The notes beneath the pieces were generated by a model. It saw nothing but the letters and a program-made list of their open reading frames with translations, made no database searches and was not told the origin of the DNA. The position numbers and the translations under genes are program-made. Positions 1-42,748 of a stretch of DNA of 42,748 nt are shown in pieces. Every line of letters starts with the position of its first letter. Positions within the stretch are counted from its first letter, which is position 1. Source of the stretch: Alphaproteobacteria bacterium (GTDB lineage Bacteria > Pseudomonadota > Alphaproteobacteria > ATCC43930 > CGMCC-115725); the NCBI GenBank assembly GCA_030041335.1, contig JASHOB010000052.1, positions 1-42,748 of the forward strand, in the 5' to 3' direction.

Positions 1-332
1 AAAGCCCTGGCGCTCCTTGGCGCCTCGAGGGCTGTCGGAGAAATCAGATTAGCGCCGTCGGTTTTGGCGCAGCGCCAGCGGGCGGAGCAGCAAGAGCGTG
101 GGTCTCGTTTGGGCGTCGGCCGTGGGTAAGCCCGCGCGTTCACTCAAACCCGAGGACGCCAAGCCGATTAGTCCGGGAGCTGGGCGGCGGCAACCACAAA
201 GACGGGTGGTCGGCCGGGGGCGCTCGTGAAGACATGTAACGAACATTTTATTGAAATTGTTTGGCCGGTAAGCCTTTGCGCGGCCATATAATTGCCGATG
301 TCCGCTGCCGGACTTGATGCGAGGGCTCTCTC
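1..332. other. intergenic region at the window edge, no gene recognised
   Basis: I see no convincing gene here; reading frames on both strands are arginine- and proline-rich and look like chance openings in GC-rich DNA. At 3-33 there is a hairpin: AGCCCT (3-8) pairs with AGGGCT (28-33), and GGCGC (9-13) pairs with GCGCC (20-24), leaving a three-base bulge. No T-run follows it, so it could be the end structure of a gene left of the window, but this is weak. The stretch just before 333 should contain the promoter of the small lipoprotein gene; no clear -35/-10 pair stands out. Confidence 0.4.
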
Positions 333-545
333 ATGCGTTACGCCCTGATTGCAATCGTGCTCTATGTGCTCGGCGCCTGTACACCGGGACCGTTGCCGAC
401 CGCGCAAGTCAGCAATTCCAACGATCTCAGGAAATACATAGAGCCGACCAACGGCGCTGCCTATTCTCAAGGCGATTTGTACTACTATACGACCGGCGTC
501 AATCCAGGCGCCATGGGGCCGTCGGGAGTACCGCGCGGGAAGTAG
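333..545 (+). CDS. small predicted lipoprotein (70 aa)
   Basis: This is a 70-residue protein with a short hydrophobic N-terminus ending in the lipobox LGAC, so Cys16 would be the lipidated residue after signal peptidase II cleavage and the mature protein (about 55 residues) would be membrane-anchored. The rest is polar, with a tyrosine cluster (DLYYYTTG) and a glycine/proline-rich tail; no domain is recognised. GAGGG lies before the ATG. The next gene, encoding an EthD-like protein, starts 51 bases downstream on the same strand and has its own strong ribosome site. Function is unknown. The lipobox makes a real gene likely despite the small size. Confidence 0.7.
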   Translation: MRYALIAIVLYVLGACTPGPLPTAQVSNSNDLRKYIEPTNGAAYSQGDLYYYTTGVNPGAMGPSGVPRGK

Positions 546-596
546 CGTCCTACCTCCTGCCGCGCCTGGCAGTACCGAGTCCAAGGGGAGGATCCC

Positions 597-896
597 ATGC
601 TGCGTTGCACCGTGCTCTATCCCAACGCAGCGGGCGCCAAATTTGATTTCGACTATTACTTGAAAAAACACATCCCGTTGGCCAACGAAATCCTGGGTGG
701 GCAATTCGAGGTCAGCAAGGGCCTACCCGGACCCGGTGGCGAGCCGCCGGCCTATCTGTGCCTGGCGACGATCAAAATATCGTCACCCGCCGATTTCGCC
801 GCCCGCAATCAAAAGCGGGGTGCCGAATTGGCCGCCGATATCGCCAACTACACCAACATCACCCCGACGATTCAGATGGAAGAGATTCTGACCTAG
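597..896 (+). CDS. EthD family protein
   Basis: The 99-residue product matches the EthD/dimeric alpha-beta barrel family: an N-terminal strand (RCTVLYPN), the pattern FDYYLKKHIPLANEI typical of the family's F-D-x-x-Y-x-x-x-H-x-P segment, and a C-terminal region that would complete the ferredoxin-like fold. Family members are small cytoplasmic homodimers found in degradation operons (EthD is required for ethyl tert-butyl ether use), but their chemistry is mostly unknown. A strong ribosome site, GGGGAGG, precedes the ATG. The stop overlaps the stop of the convergent marC-like gene by four bases (CTAG, 893-896). The family call is good; a role is not assignable. Confidence 0.8.
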   Translation: MLRCTVLYPNAAGAKFDFDYYLKKHIPLANEILGGQFEVSKGLPGPGGEPPAYLCLATIKISSPADFAARNQKRGAELAADIANYTNITPTIQMEEILT

Positions 897-1522
897 CCGG
901 GCCGCGGCAGACCTTGGCCGAGGCCGTCCAGCACAAATTGGGCGGCCAGCGCCGCCAAAATCACCCCCGAGATGCGGCCGACCACATTGGCGCCGGTGAC
1001 GCCCAGAAGCGCCGCCACCTCGCTGGTAAAACGCAGCGTCGCATAGGCGAGCGCCAGGACGACGACCAAGGCGCCGATCACGATGGCCGCGCCGACCGCG
1101 TCGTCCGCTCTGGCCATCAGCAGCACCACCGAGGTCAGCGCGCCGGGCCCGGCCAACAGCGGAAAGGCCAAAGGAAACACGGCAATATCAACACGCTGAT
1201 TGGCTTCCGCCTGCTCCGGCCCGGTCGGATTTCGAATCCCCGACGGGCGCGCCAACACCATGTCGATCGAGAGCAGGAACAGCAAGAGTCCGCCCGCCAC
1301 CCGGAGCGCGGGCAAGGTGATGCCCAAGGCCCGCAACAGCGCCTCGCCGAGGAAAGCGAACGCAATCAGGATCGCGCCCGCGATCGCGACGCCGCGCCAC
1401 GCGATTGAATGGCGCAGCGCCGCCGGTAGACCGTGGGTCAGGCCGCCCGTCACCACCGCCACGCCAACCGGATCGACCACCACGAACAGGGTGACGAGGG
1501 CGGAGATGAGGTGAAAGCGCAT
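893..1522 (-). CDS. MarC family inner-membrane protein
   Basis: This 209-residue protein is almost entirely hydrophobic, with about six membrane segments, and has the MarC/UPF0056 signature near the N-terminus: LFVVVDPVGV followed by a short loop and a second helix. Length agrees with the family (about 200-220). MarC proteins were once linked to multiple antibiotic resistance, but that link has been withdrawn and their function is unknown; a transport role is only presumed. Its 3' end overlaps the convergent EthD-like gene by four bases. The start ATG lacks a strong ribosome site, but the N-terminal MRFHLISALVTLF agrees with family members. It stands 12 bases from the VOC gene read in the same direction, so the two may be cotranscribed. 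Confidence 0.88.
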   Translation of the reverse strand: MRFHLISALVTLFVVVDPVGVAVVTGGLTHGLPAALRHSIAWRGVAIAGAILIAFAFLGEALLRALGITLPALRVAGGLLLFLLSIDMVLARPSGIRNPTGPEQAEANQRVDIAVFPLAFPLLAGPGALTSVVLLMARADDAVGAAIVIGALVVVLALAYATLRFTSEVAALLGVTGANVVGRISGVILAALAAQFVLDGLGQGLPRPG

Positions 1523-1534
1523 TCAACGCCGCGG

Positions 1535-1942
1535 TTAGACCTGCTCTTTCTTGGCGGCGCGCTCGTGACCGGTTTCGATCTCGCGGTAGCCGTGGACCGA
1601 GAGGTCGAACTGATTGCCCTCGGGGTCGCACGCGCGATATTCGGCGTAAGGCCGTTCCGCCGGACGCATTTTCGGCATTTCGACACCGAAATCGGCGAGC
1701 TTCTTCTTCACCGCCTCGAGATCCTCGATCTCGAAGCCGAAATGATTGATGCCGACCGCGGCCTCGCCTTCGAGTCGGTGCGGCAGGATCGCCAGCGTCA
1801 AATAGCCGTCGCTCAAGAAGAACGCCATATCATTGGGCGCCTTGTTGATGATCTCCATATCGAAGGTCTCGTGATAAAATTGCGCCATCTTCTTCGGGCT
1901 GCGGGTCATGATCGCCAAATGGCGGATGCGGGGCCGTGCCAT
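1535..1942 (-). CDS. VOC (glyoxalase/bleomycin-resistance fold) protein
   Basis: The 135-residue protein has the two beta-alpha-beta-beta-beta halves of the vicinal oxygen chelate fold: RIRHLAIMT at the start and INHFGFEIED at residues 65-74, followed by CDPEGNQFDLSV near residues 105-116. Possible metal ligands are His8, His67 and an acidic residue in the NQFDL strand. VOC enzymes include glyoxalases, epimerases and extradiol dioxygenases; the motifs do not choose among them. I place the start at ATG 1942 because GGGAGAGAG precedes it and family members begin close to this strand; an ATG at 1966 lacks such a site. It lies divergently from the amidohydrolase gene and upstream of marC. Confidence 0.85.
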   Translation of the reverse strand: MARPRIRHLAIMTRSPKKMAQFYHETFDMEIINKAPNDMAFFLSDGYLTLAILPHRLEGEAAVGINHFGFEIEDLEAVKKKLADFGVEMPKMRPAERPYAEYRACDPEGNQFDLSVHGYREIETGHERAAKKEQV

Positions 1943-2045
1943 GTCTCTCTCCCGTGCGTTAGCCAACGAAACAAATCATCGCACCCGTTGAACCCCAAAA
2001 GCAATTAAGGTAAGGCGCTTGGCCGGGAACCGCGGGAGATCCGTC

Positions 2046-2909
2046 ATGACCATGGTGAAAGGCGGCTTGATTCAAATGAGCCTCAAGGGAAACACCTCCA
2101 TGTCGCCGGAGGAAATCCGCAATAAAATGACCGCCGCGCATCTGCCGCTGGTCGAGGAAGCCGGTAAGGCCGGCGTCCAGGTGCTGTGTCTCCAGGAGGT
2201 GTTCAGTCAGCCTTATTTCTGTCCGAGCCAGGACGTCAAATGGTACGCCGCCGTCGAAAAAATTCCCGAAGGGCCGACCACGCAATTGATGCGCGAATAC
2301 GCCAAGAAATACTCGATGGTTATCGTCGTGCCGCTCTACGAAGAGGAAATGACCGGCGTCTATTACAACACCGCCGCGGTGATCGATGCGGACGGCAAAT
2401 ATCTTGGCAAGTACCGTAAGACCCATATTCCGCAAGTCGCCGGCTTCTATGAAAAATTCTTTTTCAAACCGGGCAATTCAGGTTGGCCCGTGTTCCATAC
2501 CGCCTATTGCAAGCTCGGCGTCTATATCTGCTATGACCGGCATTTTCCCGAAGGCTGGCGTGGCTTGGCCCTGAACGGCGCCGAGTACATCGTCAACCCC
2601 TCGGCGACGGTGGCGGGATTGAGCCAGTATCTCTGGGAGCTGGAGCAGCCGGCCGCGGCGGCAGCGAATGGCTGCTATATCGGCGCCATCAACCGTGTCG
2701 GCACCGAGGCGCCGTGGAACATCGGACGGTTCTACGGTTCATCGTATTTCGTCAATCCGCGCGGGGCGATCATCGCCAAGGCCAGCGAGGACAAGGATGA
2801 GCTGCTGATTGCCGACATGGACTGGGACGTGGTGCGCGAGGTGCGCAATCTGTGGCAGTTTTTCCGTGATCGGCGTCCCGAAACCTACGGCGCCTTGACG
2901 GCAATCTGA
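2046..2909 (+). CDS. beta-ureidopropionase-type carbon-nitrogen hydrolase (nitrilase superfamily)
   Basis: The 287-residue enzyme belongs to the nitrilase superfamily, whose members hydrolyse amides or carbamoyl groups with a Glu-Lys-Cys triad. The triad is visible: Glu51 (CLQEVF), Lys in KYRKTHIPQ and Cys in GVYICYDRHFPE. The segments NGAEYIVNPSAT and AINRVGTE closely resemble beta-ureidopropionases (N-carbamoyl-beta-alanine amidohydrolases of reductive pyrimidine breakdown); N-carbamoylputrescine amidase is the main alternative. No dihydropyrimidinase or dihydropyrimidine dehydrogenase is nearby, so the substrate remains open. The start at 2046 is chosen because CGGGAGA lies before it; an upstream in-frame start at 2019 is less likely. 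The next, damaged gene begins 10 bases downstream. Confidence 0.85.
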   Translation: MTMVKGGLIQMSLKGNTSMSPEEIRNKMTAAHLPLVEEAGKAGVQVLCLQEVFSQPYFCPSQDVKWYAAVEKIPEGPTTQLMREYAKKYSMVIVVPLYEEEMTGVYYNTAAVIDADGKYLGKYRKTHIPQVAGFYEKFFFKPGNSGWPVFHTAYCKLGVYICYDRHFPEGWRGLALNGAEYIVNPSATVAGLSQYLWELEQPAAAAANGCYIGAINRVGTEAPWNIGRFYGSSYFVNPRGAIIAKASEDKDELLIADMDWDVVREVRNLWQFFRDRRPETYGALTAI

Positions 2910-2919
2910 GGTGGCGTCG

Positions 2920-3440
2920 ATGACTGCGGCGGCGCCTGCCGAAGACGACGACGTCGAAATCGGCAGCGCCGACCATCAGGCGCTTTCTGCCATGCGCCGC
3001 TCGACCGACGACCCCTATGAGCCCGCGATCCTCGACCGGCCCGTGCTCGACCCGGAGGCGCGCGAGCGGCCGGTCGAGCTGCCGACCAGGAACTTGGCGG
3101 GCCAGATGATGCCGGGAGCGGCCCGCCACCTCCTGTTCTTCCCGACCTGGACCGCCTGGCACCGGGCACGTCTGCCGTGGTGGCGCAAGCCGATATTAGA
3201 CGCGCGCCGCCCGGGGGGATTCGCGCGGCTCATTTGGCGGCGCGCGCTCATCGCCCGCGGCACCGCCAACAATTTCACGGCCGCCGGTCACCGACCGATG
3301 GGCATCAAGGTCAGGGCGCGCGCCCCGTGTTCGAGCGCTGCCTGGCGGAGAGCGACCGGCGGATGAGCAGCGATGATGCGCGGCTGTTGTGCCCCCATCT
3401 GGTGCCGCGGCGGGCGCAACTATGGCGGCGTTTTGTCTGA
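2920..3440 (+). pseudogene. unknown protein gene with an apparent frameshift
   Basis: From ATG 2920 (preceded by GAGGTGG) one frame encodes a protein-like sequence (PYEPAILDRPVLDPEARERP, then GQMMPGAARHLLFFPTW) to about 3300, then turns into poor sequence and stops at 3366. From about 3305 another forward frame continues with protein-like sequence (RPVFERCLAESDRRM, LLCPHLVPRRAQLWRRFV) and stops at 3440, five bases before the sirtuin start. The simplest reading is one gene of about 173 residues broken by a single-base change near 3300-3330, either a real mutation or a sequencing error. No domain is recognised. The tight spacing to the genes on both sides supports a once-intact member of this small operon. 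Confidence 0.5.
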
Positions 3441-3444
3441 TCTC

Positions 3445-4191
3445 ATGTCGGCACACGCAGCCCTCGCAAGCCTGATCGCGCAATCGCGGCGCGCCGTCGC
3501 CTTCACCGGTGCCGGGATCTCGACCGAATCCGGCATTCCCGACTTTCGCAGCCCGGGCGGCGTCTGGAGCCGGATGAAGCCGATTTACTTCGACGACTTC
3601 CTGGCGAGCGAGGCGATGCGTCGCGAAGCCTGGAGGCGCGTCTTCACGGGCGCAATGGGCTGGACCGGCGCCACACCGAATCGCGGTCATCGTGCCGTCG
3701 CGCGCCTGGTGGCGCAGCGCAAGGTCGCGGCCGTCATCACCCAAAATGTCGATAACCTGCACCAGGAATCGGGTGTGCCGGCGGACCGGATCATCGAGTT
3801 GCACGGCAACGCCAGCTATGCCACTTGTCTCGATTGCGGCACGCGCCACGAGCTTGAGACCCTGAAGCAGAGTTTTTTGGGCCGCGATGAGATTCCAACC
3901 TGCCGCGCGTGCGGCGGCCTCGTCAAATCCGCCACCATCTCCTTCGGCCAGCCGATGCCGCGCGCCGCGATGGATCGCGCCGAGACCGAGACGCTAGCCT
4001 GCGATCTCTTTATCGTCCTCGGCTCGTCGCTCGTGGTCTATCCCGCGGCGGGCTTTCCTCTGCTCGCCAAACGCAACGGCGCGCGGCTCGTCATTGTTAA
4101 TCGCGAGCCGACTGAATACGATGACATCGCCGATCTCGTCATCAACGACGAGATCGGTCCAACCTTGTCTGCGGTAGTGCCGCTCGATTGA
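3445..4191 (+). CDS. SIR2 family NAD-dependent protein deacylase
   Basis: The 248-residue product is a complete bacterial sirtuin that removes acyl groups from lysines using NAD. Visible motifs: GAGIS with GIPDFR (residues 22-35) for NAD binding, TQNVDNLHQ (99-107), catalytic His120 in ELHGN, and a zinc ribbon from Cys128, Cys131, Cys153 and Cys156. The C-terminal Rossmann half contains VLGSSLVVYPA and IVNREPT. I chose ATG 3445 because sirtuins begin near this helix; a start at 3373 would add cysteine-rich residues unlike the family and overlap the preceding gene. No good ribosome site is seen, so translation may be coupled to the damaged gene ending at 3440. Acyl specificity cannot be told. 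Confidence 0.92.
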   Translation: MSAHAALASLIAQSRRAVAFTGAGISTESGIPDFRSPGGVWSRMKPIYFDDFLASEAMRREAWRRVFTGAMGWTGATPNRGHRAVARLVAQRKVAAVITQNVDNLHQESGVPADRIIELHGNASYATCLDCGTRHELETLKQSFLGRDEIPTCRACGGLVKSATISFGQPMPRAAMDRAETETLACDLFIVLGSSLVVYPAAGFPLLAKRNGARLVIVNREPTEYDDIADLVINDEIGPTLSAVVPLD

Positions 4192-4247
4192 CCGCCGCTG
4201 CCGCGCAAAAGCAATGACGACCATGAGAACGGGGAGGAACAAGCCCG

Positions 4248-5450
4248 ATGATGAGAACCATTTTCCCAGCCATTGTGGCGGCGGCGCTGACGATGACGAA
4301 CGCGGCGCACGCGGATTTCGCGAGCGGCGCCATCAAAATCGGCGTGCTGACCGACCTTTCCGGGCCCTACGAGGGTAATGGCGGCCACGGCTCCGTCGCG
4401 GGCGCACAGATCGCCGCCGACGAGTTCGGCGACAAGATCGACGGCACGCCCATCGTCATCGTCTCCGCCGATCATCAGAACAAGCCCGATATCGGCGTCG
4501 CCATCGCGAGCCGCTGGTTTGAGGTCGAGCATGTCGACGCCATCACTGACCTGGTGAATTCCGGCGTTGCCGGGGCGGTGCTGACGGTGGCGAAGAAAGA
4601 CGACAAGCTGCTGCTCCTCACCGGCGCCGGATCGGAGACGTTCACCGGCAAGAACTGCGCACCCGACAATCTGGTGCAGTGGGTCTACGACACCTACGCC
4701 GCCGGCAGCGCCGCCGGCCAGGCGATGCCCTATCTTGGCAAGACCTGGTTCTTCATCACCGCCGACTATGTTTTCGGCAAGGGCGTACAGGCCGGCACCA
4801 CCCGCGCCATCGAAGCGCGGGGTGGAAAAGTTCTAGGCTCGGTGCTGCACCCGATCGGCACTTCGGATTTTTCCTCCTACATTTTGCAAGCCCAGGCCTC
4901 GGGCGCGGATGTAATCGCCTTGGCAAATGGTGGTCAGGACACGATGAACGCCATCAAGGCGGCACACGAATTCGGCGTGAAAGCGAAGATCTTTCCGGGC
5001 TTCGACCTGACCGAGATCAAGGCGATGGGCCTCGCCAACGCAGCGGGCACGCTCTACGTCGCCTACTGGAATCCGAACATGAATGACAAGTCGCGTGCCT
5101 TCTTCAAGGAGTTCGTCAAGCGCACCGGCAAGCCGGTCGCGGACTTCCAGATCGGCACTTACTCCGTCGTCCACTCCTACCTGCTCGCGGTCAAGGCGAC
5201 TCACTCGACCGATCCGAAGACCGTGCTCGCCCAAATGCGCAAGGCGAAGGTCGACGACGCCTTCACCGACAACGGCTATCTGCGTCCCGACGGCCGAATG
5301 GTCCACGACATCTATCTGCTCCAGGTCAAGACCCCGGCGGAATCGCATGGACCATATGACTGGACCAAGGTGATCGCGACCCTGCCCGGCGACAAGGTGT
5401 TCCGGCCTATCGACGCACCCGGCGGCTGCGCCGCGCTCGCCAAAAAATAA
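4248..5450 (+). CDS. ABC transporter substrate-binding protein, branched-chain amino acid (LIV) type, Sec-exported
   Basis: This 400-residue protein starts with a Sec signal peptide (IVAAALTMTNAAHA, cleavage near residue 23) and continues with a type I periplasmic binding fold of the Peripla_BP_6 kind: IKIGVLTDLSGPYEG at the mature N-terminus, then GRMVHDIYLLQV towards the end. Such proteins capture amino acids, short-chain amides or aromatic acids in the periplasm and deliver them to LivHM permeases. GGGGAGGA precedes the start. It stands without permease genes on its strand; the nearest LIV permease is the minus-strand set at 11172-14470, which has its own binding protein. It may share that permease. 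The ligand is unknown, but homologues are often annotated for aromatic acids or amides. Confidence 0.88.
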   Translation: MMRTIFPAIVAAALTMTNAAHADFASGAIKIGVLTDLSGPYEGNGGHGSVAGAQIAADEFGDKIDGTPIVIVSADHQNKPDIGVAIASRWFEVEHVDAITDLVNSGVAGAVLTVAKKDDKLLLLTGAGSETFTGKNCAPDNLVQWVYDTYAAGSAAGQAMPYLGKTWFFITADYVFGKGVQAGTTRAIEARGGKVLGSVLHPIGTSDFSSYILQAQASGADVIALANGGQDTMNAIKAAHEFGVKAKIFPGFDLTEIKAMGLANAAGTLYVAYWNPNMNDKSRAFFKEFVKRTGKPVADFQIGTYSVVHSYLLAVKATHSTDPKTVLAQMRKAKVDDAFTDNGYLRPDGRMVHDIYLLQVKTPAESHGPYDWTKVIATLPGDKVFRPIDAPGGCAALAKK

Positions 5451-5580
5451 GCGGCGGTCTCGTGCTCCATCTTGTGCGGGGTGAGCTGGCCGCTCCGTTC
5501 CTGGTGGTGCGTCATGTCCAATATCGGATGCGGCGACGCCGCTCCGGTGCACCGCCCAGGTTCCGGGTCGAGGTCGCCTT

Positions 5581-6825
5581 TTATCGCGAATTGCCGTCGA
5601 ACGGCCCCGCCAGGGTTTGCGCGCGGCGCAGCCCCGGAAAGAGCCGTGCCCACAACAGTGCAATGGCGACCGTCGCGATACCACCCAGGAGCGCGGCCGG
5701 AACCGCGCCCATGAGTCCGGCGGTGATTCCCGATTCGAATTCGCCGAGCTGATTCGACGTGCCGATGAACAGCGAGTGGACCGCGTTGACGCGCCCCCGC
5801 ACCTTGTCGGGGGTTGCCAGCTGCACCAGCGATGTTCGGATCACAACGCTGACATTGTCGGCAACACCGACAAAAAACAGCGCCACCACCGACAGAACGA
5901 TGTTGCGCGATACCGCGAACACGACCGTCGCCATGCCGAATCCCGTCACCGCCAGAAAGAGCTTCGCGCCAACGCCACGGCGCAAGGGGATTCGCGTCAT
6001 GATGAAGGACATGCTGAGCGCGCCCGCGGCAGGCGCTGCGCGCAGGACGCCCAGACCCCAAGGTCCGGTGCCGAGAATGTCGCGGGCAAAAATCGGCATC
6101 AGCGCCGTGGCGCCGCCCAACAGCACGGCGAACAGATCGAGCGACACCGCGCCCAAAAGTACCGGCCGATGCCAGATAAAGGAGAGACCGGAAAGCACCG
6201 AGCGCAGCGTCGCCGGCTCGCGCGTCCGGGTAGCGCTCTTGACCGCGATCGCGGATATGAGCAGCGCCGCCGCCAGCATAAAGCTGGCCGCCACGGCAAA
6301 TGGCACCGCGATGTCAAGGGCGTAGAGCAACCCGCCCAGGGCCGGTCCGATGATATAGGCCGATTGATTTGCCGACGACGCCAGGGCGATGGCCGGCTGC
6401 AGCATGCCGAGCGGCACCAGGTTCGGCAACAGCGAGGTCATGGTCGGGCGTTCAAAAGCCTGGGCCGATCCGAGTACCACGACGGCGGCAAAGAGGTGGA
6501 GGAGCCGGAGCCAGCCGCCGACGATGCCCGACACCAAGAAGGCCAGGGTGCAACACTCAACCAGCTGGCAGGCGATCACGATGCGGCGCCGATCGGCGCG
6601 GTCGGCGATATGGCCTACCGGCAACGTCAGCAGCACCATCGGCACGAACTGGGCGAGTCCGATGAAACCGAGAAAATAGGCGCTGCCCGTTTTCTGATAG
6701 ACCAGCCAGCCCGTCGCCACGGCCGCCATTTGCATCGAGAAGGCCGACAGCCCCCGCGCGGTCCAGAACAGGACGTAAGAACGATGACGAAAGAGCCCCT
6801 GTCTTTCGACGGAGGAAACAGTCAC
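5581..6825 (-). CDS. MFS transporter, EntS-like (MFS_3) type
   Basis: The 414-residue protein is a polytopic major facilitator with about 12 membrane segments. The first-half cytoplasmic loop motif is seen as GHIADRADRRRI, and the N-terminus (GLFRHRSYVLFWTARGLSAF) resembles the MFS_3/EntS group of exporters. The start is a GTG at 6825 whose GTGA overlaps the stop of the DUF35 gene by four bases; upstream in-frame codons lie inside DUF35. Translation is therefore probably coupled, and the transporter is the last gene of the catabolic operon. It could export a toxic intermediate or take up a substrate; direction cannot be told. It meets the plus-strand binding protein gene tail to tail across 130 bases, in which only a small hairpin (5530-5542) is visible. 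Confidence 0.87.
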   Translation of the reverse strand: MTVSSVERQGLFRHRSYVLFWTARGLSAFSMQMAAVATGWLVYQKTGSAYFLGFIGLAQFVPMVLLTLPVGHIADRADRRRIVIACQLVECCTLAFLVSGIVGGWLRLLHLFAAVVVLGSAQAFERPTMTSLLPNLVPLGMLQPAIALASSANQSAYIIGPALGGLLYALDIAVPFAVAASFMLAAALLISAIAVKSATRTREPATLRSVLSGLSFIWHRPVLLGAVSLDLFAVLLGGATALMPIFARDILGTGPWGLGVLRAAPAAGALSMSFIMTRIPLRRGVGAKLFLAVTGFGMATVVFAVSRNIVLSVVALFFVGVADNVSVVIRTSLVQLATPDKVRGRVNAVHSLFIGTSNQLGEFESGITAGLMGAVPAALLGGIATVAIALLWARLFPGLRRAQTLAGPFDGNSR

Positions 6826-7208
6826 GCCAGAGTGAACATCGGCACTGCGGGACCGCCCTCCGATTGTTTCCACACCAGTTTCACCGGCTTGCCAATCTTG
6901 ATGTCCTCGAACGCGCAATCGACGATGTTGGTCAGCACTTTTGGTCCTTCCTCGAGCGTCACGTAGGCGATGGCGAAAGGCTCGGCGGCGCGGCGCATGA
7001 TGCTGAAGGAATAAATCGAGCCCTTCCCCGAGGCCGTCTGCCATTCGGTGCGGTCGCTGTGGCAGAAGGGACAGATCGTGCGCGGGTAGTAATGCAGCTC
7101 GCCGCAGGCGAGGCATTTCTTGATCAACAATTGGCCCTTGGCGGCGGCATCCCAGAACGGTTTGGTTTCGGGATTGATCGCCGGCGCGGTTATTTTTCGT
7201 TCGGCCAT
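6822..7208 (-). CDS. DUF35 zinc-ribbon/OB-fold protein, partner of the thiolase-like protein
   Basis: The 128-residue protein has the DUF35 layout: an N-terminal helix (NPETKPFWDAA), a rubredoxin-like zinc ribbon with Cys32, Cys35, Cys46 and Cys49 (CLACG and CPFC), then an OB-fold (GSIYSFSIMRR, IAYVTLEEGP). DUF35 proteins bind thiolase-fold partners and acyl-CoA; known cases are ChsH2 with the aldolase Ltp2 in steroid side-chain loss and the archaeal acetoacetyl-CoA thiolase/HMG-CoA synthase complex. Its ATG shares one base with the stop of the thiolase-like gene (TAATG), and its own stop overlaps the MFS start, which shows tight coupling. An equimolar complex with the upstream product is a good inference. 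Confidence 0.9.
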   Translation of the reverse strand: MAERKITAPAINPETKPFWDAAAKGQLLIKKCLACGELHYYPRTICPFCHSDRTEWQTASGKGSIYSFSIMRRAAEPFAIAYVTLEEGPKVLTNIVDCAFEDIKIGKPVKLVWKQSEGGPAVPMFTLA

Positions 7209-8374
7209 TATTCGCGCTCCATGATCAGGGTGGCGCTGCCGTGGCGCGTGCCGAGCGAGCCGCCCGTGCCGTGGGCCAGGGCGACGTCGCAATTCTGCAC
7301 TTGCACCCTGGGATGCGCCTCGCCGCGCAATTGCCGCACCGCTTCAATCACTTTGGTCATGCCGCCGCGATTGCCGGGATGGTTGTTGCAGAGGCCGCCG
7401 CCATCGGTGTTGAACGGCAGCTTGCCGACGCCGGAAATGAGGTTGCCGTCGGCGACGAATTCGCCGCCGGCGCCCTTTTCGCAGAAACCCAAATCCTCGA
7501 GCGTCATGAGCACCGTGATGGTGAAGCTGTCATAGATCGAAGCGTACTTGATGTCGGCCGGTTTGACGCCGGCTTCGGCAAAGGCAATCGGTCCGGAGAT
7601 GCGGGCGCCGGTATAGGTCAGGTCGACCTTGCCACCCATCTGGTTCTTGGAGAATTCGCCGGTGCCGAGGATTTTGACCCGGGGCCTTTTGAGTTCCTTG
7701 GCGATCTCGGGGCTGACCACGACCACCGCGCCGCCGCCATCCGAGATCACGCAGCAATCGAGCCGATGCAGTGGATCGGCCACTACCGGCGAATTCAGCA
7801 CCTCTTGCACGGTCACCACGTTTTGCAGCATGGCGTGGGGATTGTACTGGGCGTGATGGGAGGCCGCGACCTTGATCCAGGCCAGCTGCTCGCTGGTGGT
7901 ACCGAACTCGTGCATATGGCGCATGGCGCACATCGCATAAAGGTTGAGCACCACGCCGCCGTAAGGCGCTTCGAAATTCTGCTCGGGAAACAAATCGGGG
8001 CGCGCCGCCATTCCGCGCATCTGGCCGCCCTCGGCGCGCGGCCGGCCGGCGAGGGTCACCAATGCGACGTGGCATTTGCCCGCGGCGATCGCTTCGGCGG
8101 CATGCGCCACATGAATGACATAGGACGAGCCACCGGTTTCTGTCGAATCGATATGCTTTGGCTGGATGCCGAGATAGTCGATCATCGATAGACCGCCGAG
8201 GCCGGGAGCGTCGCCGGCACAGAAATAGCCGTCGACCTCACGATGGCTGAGACCGGCATCGTCGAGCGCGCCTTTTGCTACTTCGGCATGAAGCTGAGGC
8301 AGGGATTTGTCGACCGCGTTGCGGGTCGGGTGTTCGTAGATGCCGCCGATATAGGCCTTGCCGCTGATGCTCAT
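7208..8374 (-). CDS. thiolase-fold protein lacking the usual active-site cysteines (SCP2-thiolase/lipid-transfer type)
   Basis: The 388-residue product has the two-half thiolase fold: the region around residues 75-90 (IDSTETGGSSYVIHVA) aligns with the nucleophile segment, NNHPGNRGGM holds the His-loop, and GTGGSLGTRHGSAT aligns with the final motif. The nucleophilic cysteine of true thiolases is replaced near residue 84 by Gly/Ser, and the second cysteine of the usual C-x-G motif is also absent. Family members with a DUF35 partner include the retro-aldolase Ltp2, which splits a beta-hydroxyacyl-CoA without a cysteine. I infer an aldolase or Claisen-type role rather than classical thiolysis. 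It starts 12 bases after the TPP enzyme gene and overlaps the DUF35 gene by one base. Confidence 0.88.
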   Translation of the reverse strand: MSISGKAYIGGIYEHPTRNAVDKSLPQLHAEVAKGALDDAGLSHREVDGYFCAGDAPGLGGLSMIDYLGIQPKHIDSTETGGSSYVIHVAHAAEAIAAGKCHVALVTLAGRPRAEGGQMRGMAARPDLFPEQNFEAPYGGVVLNLYAMCAMRHMHEFGTTSEQLAWIKVAASHHAQYNPHAMLQNVVTVQEVLNSPVVADPLHRLDCCVISDGGGAVVVVSPEIAKELKRPRVKILGTGEFSKNQMGGKVDLTYTGARISGPIAFAEAGVKPADIKYASIYDSFTITVLMTLEDLGFCEKGAGGEFVADGNLISGVGKLPFNTDGGGLCNNHPGNRGGMTKVIEAVRQLRGEAHPRVQVQNCDVALAHGTGGSLGTRHGSATLIMERE

Positions 8375-8386
8375 CGTTCGATCACC

Positions 8387-10033
8387 TTACTTTTCCGGCA
8401 AATAGCGCGAGATGGTGGTTTCCTTGGCCGTGATGAACTCCAACAGCACGGGCACGCCCTTGCGGGTCTGTTCGATTCCGCGCCGGATCGCAGGAACGAT
8501 ATCGGCAGGCTGCGTCACGCGCTCGCCGTAGCCGCCGAAGGCACGCGCCATCGCGGCATAATCGCCGGAGATATCGGTCGAGCGGAATTTTTTGGTCGAG
8601 ATCGGCATCACCGCCAACTCGATCGCCATCGAGAAATTATTGAGGAGCACCGACATGATCGGGATCCGCTCGCGTACCGCGGTCTCGAAGTCCATGCCGG
8701 TGAAGCCGATGGCGGCATCACCCCAGACATTGATGCACAGCTTGTCGGGGTGGACGAGCTTCGCGCCCATGGCAAGGCCGAGCCCGTAACCCAGCTGCGT
8801 GGTCTTGCCCCAGCCGATATAGGAGAGCGGCACCTTCGATACCCAGAAGGGCGAAAGCTGGTCGCGAGGACTGCCGGCGTCGTGGGTGATGATGGTGTCG
8901 GCGACATCGACCGTGTGCAGCAAATCCCAGATCACGCGATAAGGCGATAGCGGGGCCTCGTTTGACGTGAGCTTGGGCATCCATTCCTTGAGCCAGGCTT
9001 GGCGCATCTCGGCGATCTCGCTCGCCACGCGCGCGGCGTCGCGCGGTGACGTCACCGTCTTGCCCAATTCCGCCAGCAACGCGTCGAGGGTCAGGCCCGC
9101 ATCGCCGACCAGGCCTACCGTCGCGTAGAGGTCCTTGTTGAGGTGGTTCGGGTCGAGCGTGGCATGGATGAATTTCTTATCCTTCCCCTTTGGCATCGGC
9201 ACGCCGAACGCGGTCTCGGTAAAACTGCAACCGATGCCGAAGATCACATCCGCCTTGTCGAGCCAGTGACGCACCGGCTTCGGCACCGCGACGCCGCCCG
9301 AGCCGAGCGCGAGCTTGTGGTCTTCGGGGAAGCTGCTCTTGCCTTCGAGGCTGGTGCAGACCGGGATCGCCAGCAATTCGGCAAGCCGCCGCAATTGTGG
9401 CCAAGCCTTGGCCCAATGGACGCCCTGCCCGGCATAGATCACCGGTGATCGGGCGTCGGCGAGGAGCTTCGCCGCCGCGCGCACCGCGTTCGGATCCGGC
9501 CCCGACTTGGTGACGACCACCGGCTTGTAGTCGAGTTCGCCCTCGATCTCGGCGTTCCACAAATCGGCCGGCACCTCGACGATCGCGGGGCCGCCGCGGC
9601 CATTGCGCAGCGCCGAAAACGCGCGGCGCATGATATTGGCGACCTCGCCTGGCAGCGTCACGGGCTCGGCGATTTTGGCGATGCCGCGCATTTCGCGGGA
9701 GGCATTGTAATTGGCGCCGATATGGGCCGAGCGGCGGGGATATCCTCCGGGCACCACCAGGATCGGGATCGACTCGCTGTAGGCCTGGGCAATGCCGCCA
9801 TAAGAATTTTCGGTGCCCGGCCCATGTTGCATGCAGAAGGCTCCGAGCTTTTCACCGGAAGTGAGGCGGGAAATGGCGTCCGCCATGTGCAGGCCGATGC
9901 GCTCCTGGCGGACGATGATGGGGCGGATATCAAGCGCCGCCGCGAATTCGATCAGATGATTGACGGGATAGGCGGTGAGCATCTGCACGCCTTCGCGCTT
10001 CATGATCTCCGCGATCGCTTCACCGACTTTCAT
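8387..10033 (-). CDS. thiamine diphosphate-dependent enzyme (acetolactate synthase/2-hydroxyacyl-CoA lyase-like)
   Basis: The 548-residue enzyme has the three domains of the acetolactate synthase superfamily: an N-terminal pyrimidine-binding domain with catalytic Glu44 (VRQERIGLHMADA), a central domain (PVIYAGQGVHW, IFGIGCSF), and a C-terminal TPP-binding domain with the GDxx...NN motif (WGDAAIGF then LLNN). Relatives decarboxylate or ligate 2-oxoacids or cleave 2-hydroxyacyl-CoA to aldehyde and formyl-CoA. Which reaction applies cannot be decided. The start is ATG 10033 with AAAGGAG upstream. It lies 17 bases after the 2-hydroxyacid dehydrogenase gene, so a 2-hydroxy/2-oxo acid intermediate handled by both is a reasonable inference. 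Biosynthetic acetolactate synthase is unlikely because no small subunit gene is near. Confidence 0.87.
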   Translation of the reverse strand: MKVGEAIAEIMKREGVQMLTAYPVNHLIEFAAALDIRPIIVRQERIGLHMADAISRLTSGEKLGAFCMQHGPGTENSYGGIAQAYSESIPILVVPGGYPRRSAHIGANYNASREMRGIAKIAEPVTLPGEVANIMRRAFSALRNGRGGPAIVEVPADLWNAEIEGELDYKPVVVTKSGPDPNAVRAAAKLLADARSPVIYAGQGVHWAKAWPQLRRLAELLAIPVCTSLEGKSSFPEDHKLALGSGGVAVPKPVRHWLDKADVIFGIGCSFTETAFGVPMPKGKDKKFIHATLDPNHLNKDLYATVGLVGDAGLTLDALLAELGKTVTSPRDAARVASEIAEMRQAWLKEWMPKLTSNEAPLSPYRVIWDLLHTVDVADTIITHDAGSPRDQLSPFWVSKVPLSYIGWGKTTQLGYGLGLAMGAKLVHPDKLCINVWGDAAIGFTGMDFETAVRERIPIMSVLLNNFSMAIELAVMPISTKKFRSTDISGDYAAMARAFGGYGERVTQPADIVPAIRRGIEQTRKGVPVLLEFITAKETTISRYLPEK

Positions 10034-10050
10034 GGGCTTGCTCCTTTGAT

Positions 10051-11094
10051 TCAGGTCGCGGGGCCGCGCTCCATCGAATAAGGCTGCCACCGGCGCAAGG
10101 GCCCTTTATCCAGCACCGAGGGATTGACGGGGCTGCGCGGCCACAGGCCCTGCAGCGCCAGCGCAATCTCTTGACCGACGCGGCGGCGCCGCGCCGGATC
10201 GAACCGGGCCGAGGCCGAGGCGACATGAGGCGTCAGAATGACATTGTCCATCTTGAGGAGCGGATTGTCCGGCTTGGGCGGCTCGATTTCCAGCACATCG
10301 AGACCGGCGCCGGCAATCCAGCCTTGTTCAAGCGCCTTGATCAGCGCCGACTCGTCCACCGTGGCGCCCCGTCCCGTGTTGATGAAGATCGCGCCCGGCT
10401 TCATCATCTTGAAGTGCCGTTCCTGCAGGAGGTGATGCGCTGTCGCCGTCGCAGGTGCGTGCATCGACACGAAATCCGATTGTGTCAGCACCTCTTCGAG
10501 CGTCGCCGGCTGGACGCCGTAGGGCGACATCACCAGCTCTTCGATATAGGGGTCGTAGGCCATCAACCGCAAACCGAAGGGCTTGGCGCGCATCGCCGTG
10601 GCGCGCGCCACGTGGCCGAAGGCGATGAAGCCGAGCGCGAGGCCCATCAAGCGCGGCTGGTTCAGGCCCGGCCGTCCGTCGCGCCAGCGCCCCTCGCGGA
10701 CCATGCGGTCCTGCGTCAGCACCCGACGAAAGCTCGACAACAGCAACATCATGGCGTGATCGGCAACCTCCTCGATAAACGTATCGGGGACGTTGGTGAC
10801 GGGAATGCCTTTGGCGGTGGCGGCGGCAACATCGATATAGTCCGAGCCCACGGTGCCGAGGGCGATGATCTTGGCTTTTTCCAACCCGTCGATCATGCGC
10901 CTGGTGAAGTTGCGGCCCTTGGCATAGACCGCGTCGGCGTCATGGGCGTGGGAGATGAATTCGTTTTCCGATTCCGCGGGAATCTCCACAATCTCGGCAT
11001 CGAGCGGGATCAATGCCTCGTTTTCAAAATCGTAATTGCCGGCGACCACGGCAAAGCTCTGCCCCCGTGGCGTCACTACCTTGTATTTGGCCAT
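10051..11094 (-). CDS. D-isomer-specific 2-hydroxyacid dehydrogenase
   Basis: The 347-residue protein has the two-domain fold of NAD(P)-dependent 2-hydroxyacid dehydrogenases, which interconvert 2-oxo and D-2-hydroxy acids. The catalytic residues are present: Arg in INTGRGATVDESAL, Glu in GLDVLEIEPP, His in ILTPHVASAS. The Rossmann glycine motif is unusual: instead of GxGxxG it reads GFIAFG, so the middle glycine is lost, which may weaken or change cofactor binding. The start at ATG 11094 follows GGGAGG. It lies 77 bases after livF and 17 before the TPP enzyme gene. The physiological substrate may be an intermediate of the surrounding pathway; glyoxylate or phosphoglycerate roles cannot be excluded. 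Confidence 0.87.
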   Translation of the reverse strand: MAKYKVVTPRGQSFAVVAGNYDFENEALIPLDAEIVEIPAESENEFISHAHDADAVYAKGRNFTRRMIDGLEKAKIIALGTVGSDYIDVAAATAKGIPVTNVPDTFIEEVADHAMMLLLSSFRRVLTQDRMVREGRWRDGRPGLNQPRLMGLALGFIAFGHVARATAMRAKPFGLRLMAYDPYIEELVMSPYGVQPATLEEVLTQSDFVSMHAPATATAHHLLQERHFKMMKPGAIFINTGRGATVDESALIKALEQGWIAGAGLDVLEIEPPKPDNPLLKMDNVILTPHVASASARFDPARRRRVGQEIALALQGLWPRSPVNPSVLDKGPLRRWQPYSMERGPAT

Positions 11095-11171
11095 CTCGAT
11101 GCCTCCCGCACCATTCTTGTTCCGATTCATCCGGGGTTCGGCCGGCCTTGTCAAATGCCGGTGCGGCAATG

Positions 11172-11912
11172 CTAGTGCGCGGCGGCGCCGGGCTGGTGCC
11201 AGTCTTCGGCGCTGGCGCCCGCGAGCGCCCGCACGCGGGCCTCGTCCCTGGCGAAATCGGCGGCGGCGCCGGAATAGACGACGTGCCCGTCGTCGAGGAC
11301 GTAGGCACGGTCGGCGATCGCGACGGCGGCCCGGACATTCTGCTCGACGAGGAGCACCGAGATGCCGCTGCCGCGCGCGGTCGCCACAACGCGGAAGACC
11401 TCCTGCACCACCAGCGGCGCCAAGCCCTGCGACGGCTCGTCGAGAATAAGGAGCCGGGGATTGAGCAGGAGCGCCCGTGCGATCGCCAGCATTTCCTGCT
11501 CGCCGCCCGAGAGCTGCCGGCCCTTGTTGCCCCGGCGTTGTGCCAGTGACGGGAACAGATCGAACACCCGGGCGAGGGTCCACTCGCCCGGCCGTTCCAC
11601 CGGCACCTTGAGATTTTCCTCGACGGTCAGATTGGGAAAGATGCGCCGCCCCTCCGGCACGTAGCCGACGCCCAACCCCGCGATGCGGTACGGCGGCCAA
11701 TCCGTCGTGGCCTGGCCGAAAATCCGCACCGCGCCGTCGCGTGCCCGGGTCAGCCCGACGAGGCTCCTCAGGGTCGTGGTCTTGCCGGCGCCGTTGCGCC
11801 CCAAAAGCGTGACGATCTCGCCTGCATTCACCTCAAGCCCGACGCCGTGCAGGATGTGGCTCTTGCCGTAATAGGTCTGGAGCCCTTCGGCCGCAAGGGC
11901 AGGGCCGCTCAT
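11172..11912 (-). CDS. livF: LIV-type ABC transporter ATP-binding protein LivF
   Basis: The 246-residue ATPase has the Walker A GRNGAGKTT (about residues 38-46), signature LSGGEQEML, and Walker B LLILDEPSQGL, followed by the switch region LLVEQNV. The phrase TYYGKSHILHGVGLEV and the length are typical of LivF rather than LivG. It sits at the membrane with LivG and energises LivHM for import. Its ATG overlaps the livG stop by four bases (ATGA), as is common in these operons. It is the last transporter gene; after a 77-base gap comes the 2-hydroxyacid dehydrogenase gene on the same strand. Confidence 0.93.
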   Translation of the reverse strand: MSGPALAAEGLQTYYGKSHILHGVGLEVNAGEIVTLLGRNGAGKTTTLRSLVGLTRARDGAVRIFGQATTDWPPYRIAGLGVGYVPEGRRIFPNLTVEENLKVPVERPGEWTLARVFDLFPSLAQRRGNKGRQLSGGEQEMLAIARALLLNPRLLILDEPSQGLAPLVVQEVFRVVATARGSGISVLLVEQNVRAAVAIADRAYVLDDGHVVYSGAAADFARDEARVRALAGASAEDWHQPGAAAH

Positions 11913-12658
11913 GCCGCCTGCCCCAGATAGGCCGTCTGCACCGCCTCGTTGGCGGCGATCTCCGCGGGCGTGCCATCGGCGAGCACCGCGCCCTGGGCCA
12001 GGACCATGACCCGCTCGGCGAGATGGAAGACGACGCGCATGTCGTGCTCGATCAGTATGATGGTAAGTTTCTGATCGCGATGCAGTTTGCGGACGAGCTG
12101 CGTGATGTCGTAGGTCTCCTGGTCGCCCATGCCGGCGGTCGGCTCGTCGAGCAGCAGCAATTTCGGTTTCAACGCCAGCGCCATCATGATCTCGGTGGCG
12201 CGCTGGTCGCCGTGGCTGAGTTCGCCCACGCGGCGGTCGGCCATCGGCGCCAGATTGCTGATCTCGAGCAGGTCGGCGACACGCGCCTTTACCTCGGTCT
12301 GCGCGTCACGTTTCAGGAAAGGGCGGAGGCGGTACCCTGACGCGACCTCGATCGCGATACGCAGATTGTCGCGCACCGACAGTTCGGGAAACACCTCGGT
12401 GACCTGGAACGTGCGCGCGATGCCCCGCCATACCCGCCGCGCCGGCTGGAAGCCGGTAATGTCCTCGCCGTCGAACACGATGCGGCCCGCAGTCGGAGGG
12501 AAAAAACCGGTGATCATATTGAAGAAGGTGGTCTTGCCCGCGCCGTTGGGGCCGATAATGGCGCGCAGCTCGCCCGGCTCGACCGTCATGGTGACACCGT
12601 TGACGGCGACCAGGCTGCCGAAATGGCGCGACAGGTTCCGGACCTCGAGCAGGCTCAC
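11909..12658 (-). CDS. livG: LIV-type ABC transporter ATP-binding protein LivG
   Basis: The 249-residue ATPase has Walker A IIGPNGAGKTTFFNMITG, the Q-loop stretch GIARTFQVTEVFPELSV typical of LivG, signature LSHGDQRATEIMMALAL, where LSHGD replaces the usual LSGGQ as in many LivG proteins, and Walker B LLLLDEPTAGM. It forms a heterodimer with LivF under the LivHM permease. The start is GTG 12658, whose GTGA overlaps the livM stop by four bases; reading further upstream in frame gives sequence that belongs to livM in another frame. Overlap on both sides shows translational coupling across livM, livG and livF. Confidence 0.92.
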   Translation of the reverse strand: MSLLEVRNLSRHFGSLVAVNGVTMTVEPGELRAIIGPNGAGKTTFFNMITGFFPPTAGRIVFDGEDITGFQPARRVWRGIARTFQVTEVFPELSVRDNLRIAIEVASGYRLRPFLKRDAQTEVKARVADLLEISNLAPMADRRVGELSHGDQRATEIMMALALKPKLLLLDEPTAGMGDQETYDITQLVRKLHRDQKLTIILIEHDMRVVFHLAERVMVLAQGAVLADGTPAEIAANEAVQTAYLGQAA

Positions 12659-13602
12659 GGCGCCGCCCGCCGCCGCAACATGCCCAAGAGGCCGCGCGGG
12701 AAGAACATCACGACCAGCACGAACAACAGGCCGATGAACGACATCCAGTTCTCGGTCTGGCTCGAGATATAGTCCTGCAGCACGACATAGATCGCGGCGC
12801 CGATCAGCGGCCCCCAAAAATTGCGCATGCCGCCGAGCACCGCCATGATGACAAAGTCGCCCGACTGGTCCCAGCGCAGGTCGTGGGGATCGGCGAAATT
12901 GTTCAGGAGCGCGTAGAGCGTGCCGGAGAGCGAAACGAATCCGCAGGAAATCACCCACGACAACCAGATATGTCGGTCGATGGGGATGCCGAGAAAGCGC
13001 GCACGGCGCTCGTTCTCGCGGATCGCCAACAGCGTCCGGCCAAACGGCGAGTGCAACAGCGCCGCCATGATCGCGACCGCGACCGCGAACCAGAACAAAC
13101 TCCAGTAATAGAGCGCGCTGTCGCTGTTGAGGATGTCGATGCGGGCGAAGCCGAGATCGACCGGCAGGCGCCGCCACCCCGAAAGTCCGTCATCGCCGCC
13201 GGTGACATCGTTCCAGCGATAGGCGATGAAATAGAACACCTGGCCGAACGCGATGGTCACCATGGCGAAATAGATGCCGCGCAGCCGCACGATCAGCATG
13301 CCGAGGATCATGGCGGCGAGCGTGCCGGCGATGACCCCCAACGCCATGCCGGCCAAGCTGCTCGGGACGAGGTATTTGATGGTAAGGCCGAGGCCATAGA
13401 CCCCGAGCCCGAAATAAGCGGCATGGCCGAACGACAGGACACCGGTAAATCCTAAGAGGAAATTGAGCGACATCGCGGCCAACGCCAAGACGACGACGCG
13501 CGTGCCGAGCGCGGTATAACCGCCGATCCAGTTGAGCCAGAACGGCATCGTCAGCAGCAGCAGCCATACCACCGCGTCGGCGGCGCGTCGGTCGAGCGGC
13601 AT
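12655..13602 (-). CDS. livM: LIV-type ABC transporter permease LivM
   Basis: This permease of about 315 residues has eight to ten membrane segments. The family motif LLGFTGVLSFGHAAYFGLGVYGLG is recognisable in its conserved GxxSxGHAAxxGxGxY core, and the later GGMRNFWGPLIGA segment is the permease-ATPase contact loop. The C-terminus ends in a short basic tail (RRRAAP). I choose ATG 13602, one base after the livH stop; a GTG at 13623 would add seven residues and overlap livH. With LivH it forms the transmembrane channel for the substrate delivered by the binding protein. The 3' end overlaps livG by four bases. Confidence 0.91.
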   Translation of the reverse strand: MPLDRRAADAVVWLLLLTMPFWLNWIGGYTALGTRVVVLALAAMSLNFLLGFTGVLSFGHAAYFGLGVYGLGLTIKYLVPSSLAGMALGVIAGTLAAMILGMLIVRLRGIYFAMVTIAFGQVFYFIAYRWNDVTGGDDGLSGWRRLPVDLGFARIDILNSDSALYYWSLFWFAVAVAIMAALLHSPFGRTLLAIRENERRARFLGIPIDRHIWLSWVISCGFVSLSGTLYALLNNFADPHDLRWDQSGDFVIMAVLGGMRNFWGPLIGAAIYVVLQDYISSQTENWMSFIGLLFVLVVMFFPRGLLGMLRRRAAP

Positions 13603-13603
13603 G

Positions 13604-14470
13604 TCAGAAGCGGCCTTCTTCACCCAAAAGGCCGCGCGGGCGCACCAACAGCACCAGGCCCATCAGCACATAGATGACCGCCTCGCTGGCCGACGGCCAG
13701 AACACCACCGTGATTCCCGAGGCGGCGCCGATCAGCAGGCCGCCCAGCAAGGTACCCGGCAGGCTGCCCAGGCCGCCGATGATGATGGCGACGAAGCTTG
13801 GCATGATCAGCGTCGAGCCCATCGTCGGCTGCAAGCCCAGCATGCCGGCGGCGAGCACGCCGGCCAGACCGGCGAGAAAAATGCCGAGGCCGAAATTCAG
13901 ATTGCGCAGAATCCGGACATTGACGCCCAGCACCGAAACGGTCTCGAGGTCGAGCGTGCCGGCGCGGATGCGCATGCCGAGGCGGGTGTAGCCGAGCAGC
14001 AGGAACAGCGCCGCGACAACGACGATCACCAGCATCACCATGAACAGCCGGTAGCCGGTGAGAAAAAAGAATTCGTTGCTGAGCGGGCTCAACATCCAGG
14101 TCGGTACCGAAAACGGCAGCGTCGACGGTCCCCAGACGTAGCGCGTCCCGTCCTCGAGGATGTAGGCGAGGCCGAACGTCAGCAACAAACTGTAGAGCGG
14201 ATCGCGGCCATAGAGCCGATTGATCAGCACGCGTTCGACCACGATCCCGAGCAACGCCGTCGCCAGCGGTGCCAGAATCAGCGCGCCCCAAAAACCGACG
14301 AACGGCATCAGGGTGAAAGCGAGATAGGCGCCGATGCCGAGAAAGCCGCCATGCGCGAAATTGATCACGCCCGACAGATTGAGGATCAGCGACAGGCCCA
14401 GCGCCATTAGCGCATAGAACGCGCCGATGATCAGCCCATTGAAGACGTTGAACAGGATCAGTTGAGTCAT
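13604..14470 (-). CDS. livH: LIV-type ABC transporter permease LivH
   Basis: The 288-residue permease has about eight membrane helices and LivH hallmarks: NGLIIGAFYALMALGLSL at the N-terminus, INFAHGGFLGIGAYLAF, and the contact loop IIIGGLGSLPGTLLGG near residues 231-246. It pairs with LivM. The start at ATG 14470 fits the family N-terminus; no strong ribosome site is evident. The 166-base leader contains a long imperfect palindrome (14496-14612) separating it from the binding protein gene. That spacing suggests that the binding protein and the permease are made in different amounts from one transcript. Confidence 0.92.
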   Translation of the reverse strand: MTQLILFNVFNGLIIGAFYALMALGLSLILNLSGVINFAHGGFLGIGAYLAFTLMPFVGFWGALILAPLATALLGIVVERVLINRLYGRDPLYSLLLTFGLAYILEDGTRYVWGPSTLPFSVPTWMLSPLSNEFFFLTGYRLFMVMLVIVVVAALFLLLGYTRLGMRIRAGTLDLETVSVLGVNVRILRNLNFGLGIFLAGLAGVLAAGMLGLQPTMGSTLIMPSFVAIIIGGLGSLPGTLLGGLLIGAASGITVVFWPSASEAVIYVLMGLVLLVRPRGLLGEEGRF

Positions 14471-14495
14471 GTGGCCATGGGGAGGATAGGGGCCG

Positions 14496-14612
14496 CGCGT
14501 CCCGCGGCGGCTCGCGCCCGAGCGCGCTCAGGACAAGGCAACGATTTTTGTGCCATCAAGACTTTTGTCCTCATCCCGAGCCGGGCGCGAGACCGCCTCT
14601 TCGCGGGACGCG
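14496..14612. repeat. long imperfect inverted repeat between the binding protein and livH
   Basis: Left arm 14496-14536 and right arm 14565-14612 are reverse complements with a few mismatches and small gaps; the outer ends CGCGTCCCGCG/CGCGGGACGCG and the inner ends AGGACAA/TTGTCCT match exactly. The loop is 28 bases and less GC-rich. In RNA from the minus strand this would form a very stable hairpin just after the binding protein stop. By architecture it resembles the mobile palindromic intergenic repeats of bacteria (REP/RIME-like), with a CTCATCCCGAG core reminiscent of palindromes common in Rhizobiales genomes. A role in protecting the upstream message or damping livH expression is inferred, as for the REP between malE and malF. 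Confidence 0.8.
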
Positions 14613-14636
14613 ACGACCGTCATGCCGCTTGTTCGA

Positions 14637-15902
14637 TCAGGCCGGCCATTTGACGTGGCATCCGGTCTCGGCGACCGGCAACGCCGCCTCATCGCCTTTC
14701 ACCAGTTGATCAACGACGAACAGATCCTCCGGGTCTTTTGCTCCTTGGGCAACGGCGTGACCGACATAAAGCGTTGGCATGAGTTGATGATCGCCGGCGC
14801 GGTAGTAGGTCTTGTTCGGCATCAGCGCGATCTCCGGCGGCAGCGTGAAGCCTTCGAGCGCTTTTGCCATCTTCACTGCGTCGAGGGACTTGGTCTCGTT
14901 GGCGACGAGCGCGCACGTCCAAGCCGCAGTATAGCCGAACCAGTGCCGGGCGGTGGGCACCTTGCCGCCGTTGCGCTTGCGGATCGCGGCGATGAATTCC
15001 GGCAGTCCCTTGATATTTGGTTGGTTCCAATACCATTCGAACACCCAGGTGCCGATGCGCGCGTCGGGAGGAAGGCCCTCCAGCACCTCGAGTTCTTGTT
15101 GCGCGCCGGCGATGTGGAAACGCTTGTCGAGACCGAACTGAACCGCCTGCTTCAGCGAGCTGACCGCGTCCTGGCCTGCGGTCAGGAAGATGATGACGTC
15201 GGGATTGGTCGACTGTGCCTTGATGAGATAGGACGAGTAGTCCGTCGCGCCTAGCGGCGCCAGCGAGGCGCCGGTTTCGATGCCACCGTGAGCCTTTAGA
15301 AAAACCTCGAACCCCTGTTGCAGGGTATGGCCGAAAGCGTAGTCCGGCGTGATGAAGTACCATTTCTTGCCGTATTTGGTGAACAGCGTCTGCGCCACGG
15401 AATTGGTTTCCATGCGCGTCGTGTTGCAGACCCGGAACACGTTCCAATGACAATCGGTGCCGGTCACGGCGTCGGTGTGGCCGCCGGTCACGATGTGAAA
15501 CGTCTTCAATTCGTTCGACACTTCGCCGGTTGCGAGCGCCATCGCCGAATTGACGTTGCCAAGCAAGAAATCGACCTTGTCCCGCTCGATCAGCTTGCGC
15601 GCCTTTTGCACCGCCGTGCCGGTGTCGGCGCTGGTTGAATCCTCGACCAAGAGCTCGACCTTGCGCGCGAGGATGCCGCCCTTGGCGTTGATCTCGTCGA
15701 TCGCCAGTTCGCAGCCGATTTGTTCATTCCTGCCAAGTTCCGCGTAGGTACCTGTCAGCGGGTCGTCCAAGCCCATCTTGACGGTGTCGGCGGCACGGGC
15801 GGAAATGACGAAAGGCGCCGCGACTTGCGCGACCCCGGCCGCTGCGGCGGCCTTGATGACGGTACGGCGATCGAGCATGTCCCTAAGAATTTTATTGGTC
15901 AT
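14637..15902 (-). CDS. ABC transporter substrate-binding protein, LIV type, Tat-exported
   Basis: The 421-residue protein begins with a twin-arginine signal: DRRTVIK, then a hydrophobic stretch AAAAAGVAQVAAPFV and an A-x-A-type cleavage near SARA. The mature part starts VKMGLDDPLTGTYAELG and follows the type I periplasmic binding fold, with KARKLIERDKVDFLLGNVNS and ATDYSSYLIKAQ. Export by Tat means it folds in the cytoplasm first, unlike the Sec-type homologue at 4248. GGAGCG precedes ATG 15902. It is almost certainly the binding component for LivHMGF directly downstream. The pattern resembles family members annotated for aromatic acids, urea or amides; the ligand cannot be named. Confidence 0.9.
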   Translation of the reverse strand: MTNKILRDMLDRRTVIKAAAAAGVAQVAAPFVISARAADTVKMGLDDPLTGTYAELGRNEQIGCELAIDEINAKGGILARKVELLVEDSTSADTGTAVQKARKLIERDKVDFLLGNVNSAMALATGEVSNELKTFHIVTGGHTDAVTGTDCHWNVFRVCNTTRMETNSVAQTLFTKYGKKWYFITPDYAFGHTLQQGFEVFLKAHGGIETGASLAPLGATDYSSYLIKAQSTNPDVIIFLTAGQDAVSSLKQAVQFGLDKRFHIAGAQQELEVLEGLPPDARIGTWVFEWYWNQPNIKGLPEFIAAIRKRNGGKVPTARHWFGYTAAWTCALVANETKSLDAVKMAKALEGFTLPPEIALMPNKTYYRAGDHQLMPTLYVGHAVAQGAKDPEDLFVVDQLVKGDEAALPVAETGCHVKWPA

Positions 15903-16003
15903 CGAACGCTCCCTGTGCCCAGGCGCGGGACCTGGCCGCGACCGGCGTCCTCCTCCGCCCTCGCGCCGACAAGGTAGCGGGCGGCGGGTCGATCCTGCAA
16001 GAC

Positions 16004-18100
16004 TCAGGCGGCGGCTTTGTATGCGGCGATGCCCTTGTCCTCGGCGACCAGCCGCTCGATCAGCGGCGCCGGTTTGAACAGGCTGCCGTGCTGTTTCTCC
16101 AGCTCGAGCATGCGGTCGCGGATTTTCTTGAGGCCGACGAGATCGGCATAGAACATCGGCCCGCCCCGCCACAACGGCCAACCGTAGCCGTAGACCCAGA
16201 TCACGTCGATGTCCGACGCCCTTAATGCCTTGCGCTCTTCCAGGATCTTCGCCGCCTCGTTGATCATCGGATAGATCAGGCGCTCGAAAATCTCCTGGTC
16301 GGGAATGGCGCGGCGGTCGACGCCCTCGCGGCGCGAGGCTTCCTTGATGATCTCCTCCACTTCCGGATCGGGGAGCGGCGCGCGGCTGCCCGGCTCATAG
16401 TGGTAGAAGCCTTTGCCCGCCTTCTGGCCGAAGCGGCCGCGCTCGGCCAGGCTGTCGCCGATGAAATTCTTGGCGCCGATCTCCTGGCGCCGCCGCCAGC
16501 CAAGCTCGATGCCGCCGCCCATGTCGGTGACGGCATAGGGACCCATCGGGAAACCGAAATCGACCAGCACCTTGTCGATCTGCTGCGGCAGCGCGCCCTC
16601 GATCAGCAAGCGCTCCGACTGCATACCGCGCGCCCGCATGATGCGATTCCCGACGAAGCCGTCGCAAACGCCGACGAGTACCGCGACTTTGCTGATCTTG
16701 CGCGCCACCGCCATTGAGGTCGCGACCACCCAGTCCGCGGTTTTGGCGGCCCGCACGATCTCCAAGAGCCGCATGACGTTGGCCGGCGAAAAGAAATGCA
16801 GGCCAATCACCGATTCCGGCCGCGACGCCACCGCCGCGATCTCGTCGATGTTCAAGGCCGAGGTGTTGGTGGCGAGGATCGCGCCCTTCCTGGCAAGCTT
16901 GTCCAGCTTTTGGAAGATCTCCTTCTTCAGGCCCATGTTCTCGTACACCGCCTCAATGATGAGGTCAGCGCCGGCGACATCCTCGATCTTGAGGCTTGGC
17001 TCGATCAGCGCCATGCGCTTCTCGATGTCGTCGGCGGCCAGTCCGCCGCGCGCCGCCGTGTTTTCGTAGTTGCGGCGGATGACGCCGAGACCGCGATCGA
17101 GATTCTTCTGGTCCTGCTCGATCAATGTGACCGGGATGCCGGCATTGGCGAAGTTCATGGTGATACCGCCGCCCATCGTGCCGGCGCCGATCACGGCAAC
17201 GGTCTTGATCTCGACCGGCTTGGTGTCAGGGGTGAGGCCCGGGATCTTCGCCGCCTCGCGCTCGGCGAAGAAGAAATAGCGTTGCGCCTTCGATTGGTCC
17301 GAGGCCAGGAGCTCCTGGAACAGGCGGCGCTCTTCGGCGATGCCTTGGTCGAACGGCAGATTCACCGCGGCCTCGAGGCATTTCATGATGTGGTTGGGCG
17401 CCATTTGGCCGCGCCAACGGCGACCATGGGTCTTGCGGAACTCGTCGAAGACGCCGGGATTGGCACGCGCCGCCAATATTTTCTCGTCGCGGTCGCGTAC
17501 CAAGGGCGGCTTGGCACGGGCCGCCGCCTTCTCGGCGAAGGCAACGGCGCCCGCGCGCAAGTCGCCCGCCACGATTTCGTCGATCAGACCGATCTCCTTT
17601 GCCTCGTCCGCGCCGATCATGTCGCCCGTGGTGATCATCGCCATCGCCTTCGCGATGCCGACGAGGCGGGGCAGACGCTGGGTGCCGCCGCCCCCCGGCA
17701 GCAGGCCGAGCTTGACTTCCGGCAGGCCGAACCGCGCCGAGCGGACCGCGATGCGATAATGACAAGCGAGCGCCAGCTCCAATCCGCCGCCCAAGGCGGT
17801 GCCGTGGATGGCGGCAATAACCGGTTTGGCACTGGCCTCGATCGCGGCGACGATGTCATGGAGGCCGGGCGCACGCGGCGCCTTGCCGAATTCGCTGATA
17901 TCGGCGCCGGCAACGAAAGTGCGGCCGGCGCAGATCAACACGATCGCTTTGAGCGCCGGGTCGGCGACCGCTTGCGTCAAGCCATCGAGCAATCCGACAC
18001 GCAGCCCGTGGCTCAACGCGTTCACCGGCGGATTGTCGGCGGTGAGAATGGCGACGACACCTTCACGGTCGAGGGTGACGAAATCGTTGATGTGGGCCAT
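16004..18100 (-). CDS. fused enoyl-CoA hydratase/3-hydroxyacyl-CoA dehydrogenase (FadB/FadJ-like)
   Basis: The 698-residue protein carries an N-terminal crotonase domain (about 1-190; oxyanion-hole segments GRTFVAGADISEF and ALGGGLELAL, catalytic Glu in LPEVKLGLLPGGGG) and a C-terminal NAD-dependent dehydrogenase (from about 295; VAVIGAGTMGGGI nucleotide-binding motif and catalytic His in GLHFFSPANVMRLLE), then a 3HCDH C-terminal part. It hydrates enoyl-CoA and oxidises the 3-hydroxyacyl-CoA, as in beta-oxidation. ATG 18100 follows AAAGGGA. No acyl-CoA dehydrogenase or classical thiolase is adjacent, so the cluster is not a full fatty acid cycle. A short palindrome lies 83 bases upstream of the start. 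Confidence 0.93.
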   Translation of the reverse strand: MAHINDFVTLDREGVVAILTADNPPVNALSHGLRVGLLDGLTQAVADPALKAIVLICAGRTFVAGADISEFGKAPRAPGLHDIVAAIEASAKPVIAAIHGTALGGGLELALACHYRIAVRSARFGLPEVKLGLLPGGGGTQRLPRLVGIAKAMAMITTGDMIGADEAKEIGLIDEIVAGDLRAGAVAFAEKAAARAKPPLVRDRDEKILAARANPGVFDEFRKTHGRRWRGQMAPNHIMKCLEAAVNLPFDQGIAEERRLFQELLASDQSKAQRYFFFAEREAAKIPGLTPDTKPVEIKTVAVIGAGTMGGGITMNFANAGIPVTLIEQDQKNLDRGLGVIRRNYENTAARGGLAADDIEKRMALIEPSLKIEDVAGADLIIEAVYENMGLKKEIFQKLDKLARKGAILATNTSALNIDEIAAVASRPESVIGLHFFSPANVMRLLEIVRAAKTADWVVATSMAVARKISKVAVLVGVCDGFVGNRIMRARGMQSERLLIEGALPQQIDKVLVDFGFPMGPYAVTDMGGGIELGWRRRQEIGAKNFIGDSLAERGRFGQKAGKGFYHYEPGSRAPLPDPEVEEIIKEASRREGVDRRAIPDQEIFERLIYPMINEAAKILEERKALRASDIDVIWVYGYGWPLWRGGPMFYADLVGLKKIRDRMLELEKQHGSLFKPAPLIERLVAEDKGIAAYKAAA

Positions 18101-18141
18101 GTTGATTCCCTTTGCTCTATCTGCGCTGCCGCCGTGATCCA

Positions 18142-18194
18142 ACCTGCCGTGCTCGCAGGTCCAATACCGTGGCTGCGCCAGATTGACAGGTCAA
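18142..18194 (-). promoter_or_regulatory. candidate promoter/operator in the leader of the FadB-like gene
   Basis: The 140-base gap between the SnoaL-like and FadB-like genes holds a perfect 5-2-5 inverted repeat, TTGACAGGTCAA (18183-18194, plus strand). On the minus strand it reads as a TTGACC -35-like box; no good -10 lies at 17 bases, so the promoter reading is weak. Between it and the gene, ACCTGC (18142-18147) and GCAGGT (18155-18160) form a six-pair hairpin with a seven-base loop. The palindrome could bind a TetR- or GntR-type regulator; no regulator gene of those families is seen in the window. Confidence 0.35.
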
Positions 18195-18240
18195 GCGCGG
18201 CAACGAGGCGCGATGGTTGGTGTCATATCGCCCTATCGTC

Positions 18241-18852
18241 CTAGAAAAAACCTTCACCGGTCTCGAGCCAGCGATCCGCTTTGGCGTAGTAGGCCTTGGT
18301 AATATCGGGGCGGGCGTCGCCGGGCAATTCCTGGGAAACGGAATAACCGCGCTGCATCATGGTCCAGCACAAAAACCGGTAGTCGGGGCGATATTTCTTG
18401 ATCTCGTTCCAATCGACCGGCAGCTTGTCATTCGGATTTACCGCGGTCATCGTGTCCTTCATGTAAATGCCCATGAAAGATTTCATGCGCCAGCCCTGTC
18501 GCGTGCGCACGATCAGTGAATGGAAGCGCGCATAGTTCATCATATCGACCTCGATACCGCCGAACAGGCTGCGCGAATAGATCGTGCCGGGGCTTTCGCA
18601 GATCGCCCGGTCGCCGTTGACGCGGCAATAGGCGGGCCAGATCATGTGCTTGCCGCGCGAGCCGCGATCCTCGAACATGATGCGCGACGCTTCGGCAAAT
18701 TGCTGCCCGGTACCGAGGAACCAGGTGGTGCAGACCTGGCTTTCCGCGACGTAGCAATCGGCAAGCCTTTGCCATTCGCACTGGTCGCGCCAAAATCGCT
18801 CGAGGCGCACCAGCTCGAAAATTTCCTGGCGGTCGACAAAGTCTTTATCCAT
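18241..18852 (-). CDS. SnoaL-like/NTF2-fold protein
   Basis: The 203-residue protein starts with a helix (DRQEIFELVRLERFWRDQ) and continues with alternating strands and aromatic residues typical of the SnoaL_4/NTF2-like alpha+beta barrel, similar to small subunits of ring-hydroxylating dioxygenases and to nuclear transport factor 2-fold isomerases. No metal site or clear catalytic dyad is recognised. The start at ATG 18852 follows GGGGAG. It is the first gene of the minus-strand set, 140 bases before the FadB-like gene, and is divergent from maoC-like with 103 bases between the starts. A hydratase, isomerase or binding role on the pathway substrate is possible but not shown. Confidence 0.75.
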   Translation of the reverse strand: MDKDFVDRQEIFELVRLERFWRDQCEWQRLADCYVAESQVCTTWFLGTGQQFAEASRIMFEDRGSRGKHMIWPAYCRVNGDRAICESPGTIYSRSLFGGIEVDMMNYARFHSLIVRTRQGWRMKSFMGIYMKDTMTAVNPNDKLPVDWNEIKKYRPDYRFLCWTMMQRGYSVSQELPGDARPDITKAYYAKADRWLETGEGFF

Positions 18853-18886
18853 GACGGCGTCTCCCCTGGCGTTTGCCATGGTTTAC

Positions 18887-18918
18887 CACGCTGTGCTCGA
18901 CAAACGCGACAAAGCGTG
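18887..18918. promoter_or_regulatory. inverted and direct repeats in a divergent promoter region
   Basis: Between the divergent SnoaL-like and MaoC-like starts, CACGCT (18887-18892) and AGCGTG (18913-18918) form an inverted repeat, and CGACAAA is repeated directly at 18898-18904 and 18907-18913. The position, 34-65 bases from both starts, suits an operator controlling both directions. The repeats are short and could be chance in GC-rich DNA. Confidence 0.3.
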
Positions 18919-18955
18919 TTCGGTTGGGCCGCGGACCACGAACAGGAGCGCAGGA

Positions 18956-19420
18956 ATGCGACAGTTTGCGAATCTCGATGAGCTAAAGGGCGCGGCCGGC
19001 CAGGTGATAGGCGAAGGCGAATGGTTCACCGTCACGCAAGCGATTATCAACAAATTCGCCGAAGCGACCGGCGACTTCCAGTACATCCATGTCGATCCAG
19101 AGCGGGCCAAGAGCGGCCCTTTCGGCACCACGGTGGCGCACGGCTTTTTGACACTGTCGCTGCTGCCGACCTTGGGGCGCAGCGTTTACCGCGTGGGCGG
19201 CATCGCCACCGGCATCAATTACGGTGCCAACCGCATCCGCTTCATCGAGCCGGTGAAAGTCGATTCCCGGATCCGCTCCAAAGTGAGGCTCGTTTCTGTC
19301 GAGCCACATCCGCCGGGCGAGCGGATCACGACGGAAACGACGGTCGAGATCGAGGGCTCGGCAAAACCCGCGCTGGTGGCGGAAATGCTGTCGCTGATGA
19401 TTCGGGGCCAAGCCGCCTGA
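18956..19420 (+). CDS. MaoC family dehydratase
   Basis: The 154-residue protein has a single hot-dog domain of the MaoC/(R)-specific enoyl-CoA hydratase kind. The hydratase 2 motif is clear: FAEATGDFQYIHVDPERA, with catalytic Asp40 and His45, followed by FGTTVAHGFLTLSL. These enzymes hydrate trans-2-enoyl-CoA to the (R)-3-hydroxyacyl-CoA. ATG 18956 with GGAG upstream is preferred over an ATG at 18851, which would add an unrelated arginine-rich stretch and overlap the divergent gene. It faces away from the catabolic set, and its product would feed the same CoA intermediates with opposite stereochemistry to the FadB-like hydratase. Confidence 0.92.
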   Translation: MRQFANLDELKGAAGQVIGEGEWFTVTQAIINKFAEATGDFQYIHVDPERAKSGPFGTTVAHGFLTLSLLPTLGRSVYRVGGIATGINYGANRIRFIEPVKVDSRIRSKVRLVSVEPHPPGERITTETTVEIEGSAKPALVAEMLSLMIRGQAA

Positions 19421-19667
19421 GAGCAATCGCTATTTTTTCGATGCCGGGAGAACCGGTACGGGGGCATGAATGTCACGCGCGTAGCGGCCCGGTCGCGATA
19501 TTTTCCGGCGTTACTACCGTTGTTCGCCCTTCTTGCGGCCTCTGCTCTTGACACGGCGCAATTCTGGCGGGCGATACGTTGCATTGGGACGGAACGGATT
19601 GCGGCTCGGGGCGCGCTTTTGCCGGGTGTGCTCGAGGCCGTTTTCGTCACCGGCGGTCACAGCAAAC
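19421..19667. other. convergent intergenic region without a recognised gene
   Basis: Between the MaoC-like gene (plus) and the FtsH paralogue (minus) there are about 250 bases. A plus-strand open frame beginning at 19466 has a hydrophobic start (PALLPLFALLAAS) but soon turns poor and runs antisense into the protease gene, so I do not call it. Nothing else is recognised apart from the hairpin at 19668-19695. Confidence 0.4.
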
Positions 19668-19695
19668 GGCTTCTTTTTGCCGTGTTGAAGAAGCC
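19668..19695 (-). terminator. hairpin directly after ftsH-like stop codon
   Basis: An exact eight-base inverted repeat, GGCTTCTT (19668-19675) with AAGAAGCC (19688-19695), begins at the base after the FtsH paralogue's stop codon. The loop is 12 bases. On the minus strand the stem is followed by GTTTG, a poor T-run, so this is a possible intrinsic terminator or a stabilising 3' hairpin. Confidence 0.5.
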
Positions 19696-21582
19696 TCAGT
19701 TTAATGCCTTGGTTGAGGCGACCGGCGCTCGCGGCGCGATCGCCGGCTTGTCGGGCATTGGTTCGATCTCGTCTGCCGACATGATCTGCGCGCGCAGGTC
19801 TTCGATGTCGACCTCCTCGAGGGTTTCTTTCTGCAACAGCAGCTGTGCGGTCCTCTCGTGGACCGACCTGTGGCGATTAAGGATTTCGGTGGCCTGGTCG
19901 AAGGCGTGACCGACTAGTCCGCGGATCGCGTGGTCCATCAGCCGCTCGGTCTCGTCGCTGAACTCACGAGCATAGGCGTTCGGCTGCGCAGGAGTCCCGA
20001 GCGGCGGTGGACGCTCGCGTTCGTAAGCGACGTGCCCGAGGTCCTTATCCATTCCATAGCGCAACACCATGCTGCGCGCGGTGTCGGTCGCCTTCACCAG
20101 ATCGTCGGCAGCACCGGTGGAAAGATGATGAAAAAAAATCCACTCGGCGGCGCGGCCGCCGAGCAGTACCGCCATGCGGTTTTCCAGCTCCTCCCGCGTC
20201 ATCAGGAAGCGGTCCTCTGTTGGCCGCTGGATGGTGTAGCCGAGAGCGCCGATGCCCCGAGGAATGATCGAGACTTTGTGTACCGGGTCCTGGCCAGGCA
20301 GGGCCATGGCGACGATGGCGTGACCAAGTTCGTGATAGGCGACGATCTCGCGTTCCTTCGGGATGAGCAGCCGGTTCTTCTTTTCTAATCCCGCGACGAT
20401 GCGTTCGACCGCAACAGTGAAGTCGGTGAGATGCACGCTGTCAGCGCCCCGCCTCGTCGCCAACAGCGCCGCCTCGTTGACCAGATTTGCGAGATCGGCG
20501 CCGGTAAAGCCCGGCGTCAATTCGGCGATCTGTTCCGGGTCGACATCGGTTGCCAAGACTGCCTTCCGCAAATGCACCCTCAAGATCGCAATGCGACCCT
20601 TTTTGTCGGGGCGATCGACCAGAACCTGACGGTCGAAACGGCCCGCGCGCAAGAGCGCCGGATCCAGGATCTCCGGCCGGTTGGTGGCGGCAAGGAGAAT
20701 GACACCGATAGTCGGATCGAAACCGTCCAATTCTACCAGAAGCTGGTTGAGCGTCTGCTCCTTCTCAGAATTGCCGCCGTACGGAAAGGCGCCCCGGGCG
20801 CCGCCGAGCGCATCGAGTTCGTCGATGAAGATGATCGCCGGCGCCTCCTTGCGGGCCTGTTCGAAGAGATCTCGGACCCGCGCTGCACCGACGCCAACGA
20901 ACATCTCGACGAATTCCGAGCCGGAGATCGAGAAGAACTTAACGCCGGCCTCGCCGGCCACAGCGCGCGCAAGCAAGGTCTTGCCAGTGCCGGGAGGGCC
21001 GACCAGGAGCACACCTTTGGGAATCCGCGCGCCGAGCCGGCCGTAGCCTTTCGGATCTTTCAAAAACTCGACGACCTCCTTGAGCTCCTCCTTAGCCTCA
21101 TCGACGCCGGCGACATCGGCGAAACTCACCTTGACGTCGGTCTCGACATAGATTTTCGCGCGGCTCTTGCCAATTGCCATCAGTCCCCCGGCTCCCTGTC
21201 CGAAGCGGCGGATGACCAGCATCCACAGTCCGAAGAAGATCACAGCCGGCAGCACCCAAGACAACAGGTCGGCCAACCAGGTGTTCGGGATCTCCCCCGT
21301 ATAGGTGACGTGGTGCTTGTCGAGCTCGCCCGCCAAATCAGGAGCGACCCGGGTGGTGACGAACTGCTTTAGCCCGTCTTTCTCGGGCTTTTTGAGCGTC
21401 CCTTGAATCCGGCTCTGGCTGATCCAGACCTGATCGATCTTGTCCTGGTCGAGCAGCGTCTGGAACCGACTGTACGGTATCGCTGTGTACTCCTTGCTCG
21501 ACTGGTAGAAACTCTGCACCAGCGCGAATATCGCGAACGCAGCCACGATGTACCAGACGTTGATCTTGGTCTTACGATCCAT
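19696..21582 (-). CDS. FtsH-type membrane ATP-dependent zinc metalloprotease (accessory paralogue)
   Basis: The 628-residue protein has the complete FtsH layout: a membrane helix (8-26), a periplasmic domain, a second helix (about 103-125), an AAA module with Walker A GPPGTGKT (195-202), Walker B FIDELDAL and the second region of homology ([22 protein letters not shown] is its span, 298-319), and a peptidase with zinc site HELGH (His417, Glu418, His421) plus the acidic ligand in [10 protein letters not shown]. It degrades membrane and damaged proteins. Several features differ from housekeeping FtsH: HELGH instead of HEAGH and GGARG after Walker B. The usual hflX/tilS/folP neighbours are absent, so I infer a second copy. 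GAGGT precedes ATG 21582. Confidence 0.93.
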
Positions 21583-21680
21583 GGTGACCTCCCGGGCCCA
21601 GCTCCCGGATGCGAGCCGCCGTGGCGCAGATCGACGCTCGCTGCTGTCGGCGCGGCGACACGCGTATCATTATGATCTTG

Positions 21681-21709
21681 ATATAGGCAAAGACTTTATC
21701 GCTTATCAG
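21681..21709 (-). promoter_or_regulatory. possible heat-shock-type promoter for the FtsH paralogue
   Basis: On the minus strand CTGATAA (21709-21703) lies 15 bases before CCTATAT (21687-21681), which resembles the alphaproteobacterial RpoH -10 element; the -35 match to CTTGAA is poor. The predicted leader would be about 90 bases. RpoH control of ftsH is known in several bacteria; here it is only a suggestion. The surrounding stretch 21660-21720 is the most AT-rich part of the divergent region. Confidence 0.3.
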
Positions 21710-21850
21710 CCGGCCAGCTACCGCGCTTGAGCCGGACATGAAGGATGCACATTGCAATACGTTGATCGGGATGGGGCTAGGTGTTGCGATAATTGCCCTC
21801 CTCGGCGCGCTAGGAACCATGACGCCAGGCGAGTATATGATGGCGAGCTG

Positions 21851-22399
21851 ATGATGACGCGGCTCTTTCCCCTGGCAATGGTCGGATGGCTGGCATTGGC
21901 GACGCTATCGTCGCGCGCCGCCGTGCCTCAAATTGGTGAGCCGGCGCCGGTGCTCAAGGCCACCGAGCTTGACGGCCAACCGTTTGATCTTTCGGCCGCG
22001 CACGGCAAAGTGGTGATTGTCAATTTCTGGGCAACCTGGTGCCTGCCCTGCCGCGCCGAGATGCCGGCGCTCGATGGCTTCTATCGCGCGTTTCGCGATC
22101 GCGGCCTGGTGCTGATCGGCGTCAGCGTCGACCGTTGGGCCGACCGCGCCAAGGTTGGCGCACTGATGCGGCAATATTCCTATCCCGCCGCGATGATCAA
22201 CGAGGCGCTCGCCAACGATTTCCCGCGCCCGCGGGAAATTCCCATCACCTATGTCATCGACCGGGCCGGCGTGCTTCGCGCCATTCTGCGGCCCGGACGC
22301 GTTGCCGTGACGCCCAAGACCCTGGCCGAGACAGTGCTGCCGTTGCTCCTAAGACAACCGGCGCCAAGCCCCTCCGGCCTGTCGGCCGCCGCCGACTAA
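21851..22399 (+). CDS. TlpA-like thioredoxin-fold protein, exported
   Basis: The 182-residue protein has an N-terminal signal or anchor (MVGWLALATLSSRAA) and a TlpA/ResA-type thioredoxin domain: IGEPAPVLKATELDGQPFDL, then NFWATWCLPCRAEMP with redox cysteines Cys64 and Cys67, and a cis-proline loop at EIPITYVID. Such proteins reduce disulfides in the periplasm, often for cytochrome c or copper centre maturation. Two adjacent ATGs (21851, 21854) are possible starts. It is divergent from the FtsH paralogue by 268 bases and overlaps the convergent DUF1993 gene by four bases. No cytochrome maturation genes are near, so its partner is unknown. Confidence 0.9.
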   Translation: MMTRLFPLAMVGWLALATLSSRAAVPQIGEPAPVLKATELDGQPFDLSAAHGKVVIVNFWATWCLPCRAEMPALDGFYRAFRDRGLVLIGVSVDRWADRAKVGALMRQYSYPAAMINEALANDFPRPREIPITYVIDRAGVLRAILRPGRVAVTPKTLAETVLPLLLRQPAPSPSGLSAAAD

Positions 22400-22905
22400 C
22401 GGGCTGGACCGAAAAAGTCGCGCTTGCCGATCGTCAAGCCATTGTGCCGCAGCAGACCGTACGCCGTGGTGCAGTGGAAATAGAATTGCGGGATGACGAA
22501 GCCGATCAGATAGTCCCGCCCCTTCAAGCTGCCGGTTGCCGCCCCCAGCGGGAATGTCACCTCGACATCGTCACGGCCCTCGAACTGCTCCGGCTTGATC
22601 GTCTCGAGAAAGGCGATGGTCTTGGCGAGGCGCGCCCGCAATTCGGCGAAGCTCGCTTCGGTGTCGGGAAATGCCGGCACCGGCACGTTGGCGACCCGCG
22701 CGGCGCCGCCCTTTGCGTGATCGGTCGCGGTCTGGACCTGGCGGATGAAGTCGTACATATCGGGAAACAACCGCGCGCGCAGCAGCGCCTCCGGCGGAAA
22801 TTTCTTCTCGGCCGCGTAGGCCTCCGCCTTGTCGATGAGAAGCGACAGCGCGTTCAGATGGCGGATGAAGCTCGGCACCGTGGCCTGATAGAGAGTGAAT
22901 GACAT
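22396..22905 (-). CDS. DUF1993 family protein
   Basis: The 169-residue protein matches DUF1993: an opening helix (YQATVPSFIRHLNALSLLIDKA), then LLRARLFPDMYDFIRQVQTATDHAK, a proline-bearing segment, and a C-terminal GFVIPQFYFHCTTAYGLLRHNG. The fold is expected to be a four-helix bundle related to DinB. Function is unknown; the histidines in the ATDHAK and FHCTTAYGLLRH segments could bind a metal as in DinB relatives. It is the third gene of a set with DUF3237 (15-base gap) and a GMC oxidoreductase, and its 3' end overlaps the TlpA-like gene by four bases. Confidence 0.85.
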   Translation of the reverse strand: MSFTLYQATVPSFIRHLNALSLLIDKAEAYAAEKKFPPEALLRARLFPDMYDFIRQVQTATDHAKGGAARVANVPVPAFPDTEASFAELRARLAKTIAFLETIKPEQFEGRDDVEVTFPLGAATGSLKGRDYLIGFVIPQFYFHCTTAYGLLRHNGLTIGKRDFFGPAR

Positions 22906-22920
22906 TGGCGATCCTTCGGT

Positions 22921-23430
22921 CTAAAGCATTTTGTAGTAACGGACGAAGAGACATTCCGGCACGCGCTCGGCGATGCCGAGAAACACGTAATCCGACAGCC
23001 AGCTGTATTTCCCCGCCGGCGCCTCGAACACAGTGTAGGTGCGGAAATAATATTCGGCCGGGTCGATCCAGCCATCACCGGCGTTGAGGCGCCTCATGAT
23101 CTCGGGCGGACCGTAGCGATGGCCGGTGTTGCGGATATTGATAAAGACGCCGTCGTCGGTCTGGAACGTATAGCGCGCATCAATGGTGCCTTTACCGTCA
23201 TGGCGCACGAGCGGCCATTCGGTGCCGCCCGCAATGACCTTGCCCTTGATTCCGGGCCCTTCGAAATCACCACCCAGCACCGGAACCATCATGCGCGTAC
23301 CGGTTCCCATATATTCGCCCAAAACCAGACCCTTACCGGTAATGACGCGGGTCTGCATCACATATTCGAATTTCGGCAACATACCAGCCAATTTTTTTGG
23401 CTGGTGGGTATCGTTGAGCTCAAAAGCCAT
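22921..23430 (-). CDS. DUF3237 family protein
   Basis: The 169-residue protein matches DUF3237, a small beta-barrel family: KFEYVMQTRVITGKGLVLGEY, GTRMMVPVLGGDFEGPGIKGKV, GGTEWPLVRHDGKGTIDARYTFQTDDG and RNTGHRYGPPEIM. The last parts are the usual family landmarks. The function of the family is unknown; members occur beside oxidoreductases and aromatic degradation genes. It lies 11 bases after the GMC oxidoreductase gene and 15 before DUF1993, so cotranscription is very likely. Confidence 0.87.
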   Translation of the reverse strand: MAFELNDTHQPKKLAGMLPKFEYVMQTRVITGKGLVLGEYMGTGTRMMVPVLGGDFEGPGIKGKVIAGGTEWPLVRHDGKGTIDARYTFQTDDGVFINIRNTGHRYGPPEIMRRLNAGDGWIDPAEYYFRTYTVFEAPAGKYSWLSDYVFLGIAERVPECLFVRYYKML

Positions 23431-23441
23431 TTTCGTCTCCC

Positions 23442-25082
23442 CTAGGCAGCCGCTTTCTCCAATCCGTCAGCGGCGGCAAGCGGTGGTTTGCCTAGAATCA
23501 TGTCCGCCGCCTTCTCGGCGATCATCATGGTCGGCGCGTTGGTATTGCCGCCAGGAATCATCGGCATGATCGAAGCATCGACGACGCGCAGTTGGGCGAC
23601 GCCGTGCACGCGCAACCGCGGATCGACCACCGCGTCCGTGCCTGTGCCCATGGCGCAGGTGCCGACCGGATGCTGGGTGACGCCGCAGAATTTGCGCAGC
23701 GCTTCCTCGATTTCACCGTCGCTCCTGACCTCGGGACCGGGCACCAGTTCCGGTCCGAGGAAATCGGCAAAGGGTTTGCGCGCCATCAGATCGCGCGCGA
23801 TCTTCACCGCCTCGCGCATGGTAACCAGGTCGGCACGCTCCGAGAAAAGATTGAACTGGATCCGTGGCGGCGCCAGGGGATCCGCCGAGCGCAAGGTCAC
23901 GTATCCGCGGCTTTGGGGATGGAGCAGCGAGTTGATCCAATCGATCTTGTCGCCGTTCGCTTTGCGCACGCCGGGGAACCAGACCCTGGTGTCAAAGCCG
24001 ATGGCATTGACGTAGCACTGCATGTCCGGCCGCTCCAATTCCGACCGCGTGCGGATAAAGCCGGCGGCGAGAAGCGGTACCGCCGACATCACGCCATCGC
24101 CCGATAGGCGCCATCGCACCACCGCGCGTGCCAGCCGATCAAAGCGAAAATTGGCGTCGAAGCCGGTGGCACCCCGGCACAGGCGCCGCAGCCACATCGA
24201 GGGATGCTCTTGAAGATTGCGACCCACTCCCGGGAGGTTGAGCACCGGCTTGATGCCGTGCGCCTTGAGCGCGTCCGCTGGCCCGATGCCCGACAACATC
24301 AAAAGCTGCGGCGAATTGTAGGCGCCGCCCGACACGATCACTTCGCGCTGGGCGTGGGCGATGGCCGATTGGCCATTCCGGCGATATTCAACGCCGGTGG
24401 CACGGCCATTCTCGATGACAATGCGCCACGCCGTTGCTCCGGTGGCGATCGCGAGGTTGCGTCGACTCAGCACGGGCGTCAGATAGGCGGCGGCGCTCGA
24501 AGCGCGGTGGCCCCGATACTGGTTGAAGTCCATCGCGCCGAAGCCTTCGGGTTCGGCGCCGTTCAGATCGAGGCTCTCGGGAAACCCGGCCGCCTTGGCG
24601 CCTGCGATGAAGGCGTGATAAAGCGGGTGGTCCTTGGCGCTGGCGATGGTCGCCAGCGGCCCGGAGCCGCCGTGGTACATGCCCTCGCCGCGCCAGTCCG
24701 ATTCCATGCGCTTGTAATAGGGGAGTATGTCGGCGTAGGCCCAGCCTTCGTTGCCGAGCTGTCGCCATTGATCGAAATCGCGCGCGTGGCCACGCGCATA
24801 CATCATGCCATTGATCGAAGATGAACCGCCGAGCACTTTGCCGCGCGGCACGCGCAGGCGCCGATTGTTGAGATTCCCGTCGGGCTCGCTCTCATATTCC
24901 CAATTAAATTCGCGGCGTTGCGACGCCGGCACGAAGGCGAGCGGCATCCTTAGAATCATTTTGTTGTCGCGCCCGCCGGCTTCGATGAGCAGAACCGAGA
25001 TGGCGGGGTCGCAGGTGAGACGGTTGGCGAGGACGCACCCCGCTGAACCGGCGCCGACAATGATGTAATCGTAGCTCGTCAT
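23442..25082 (-). CDS. GMC family FAD-dependent oxidoreductase (choline/alcohol dehydrogenase-like)
   Basis: The 546-residue flavoenzyme has the GMC layout: the dinucleotide motif [16 protein letters not shown] at residues 7-22, GMC signature 1 around [18 protein letters not shown], signature 2 around [18 protein letters not shown], and the C-terminal active-site region [11 protein letters not shown] with catalytic His, closing with [20 protein letters not shown]. It oxidises an alcohol group of an unknown substrate; choline dehydrogenase, PEG dehydrogenase and alkanol dehydrogenases are all of this family. No betB or betI is adjacent, so a choline role is not supported. ATG 25082 is the family-like start; an in-frame extension upstream is proline- and arginine-rich. 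Confidence 0.9.
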
Positions 25083-25687
25083 CCCCGCTCGCTTTACCGC
25101 GGCAAAGTACAAGGAGGGTGTGCGGCACATCAAGTCGCAGCGCCACGGCAGGGAACCCCGCCTCGGTTGATCCGGTAACGAAGGCGTGCGGCGGATAGTC
25201 CCGGCTGGCGCTGGTCGGACGGCCGCGGCACCCTGGGCGCTGTCCTGCCCGACGTCGCTCGACGTCAGGGAGCAATTAGCCGCGACAGGAATCCACCCTA
25301 GCCCCAAGCGGGTTAATTACTTATCTGCCCGCATCCGCTAGCCCCACATCCGACTCAACCAACTTTAGTCACCAAGGAAAAAGCGACGGGCCATCCGAGA
25401 GCGGGTGCGGCGCGCCAGCCGGGTCTAATCTAACTTTCGGAGATGCGGTGCGCTGGTGTCGGCACTCGCAAAAACTCAATTGGCAGCCGCGGGCCAGCCA
25501 ACCTCCCAGATGGAATTGCCTGCCGAGCGACGGGCGACAATGTCCGATACCGTGTCGGTGCCTCGGCGTCATTAGCCAGAGATGACGCAGGCTGAGCAGC
25601 TATAAGCGGATCCGACAGTGACGATTCGCAGCAGCCGGCATTTCTATCTTTTCCCTCCCGGGCTCTGCCTCCGCGTCGATGTCCGCT
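25083..25687. other. intergenic region, no gene recognised
   Basis: About 600 bases upstream of the GMC operon. No open frame looks like protein. The only regular element noticed is CGACGTC twice, at 25250-25256 and 25260-25266, a ten-base (one helical turn) spacing, about 170 bases upstream of the GMC start; it could be an operator pair. The promoter of the GMC operon should lie here but is not evident. Confidence 0.4.
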
Positions 25688-25873
25688 TCAATGTGAACTT
25701 AGATGCTCTTCTGTCGGCCCAGTTCTCCACCCTATTTCAAACCACTCGCTCACGTATTCCGAATAGCTGTCCAGGAGGCGCACCGCTTGTAGCCTTGCGT
25801 CATCGCGACTCAACCCCCGTTCCATTAGCCGGGCCATGAGCGCGGCGAACTTGTGGGATGTTTCGCGTTTCAT
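25688..25873 (-). CDS. small unknown protein (61 aa)
   Basis: The 61-residue sequence is rich in charged helix-forming residues (KFAALMARLMERGLSRDDA, LQAVRLLDSYSEYVSEWFE) and looks like a genuine short helical protein rather than a chance frame. No family is recognised. It begins seven bases after the stop of the other small gene (25881-26102) on the same strand, so the two form a miniature operon. No strong ribosome site is seen. Function unknown. Confidence 0.55.
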   Translation of the reverse strand: MKRETSHKFAALMARLMERGLSRDDARLQAVRLLDSYSEYVSEWFEIGWRTGPTEEHLSSH

Positions 25874-25880
25874 GGCCGAG

Positions 25881-26102
25881 CTAAATCCGGAAGAGCAAAG
25901 CGAGCCACAAGCCTAATCTCGCGGCCAAAGTGCGAGGACGGCGATGCTTCGGCTCATACTCGCCGACCTCGCCGTCGACCGCGTCTCGAATGCGCTCGAT
26001 GTGCGCGCGCAGAAACGCGGTGGCGTCGTCCAGGCTCGCAAATCGGGCGTCGTGTTTGATGCCGTCCTTGTCCCGATAGGCAGCTACGAATGTGTTGCTC
26101 AT
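25881..26102 (-). CDS. small unknown protein (73 aa)
   Basis: From ATG 26102 the frame encodes 73 residues: a stranded start (NTFVAAYRDKDGIKHDARF), an amphipathic helix (LDDATAFLRAHIERIRDAV), a basic segment (KHRRPRT) and a hydrophobic C-terminus (LAARLGLWLALLF) that could touch the membrane. A longer in-frame version from 26201 is possible but its added part looks random. AACAGG precedes the ATG. The gene is followed after seven bases by another small gene, and an inverted repeat lies about 150 bases upstream at 26257-26280. No family recognised. Confidence 0.55.
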   Translation of the reverse strand: MSNTFVAAYRDKDGIKHDARFASLDDATAFLRAHIERIRDAVDGEVGEYEPKHRRPRTLAARLGLWLALLFRI

Positions 26103-26252
26103 GCCTGTTCCATCGATGCGCTCAACGGCGCATTGGTCTCCCGCAATGTTGTCGCCACGCGCAAAGCGCTTCACGGGTTCCACCCCGGCCTTGCTGGCCA
26201 AGCCACGGACGCCCCACCGAAGCGCAGCGCGCTCTAATAATTAATCCGTTCG

Positions 26253-26280
26253 ATGGTTAATCCATTGCGTGAATGGTTAA
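26253..26280. promoter_or_regulatory. AT-rich inverted and direct repeats, possible operator
   Basis: TTAATCCATT (26257-26266), spacer GCGTG, and AATGGTTAA (26272-26280) form an inverted repeat with one unpaired base. ATGGTTAA also recurs directly at 26253-26260 and 26273-26280, exactly 20 bases apart, which puts both copies on the same helix face. A further TTAATCC is at 26241-26247. The layout suits a repressor or activator site, perhaps for the small-gene pair about 150 bases to the left. Confidence 0.4.
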
Positions 26281-26856
26281 ATTTACTTCACGCTGCCGGC
26301 CGCCCCGCGCACACCCTTGTGGTAACCGCGACTCTGTCTGACCGAAAGTTGCCCTTGGTGGCACCAGCGGGCTTGTTGGCCGCCGCCGGCATTCTCGCCA
26401 CGATCGTAAATTAAATCAGAATCGCATCGAAATGCTCGCCTCGCGGGAGGCCAAAGGCACCATGGTTCGCGAGAGACTTGGCGAGCCTGTTGAAAGCGGA
26501 ACTGCCATAAAAATTCCAACTTTCGATGGGTCGGGCGCTTCCGTCCTACAAGATGCCCGGCAGAGGAAGGTTGAAGCCGAAAAGCTTCTCGGCGCGACGA
26601 TCGGGCGGTCCTAGGCGATTCGTTTCCTCAGCGACTCTGGCCTATTGCCTGTGTAAGCGCCTCCTAAAGTGGATGACGAGCACTCGTCTTATGGTGATAT
26701 CGCCCGTCCTTCCGACTTGTTCCGGCCGCTTGGGCTTGGCCAATTTAGCCACGAGAACAAGACGAGAATGGGCTCGTAGTTTGGCGCTATGAGCGGATCC
26801 CGAGACTGTGCTACCTCAACTCGGCGCCAATCGGCCCGTCGATCTCAGGGCTTCGG

Positions 26857-26867
26857 GTGTCTGACAC
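26857..26867. promoter_or_regulatory. short palindrome upstream of the Rieske oxygenase gene
   Basis: GTGTC (26857-26861), a central T, and GACAC (26863-26867) make an 11-base odd palindrome 66 bases before the start of the Rieske gene. It may be an operator; no regulator gene adjoins it. Confidence 0.25.
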
Positions 26868-26932
26868 AGTGATCGGCAGGGACATGGACAGACTCTTAGG
26901 CCGTTTTTCTAAGTCATTGAAGAAATTGGCAA

Positions 26933-27985
26933 ATGTTGCTACCCGATAAGGACATCTTGTCGCCGCTCGCGCCCCTGATACGCGGGCAATGGTATGTTGC
27001 GGCATTTCACGACGAAGTTACGACGGCGCCGCTCGGCCGAAAAATCTGCAATGAGCCGATCGTCCTCTATCGCCGCGGCAATGGCGCGATCGCGGCGCTG
27101 GAAGATCGCTGTTCGCATCGCCGCTATCCCTTGTCGCGCGGCAAGATCGCAGGCGACCTGTTGCAATGCGGCTATCACGGCGCCTGTTTTAACGCTGAAG
27201 GGCAATGCGTTGCGATTCCCGGCCAGGAAGCGATTCCGGCGAGCCTTAACGTGCGCGCCTATCCGGTGGTGGAGCGCGATGGCGTGATCTTTGTCTGGCC
27301 CGGCGATCCCGCCGAAGCCGATCCGCAATCGTTGCCCGACTGGCATATCAACGCGGTGGTCGATTGGGCGACGGTACGCGGTGTCCATCACATGCCGGCG
27401 AATTATCAGCTGGTGCTCGACAATCTCTTGGATCTGACCCACGTGCAATTCGTGCACCAGAATCTGGGCGGGCCGGGCGTCGCGGAAAGTCCCCTTGAAT
27501 TCTCTGTCGACGGCGATGTCGTCAACACGTTCCGGATGATGCGCAATGTCGAGCTCCCCGGCATTTTCAAGGCGCTGGGCAAAACCGGGAAGTTCGATCG
27601 CTGGCAAAGGCAAATCGTGCGCGCGCCCTCTTATGTTTATTTCGAGGCGGGCGCCGAGGCTGCAGGCGCCAATGACCCGCCGCGCGAGCCGCATCACGTC
27701 GTGGTTCAAGGCATCACACCTGAAACTGACACCACGACGCACTACTTCTGGGCGACGGCCCGCCATTTCGCGATCGACGACGCCGCGATCTCCGCGACCA
27801 TGCGCGCGATCACGGTCGACGCCTTTGACGAAGATGTCGCGGTATTGGCGGCGCAGCAGCGCAGTATCGATCGGGATCATACCGGCCGGCCGCTCAACGC
27901 TTTTGCTTGTGATGCCGCGGGGCTTGCCGTGCGCCGCATACTGGCGCGGCTGATCACCGCCGAGACGGTGCGCCAGCGGGCCTGA
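26933..27985 (+). CDS. Rieske non-heme iron oxygenase, VanA-like
   Basis: The 350-residue protein is the catalytic component of a Rieske oxygenase. The 2Fe-2S ligands are Cys60 and His62 (RCSH) and Cys79 and His82 (CGYHG). The mononuclear iron site is DLTHVQFVH, with His170 and His175 and bridging Asp167. Size and layout match vanillate O-demethylase oxygenase (VanA) and related demethylases of aromatic ethers; ring hydroxylation is also possible. It needs an electron donor reductase, and none is encoded in this window. It is convergent with a second Rieske gene 70 bases away. An upstream palindrome at 26857-26867 may be regulatory. Confidence 0.9.
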   Translation: MLLPDKDILSPLAPLIRGQWYVAAFHDEVTTAPLGRKICNEPIVLYRRGNGAIAALEDRCSHRRYPLSRGKIAGDLLQCGYHGACFNAEGQCVAIPGQEAIPASLNVRAYPVVERDGVIFVWPGDPAEADPQSLPDWHINAVVDWATVRGVHHMPANYQLVLDNLLDLTHVQFVHQNLGGPGVAESPLEFSVDGDVVNTFRMMRNVELPGIFKALGKTGKFDRWQRQIVRAPSYVYFEAGAEAAGANDPPREPHHVVVQGITPETDTTTHYFWATARHFAIDDAAISATMRAITVDAFDEDVAVLAAQQRSIDRDHTGRPLNAFACDAAGLAVRRILARLITAETVRQRA

Positions 27986-28055
27986 TCGCCGGCGCTTGAT
28001 CGCGCCCCTATGAGACCGAGGGACTAAGGAACAGTAGCCCGCGCTCGGCTGCGGC

Positions 28056-29357
28056 TCATTCGATCTGGGGTCTTCTCGCCGCCGCCGCGGGCGCGGGCAA
28101 ACTCGCCGGCGGCGCCAACGTATCGATCTGCCGCCAATCGGCATCGCCGGCTAGGCGGATGGCCAAGGCCCGGACCCTGGCATGGTCGCCGACATCCGGG
28201 ACCTTGCCCTCGGCGAAGGAGCGCGCCGCCTCGAGCAGAAGGCGTCGGGTCCGGACGATGGTGACGTCGCTCGAGCCGAGCTGCTCGCGGGTGCGATCCA
28301 TGATCGGACCCATCGCCTCTTGCACAGCGAAATCCTCGAAGGGCAGCGGGCGCGCGATGCCGGTCCAATGGCCGGTCTTCATCAGCGCGCGATCCTGGCT
28401 CCAGCGATTGTGCCAACCGCCAAGATCGGACGCGAAATCGTCGCGATCACCGGAGGTATCGGCCATCAAGCGCGCGCGCGCCGCCTCCGCGATCGGCTTC
28501 ACCGGATCGTAAATGATGTACCACTGCATGTGGGTCTCATCGTCGATCGGAACGACGATGGTGACGAAACACGCGGCACCGCCCGGCGTTGGGATGAAGG
28601 AGTAATAGGGCAACACCACATCGCGGATGCGCGCGTAGCAGCTGCCGTCGGGCATCGATCGCAGCGCTCCCTCGCGGAAACCGTAGCGGCGCGGCTCGAA
28701 TTCGATGGTGGCCGACGGCACGTTGCGGCTCAAGACGTGAAGCTCAGCACCTTGCGCGCCCTCCCAGCGTCGCCCCGGGTCCCCCGTCCAACCGACATGG
28801 AGAATGCCGGCATGGACAGTGTCGAGCGTCCCTTCGAAGCCTTGGAGCCAATTGCAGCGCAGCACGGCGCGGCGAATATCGACCTGGCTTTCCGGCAGAC
28901 GCGCGAATTCAAGGTCGAATAACGACGGCGGCACCGCGCGGGTCCCGAGATAGACCCAGATCAGACCACCCGCCTCGCGCGTTGGATAGTGGTTGATCTT
29001 GACGTGCGCGCAGAACGACTCTTGCCGCTCCGGTGGCTCCGACGGCGCCTCCACGAGCCTGCCCGAGACGTCAATCTTCCAGCCGTGGAACAAGCAACGC
29101 AATGCATTGTCCTCGTTCCGCGCTAGCGACAAGGAGACGCAGCGATGCGGACATTCCTCGTCGAAAAAGCCGACACGGCCGTCGGTGGCGCGGAAGGCGA
29201 CATAATTCCTGCCGAAGAGGCGCACGCGCGCGGGTGCACCATCGGCTTCGAGCGACGCCGCCCGCACCGCAGGCGTCCAAAACTCGCGCAGATAATTACC
29301 CATTGGAGTGCCGGCGCCGGTGCGCGCCAGCAACTCATTTTCCGCCACTGTCAGCAT
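28056..29357 (-). CDS. Rieske non-heme iron oxygenase, phthalate dioxygenase-like
   Basis: The 433-residue oxygenase belongs to the phthalate 4,5-dioxygenase/LigX-like group: it opens MLTVAENELLARTGAGTPMG, a typical start, and has Rieske ligands Cys69, His71 (CPHR), Cys88 and His91 (CLFHGW). The catalytic iron site is LDTVHAGILH, with His182, His187 and bridging Asp179. It would hydroxylate or demethylate an aromatic compound using electrons from a reductase not present in the window. The C-terminus is an alanine/proline-rich tail. It is convergent with the VanA-like gene, and no decarboxylase or dihydrodiol dehydrogenase is adjacent, so the substrate is unknown. Confidence 0.9.
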   Translation of the reverse strand: MLTVAENELLARTGAGTPMGNYLREFWTPAVRAASLEADGAPARVRLFGRNYVAFRATDGRVGFFDEECPHRCVSLSLARNEDNALRCLFHGWKIDVSGRLVEAPSEPPERQESFCAHVKINHYPTREAGGLIWVYLGTRAVPPSLFDLEFARLPESQVDIRRAVLRCNWLQGFEGTLDTVHAGILHVGWTGDPGRRWEGAQGAELHVLSRNVPSATIEFEPRRYGFREGALRSMPDGSCYARIRDVVLPYYSFIPTPGGAACFVTIVVPIDDETHMQWYIIYDPVKPIAEAARARLMADTSGDRDDFASDLGGWHNRWSQDRALMKTGHWTGIARPLPFEDFAVQEAMGPIMDRTREQLGSSDVTIVRTRRLLLEAARSFAEGKVPDVGDHARVRALAIRLAGDADWRQIDTLAPPASLPAPAAAARRPQIE

Positions 29358-29549
29358 TTGCTTTCCTCATCGCCATCGCATCAGCCTAGAGCCCGATCGG
29401 CGATGACGGAAGCGATTTCCCGAGGCGCCGCGAGCCGGCGACGGGCTTTTATTGCCGCGAGCAGCTCGCGGGCTGCGGTGCTTTCGGCGCTGTTCTCTTC
29501 GTGGCGTAGCGCCGCCCTTTGGAGAGAAGGGTTCTCGTTTGATGGTGGC

Positions 29550-30233
29550 TCACAGCTCAGGACAGCCTTCGACCTCTGGGATTTCCGATCGTCGATTCAG
29601 TTCACGAGTCGCAAACTGGATCAGATCTGCGGTTCGCTCAATTCCAAGCTTAGCCTTGATGAAACTGCAACTGTTCGCCACGGTCTTACTACCGATTTCG
29701 AGTGCATCGGCGATGTGCTGAACGTTCCGACCCTCAGCCAGAAGGCGCAGGATTTCAAGATCGCGCCAAGACAACTCACGCAACGGATGGCTGGAAGGGC
29801 GCAAATTCCAAAGAGCTAACTGCTGTACCAGTTCATCACTGATGAAGGTCTTGCCGTCGACAAGCTGCGCTACTGCTTCTACGATCTGCTCTACCGGAGC
29901 GTTCTTGCTGACATAACCGTTGGCCCCAGCCTCCAGTGCGCGCTTCGCGTAGATTGGATCCTCGTGCATGCTCAGCACCAGGATCAGCGGCGGTCGCGTT
30001 TCTCGCTTTAACCGCTCAATGACCTTGAAGCCACCCATGCCGGGCAGGTTCAAATCCAGTATCAGCAAGTCGGGCCGCAACGTCTTTGCCAGGCTCAACG
30101 CGTCTTTGGCCGAAACCGCTTCGACGAACTCTGCGCCGGGATCTCCTGTCAATAATCGGCGTACGCCAGCGCGCACGATTGAATGATCGTCGACGATCAA
30201 GATCTTCATACGACCGGGCAGTTGCTGCTCCAT
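29550..30233 (-). CDS. NarL/LuxR-family response regulator
   Basis: The 227-residue protein has an N-terminal receiver (ILIVDDHSIVRAG with the acidic pair, phosphoacceptor Asp60 in LLILDLNLPGMGG, and Lys in GYVSKNA) and a C-terminal LuxR-type helix-turn-helix (LSWRDLEILRLLAEGRNVQHIA, IGSKTVANSCSFIKAKLG). It should bind DNA as a dimer after phosphorylation. No histidine kinase is encoded in the window, so it is an orphan here. A start at 30209 (MKILIVDD) is the usual family beginning; neither start has a good ribosome site. It is divergent from the TonB receptor gene, which makes that gene a possible target. Confidence 0.9.
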   Translation of the reverse strand: MEQQLPGRMKILIVDDHSIVRAGVRRLLTGDPGAEFVEAVSAKDALSLAKTLRPDLLILDLNLPGMGGFKVIERLKRETRPPLILVLSMHEDPIYAKRALEAGANGYVSKNAPVEQIVEAVAQLVDGKTFISDELVQQLALWNLRPSSHPLRELSWRDLEILRLLAEGRNVQHIADALEIGSKTVANSCSFIKAKLGIERTADLIQFATRELNRRSEIPEVEGCPEL

Positions 30234-30471
30234 TATTTCGTGACCCGACCCTGCATGAAACGCAGGGGGTGTCGTCGGCGAAATCCAATCACCAGCGTGA
30301 CTACGGACCCATGCATCGAAGGGCGCGGCGCTGCTTGATCATGGCATTTCCGGCATTCGCAGAATGGCCTGATCAACGATCGGGAAAAGTTCCCAGTGAT
30401 GTCGGGAGAAATTCTAATGAAATTCTGGAAGTGATCTTTCTAGCAATAGGTTGTCCCCCGTATTTCAATGT

Positions 30472-30500
30472 AATCAATCAATACCAATGAAGATTGATCA
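30472..30500. promoter_or_regulatory. inverted repeat just upstream of the TonB receptor gene
   Basis: ATCAATC (30474-30480) and GATTGAT (30492-30498) are exact reverse complements with an 11-base spacer; the match extends to nine bases with one mismatch. Its centre is about 26 bases before the receptor start, overlapping where transcription would begin. It could be an operator for the divergent response regulator or another factor, or an mRNA hairpin next to the ribosome site. Confidence 0.4.
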
Positions 30501-30511
30501 GGGGAAATAAC

Positions 30512-32911
30512 ATGCGGGGGTTCATACTGGGCGTTTGTGTGGGCGCCGTTTGTTTCGCGTCCGTTGTCGCTCGGGACGCTTCGGCGCAGACCACGCCCCC
30601 GACGCCCTCGGACAACGCCCCCCTCGAATCATCGTTCCAATTGCCCAGCATGACGGTCATCGGCAATACGCCGCTGCCCGGCAGCGGCATCGATATCGAC
30701 AAGGTCCCGGCCAATGTCGAGACACTGAGCGCCGGCGCTCTTTATCCCGACGGTCTAAACGATCTCCTGCCGAGCGCCGCGGCGCGCAACCTCTCGAGCG
30801 TCAATCTCAACAGCGAGCAGGGCACCGCGTACCAGTCCGACTTTGTCTATCGCGGCTTCGAGGCATCGCCGATCGGCGGGGTGCCGCAAGGCCTCGCGGT
30901 CTACCAGAACGGCGTGCGCATCAATGAAGCGTTCGGCGACATCGTCAATTGGGAACTGATCCCGCAGTTTGCCGTCAGTCAGATGACCATCCAAAGCAAC
31001 AACCCGGTCTTCGGCCTCAATGCGATCGGCGGCGCCGTGGCGATCGACATGAAGAACGGTTTCAACTTTCACGGCACCAATGTCCAGCTCGGCGGCGGCT
31101 CCTTTGGCGACTTCAACAGTTTTGCCGAGAGTGGTGTGCAGGTCGGCGATGTCGCTCTCTATGGTGCCATCGGCGGCATCCATGACGGCGGCTATCGTGA
31201 CCTCAATCAGACCGGCATCGGCCAGGGCTATTTCGACCTGGGGTGGGAAAAGAACGATTGGACCGTCCATCTGTCCGTGACAGCTGCGGGCAGCAGCCTG
31301 GGCGCCACCGGTCCGACGCCGATTCAGTTGCTCGATGCCAACATCGCCAGCGTCTTTACCTTTCCCCAGGTGATTGAGAATGAAGCGCAACTGGTGCAAC
31401 TCACGAGCACCTACCGCGTCACGGACGACATCTTGGCCAGCGGTTACGTCTATTACCGCCACTACCATCAGACCTTGATCGACGGCAACACCACCGACGT
31501 CACGCCCTGCACCAACAACGGCAGTTTCTTCTGTCTTGAGGGCAACGACCTCTATCCTGCCGACGTCCTCTTCGATTCGCACGGCAATCAGGTGCCGACC
31601 AGCGCGATCCCCGTCACCCCGGCCGACGCTTATGGCGAGACCGATATGACCACGACCGACACCAACACGGTCGGCACCGGCGTGCAGGCCAAGTTCACCC
31701 ATCCGATCTGGACCCGCCCCAATAATTTTGTGGTTGGCGCCACCTTCGATCACAGCCTCACCACCTACACCGCCCAGGGTGTCCTTGGCGCCTTGCTGCC
31801 GAGCCTCGAGGTTACCCCTTCCGACGTGATCATCGATCAGGGGCTCAGCCCGACCGCGTCGCCGCCGATCGAACAGCCCGTCGACGTATCGGGAACCAAT
31901 ACCTATTACGGCATTTACGGCATTGATTCTCTCGACATCACGCCTGCCCTTACCGCAACCCTTAGCGGCCGCGTCAACCTCGCGGATATCGGCCTCACCG
32001 ATCTTTCCGGACAAGCGCCGGCGCTGACCGGCAATCACTTCTACGGCCATTTCAACCCGGGTGCGGGCCTGACCTACAAGGTTACGGACAATGTCACGCT
32101 CTATGGCGGCTGGTCGGAAGCAAACCGGGCGCCGACACCGGCAGAACTGACCTGCTCCAATCCGGCCAATCCCTGCATCCTCGACGCCTTTCTGGTTGCC
32201 GATCCGCCCTTGAAGCAGGTGGTGGCGCAGACCTTCGAGTTTGGCGCGCGTGGCCATTTCGAGGCGGCAAACGTCCCGGGCCAGTTCCTTTGGCACCTCG
32301 GCGTCTATCGCACCGACAGCGACAACGACATCCTGCTGCTCGGCACCGCGATCAACGGTTTTGGGTTCTTCGACAATGTCGGCACCACGCGGCGTCAAGG
32401 CATCGAAGCGAGCCTCGCCTGGCACTGGGATCGCTGGCAGGTGTCGGCGAATTACAGCTATCTCAACGCCATCTTCCTCGAAAACATTGCCTTATCCTCG
32501 AACAGCCCGGCCGCCAACGCCAACGGCCTGATCTTTGTCCATCCCGGCGACACGATACCGATGATGCCTGCCAATCGCTTGGTGTTGAACGTCGATTACA
32601 GTGTGACCCCGCACTGGAAATTGGGCGGCGATCTGAGGTTCGTCTCGAGCCAGTACCTGGTTGGCGACGAATCGAACCAGGAGCCGCAAATGCCGGCCTA
32701 CGTGACCTTAGACCTTCGCACTTCCTATCGCATCGTCGACCGCGTCATGCTGTTCGCCGAGCTCGATAACCTGGCAGGTGCCCGCTACTACACCTACGGC
32801 ACTTTCACCCAGCTCGACGGGCTGCCGCCGAACTTCAACCTGACGAACCCACGCACCTTCACCCCGGCGCCAGGACGGGCCGTCTTTGGCGGTATCCGGG
32901 TGTCATTCTAG
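30512..32911 (+). CDS. TonB-dependent outer-membrane receptor
   Basis: The 799-residue protein has a signal peptide (cleavage near ASAQ, residues 24-26), a TonB-box-like stretch (SMTVIGNT, about 46-53), a plug domain (about 60-170, with DFVYRGFEASP and GLNAIGGAVAI) and a 22-strand barrel ending in aromatic GGIRVSF, the C-terminal Phe expected for outer-membrane assembly. Energy comes from TonB-ExbBD, encoded elsewhere. The ligand is unknown; there are no siderophore, heme or cobalamin genes nearby, and the context of aromatic and diiron oxygenases suggests either iron or an organic substrate. ATG 30512 follows GGGGA; an in-frame TTG at 30494 is unlikely. Confidence 0.92.
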   Translation: MRGFILGVCVGAVCFASVVARDASAQTTPPTPSDNAPLESSFQLPSMTVIGNTPLPGSGIDIDKVPANVETLSAGALYPDGLNDLLPSAAARNLSSVNLNSEQGTAYQSDFVYRGFEASPIGGVPQGLAVYQNGVRINEAFGDIVNWELIPQFAVSQMTIQSNNPVFGLNAIGGAVAIDMKNGFNFHGTNVQLGGGSFGDFNSFAESGVQVGDVALYGAIGGIHDGGYRDLNQTGIGQGYFDLGWEKNDWTVHLSVTAAGSSLGATGPTPIQLLDANIASVFTFPQVIENEAQLVQLTSTYRVTDDILASGYVYYRHYHQTLIDGNTTDVTPCTNNGSFFCLEGNDLYPADVLFDSHGNQVPTSAIPVTPADAYGETDMTTTDTNTVGTGVQAKFTHPIWTRPNNFVVGATFDHSLTTYTAQGVLGALLPSLEVTPSDVIIDQGLSPTASPPIEQPVDVSGTNTYYGIYGIDSLDITPALTATLSGRVNLADIGLTDLSGQAPALTGNHFYGHFNPGAGLTYKVTDNVTLYGGWSEANRAPTPAELTCSNPANPCILDAFLVADPPLKQVVAQTFEFGARGHFEAANVPGQFLWHLGVYRTDSDNDILLLGTAINGFGFFDNVGTTRRQGIEASLAWHWDRWQVSANYSYLNAIFLENIALSSNSPAANANGLIFVHPGDTIPMMPANRLVLNVDYSVTPHWKLGGDLRFVSSQYLVGDESNQEPQMPAYVTLDLRTSYRIVDRVMLFAELDNLAGARYYTYGTFTQLDGLPPNFNLTNPRTFTPAPGRAVFGGIRVSF

Positions 32912-33038
32912 TTGGTTCATCGATGTCGGGCTTGATGCGGTCACGTCAAACAGCCATCGGCACTCGTTCTTGACCTGACGCAACGGGTTCAATACGAGAG
33001 CAGGCGGTCGACGCCATGAAATAAACAGCGCTTTCTGT

Positions 33039-34121
33039 CTAATTTGGTTTCGCCGCCAATTCACTCACCGCTTTTTCGATCATGTTCTTGGCGTCATGTT
33101 CCTCGGCAACGCGGTTGTCCTCCTCGAGCATGGCGGCACTGTCGCGATCGGCGAACTGGATCGCACCCAGATCTTCGAACGCTTTGCGGACCCGCGTGCC
33201 CCAAAGGCCGATATCGCGGACCGTCGGCACGATGCGGCTGAACAGTCGCGCACGAAACTTGAGCGCCGCAACAGAGGCCTCATGGACCTCGAGACATTCC
33301 TTGATGTCGAGTCCCGCCGCCTCCCAAGCGAAGAACGGCTGCAGCCGATCGCGCATCAGATAACAGGCCTCGATCAGAAATTCCTCGCGCCGGTCGCGCT
33401 CGGTCTCGCTCAACTGCGGGTAATAGTCCCGCAGCGCCAGGCGGCCGAAGGCGACGTGCCGCGCTTCGTCTTGCATGACATAAGCGTTGACCTGGGCCGC
33501 CAGACGGTTTTGCGCATGATCGCGAATGCCCTGGAAGGCCGCGAGCGCGAGGCCTTCGATCACGACCTGCATGCCGAGATAGGTGAAATCCCATTCACGG
33601 CGCTCGATGACGTCGCCGATCAGCGACCGCAGCTGCGGATTGATCGGAAAAACGATGTCGAATTTGTCGTGGAGGAGACGGGCGTAGGCCTCGACATGGC
33701 GGGCCTCGTCGACGACCTGGGTCGCAGCGTAGAATTTGGCGTCGATGCCTTGCACCTCTTGTACGATTTTGGCCGCACAGATCAGCGCGCCCTGCTCGCC
33801 ATGCATGAATTGCGAAATCTGCAACGCCTGAAGATAACGCCGCAGGTCCCGAATCTGCCTGGGCGATAACCGGTTCCATAACGCCGAGCCGTAAAGCGAG
33901 ATCAACTCGTCCGGCAGCGCCATCGGGTTTTCCGGATCGAGATCCTGCTCCCAGTCGATACGGTCAACCGCGTTCCATTGTTGGCGTTTACCCTTCTCGT
34001 AGAGCGCGAGTAGGTCGGAGCGGCCCTGATCGTACTCCCAGGTAAATTCCGTGCGGACGGGCGCGTCGAGTGCCCAGCCCATCTCGCCGACAGGAAGCAC
34101 ATAACGAGACTGAGTTGACAT
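33039..34121 (-). CDS. ferritin-like diiron protein, ribonucleotide reductase R2/oxygenase-like
   Basis: The 360-residue protein is mainly helical and carries two matched metal-ligand sets: Glu109 (HGEQG) with Glu139 and His142 (DEARH), and Glu189 (VIEGLA) with Glu219 and His222 (DEARH). The spacing of 30 residues from Glu to ExxH is the same in both halves, the pattern of carboxylate-bridged diiron proteins. It is too short and divergent for a ribonucleotide reductase beta subunit, and no large subunit gene is near. Relatives are N-oxygenases (AurF-like), R2-like oxidases and unstudied oxygenases. AGGAGG precedes ATG 34121. It is convergent with the TonB receptor gene; the substrate is unknown. 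Confidence 0.85.
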   Translation of the reverse strand: MSTQSRYVLPVGEMGWALDAPVRTEFTWEYDQGRSDLLALYEKGKRQQWNAVDRIDWEQDLDPENPMALPDELISLYGSALWNRLSPRQIRDLRRYLQALQISQFMHGEQGALICAAKIVQEVQGIDAKFYAATQVVDEARHVEAYARLLHDKFDIVFPINPQLRSLIGDVIERREWDFTYLGMQVVIEGLALAAFQGIRDHAQNRLAAQVNAYVMQDEARHVAFGRLALRDYYPQLSETERDRREEFLIEACYLMRDRLQPFFAWEAAGLDIKECLEVHEASVAALKFRARLFSRIVPTVRDIGLWGTRVRKAFEDLGAIQFADRDSAAMLEEDNRVAEEHDAKNMIEKAVSELAAKPN

Positions 34122-34443
34122 GAAGGCATTCCTCCTGAGCCCTGCCCGTGCAATATCCGCGTCGCCACCGCAGCAAACCGGCTGGACCTGCGATATCGCG
34201 ACCGTCGGAAGACGGGATCCGGTCGCGGTCTGCATGCCCGGCTGCACGGCAACGCGTCCATTGCGCGAGCAACCTATCTTGGCGCAGGGCCGAGACGCGG
34301 GCAATCGCCATCGTCGGCCAGGCCGGCCGGCGGCCCGGGCAATACCGTCAACAGCAAGTACGCTCCGGGCACCCTGCTAAGGACGACCCGATCGACTGGA
34401 ACGGGACGCTGCTCGTCTCCTCGGCCTCATCGCGCCGTCGCTA
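34122..34443. other. intergenic region, no gene recognised
   Basis: About 320 bases between argJ and the diiron gene, both on the minus strand. Short plus-strand frames here are arginine-rich and unconvincing. The promoter of the diiron gene is expected here, but I see no clear boxes; GGCCGGCC-rich sequence around 34320-34340 could fold but has no T-run. Confidence 0.35.
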
Positions 34444-35679
34444 CTAGCTGCGATAGCTGCCGTTGATGTCGATATAGCGGTGGGTTAAATCGCAGGTCCA
34501 GACTGTCGCCTTGCCACGCCCCAGACCGAGGTCGATGTCGATCTCGATCTCGCGGCCTTTCATATGCGCTGTCACCGGCGTCTCGTCATAGCCCGGCACC
34601 GGCCCGCCCTTTTCGGCGATTCGCACCCCGCCGATCGAGATCGCGAGCTTGTCGCGATCGGCTGCCTCGCCCGACTTGCCAACGGCCATCACGATCCGGC
34701 CCCAATTGGCGTCGCCCGCGGCAAGGGCGGTCTTGACGAGGGGCGAATTGCCGATGGCACGGCCGATGGCGCGCGCCGATTTCGCCGACGTCGCGCCCGC
34801 CACCTGGATGGTGACGAATTTCTCTGCGCCCTCGCCGTCGCGCACGATCTGCTGCGCCAGATCGACCATGACCTCGTCGAGGGCGCGGCGGAAATCCCTG
34901 AGGCGTGGATCGTTCTTGCGCGTCACACGCTTGTGCTTTGCCTGTCCCGTCGCGCACAGCAGCACGGTGTCGCTGGTCGAAGTATCGCCGTCGACGGTGA
35001 TGGAATTGAACGAGCGCTCATTGCTTCGCGACAACAATTCTTGCAGCACCCCGGCGGGCAGGGTGGCGTCGGTGAAGAGAAAGGCCAGCATCGTCGCCAT
35101 CTCGGGCGCGATCATGCCAGAGCCCTTGCAAAAGCCGTTGAGCGTCACGCTGACGCCGTCGATGGTCGCGGTCCGCGTCGCCAGTTTGGGAAACGTGTCG
35201 GTGGTCAAGATCGCTTCCGCAGCCGCCTGCCAAGCGTCGCTGTCGCCGCGCGCCACTTTGGCCATCGCCGGTAGCGCGCTGGTGATTTTGTCGGCCGATG
35301 GCGGCTCGCCGATCACCCCGGTCGAGGAGATCAACACTTCGCTCGGCCGGCATTTCACGATCGTCGCCATGCTGGTGGCGGTGCGCTCGACCACGGCGAT
35401 GCCGGCTTTGCCGGTAAACGTGTTCGAGTTGCCGGAATTGACCACGATCGCGCGGACCTTGCCGCGCCGGACGCCGGCGCGACACCAATCGACCGGCGCG
35501 CCGCGGGTCTTGGACCGGGTGAACACGCCGGCGACGGTGGTGCCGGGCGCCAGGATGGCGATCATCAGGTCACGCCGATCCTTATAGCGGATGCCGCTAC
35601 GGGCACTCGCCAGCGTGACCCCCGCAACCGGCGGGAGCGCCACAAAGCGCTCGGGGGCGAGCGGCGACAGCGGCGCCAT
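34444..35679 (-). CDS. argJ: bifunctional ornithine acetyltransferase/N-acetylglutamate synthase ArgJ
   Basis: The 411-residue protein transfers acetyl from N-acetylornithine to glutamate in the cyclic arginine pathway, and may also make N-acetylglutamate from acetyl-CoA. Family landmarks are complete: VNSGNSNTFTG (80-90), SSTGVIGEP, the autocleavage motif KGSGMIAPEMATML in which Thr196 becomes the N-terminal nucleophile of the beta chain, and the end LTHRYIDINGSYRS. Length matches the family. The bifunctional state cannot be told from sequence alone. It starts 14 bases after the parvulin gene on the same strand, a pairing seen in many Alphaproteobacteria, so the two are probably cotranscribed. 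Confidence 0.95.
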   Translation of the reverse strand: MAPLSPLAPERFVALPPVAGVTLASARSGIRYKDRRDLMIAILAPGTTVAGVFTRSKTRGAPVDWCRAGVRRGKVRAIVVNSGNSNTFTGKAGIAVVERTATSMATIVKCRPSEVLISSTGVIGEPPSADKITSALPAMAKVARGDSDAWQAAAEAILTTDTFPKLATRTATIDGVSVTLNGFCKGSGMIAPEMATMLAFLFTDATLPAGVLQELLSRSNERSFNSITVDGDTSTSDTVLLCATGQAKHKRVTRKNDPRLRDFRRALDEVMVDLAQQIVRDGEGAEKFVTIQVAGATSAKSARAIGRAIGNSPLVKTALAAGDANWGRIVMAVGKSGEAADRDKLAISIGGVRIAEKGGPVPGYDETPVTAHMKGREIEIDIDLGLGRGKATVWTCDLTHRYIDINGSYRS

Positions 35680-35693
35680 GTGCGCGACTGTTC

Positions 35694-36611
35694 CTACTTT
35701 TTGCCGGTGCTGGTGGTATCCGACGCGCCCGCGGGCGCCGCTGCTTCCGGAACCGGTTTGCCGTCGGGACCGATAATCTCGATCTTGGCGTGGTTGCGCA
35801 GTTCTTTGACCGTGGCGCCGATCACGTCGGTCTGGATCCGCATCACCAGCTGGCGCTTGACATCGTCGAAGGAGGGCGGGGGCGCCACACGGCGATCAAC
35901 GAGTTTGATGACGTGCCAGCCGAATCGGGTCTTGACGGGCGTTTTGGTGAATTGGCCTACTTTTAGGCTAAAAGCGGCATCAGCGAATTCCGGCACCATC
36001 TGGTCCTTGGTAAACCAGCCGAGATCGCCGCCCGAATCCTTGCCGGCGGGATCGATCGATTTTTCCTTGGCCAGCTTGACGAAGTCCGCCCCGTGCTCGA
36101 GCTGGGCGATGATCTGCTTCGCCTCGGCCTCGGTCTTGACCAGGATGTGCCGGGCGTCGATCTCTTCGCCCCGCGGTACCGCCTTGATGTAATCGTCATA
36201 TTCGGCATGGAGCTTCGGGTCCGTCAAATCTTTGGCCACCAGCCGCTCGATATAGACCTGCCGCATGATGCCGTCTTGGGCAGTGGCAAGCCGGCGCTTG
36301 ACCTCCTCGTCGTTCTGCAGGTGCTCTTTCTCCGCCGCCTCTTGAATGAGCTGCGTGTTGATCAAAGTGTCGACCATCGCCGGCACCAGCTTTTCCATCG
36401 GCACTTCCTGGCTCTGCTGGGGCAGGCGGCGGATCAGCGCCATGACTTCGGAACTGCGGATGTCATGGCCATCGACGCGCGCCAGCACCGGATCCGGCGC
36501 TCCCGTTTTGCCGGGTTGGGTCGACTGCGCGTGGGCCGCGAACGGCGTCGCCAAAAGAACGATCACGGGAGCCGCCAACCAGGTGCGGCCGAACAAAACA
36601 CGGGCGAGCAT
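35694..36611 (-). CDS. parvulin-type peptidyl-prolyl cis-trans isomerase, exported
   Basis: The 305-residue protein has a Sec signal peptide (VIVLLATPFAAHAQ, cleavage near residue 28), an N-terminal chaperone-like helical region with SurA/PrsA features (VDTLINTQLIQEAAEKEHL), and one parvulin domain at about 160-255 (DARHILVKTEAEAKQI, GGDLGWFTKDQMVPEFADAAF, GWHVIKLVDRR). It helps fold proteins in the periplasm. The C-terminus is alanine-, proline- and lysine-rich. AGGAA precedes ATG 36611. Its place before argJ and near divergent secA is typical of Alphaproteobacteria and links protein export with folding. Confidence 0.93.
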   Translation of the reverse strand: MLARVLFGRTWLAAPVIVLLATPFAAHAQSTQPGKTGAPDPVLARVDGHDIRSSEVMALIRRLPQQSQEVPMEKLVPAMVDTLINTQLIQEAAEKEHLQNDEEVKRRLATAQDGIMRQVYIERLVAKDLTDPKLHAEYDDYIKAVPRGEEIDARHILVKTEAEAKQIIAQLEHGADFVKLAKEKSIDPAGKDSGGDLGWFTKDQMVPEFADAAFSLKVGQFTKTPVKTRFGWHVIKLVDRRVAPPPSFDDVKRQLVMRIQTDVIGATVKELRNHAKIEIIGPDGKPVPEAAAPAGASDTTSTGKK

Positions 36612-36928
36612 GAAACTTCCTTTCCGAGAACCGCGCCGCGGGCCGGAGGAATGCCCATGCAGCCGTTGGCGGGCGCCATCTTGCATATCGGCGGTTGAAG
36701 GACAAGCACCCCGCGTTCGGCACCCCCCGCACATTGATCGGCGATCGACCCCGGCCCTAAGCGCGTTTCGGCGGGGCGATATGCCGCACCCACCCGGCGG
36801 CACGACCTCCTCGCTTTGTGGTCAAAGTGCCCCCCGACACGCAGCGCCGCAGATTAGCGCTTTCGTTATCGCGCGGGCGCCGGCGTTACCCCGCCCCATG
36901 GGTCGGCGGGGCTTGGCCGGCGTGTCAC
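36612..36928. other. intergenic region with a possible terminator hairpin
   Basis: No gene is recognised. CCCCGCC (36889-36895) and GGCGGGG (36905-36911) can form a seven-pair hairpin with a nine-base loop, 18 bases after the stop of the minus-strand secreted-protein gene. There is no T-run, so it is a weak terminator candidate. The left part should contain the parvulin-argJ promoter, which is not obvious. Confidence 0.4.
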
Positions 36929-38473
36929 TTATTTCACGAACGCGACGCCGCGATAAACCGTGCCATAGGTCGGGCCGGCAATTGTCCTGAAGGCTTCATC
37001 GGCCACCGGCCCGCTCAGGGTTGTCGCTCCCAGAATGTCGGTGATTTCGACCACCTTGTTAGGGTCGGCGCCGTTATCGCCCGACGCACTCGAAGTCGAG
37101 GTTGTCGCCCATAGGGTGACGAAGTTCCCGGACACCACGCCCGTCAAATTCCGCAGACCGACGGTCGTCACAGGGGGATATGGTCCGTCGTACCCATTGA
37201 GATTGCTATCGACGATGCCGATCAGGCCTTTGGTCAGGACGTAATCCAACTGCCAGGTGCCGTTGACCAGGCTCCATTTTTCAAGACCGGCGTGCGTTGA
37301 GGTGTCGGTCGCATTGCCCGAGCCCTCATCGGTCACGTACATGGTAGCGGCGTTGGCAAAAAACACGGCGAAAGGCGTGTAATTGCCGCCGGTCGCCTTC
37401 GCCGAATCGGTGGGGAACCCGGGCACTACCGTAATTGTGGTTGCGGCCGCGCTCGCCAAGGTTGGCAGCGTGTCGACGGTATAGACCGTATCGATGCCGT
37501 TGCTGCCGCTGCCCTTGGTGAAATAGAGGGCGCCGTTGAACTCGGTGACGCCACGGTAATTGTTGTCCTTGCCCGGCTTATCGGGCTTGCCCACGACGAA
37601 AGTAAACTGCAGCAGCGGATCGACCTCGGCCGAGTTGTTGGCCGGAATCGGCACACTCGAGGAAGGACCATTAATCGGATTGACCACCTCCAATCCCGTC
37701 GTCTCGGTGACATCGGGGTTGGTGCCATTGCTCGGGCCGAACGTATCGGCGTTGCCGTTATTGGCGTTGCCGACCGCATAATAGAGCCCGTCCGGACTCA
37801 AGAGGGCGGAGCGACCGTTGTTGCCGCCATAGTCGATGGTTGGCGTATAGCGGAACGTGCCATCGTCGTCGTAGGAGATGATGGTGCGGTGAAACGCATA
37901 GTTCGGGCCAAACGCAAAGGTCACGGGATTGGTCGGGTCCTGGCCGGGAACTGCGTCCGCGTTTGAGACGTCGAGCGCGCCAACCCCGGCCCCGGCATAG
38001 GCCACGAAGATAATGTGCGGGCCGCGCCAATCTCTCGCGAAATGGAGACCGAGCTCGGATTTGGACGAGAAGCTCGTCACCACCTGATTGGCCGGAACGT
38101 TGACGGTGCATAACGGGCGCCCGCTCAGCAGATCGATATTGGTGAGCTGGATCGGAGAGGTCACGCCGAAACTGCCGTCGACCGACGCGTTGTTCCACAC
38201 CGTCACGTAATTGTTGGAGGCGACAGCCGTGGTGGTTGCCTTGTCGGTATCGGGCAGTTGGGTTACGCCCGCGGTCAAGGATGCAACGGCTCCCTGGTTT
38301 CCGACGTAAGTGCTGGTGCTGACGACGACCGAGCCCGGCAGCAACGGACAAAAGCCGCCACCGGGAAAGCCACCACCAAGAAGATCGTCCGCCCATGCGC
38401 CGCGGCTCGACACCGCGAACGCCGACAAACCGCAGGCGGCAAGAAGCAACACGTAAGATGTACGGATGCGCAT
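36929..38473 (-). CDS. large secreted protein of unknown function
   Basis: The 514-residue protein has a signal peptide (YVLLLAACGLSAFAVSSRGAWA, cleavage near ADD) and a mature part rich in Gly, Asn, Thr, Ser and Val with few lysines, typical of exported beta-rich proteins. Short recurring phrases such as FFANAATMYVTDEG, ALLSPDGLYYAVGN and GALYFTKGSGSN look like the strand-turn pattern of a beta-propeller, but I cannot assign a family. Two cysteines in the mature part (in FCPLL and LCTVN) might form a disulfide. GGGGGG lies before ATG 38473. It sits between the parvulin gene and secA, where many relatives have no gene. Function unknown. Confidence 0.75.
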   Translation of the reverse strand: MRIRTSYVLLLAACGLSAFAVSSRGAWADDLLGGGFPGGGFCPLLPGSVVVSTSTYVGNQGAVASLTAGVTQLPDTDKATTTAVASNNYVTVWNNASVDGSFGVTSPIQLTNIDLLSGRPLCTVNVPANQVVTSFSSKSELGLHFARDWRGPHIIFVAYAGAGVGALDVSNADAVPGQDPTNPVTFAFGPNYAFHRTIISYDDDGTFRYTPTIDYGGNNGRSALLSPDGLYYAVGNANNGNADTFGPSNGTNPDVTETTGLEVVNPINGPSSSVPIPANNSAEVDPLLQFTFVVGKPDKPGKDNNYRGVTEFNGALYFTKGSGSNGIDTVYTVDTLPTLASAAATTITVVPGFPTDSAKATGGNYTPFAVFFANAATMYVTDEGSGNATDTSTHAGLEKWSLVNGTWQLDYVLTKGLIGIVDSNLNGYDGPYPPVTTVGLRNLTGVVSGNFVTLWATTSTSSASGDNGADPNKVVEITDILGATTLSGPVADEAFRTIAGPTYGTVYRGVAFVK

Positions 38474-38878
38474 GGTCCCCCCACCACTGATGATCGTGTG
38501 TTTATGATGGATGCGATGTCAGGTGGGCGAAATCTATCGAGCAAACATTTCAATGCCGCGACGGATCCGTCAAACCTCGATGACAATCAATCTGGGAGAG
38601 GGGGACGCCCAATCGGCGCCGACGAGCCCTGAGCGCCAGGCCGCTTCCCCGGCGTTCCTTGCCCCCACCCCGAGCGCCGGGATGCCTCGACAGAACGGGT
38701 GGGATTGCGCCGATCGGGCAAGGCCGCGGGAAAGGCGAGCCGCGCCCGGGCGACGAGCGCCGGGCCAGGTCGCGGCAACGCCATTGCCCGCTCGGATCGG
38801 GCGGCACCCGGTATCAGGCGGCCGAACGCCGGCTCAAGACGCGCTCGTTGCGCCCGCCAAACCTTTATTTCCGGTGAA
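38474..38878. other. intergenic region, no gene recognised
   Basis: About 400 very GC-rich bases between the divergent secreted-protein gene and the secA promoter. Frames on both strands are arginine-, glycine- and proline-rich and do not look coding. No secM-like leader is recognised. Confidence 0.4.
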
Positions 38879-38935
38879 TTGACAGGGCCGATAGCGCATC
38901 TTATCTCTCAGCGAGAGTGCTTCCCGCCCGGGCGG
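38879..38935 (+). promoter_or_regulatory. predicted secA promoter and structured leader
   Basis: A perfect -35 box TTGACA (38879-38884) is followed after 17 bases by TATCTC (38902-38907), a partial -10 match. Downstream lie CTCTC-AGC-GAGAG (38905-38917) and the 12-base palindrome CCGCCCGGGCGG (38924-38935), both of which would be at or in the 5' end of the secA message, 52-80 bases before the start. The hairpins might affect translation, but this is inference. Confidence 0.5.
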
Positions 38936-38986
38936 CGTTACGGATAATATGGTGAGTAGCATTTTCCTTATTTCTTCGAGGTCCCC

Positions 38987-41686
38987 ATGATCGGCGGTCT
39001 CGCCCGGCGGTTGTTCGGCTCCGCGAACGACCGATATATCAAGAGCCTGGCCGCGACGGTCGACGAGATTAACGGCCTCGAGCCCGAGGTCGAAAAGCTC
39101 AGCGACGCCGAACTGGCGGCCCGCACGGTCGCGTTCCGCAAGCGGCTGGAGGACGGCGAGACGCTCGACGATGTCTTGGCCGAGGCCTTCGCCACCGTGC
39201 GCGAGGCGGCGAAGCGTACGCTGGGCCAGCGCCATTTCGACGTACAGCTGATGGGCGGCATCATCCTCCATCGTGGCATGATCGCCGAGATGAAGACCGG
39301 CGAAGGGAAGACCTTGGTGGCGACCTTGCCGGTCTATCTCAACGCGCTCGCGGGCACGGGCGTGCATGTCGTCACGGTCAACGATTATCTGGCCAAGCGC
39401 GATTCCGAATGGATGGGCCAGATCTACCAATTCCTCGGCCTTACCGTCGGCTGCATCGTGCATGAGAAGGACGACAACGAGCGCCGCGAGGCCTATGCCG
39501 CCGACGTCACTTACGGCACCAACAACGAGTTCGGCTTCGATTACCTGCGCGACAACATGAAGTTCCGGCTCGAAGACATGGTGCAGCGGCCGTTCAACTA
39601 CGCCATCGTCGACGAGGTCGATTCGATCCTGATTGACGAGGCGCGGACGCCGCTGATCATTTCCGGACCAGCCGAGGATTCATCGGAGTATTACCGCCGC
39701 GCCGACGCGCTGATCCCGAAGCTCGCGCCGGAAGATTATGAGAAGGACGAGAAACAACGCACTGTGGCGCTGACGGAATCCGGCGTGGAACGTATCGAGA
39801 AGATGCTGTCCGATAGCGGCATGCTGGGCGAAGGTTCGCTTTACGACATTCACAATGTGGCGTTGGTGCACCACGTCAACCAGGCGCTGCGCGCCCACAA
39901 GCTGTTCGCGCGCGATGTCGATTACATCGTCAAGGATGACAAGATCGTCATCATCGACGAATTCACCGGCCGAATGATGGAAGGGCGCCGCTATTCCGAG
40001 GGGTTGCATCAGGCGCTCGAGGCCAAGGAAGACGTCACGATCCAGAACGAGAACCAGACCCTCGCATCGATTACCTTCCAGAATTATTTCCGTCTGTTTC
40101 CGAAGCTGGCCGGAATGACCGGCACCGCCATGACCGAGGCGCAGGAACTGCTCGATATTTATAAGCTCGAGGTCATCGAGATTCCGACCAACCTGCCCTG
40201 CATTCGCGCCGACGCCGACGATGAGGTCTATCGCACGGCGCGCGAAAAATACGAGGCCGTGGTCGCGCTGGTTGATGACTGCCGCAAGCGCAAACAGCCC
40301 GTCCTGGTGGGAACCGTCAGCATCGAAAAGTCCGAGGAACTCTCGGCCCGTTTCAAGAAAGCCAAGATCCCGCATCAGGTGTTGAATGCGCGTTATCACG
40401 AGCAGGAGGCGCTGATCATTGCCCAGGCGGGCCGGCCCGGCACGGTCACCATCGCCACCAACATGGCGGGGCGCGGCACCGATATCCAGCTTGGCGGCAA
40501 CCTCGACATGCGCCTGAAGCAGGAGCTGCCCGGCATCGCCGACCCGGCCGAGCGCGAGCGCAGGCGGGAAGCGATCCGCGCCGAAGTCGCCGCGGCCCAC
40601 GAGGAGGCCGTGAAGGCCGGCGGGCTTTATGTGATCGGCAGCGAGCGCCACGAAAGCCGGCGCATCGACAATCAGCTGCGCGGCCGCTCCGGTCGGCAAG
40701 GTGATCCCGGCGCCTCCAAATTCTATGTCTCGCTCGAAGACGATCTGATGCGCATTTTCGGCTCGGAGCGCATGGACGGCATGCTGCAGCGCCTGGGGCT
40801 CCAGGAGGGGGAGGCCATTGTCCATGCCTGGATCAACAAGGCCCTCGAAAAGGCGCAGCAAAAGGTCGAAGCGCGCAATTATGAAATTCGCAAGCAACTG
40901 CTCAAGTACGACGACGTCATGAACGATCAGCGCAAGGTCGTCTATGAACAGCGCAAGGAAGTAATGGCGACGCCGGAAGTGTTGAGCACGGTCACCGACA
41001 TGCGCGAGGAAGTGGTCGACGGCCTGATCGCGCGCGCCATTCCCGATAATGCCCTTGCCGACCAATGGGACACAGCAGTGCTCCACGAGGAATCGCTGCG
41101 GGTTTTGGGTCTCGACCTGCCGTTCGCGGAATGGGCGGGCGAGGACGGCATCACCGCGGATGAGGTAAGGGAGCGGATCCTCAAGGCGGCCGAAGAAAAA
41201 ATGGCCGCCAAAGCGGCGCTCTACGGCGACGACTTCATGCGCATGGCGGAAAAGAGCCTGCTGCTGCAGTTCCTCGACCAGAGCTGGAAGGACCATCTGC
41301 TCCAGCTCGATCATTTGCGGCAGGGCATTAACCTGCGCGCCTATGCCCAGCGCGATCCGCTGAACGAGTATAAGCGCGAGGCTTTCGTGCTTTTTGGCGA
41401 GATGCTGTCGCATCTTCGCGAACGTGTCACGGGCACCTTGTGCCATCTCGAAGTGCGCTTCGAGCAACCGCCGCTCGATGTCGCGCCGCCGCCCCCACCC
41501 GTTCCGGAGCCGGTGGCGCGCCGCAGCCTGCGTGAAAGCCGGCGCGAGCCGGCCATGGCCGGGATGGGCGACGCCGCCGAGGCGGCGGTTGCCGCCGTCG
41601 CGGCGCCGTTCGCCCGAACGCCACGCAACGCACCCTGCCCTTGCGGCTCGGGCAAGAAATACAAGCATTGCCACGGCCGGGTGTGA
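38987..41686 (+). CDS. secA: preprotein translocase ATPase SecA
   Basis: The 899-residue motor drives Sec-dependent export through SecYEG. Landmarks in order: N-terminal [17 protein letters not shown] and Walker [13 protein letters not shown] (about 102-113), [19 protein letters not shown] (DEAD-like Walker B, about 209-227), the cross-linking domain, the second motor half with [15 protein letters not shown] and [13 protein letters not shown], the helical scaffold with [13 protein letters not shown], and a C-terminal zinc motif [14 protein letters not shown] that binds SecB. An alanine/proline linker precedes the zinc end. Length agrees with alphaproteobacterial SecA. ATG 38987 has CGAGG upstream. 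The downstream gene is a periplasmic protease on the same strand. Confidence 0.98.
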
Positions 41687-41828
41687 CCGCCGGAGAGATG
41701 AACGCGATTTAATGTCCGGTTAGGATTAGCGTAAGATCGTGGCGGCGAGGATTGCCGGGCAAAGGTCTGCCTTAAATACGCGCGGTTTATGTGATTGTTT
41801 TGCTGATTGGATCCCGAGAGGTAATTCC

Positions 41829-42748
41829 ATGGTGCGCCGATTGAATTCTCCGATGGTATCTGCGCTCGCGGCGGGCTTGGCAGTGAGTCTGCTGGCCTTT
41901 CCCCTCGACCGCGCAGGCGCGCAGGTAGGGCCTCATGAAATCGCGGCGCTGCCCAGTCTGGCACCGCTGGTAAAAAAGGTGATACCGGCCGTGGTCAACG
42001 TCTCGGCCGAAGAAAAGGGCGACGCTTCGTCCGACGAGGAATCGGACAATGGCGACAACGGCGACAATCCTGCGCCCGACCAGGAGCAAGGCCAGGGCAA
42101 GAACCCGGGCGAGCAATTCGGCGAGAACTCGCCGTTCGATCAGCTCCTGCGGCGGTTCTTCGAGCAGCAGATGCCAGGCTTGGGCAACCCGATGCCGCAC
42201 AATCTTGAACGGGTCGCACTCGGCTCGGGTTTCATTATCGATCCGCAGGGTTATGTCGTCACCAACAACCATGTGGTCCAGGGCGCCGACAAAGTGACCG
42301 TGATCTTTCAGGACGACACCCGTCACGTCGCCCAGGTGATCGGCCGTGACAGCAAGACCGACCTCGCTCTCCTCAAAATCAAGACCGACAAGCCCTTGCC
42401 CTATGTCACCTGGGGCGACAGCAACGCGGTGCAGGTCGGTGACTGGGTGTTGGCCGTGGGCAATCCCTTCGGGCTCGGCGGCACGGTCAGCTCCGGCATC
42501 ATCTCGGCCCGCGGCCGCGATATCCATTCCGGCCCGTATGACGATTTCCTGCAGCTCGACGCCGCCATCAATCGCGGCAATTCCGGCGGTCCGACCTTCA
42601 ATCTGGCTGGCCAGGTGATCGGCATCAACACCGCGATCTACTCGCCGAACGGCGGATCGGTCGGCATCGGCTTCGCGATTCCGTCAAGCCAGGCCAGACC
42701 GGTGATCGAGCAATTGCGCGATCATCATAAGGTGATGCGCGGGTGGCT
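41829..42748 (+). CDS. Do/HtrA family periplasmic serine protease (DegP-like), cut by window end
   Basis: Only the first 306 residues are in the window. There is a signal peptide (LAAGLAVSLLAFP, cleavage near AGAQ, residue 30), then the protease domain with the complete triad His148 (NNHVV), Asp178 (SKTDLALL) and Ser252 (RGNSGGP), and the family stretch GDWVLAVGNPFGLGGTVSSG. Between residues 61 and 100 is a long linker rich in Asp, Asn, Glu, Gln and Gly (SDEESDNGDNGDN and on), longer than usual in this part of DegP. PDZ domains should follow outside the window. GAGAGGT precedes ATG 41829. It lies 142 bases after secA, and together they concern export and envelope quality control. Confidence 0.95.
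   Translation, partial: MVRRLNSPMVSALAAGLAVSLLAFPLDRAGAQVGPHEIAALPSLAPLVKKVIPAVVNVSAEEKGDASSDEESDNGDNGDNPAPDQEQGQGKNPGEQFGENSPFDQLLRRFFEQQMPGLGNPMPHNLERVALGSGFIIDPQGYVVTNNHVVQGADKVTVIFQDDTRHVAQVIGRDSKTDLALLKIKTDKPLPYVTWGDSNAVQVGDWVLAVGNPFGLGGTVSSGIISARGRDIHSGPYDDFLQLDAAINRGNSGGPTFNLAGQVIGINTAIYSPNGGSVGIGFAIPSSQARPVIEQLRDHHKVMRGW

Follow-up and report, generated by a model that had tools for sequence, protein, structure and literature searches.

Between the binding-protein gene and livH of a branched-chain-type ABC importer operon, a 42,748-nt stretch of alphaproteobacterial DNA (the window) carries an imperfect palindrome of 117 nt, which raises the questions of where such an element comes from and what, if anything, it does at this junction. 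The original prediction held that it is a mobile intergenic palindrome and that its site resembles that of the malE-malF hairpin, by which more binding protein than permease is made. The malE-malF hairpin of the E. coli malEFG operon is a REP sequence.

A stable hairpin between the binding-protein gene and livH

The operon runs in the order binding protein, palindrome, livH, livM, livG, livF (Table 1), and its genes encode a Peripla_BP_6 binding protein, two BPD_transp_2 permeases and two ABC_tran ATPases, all on the minus strand, as had been proposed. Since homology begins near residue 80, the true start of the binding-protein gene probably lies near 15902. A four-codon frame, ATG GCC ACA TGA (14467-14478, minus strand), overlaps the livH start codon by ATGA and could reflect either translational coupling or chance. 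Elsewhere in the window, another gene for a binding protein of this superfamily (4248-5450, plus strand) is ~31% identical to the first, with no adjoining liv permease called.

Table 1. Features of the liv operon and of the palindrome at its first junction (window coordinates).
Feature	Coordinates	Strand	Remarks
Branched-chain-type substrate-binding protein gene	14637..16181	-	longest ORF
Imperfect palindrome, member of the dispersed family of model R1	14496..14612	-	best model match 14497-14611
Outer arm, 5' on mRNA	14602..14612	-	counterpart of family GCGTCCTTCGA
Inner stem, 5' side	14569..14580	-	CTCGGGATGAGG here, CTCAGGATGAGG in family
Loop region	14537..14564	-	contains family motif TTGATGGCA
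Inner stem, 3' side	14528..14539	-	CCTTGTCCTGAG here, CCTCATCCTGAG in family; 3 G-U pairs on mRNA strand
Outer arm, 3' on mRNA	14496..14506	-	2 pairs changed on both sides versus family form
livH-type permease gene	13604..14470	-	next gene of operon
livM-type permease gene	12655..13623	-	longest ORF
livG-type ATPase gene	11909..12658	-	called start; longest ORF 11909-13177
livF-type ATPase gene	11172..11912	-	

The palindrome itself has the architecture originally described: arms of 41 nt (14496-14536) and 48 nt (14565-14612) enclose a 28-nt loop, the outer ends CGCGTCCCGCG/CGCGGGACGCG pair over 11 bp without mismatch, the inner ends AGGACAA (14530-14536) and TTGTCCT (14565-14571) are likewise exact, and 24 nt separate the element from the binding-protein stop codon (14637-14639). 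The window holds no second copy by covariance model search, again in agreement with the original prediction.

On the mRNA (minus) strand, 14480-14630 folds at -88.9 kcal/mol, where its shuffles average -64.7 (z -5.9), and on the plus strand at -81.2 kcal/mol (z -4.0), with none of 200 shuffles folding as well on either strand. In folding energy, the segment 14490-14616 (minus strand, -80.2 kcal/mol) surpasses all 3410 segments of 127 nt sampled every 25 nt along either strand of the window, the best of which reaches -78.9. A search of 14400-14750 gave no terminator-like site, and the hairpin thus lacks a T-rich tail; an intrinsic terminator, namely a G+C-rich hairpin followed by a T-rich tract, was rejected as its identity for this reason.

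The palindrome belongs to a dispersed family

BLAST matches at E <= 0.01, many of which are short, were obtained in 22 of 61 genomes and gave the first lead to a family. In its members, GCGTCCTTCGA/TCGAAGGACGC forms the outer stem and CTCAGGATGAGG/CCTCATCCTGAG the inner one, the loop centres on TGATGGCAT, and the variable side arms either pair together or fold as separate hairpins. The exact core pattern is present in 11 of the 39 family genomes, at 74 places in one of them (G017), and its reversed control gave no match in the same 39.

We built a covariance model, R1, from 18 of 23 candidate copies, holding out on purpose the window copy and that of a congener, G002; L013, whose outer stem is incomplete, and, by choice, L078, L088, L089 and L095 were left out, and a partial match at a contig edge (L060, G024) was unused. 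With its own copy absent from the model, the window element was found at 63.6 bits (14497-14611, E 4.9e-12), and it contains the nested outer and inner stems with family sequence. By sequence and model score, the window palindrome is a member of a dispersed palindrome family of alphaproteobacteria. Matches to R1 at E <= 0.01 occur in 28 of the 39 family genomes, some with 70 or more, counting both strands and scoring at most 96 candidates per genome. Alphaproteobacteria widely contain the family's inner core: it was found in at least 119 stretches of named records, which, among the matches listed, include Caulobacter, Bradyrhizobium, Mesorhizobium, Rhodospira, some unspecified Proteobacteria and one Archangium MAG. 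No Rfam family reached its gathering score in the window or at seven copy-bearing loci, and the open-access literature, searched by sequence words and by topic with most subscription journals outside, yielded no name for the family. There is no mention of malE or REP in PMC3997798.

Pairing within the family was assessed on an R1 alignment of 58 distinct rows, which was fitted to the model and includes both strands of most sites. Here, 93.6% of stem cells pair, compared with 90.1% in shuffles, and doubly changed stem cells number 45 versus 18 (none of 500 shuffles as high), with no excess over shuffles in doubly changed pairs (7 vs 5.9) or in pair types (22 vs 19.9). In the window copy, two outer-stem pairs, 14605/14503 (TA to CG) and 14604/14504 (TA to GC), are doubly changed relative to the family form with pairing kept, which could also stem from template switching between the arms.

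Placement was scored with our own simple gene caller at 35 distinct places (36 rows, of which L012 and L126 are one place). The flanking genes are co-directional at 25 of them, convergent at 4 and divergent at 2; of the other copies, 2 overlap a called gene and 2 lie at a contig edge. In G008, copies stand in tandem 127-129 bp apart (L086/L095 at G008:C45; also at G008:C98), as if amplified in a row.

An apparently solitary copy in its own genome, with a counterpart in a congener

Further copies were sought in the host genome (G000), and none was significant by BLAST, core pattern or covariance model. BLAST returned 8 further matches, all of 17-34 nt, and the core pattern with one mismatch recurs at 18 further places, none of which has a complementary partner arm (<=2 mismatches, within 75 nt). 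The covariance search with R1, in which 96 of 3328 first-look candidates were scored, gave two matches; since the nearly symmetric element matches R1 in either direction, we take them to be the two strands of a single site. A weak match (L036, ~1428-1535 of G000:C78, 21.5 bits) may be a decayed family copy or chance; its E of 0.033 for the 153 kb searched corresponds to about 1 for the whole genome, and we therefore judged it not significant. Given the share of candidates scored and this weak match, solitary here means one significant copy. A lack of further genomic copies was one half of the condition under which the original prediction would fall, and for this genome that half holds. Two partial plasmid matches at E 0.3 were rejected as copies. 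The family, multicopy in relatives, has a single significant site in G000, where the window element is, from sequence comparison, apparently a diverged and solitary member.

The congener G002 has its own family member at the same binding-protein/livH junction (46.6 bits), where the binding protein is 86% and livH 97% identical to those of the window; G001 and G003, both incomplete assemblies, gave no close ortholog of this junction. One insertion before the split would be the simplest reading of the two sequences, although two separate insertions may also account for them. On the mRNA strand, the G002 copy has 2 G-U pairs in its outer stem and 3 A-C mismatches in its inner stem. Its sense fold is weaker than its antisense fold (-79.3 vs -82.0), whereas in the window copy the sense fold is the stronger (-76.7 vs -71.1); because the stronger strand thus differs between the two, we claim no strand-specific selection, and fold strand bias was dropped as a sign of selection at the RNA level.

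Evidence that the family moves comes from two other sites, and not from the window junction. One copy in the congener G003 (L028) occupies a 175-nt gap whose flanking genes are separated by 3 nt in G001 and by 7 nt in G000, and a second (L112) occupies a 165-nt gap whose flanking genes are 9 nt apart in G002. The gaps are thus only 3-9 nt wide in sister species, from which we conclude that family elements come and go, whether by insertion or by loss. At the L112 site, G000 itself has ~179 nt of other sequence (L322/L325, G000:C251, ~10061-10239), with no BLAST similarity. The mobility proposed in the original prediction is therefore supported by the family, which is multicopy in relatives and has two G003 copies missing from the same gaps in sister species, and not by copies in the host genome, where a single diverged one is kept. 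A REP-associated transposase (Y1_Tnp) is not likely to be the mover, as none was found in the draft genomes G000-G003, G017, G026 and G030. Y1_Tnp matches occur in 9 of 39 genomes, the copy-rich G008 and G032 among them.

Hairpins recur at binding-protein/livH junctions

We read the orthologous junction, with livH co-directional, in the window and ten relatives; the G007 ortholog (L055/L133), in which the binding-protein gene was called on the strand opposite to livH, was left out. By eye, all 11 junctions contain G+C-rich hairpins, whose sequences differ except between G000 and G002. By fold z-score, 8 of the 11 fall below -2, and the three above it are those of G018 (-1.6), G009 (-1.3) and G013 (-0.9). 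Two of these unrelated hairpins, the ones searched for across genomes, are themselves dispersed repeats, with matches counted on both strands and the junction itself included: the G019 junction (L131 4854-4989) has 23 matches in G019 and 9 in G010, and the G011 junction (L129 6258-6414) is another dispersed palindrome, of the CCCTCCCCC...GGGGGAGGG type, with 63 matches in G011 and 16 in G020. The G019 repeat resembles a CGTC-type REP dimer by eye. One orthologous junction thus harbours three different dispersed repeat families, in G000 and G002, in G019 and in G011.

A wider survey covered 60 stretches and the window, with genes called by our own caller trained on liv genes; the sample is not random, since the stretches were picked by hand. 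The median gap is 76 nt in 38 binding-protein/livH junctions versus -4 nt in 123 other junctions of these operons. The fold test took gaps of 40-350 nt, which retained 28 of the 38 junctions and excluded 10, and the median z is -2.4 for these 28, whereas co-directional junctions of other kinds have a median of -0.5 (n = 128) and other liv junctions one of 0.2 (n = 6). The 28 differ from the 134 others by Mann-Whitney test (p 2e-7; p 6e-5 for the best 60-nt fold), as do the 17 junctions outside the window's ortholog group (p 2e-4), with the p-values serving as guides because related junctions are not independent. Per-genome means give stronger binding-protein/livH folds in 17 of 18 genomes, with G022 the opposite. 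Under a home-made rule, a terminator-like T-rich tail follows 2 of the 28 junctions and 5 of the 134 others.

This excess of junction hairpins is the stronger argument for function. A broader reading, which we hold tentatively and rate somewhat below an even chance, is that the alphaproteobacterial liv binding-protein/permease junction is a recurrent capture site of unrelated mobile palindromes kept as stoichiometry-setting hairpins, with the hairpin selected and not its sequence; the window copy would then be a domesticated relic of a family all but gone from its genome. Such a junction would offer a natural experiment on repeats becoming regulatory parts and tie mobile palindromes to a concrete job.

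What the junction hairpin may do

We consider it reasonably probable, by analogy, that the captured mobile palindrome acts as an intercistronic mRNA stabiliser in the manner of the malE-malF hairpin. A palindrome of a mobile family, lying just 3' of the binding-protein stop codon, would be transcribed within the operon mRNA and form a very stable hairpin without a T-rich tail, which would most likely block 3'-to-5' decay starting in the downstream permease part. The binding-protein message would then outlast and outnumber the livH-livM-livG-livF message, and the palindrome would probably allow binding protein to be made in excess of the membrane transporter. We infer, along this path, that the window genome and G002 share a single insertion, that the hairpin stabilises RNA, that this shifts the protein ratio and that the shift is under selection. 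Message decay in E. coli leaves more malE than malFG, and potD and artI are also stabilised (PMC5927463). Stabilisation is favoured because the window junction has no terminator-like site, because a clostridial stem-loop stripped of its U-rich tract was read through (PMC9045158) and because of the malE, potD and artI precedent. The likeness to malE-malF in the original prediction holds for the arrangement, a hairpin between binding-protein and permease genes without a terminator tail; for the effect, the junction fold statistics, the missing tail and the E. coli precedent argue indirectly, and stabilisation would be what they lead one to expect. Counting against stabilisation are the 3 of 11 orthologous junctions with z above -2, the reversed order in G022, and the inner-stem A-C mismatches and stronger antisense fold of the G002 copy.

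The main rival is that the palindrome is a neutral passenger, inserted behind a stop codon where gaps tolerate insertions and with little effect on expression. The element's place may indeed owe nothing to transport, because co-directional gene pairs are a common setting of the family in any case (25 of the 35 places). Its presence also varies at two other sites with no gene disrupted, and the stems of the G002 copy have partly decayed. Nevertheless, relatives without this family have strong hairpins at their binding-protein/livH junctions as well, the window element is the only significant copy left in its genome, and double changes have preserved the pairing of its outer stem, although template switching between arms can do likewise. 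On balance, we regard a passenger as unlikely, yet as an account to be taken seriously.

Two further accounts give the junction a role by other means. The hairpin could be a partial terminator at which a share of transcripts stops once the binding-protein gene has been read, as happens in ABC importer operons of clostridia, with which position and purpose agree. There, leaky termination occurs at stem-loops that follow binding-protein genes, even at types that have fewer than five U (PMC9045158), and because such stem-loops also terminate, leaky termination retains some probability here. However, the window junction has no terminator-like site, T-rich tails follow few such junctions under our own rule (2 of 28), and a clostridial stem-loop without its U-rich tract gave a read-through band only (PMC9045158), which makes partial termination quite improbable in our view. 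Alternatively, the palindrome could work as DNA, as a protein-binding, cruciform or supercoiling site without an mRNA role, as proposed for REP sequences generally. Its near symmetry, with both strands matching the model, would suit such a role, and REP elements of other bacteria have been reported as binding sites for gyrase, IHF and DNA polymerase I (PMC5082802). In relatives, though, unrelated sequences occupy this junction, and what they have in common is just the ability to fold into a hairpin; a DNA binding site is disfavoured because a specific site would be expected to keep its sequence, and we give this account very little weight.

Comparison with known systems

Dispersed palindromes are familiar from related bacteria. 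Br-REP1 and Br-REP2 of Bradyrhizobium (PMC5082802) are, like the present family, dispersed palindromes of alphaproteobacteria, and they occur in 3' UTRs, but they have other consensus sequences and shorter units as described there; identity with them was rejected, the published consensus differing by inspection from that of the present family. The CGTC and GTAG REP superfamilies (PMC3733652) are likewise high-copy palindromes. According to the descriptions in that source, REPs measure 20-40 bp, and the CGTC types, which prevail in alphaproteobacteria without a dedicated transposase, combine stems of 8-9 bp with loops of 4-5 nt and an unpaired tag, unlike the nested pair of 11-12 bp stems and the side arms seen here. 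The window element was therefore not identified as a CGTC-tagged REP, since size and stems differ, a comparison made by description; some REP family of PMC3733652 may still be related to part of the element.

Closer in position are the internal terminators of cellulolytic clostridia, where a stem-loop directly 3' of the binding-protein gene is proposed to serve the same purpose. As characterised in the relevant parts of PMC9045158, these act as leaky terminators through 3' U-rich tracts, whereas the window junction shows no terminator-like site.

The closest counterpart is the malE-malF hairpin. The sequence of the window element is unrelated to it and longer (117 nt), and the RNA effect is one that we infer here; in both cases, a hairpin separates the binding-protein gene from the permease genes in an ABC importer operon whose first gene is meant to be in excess.
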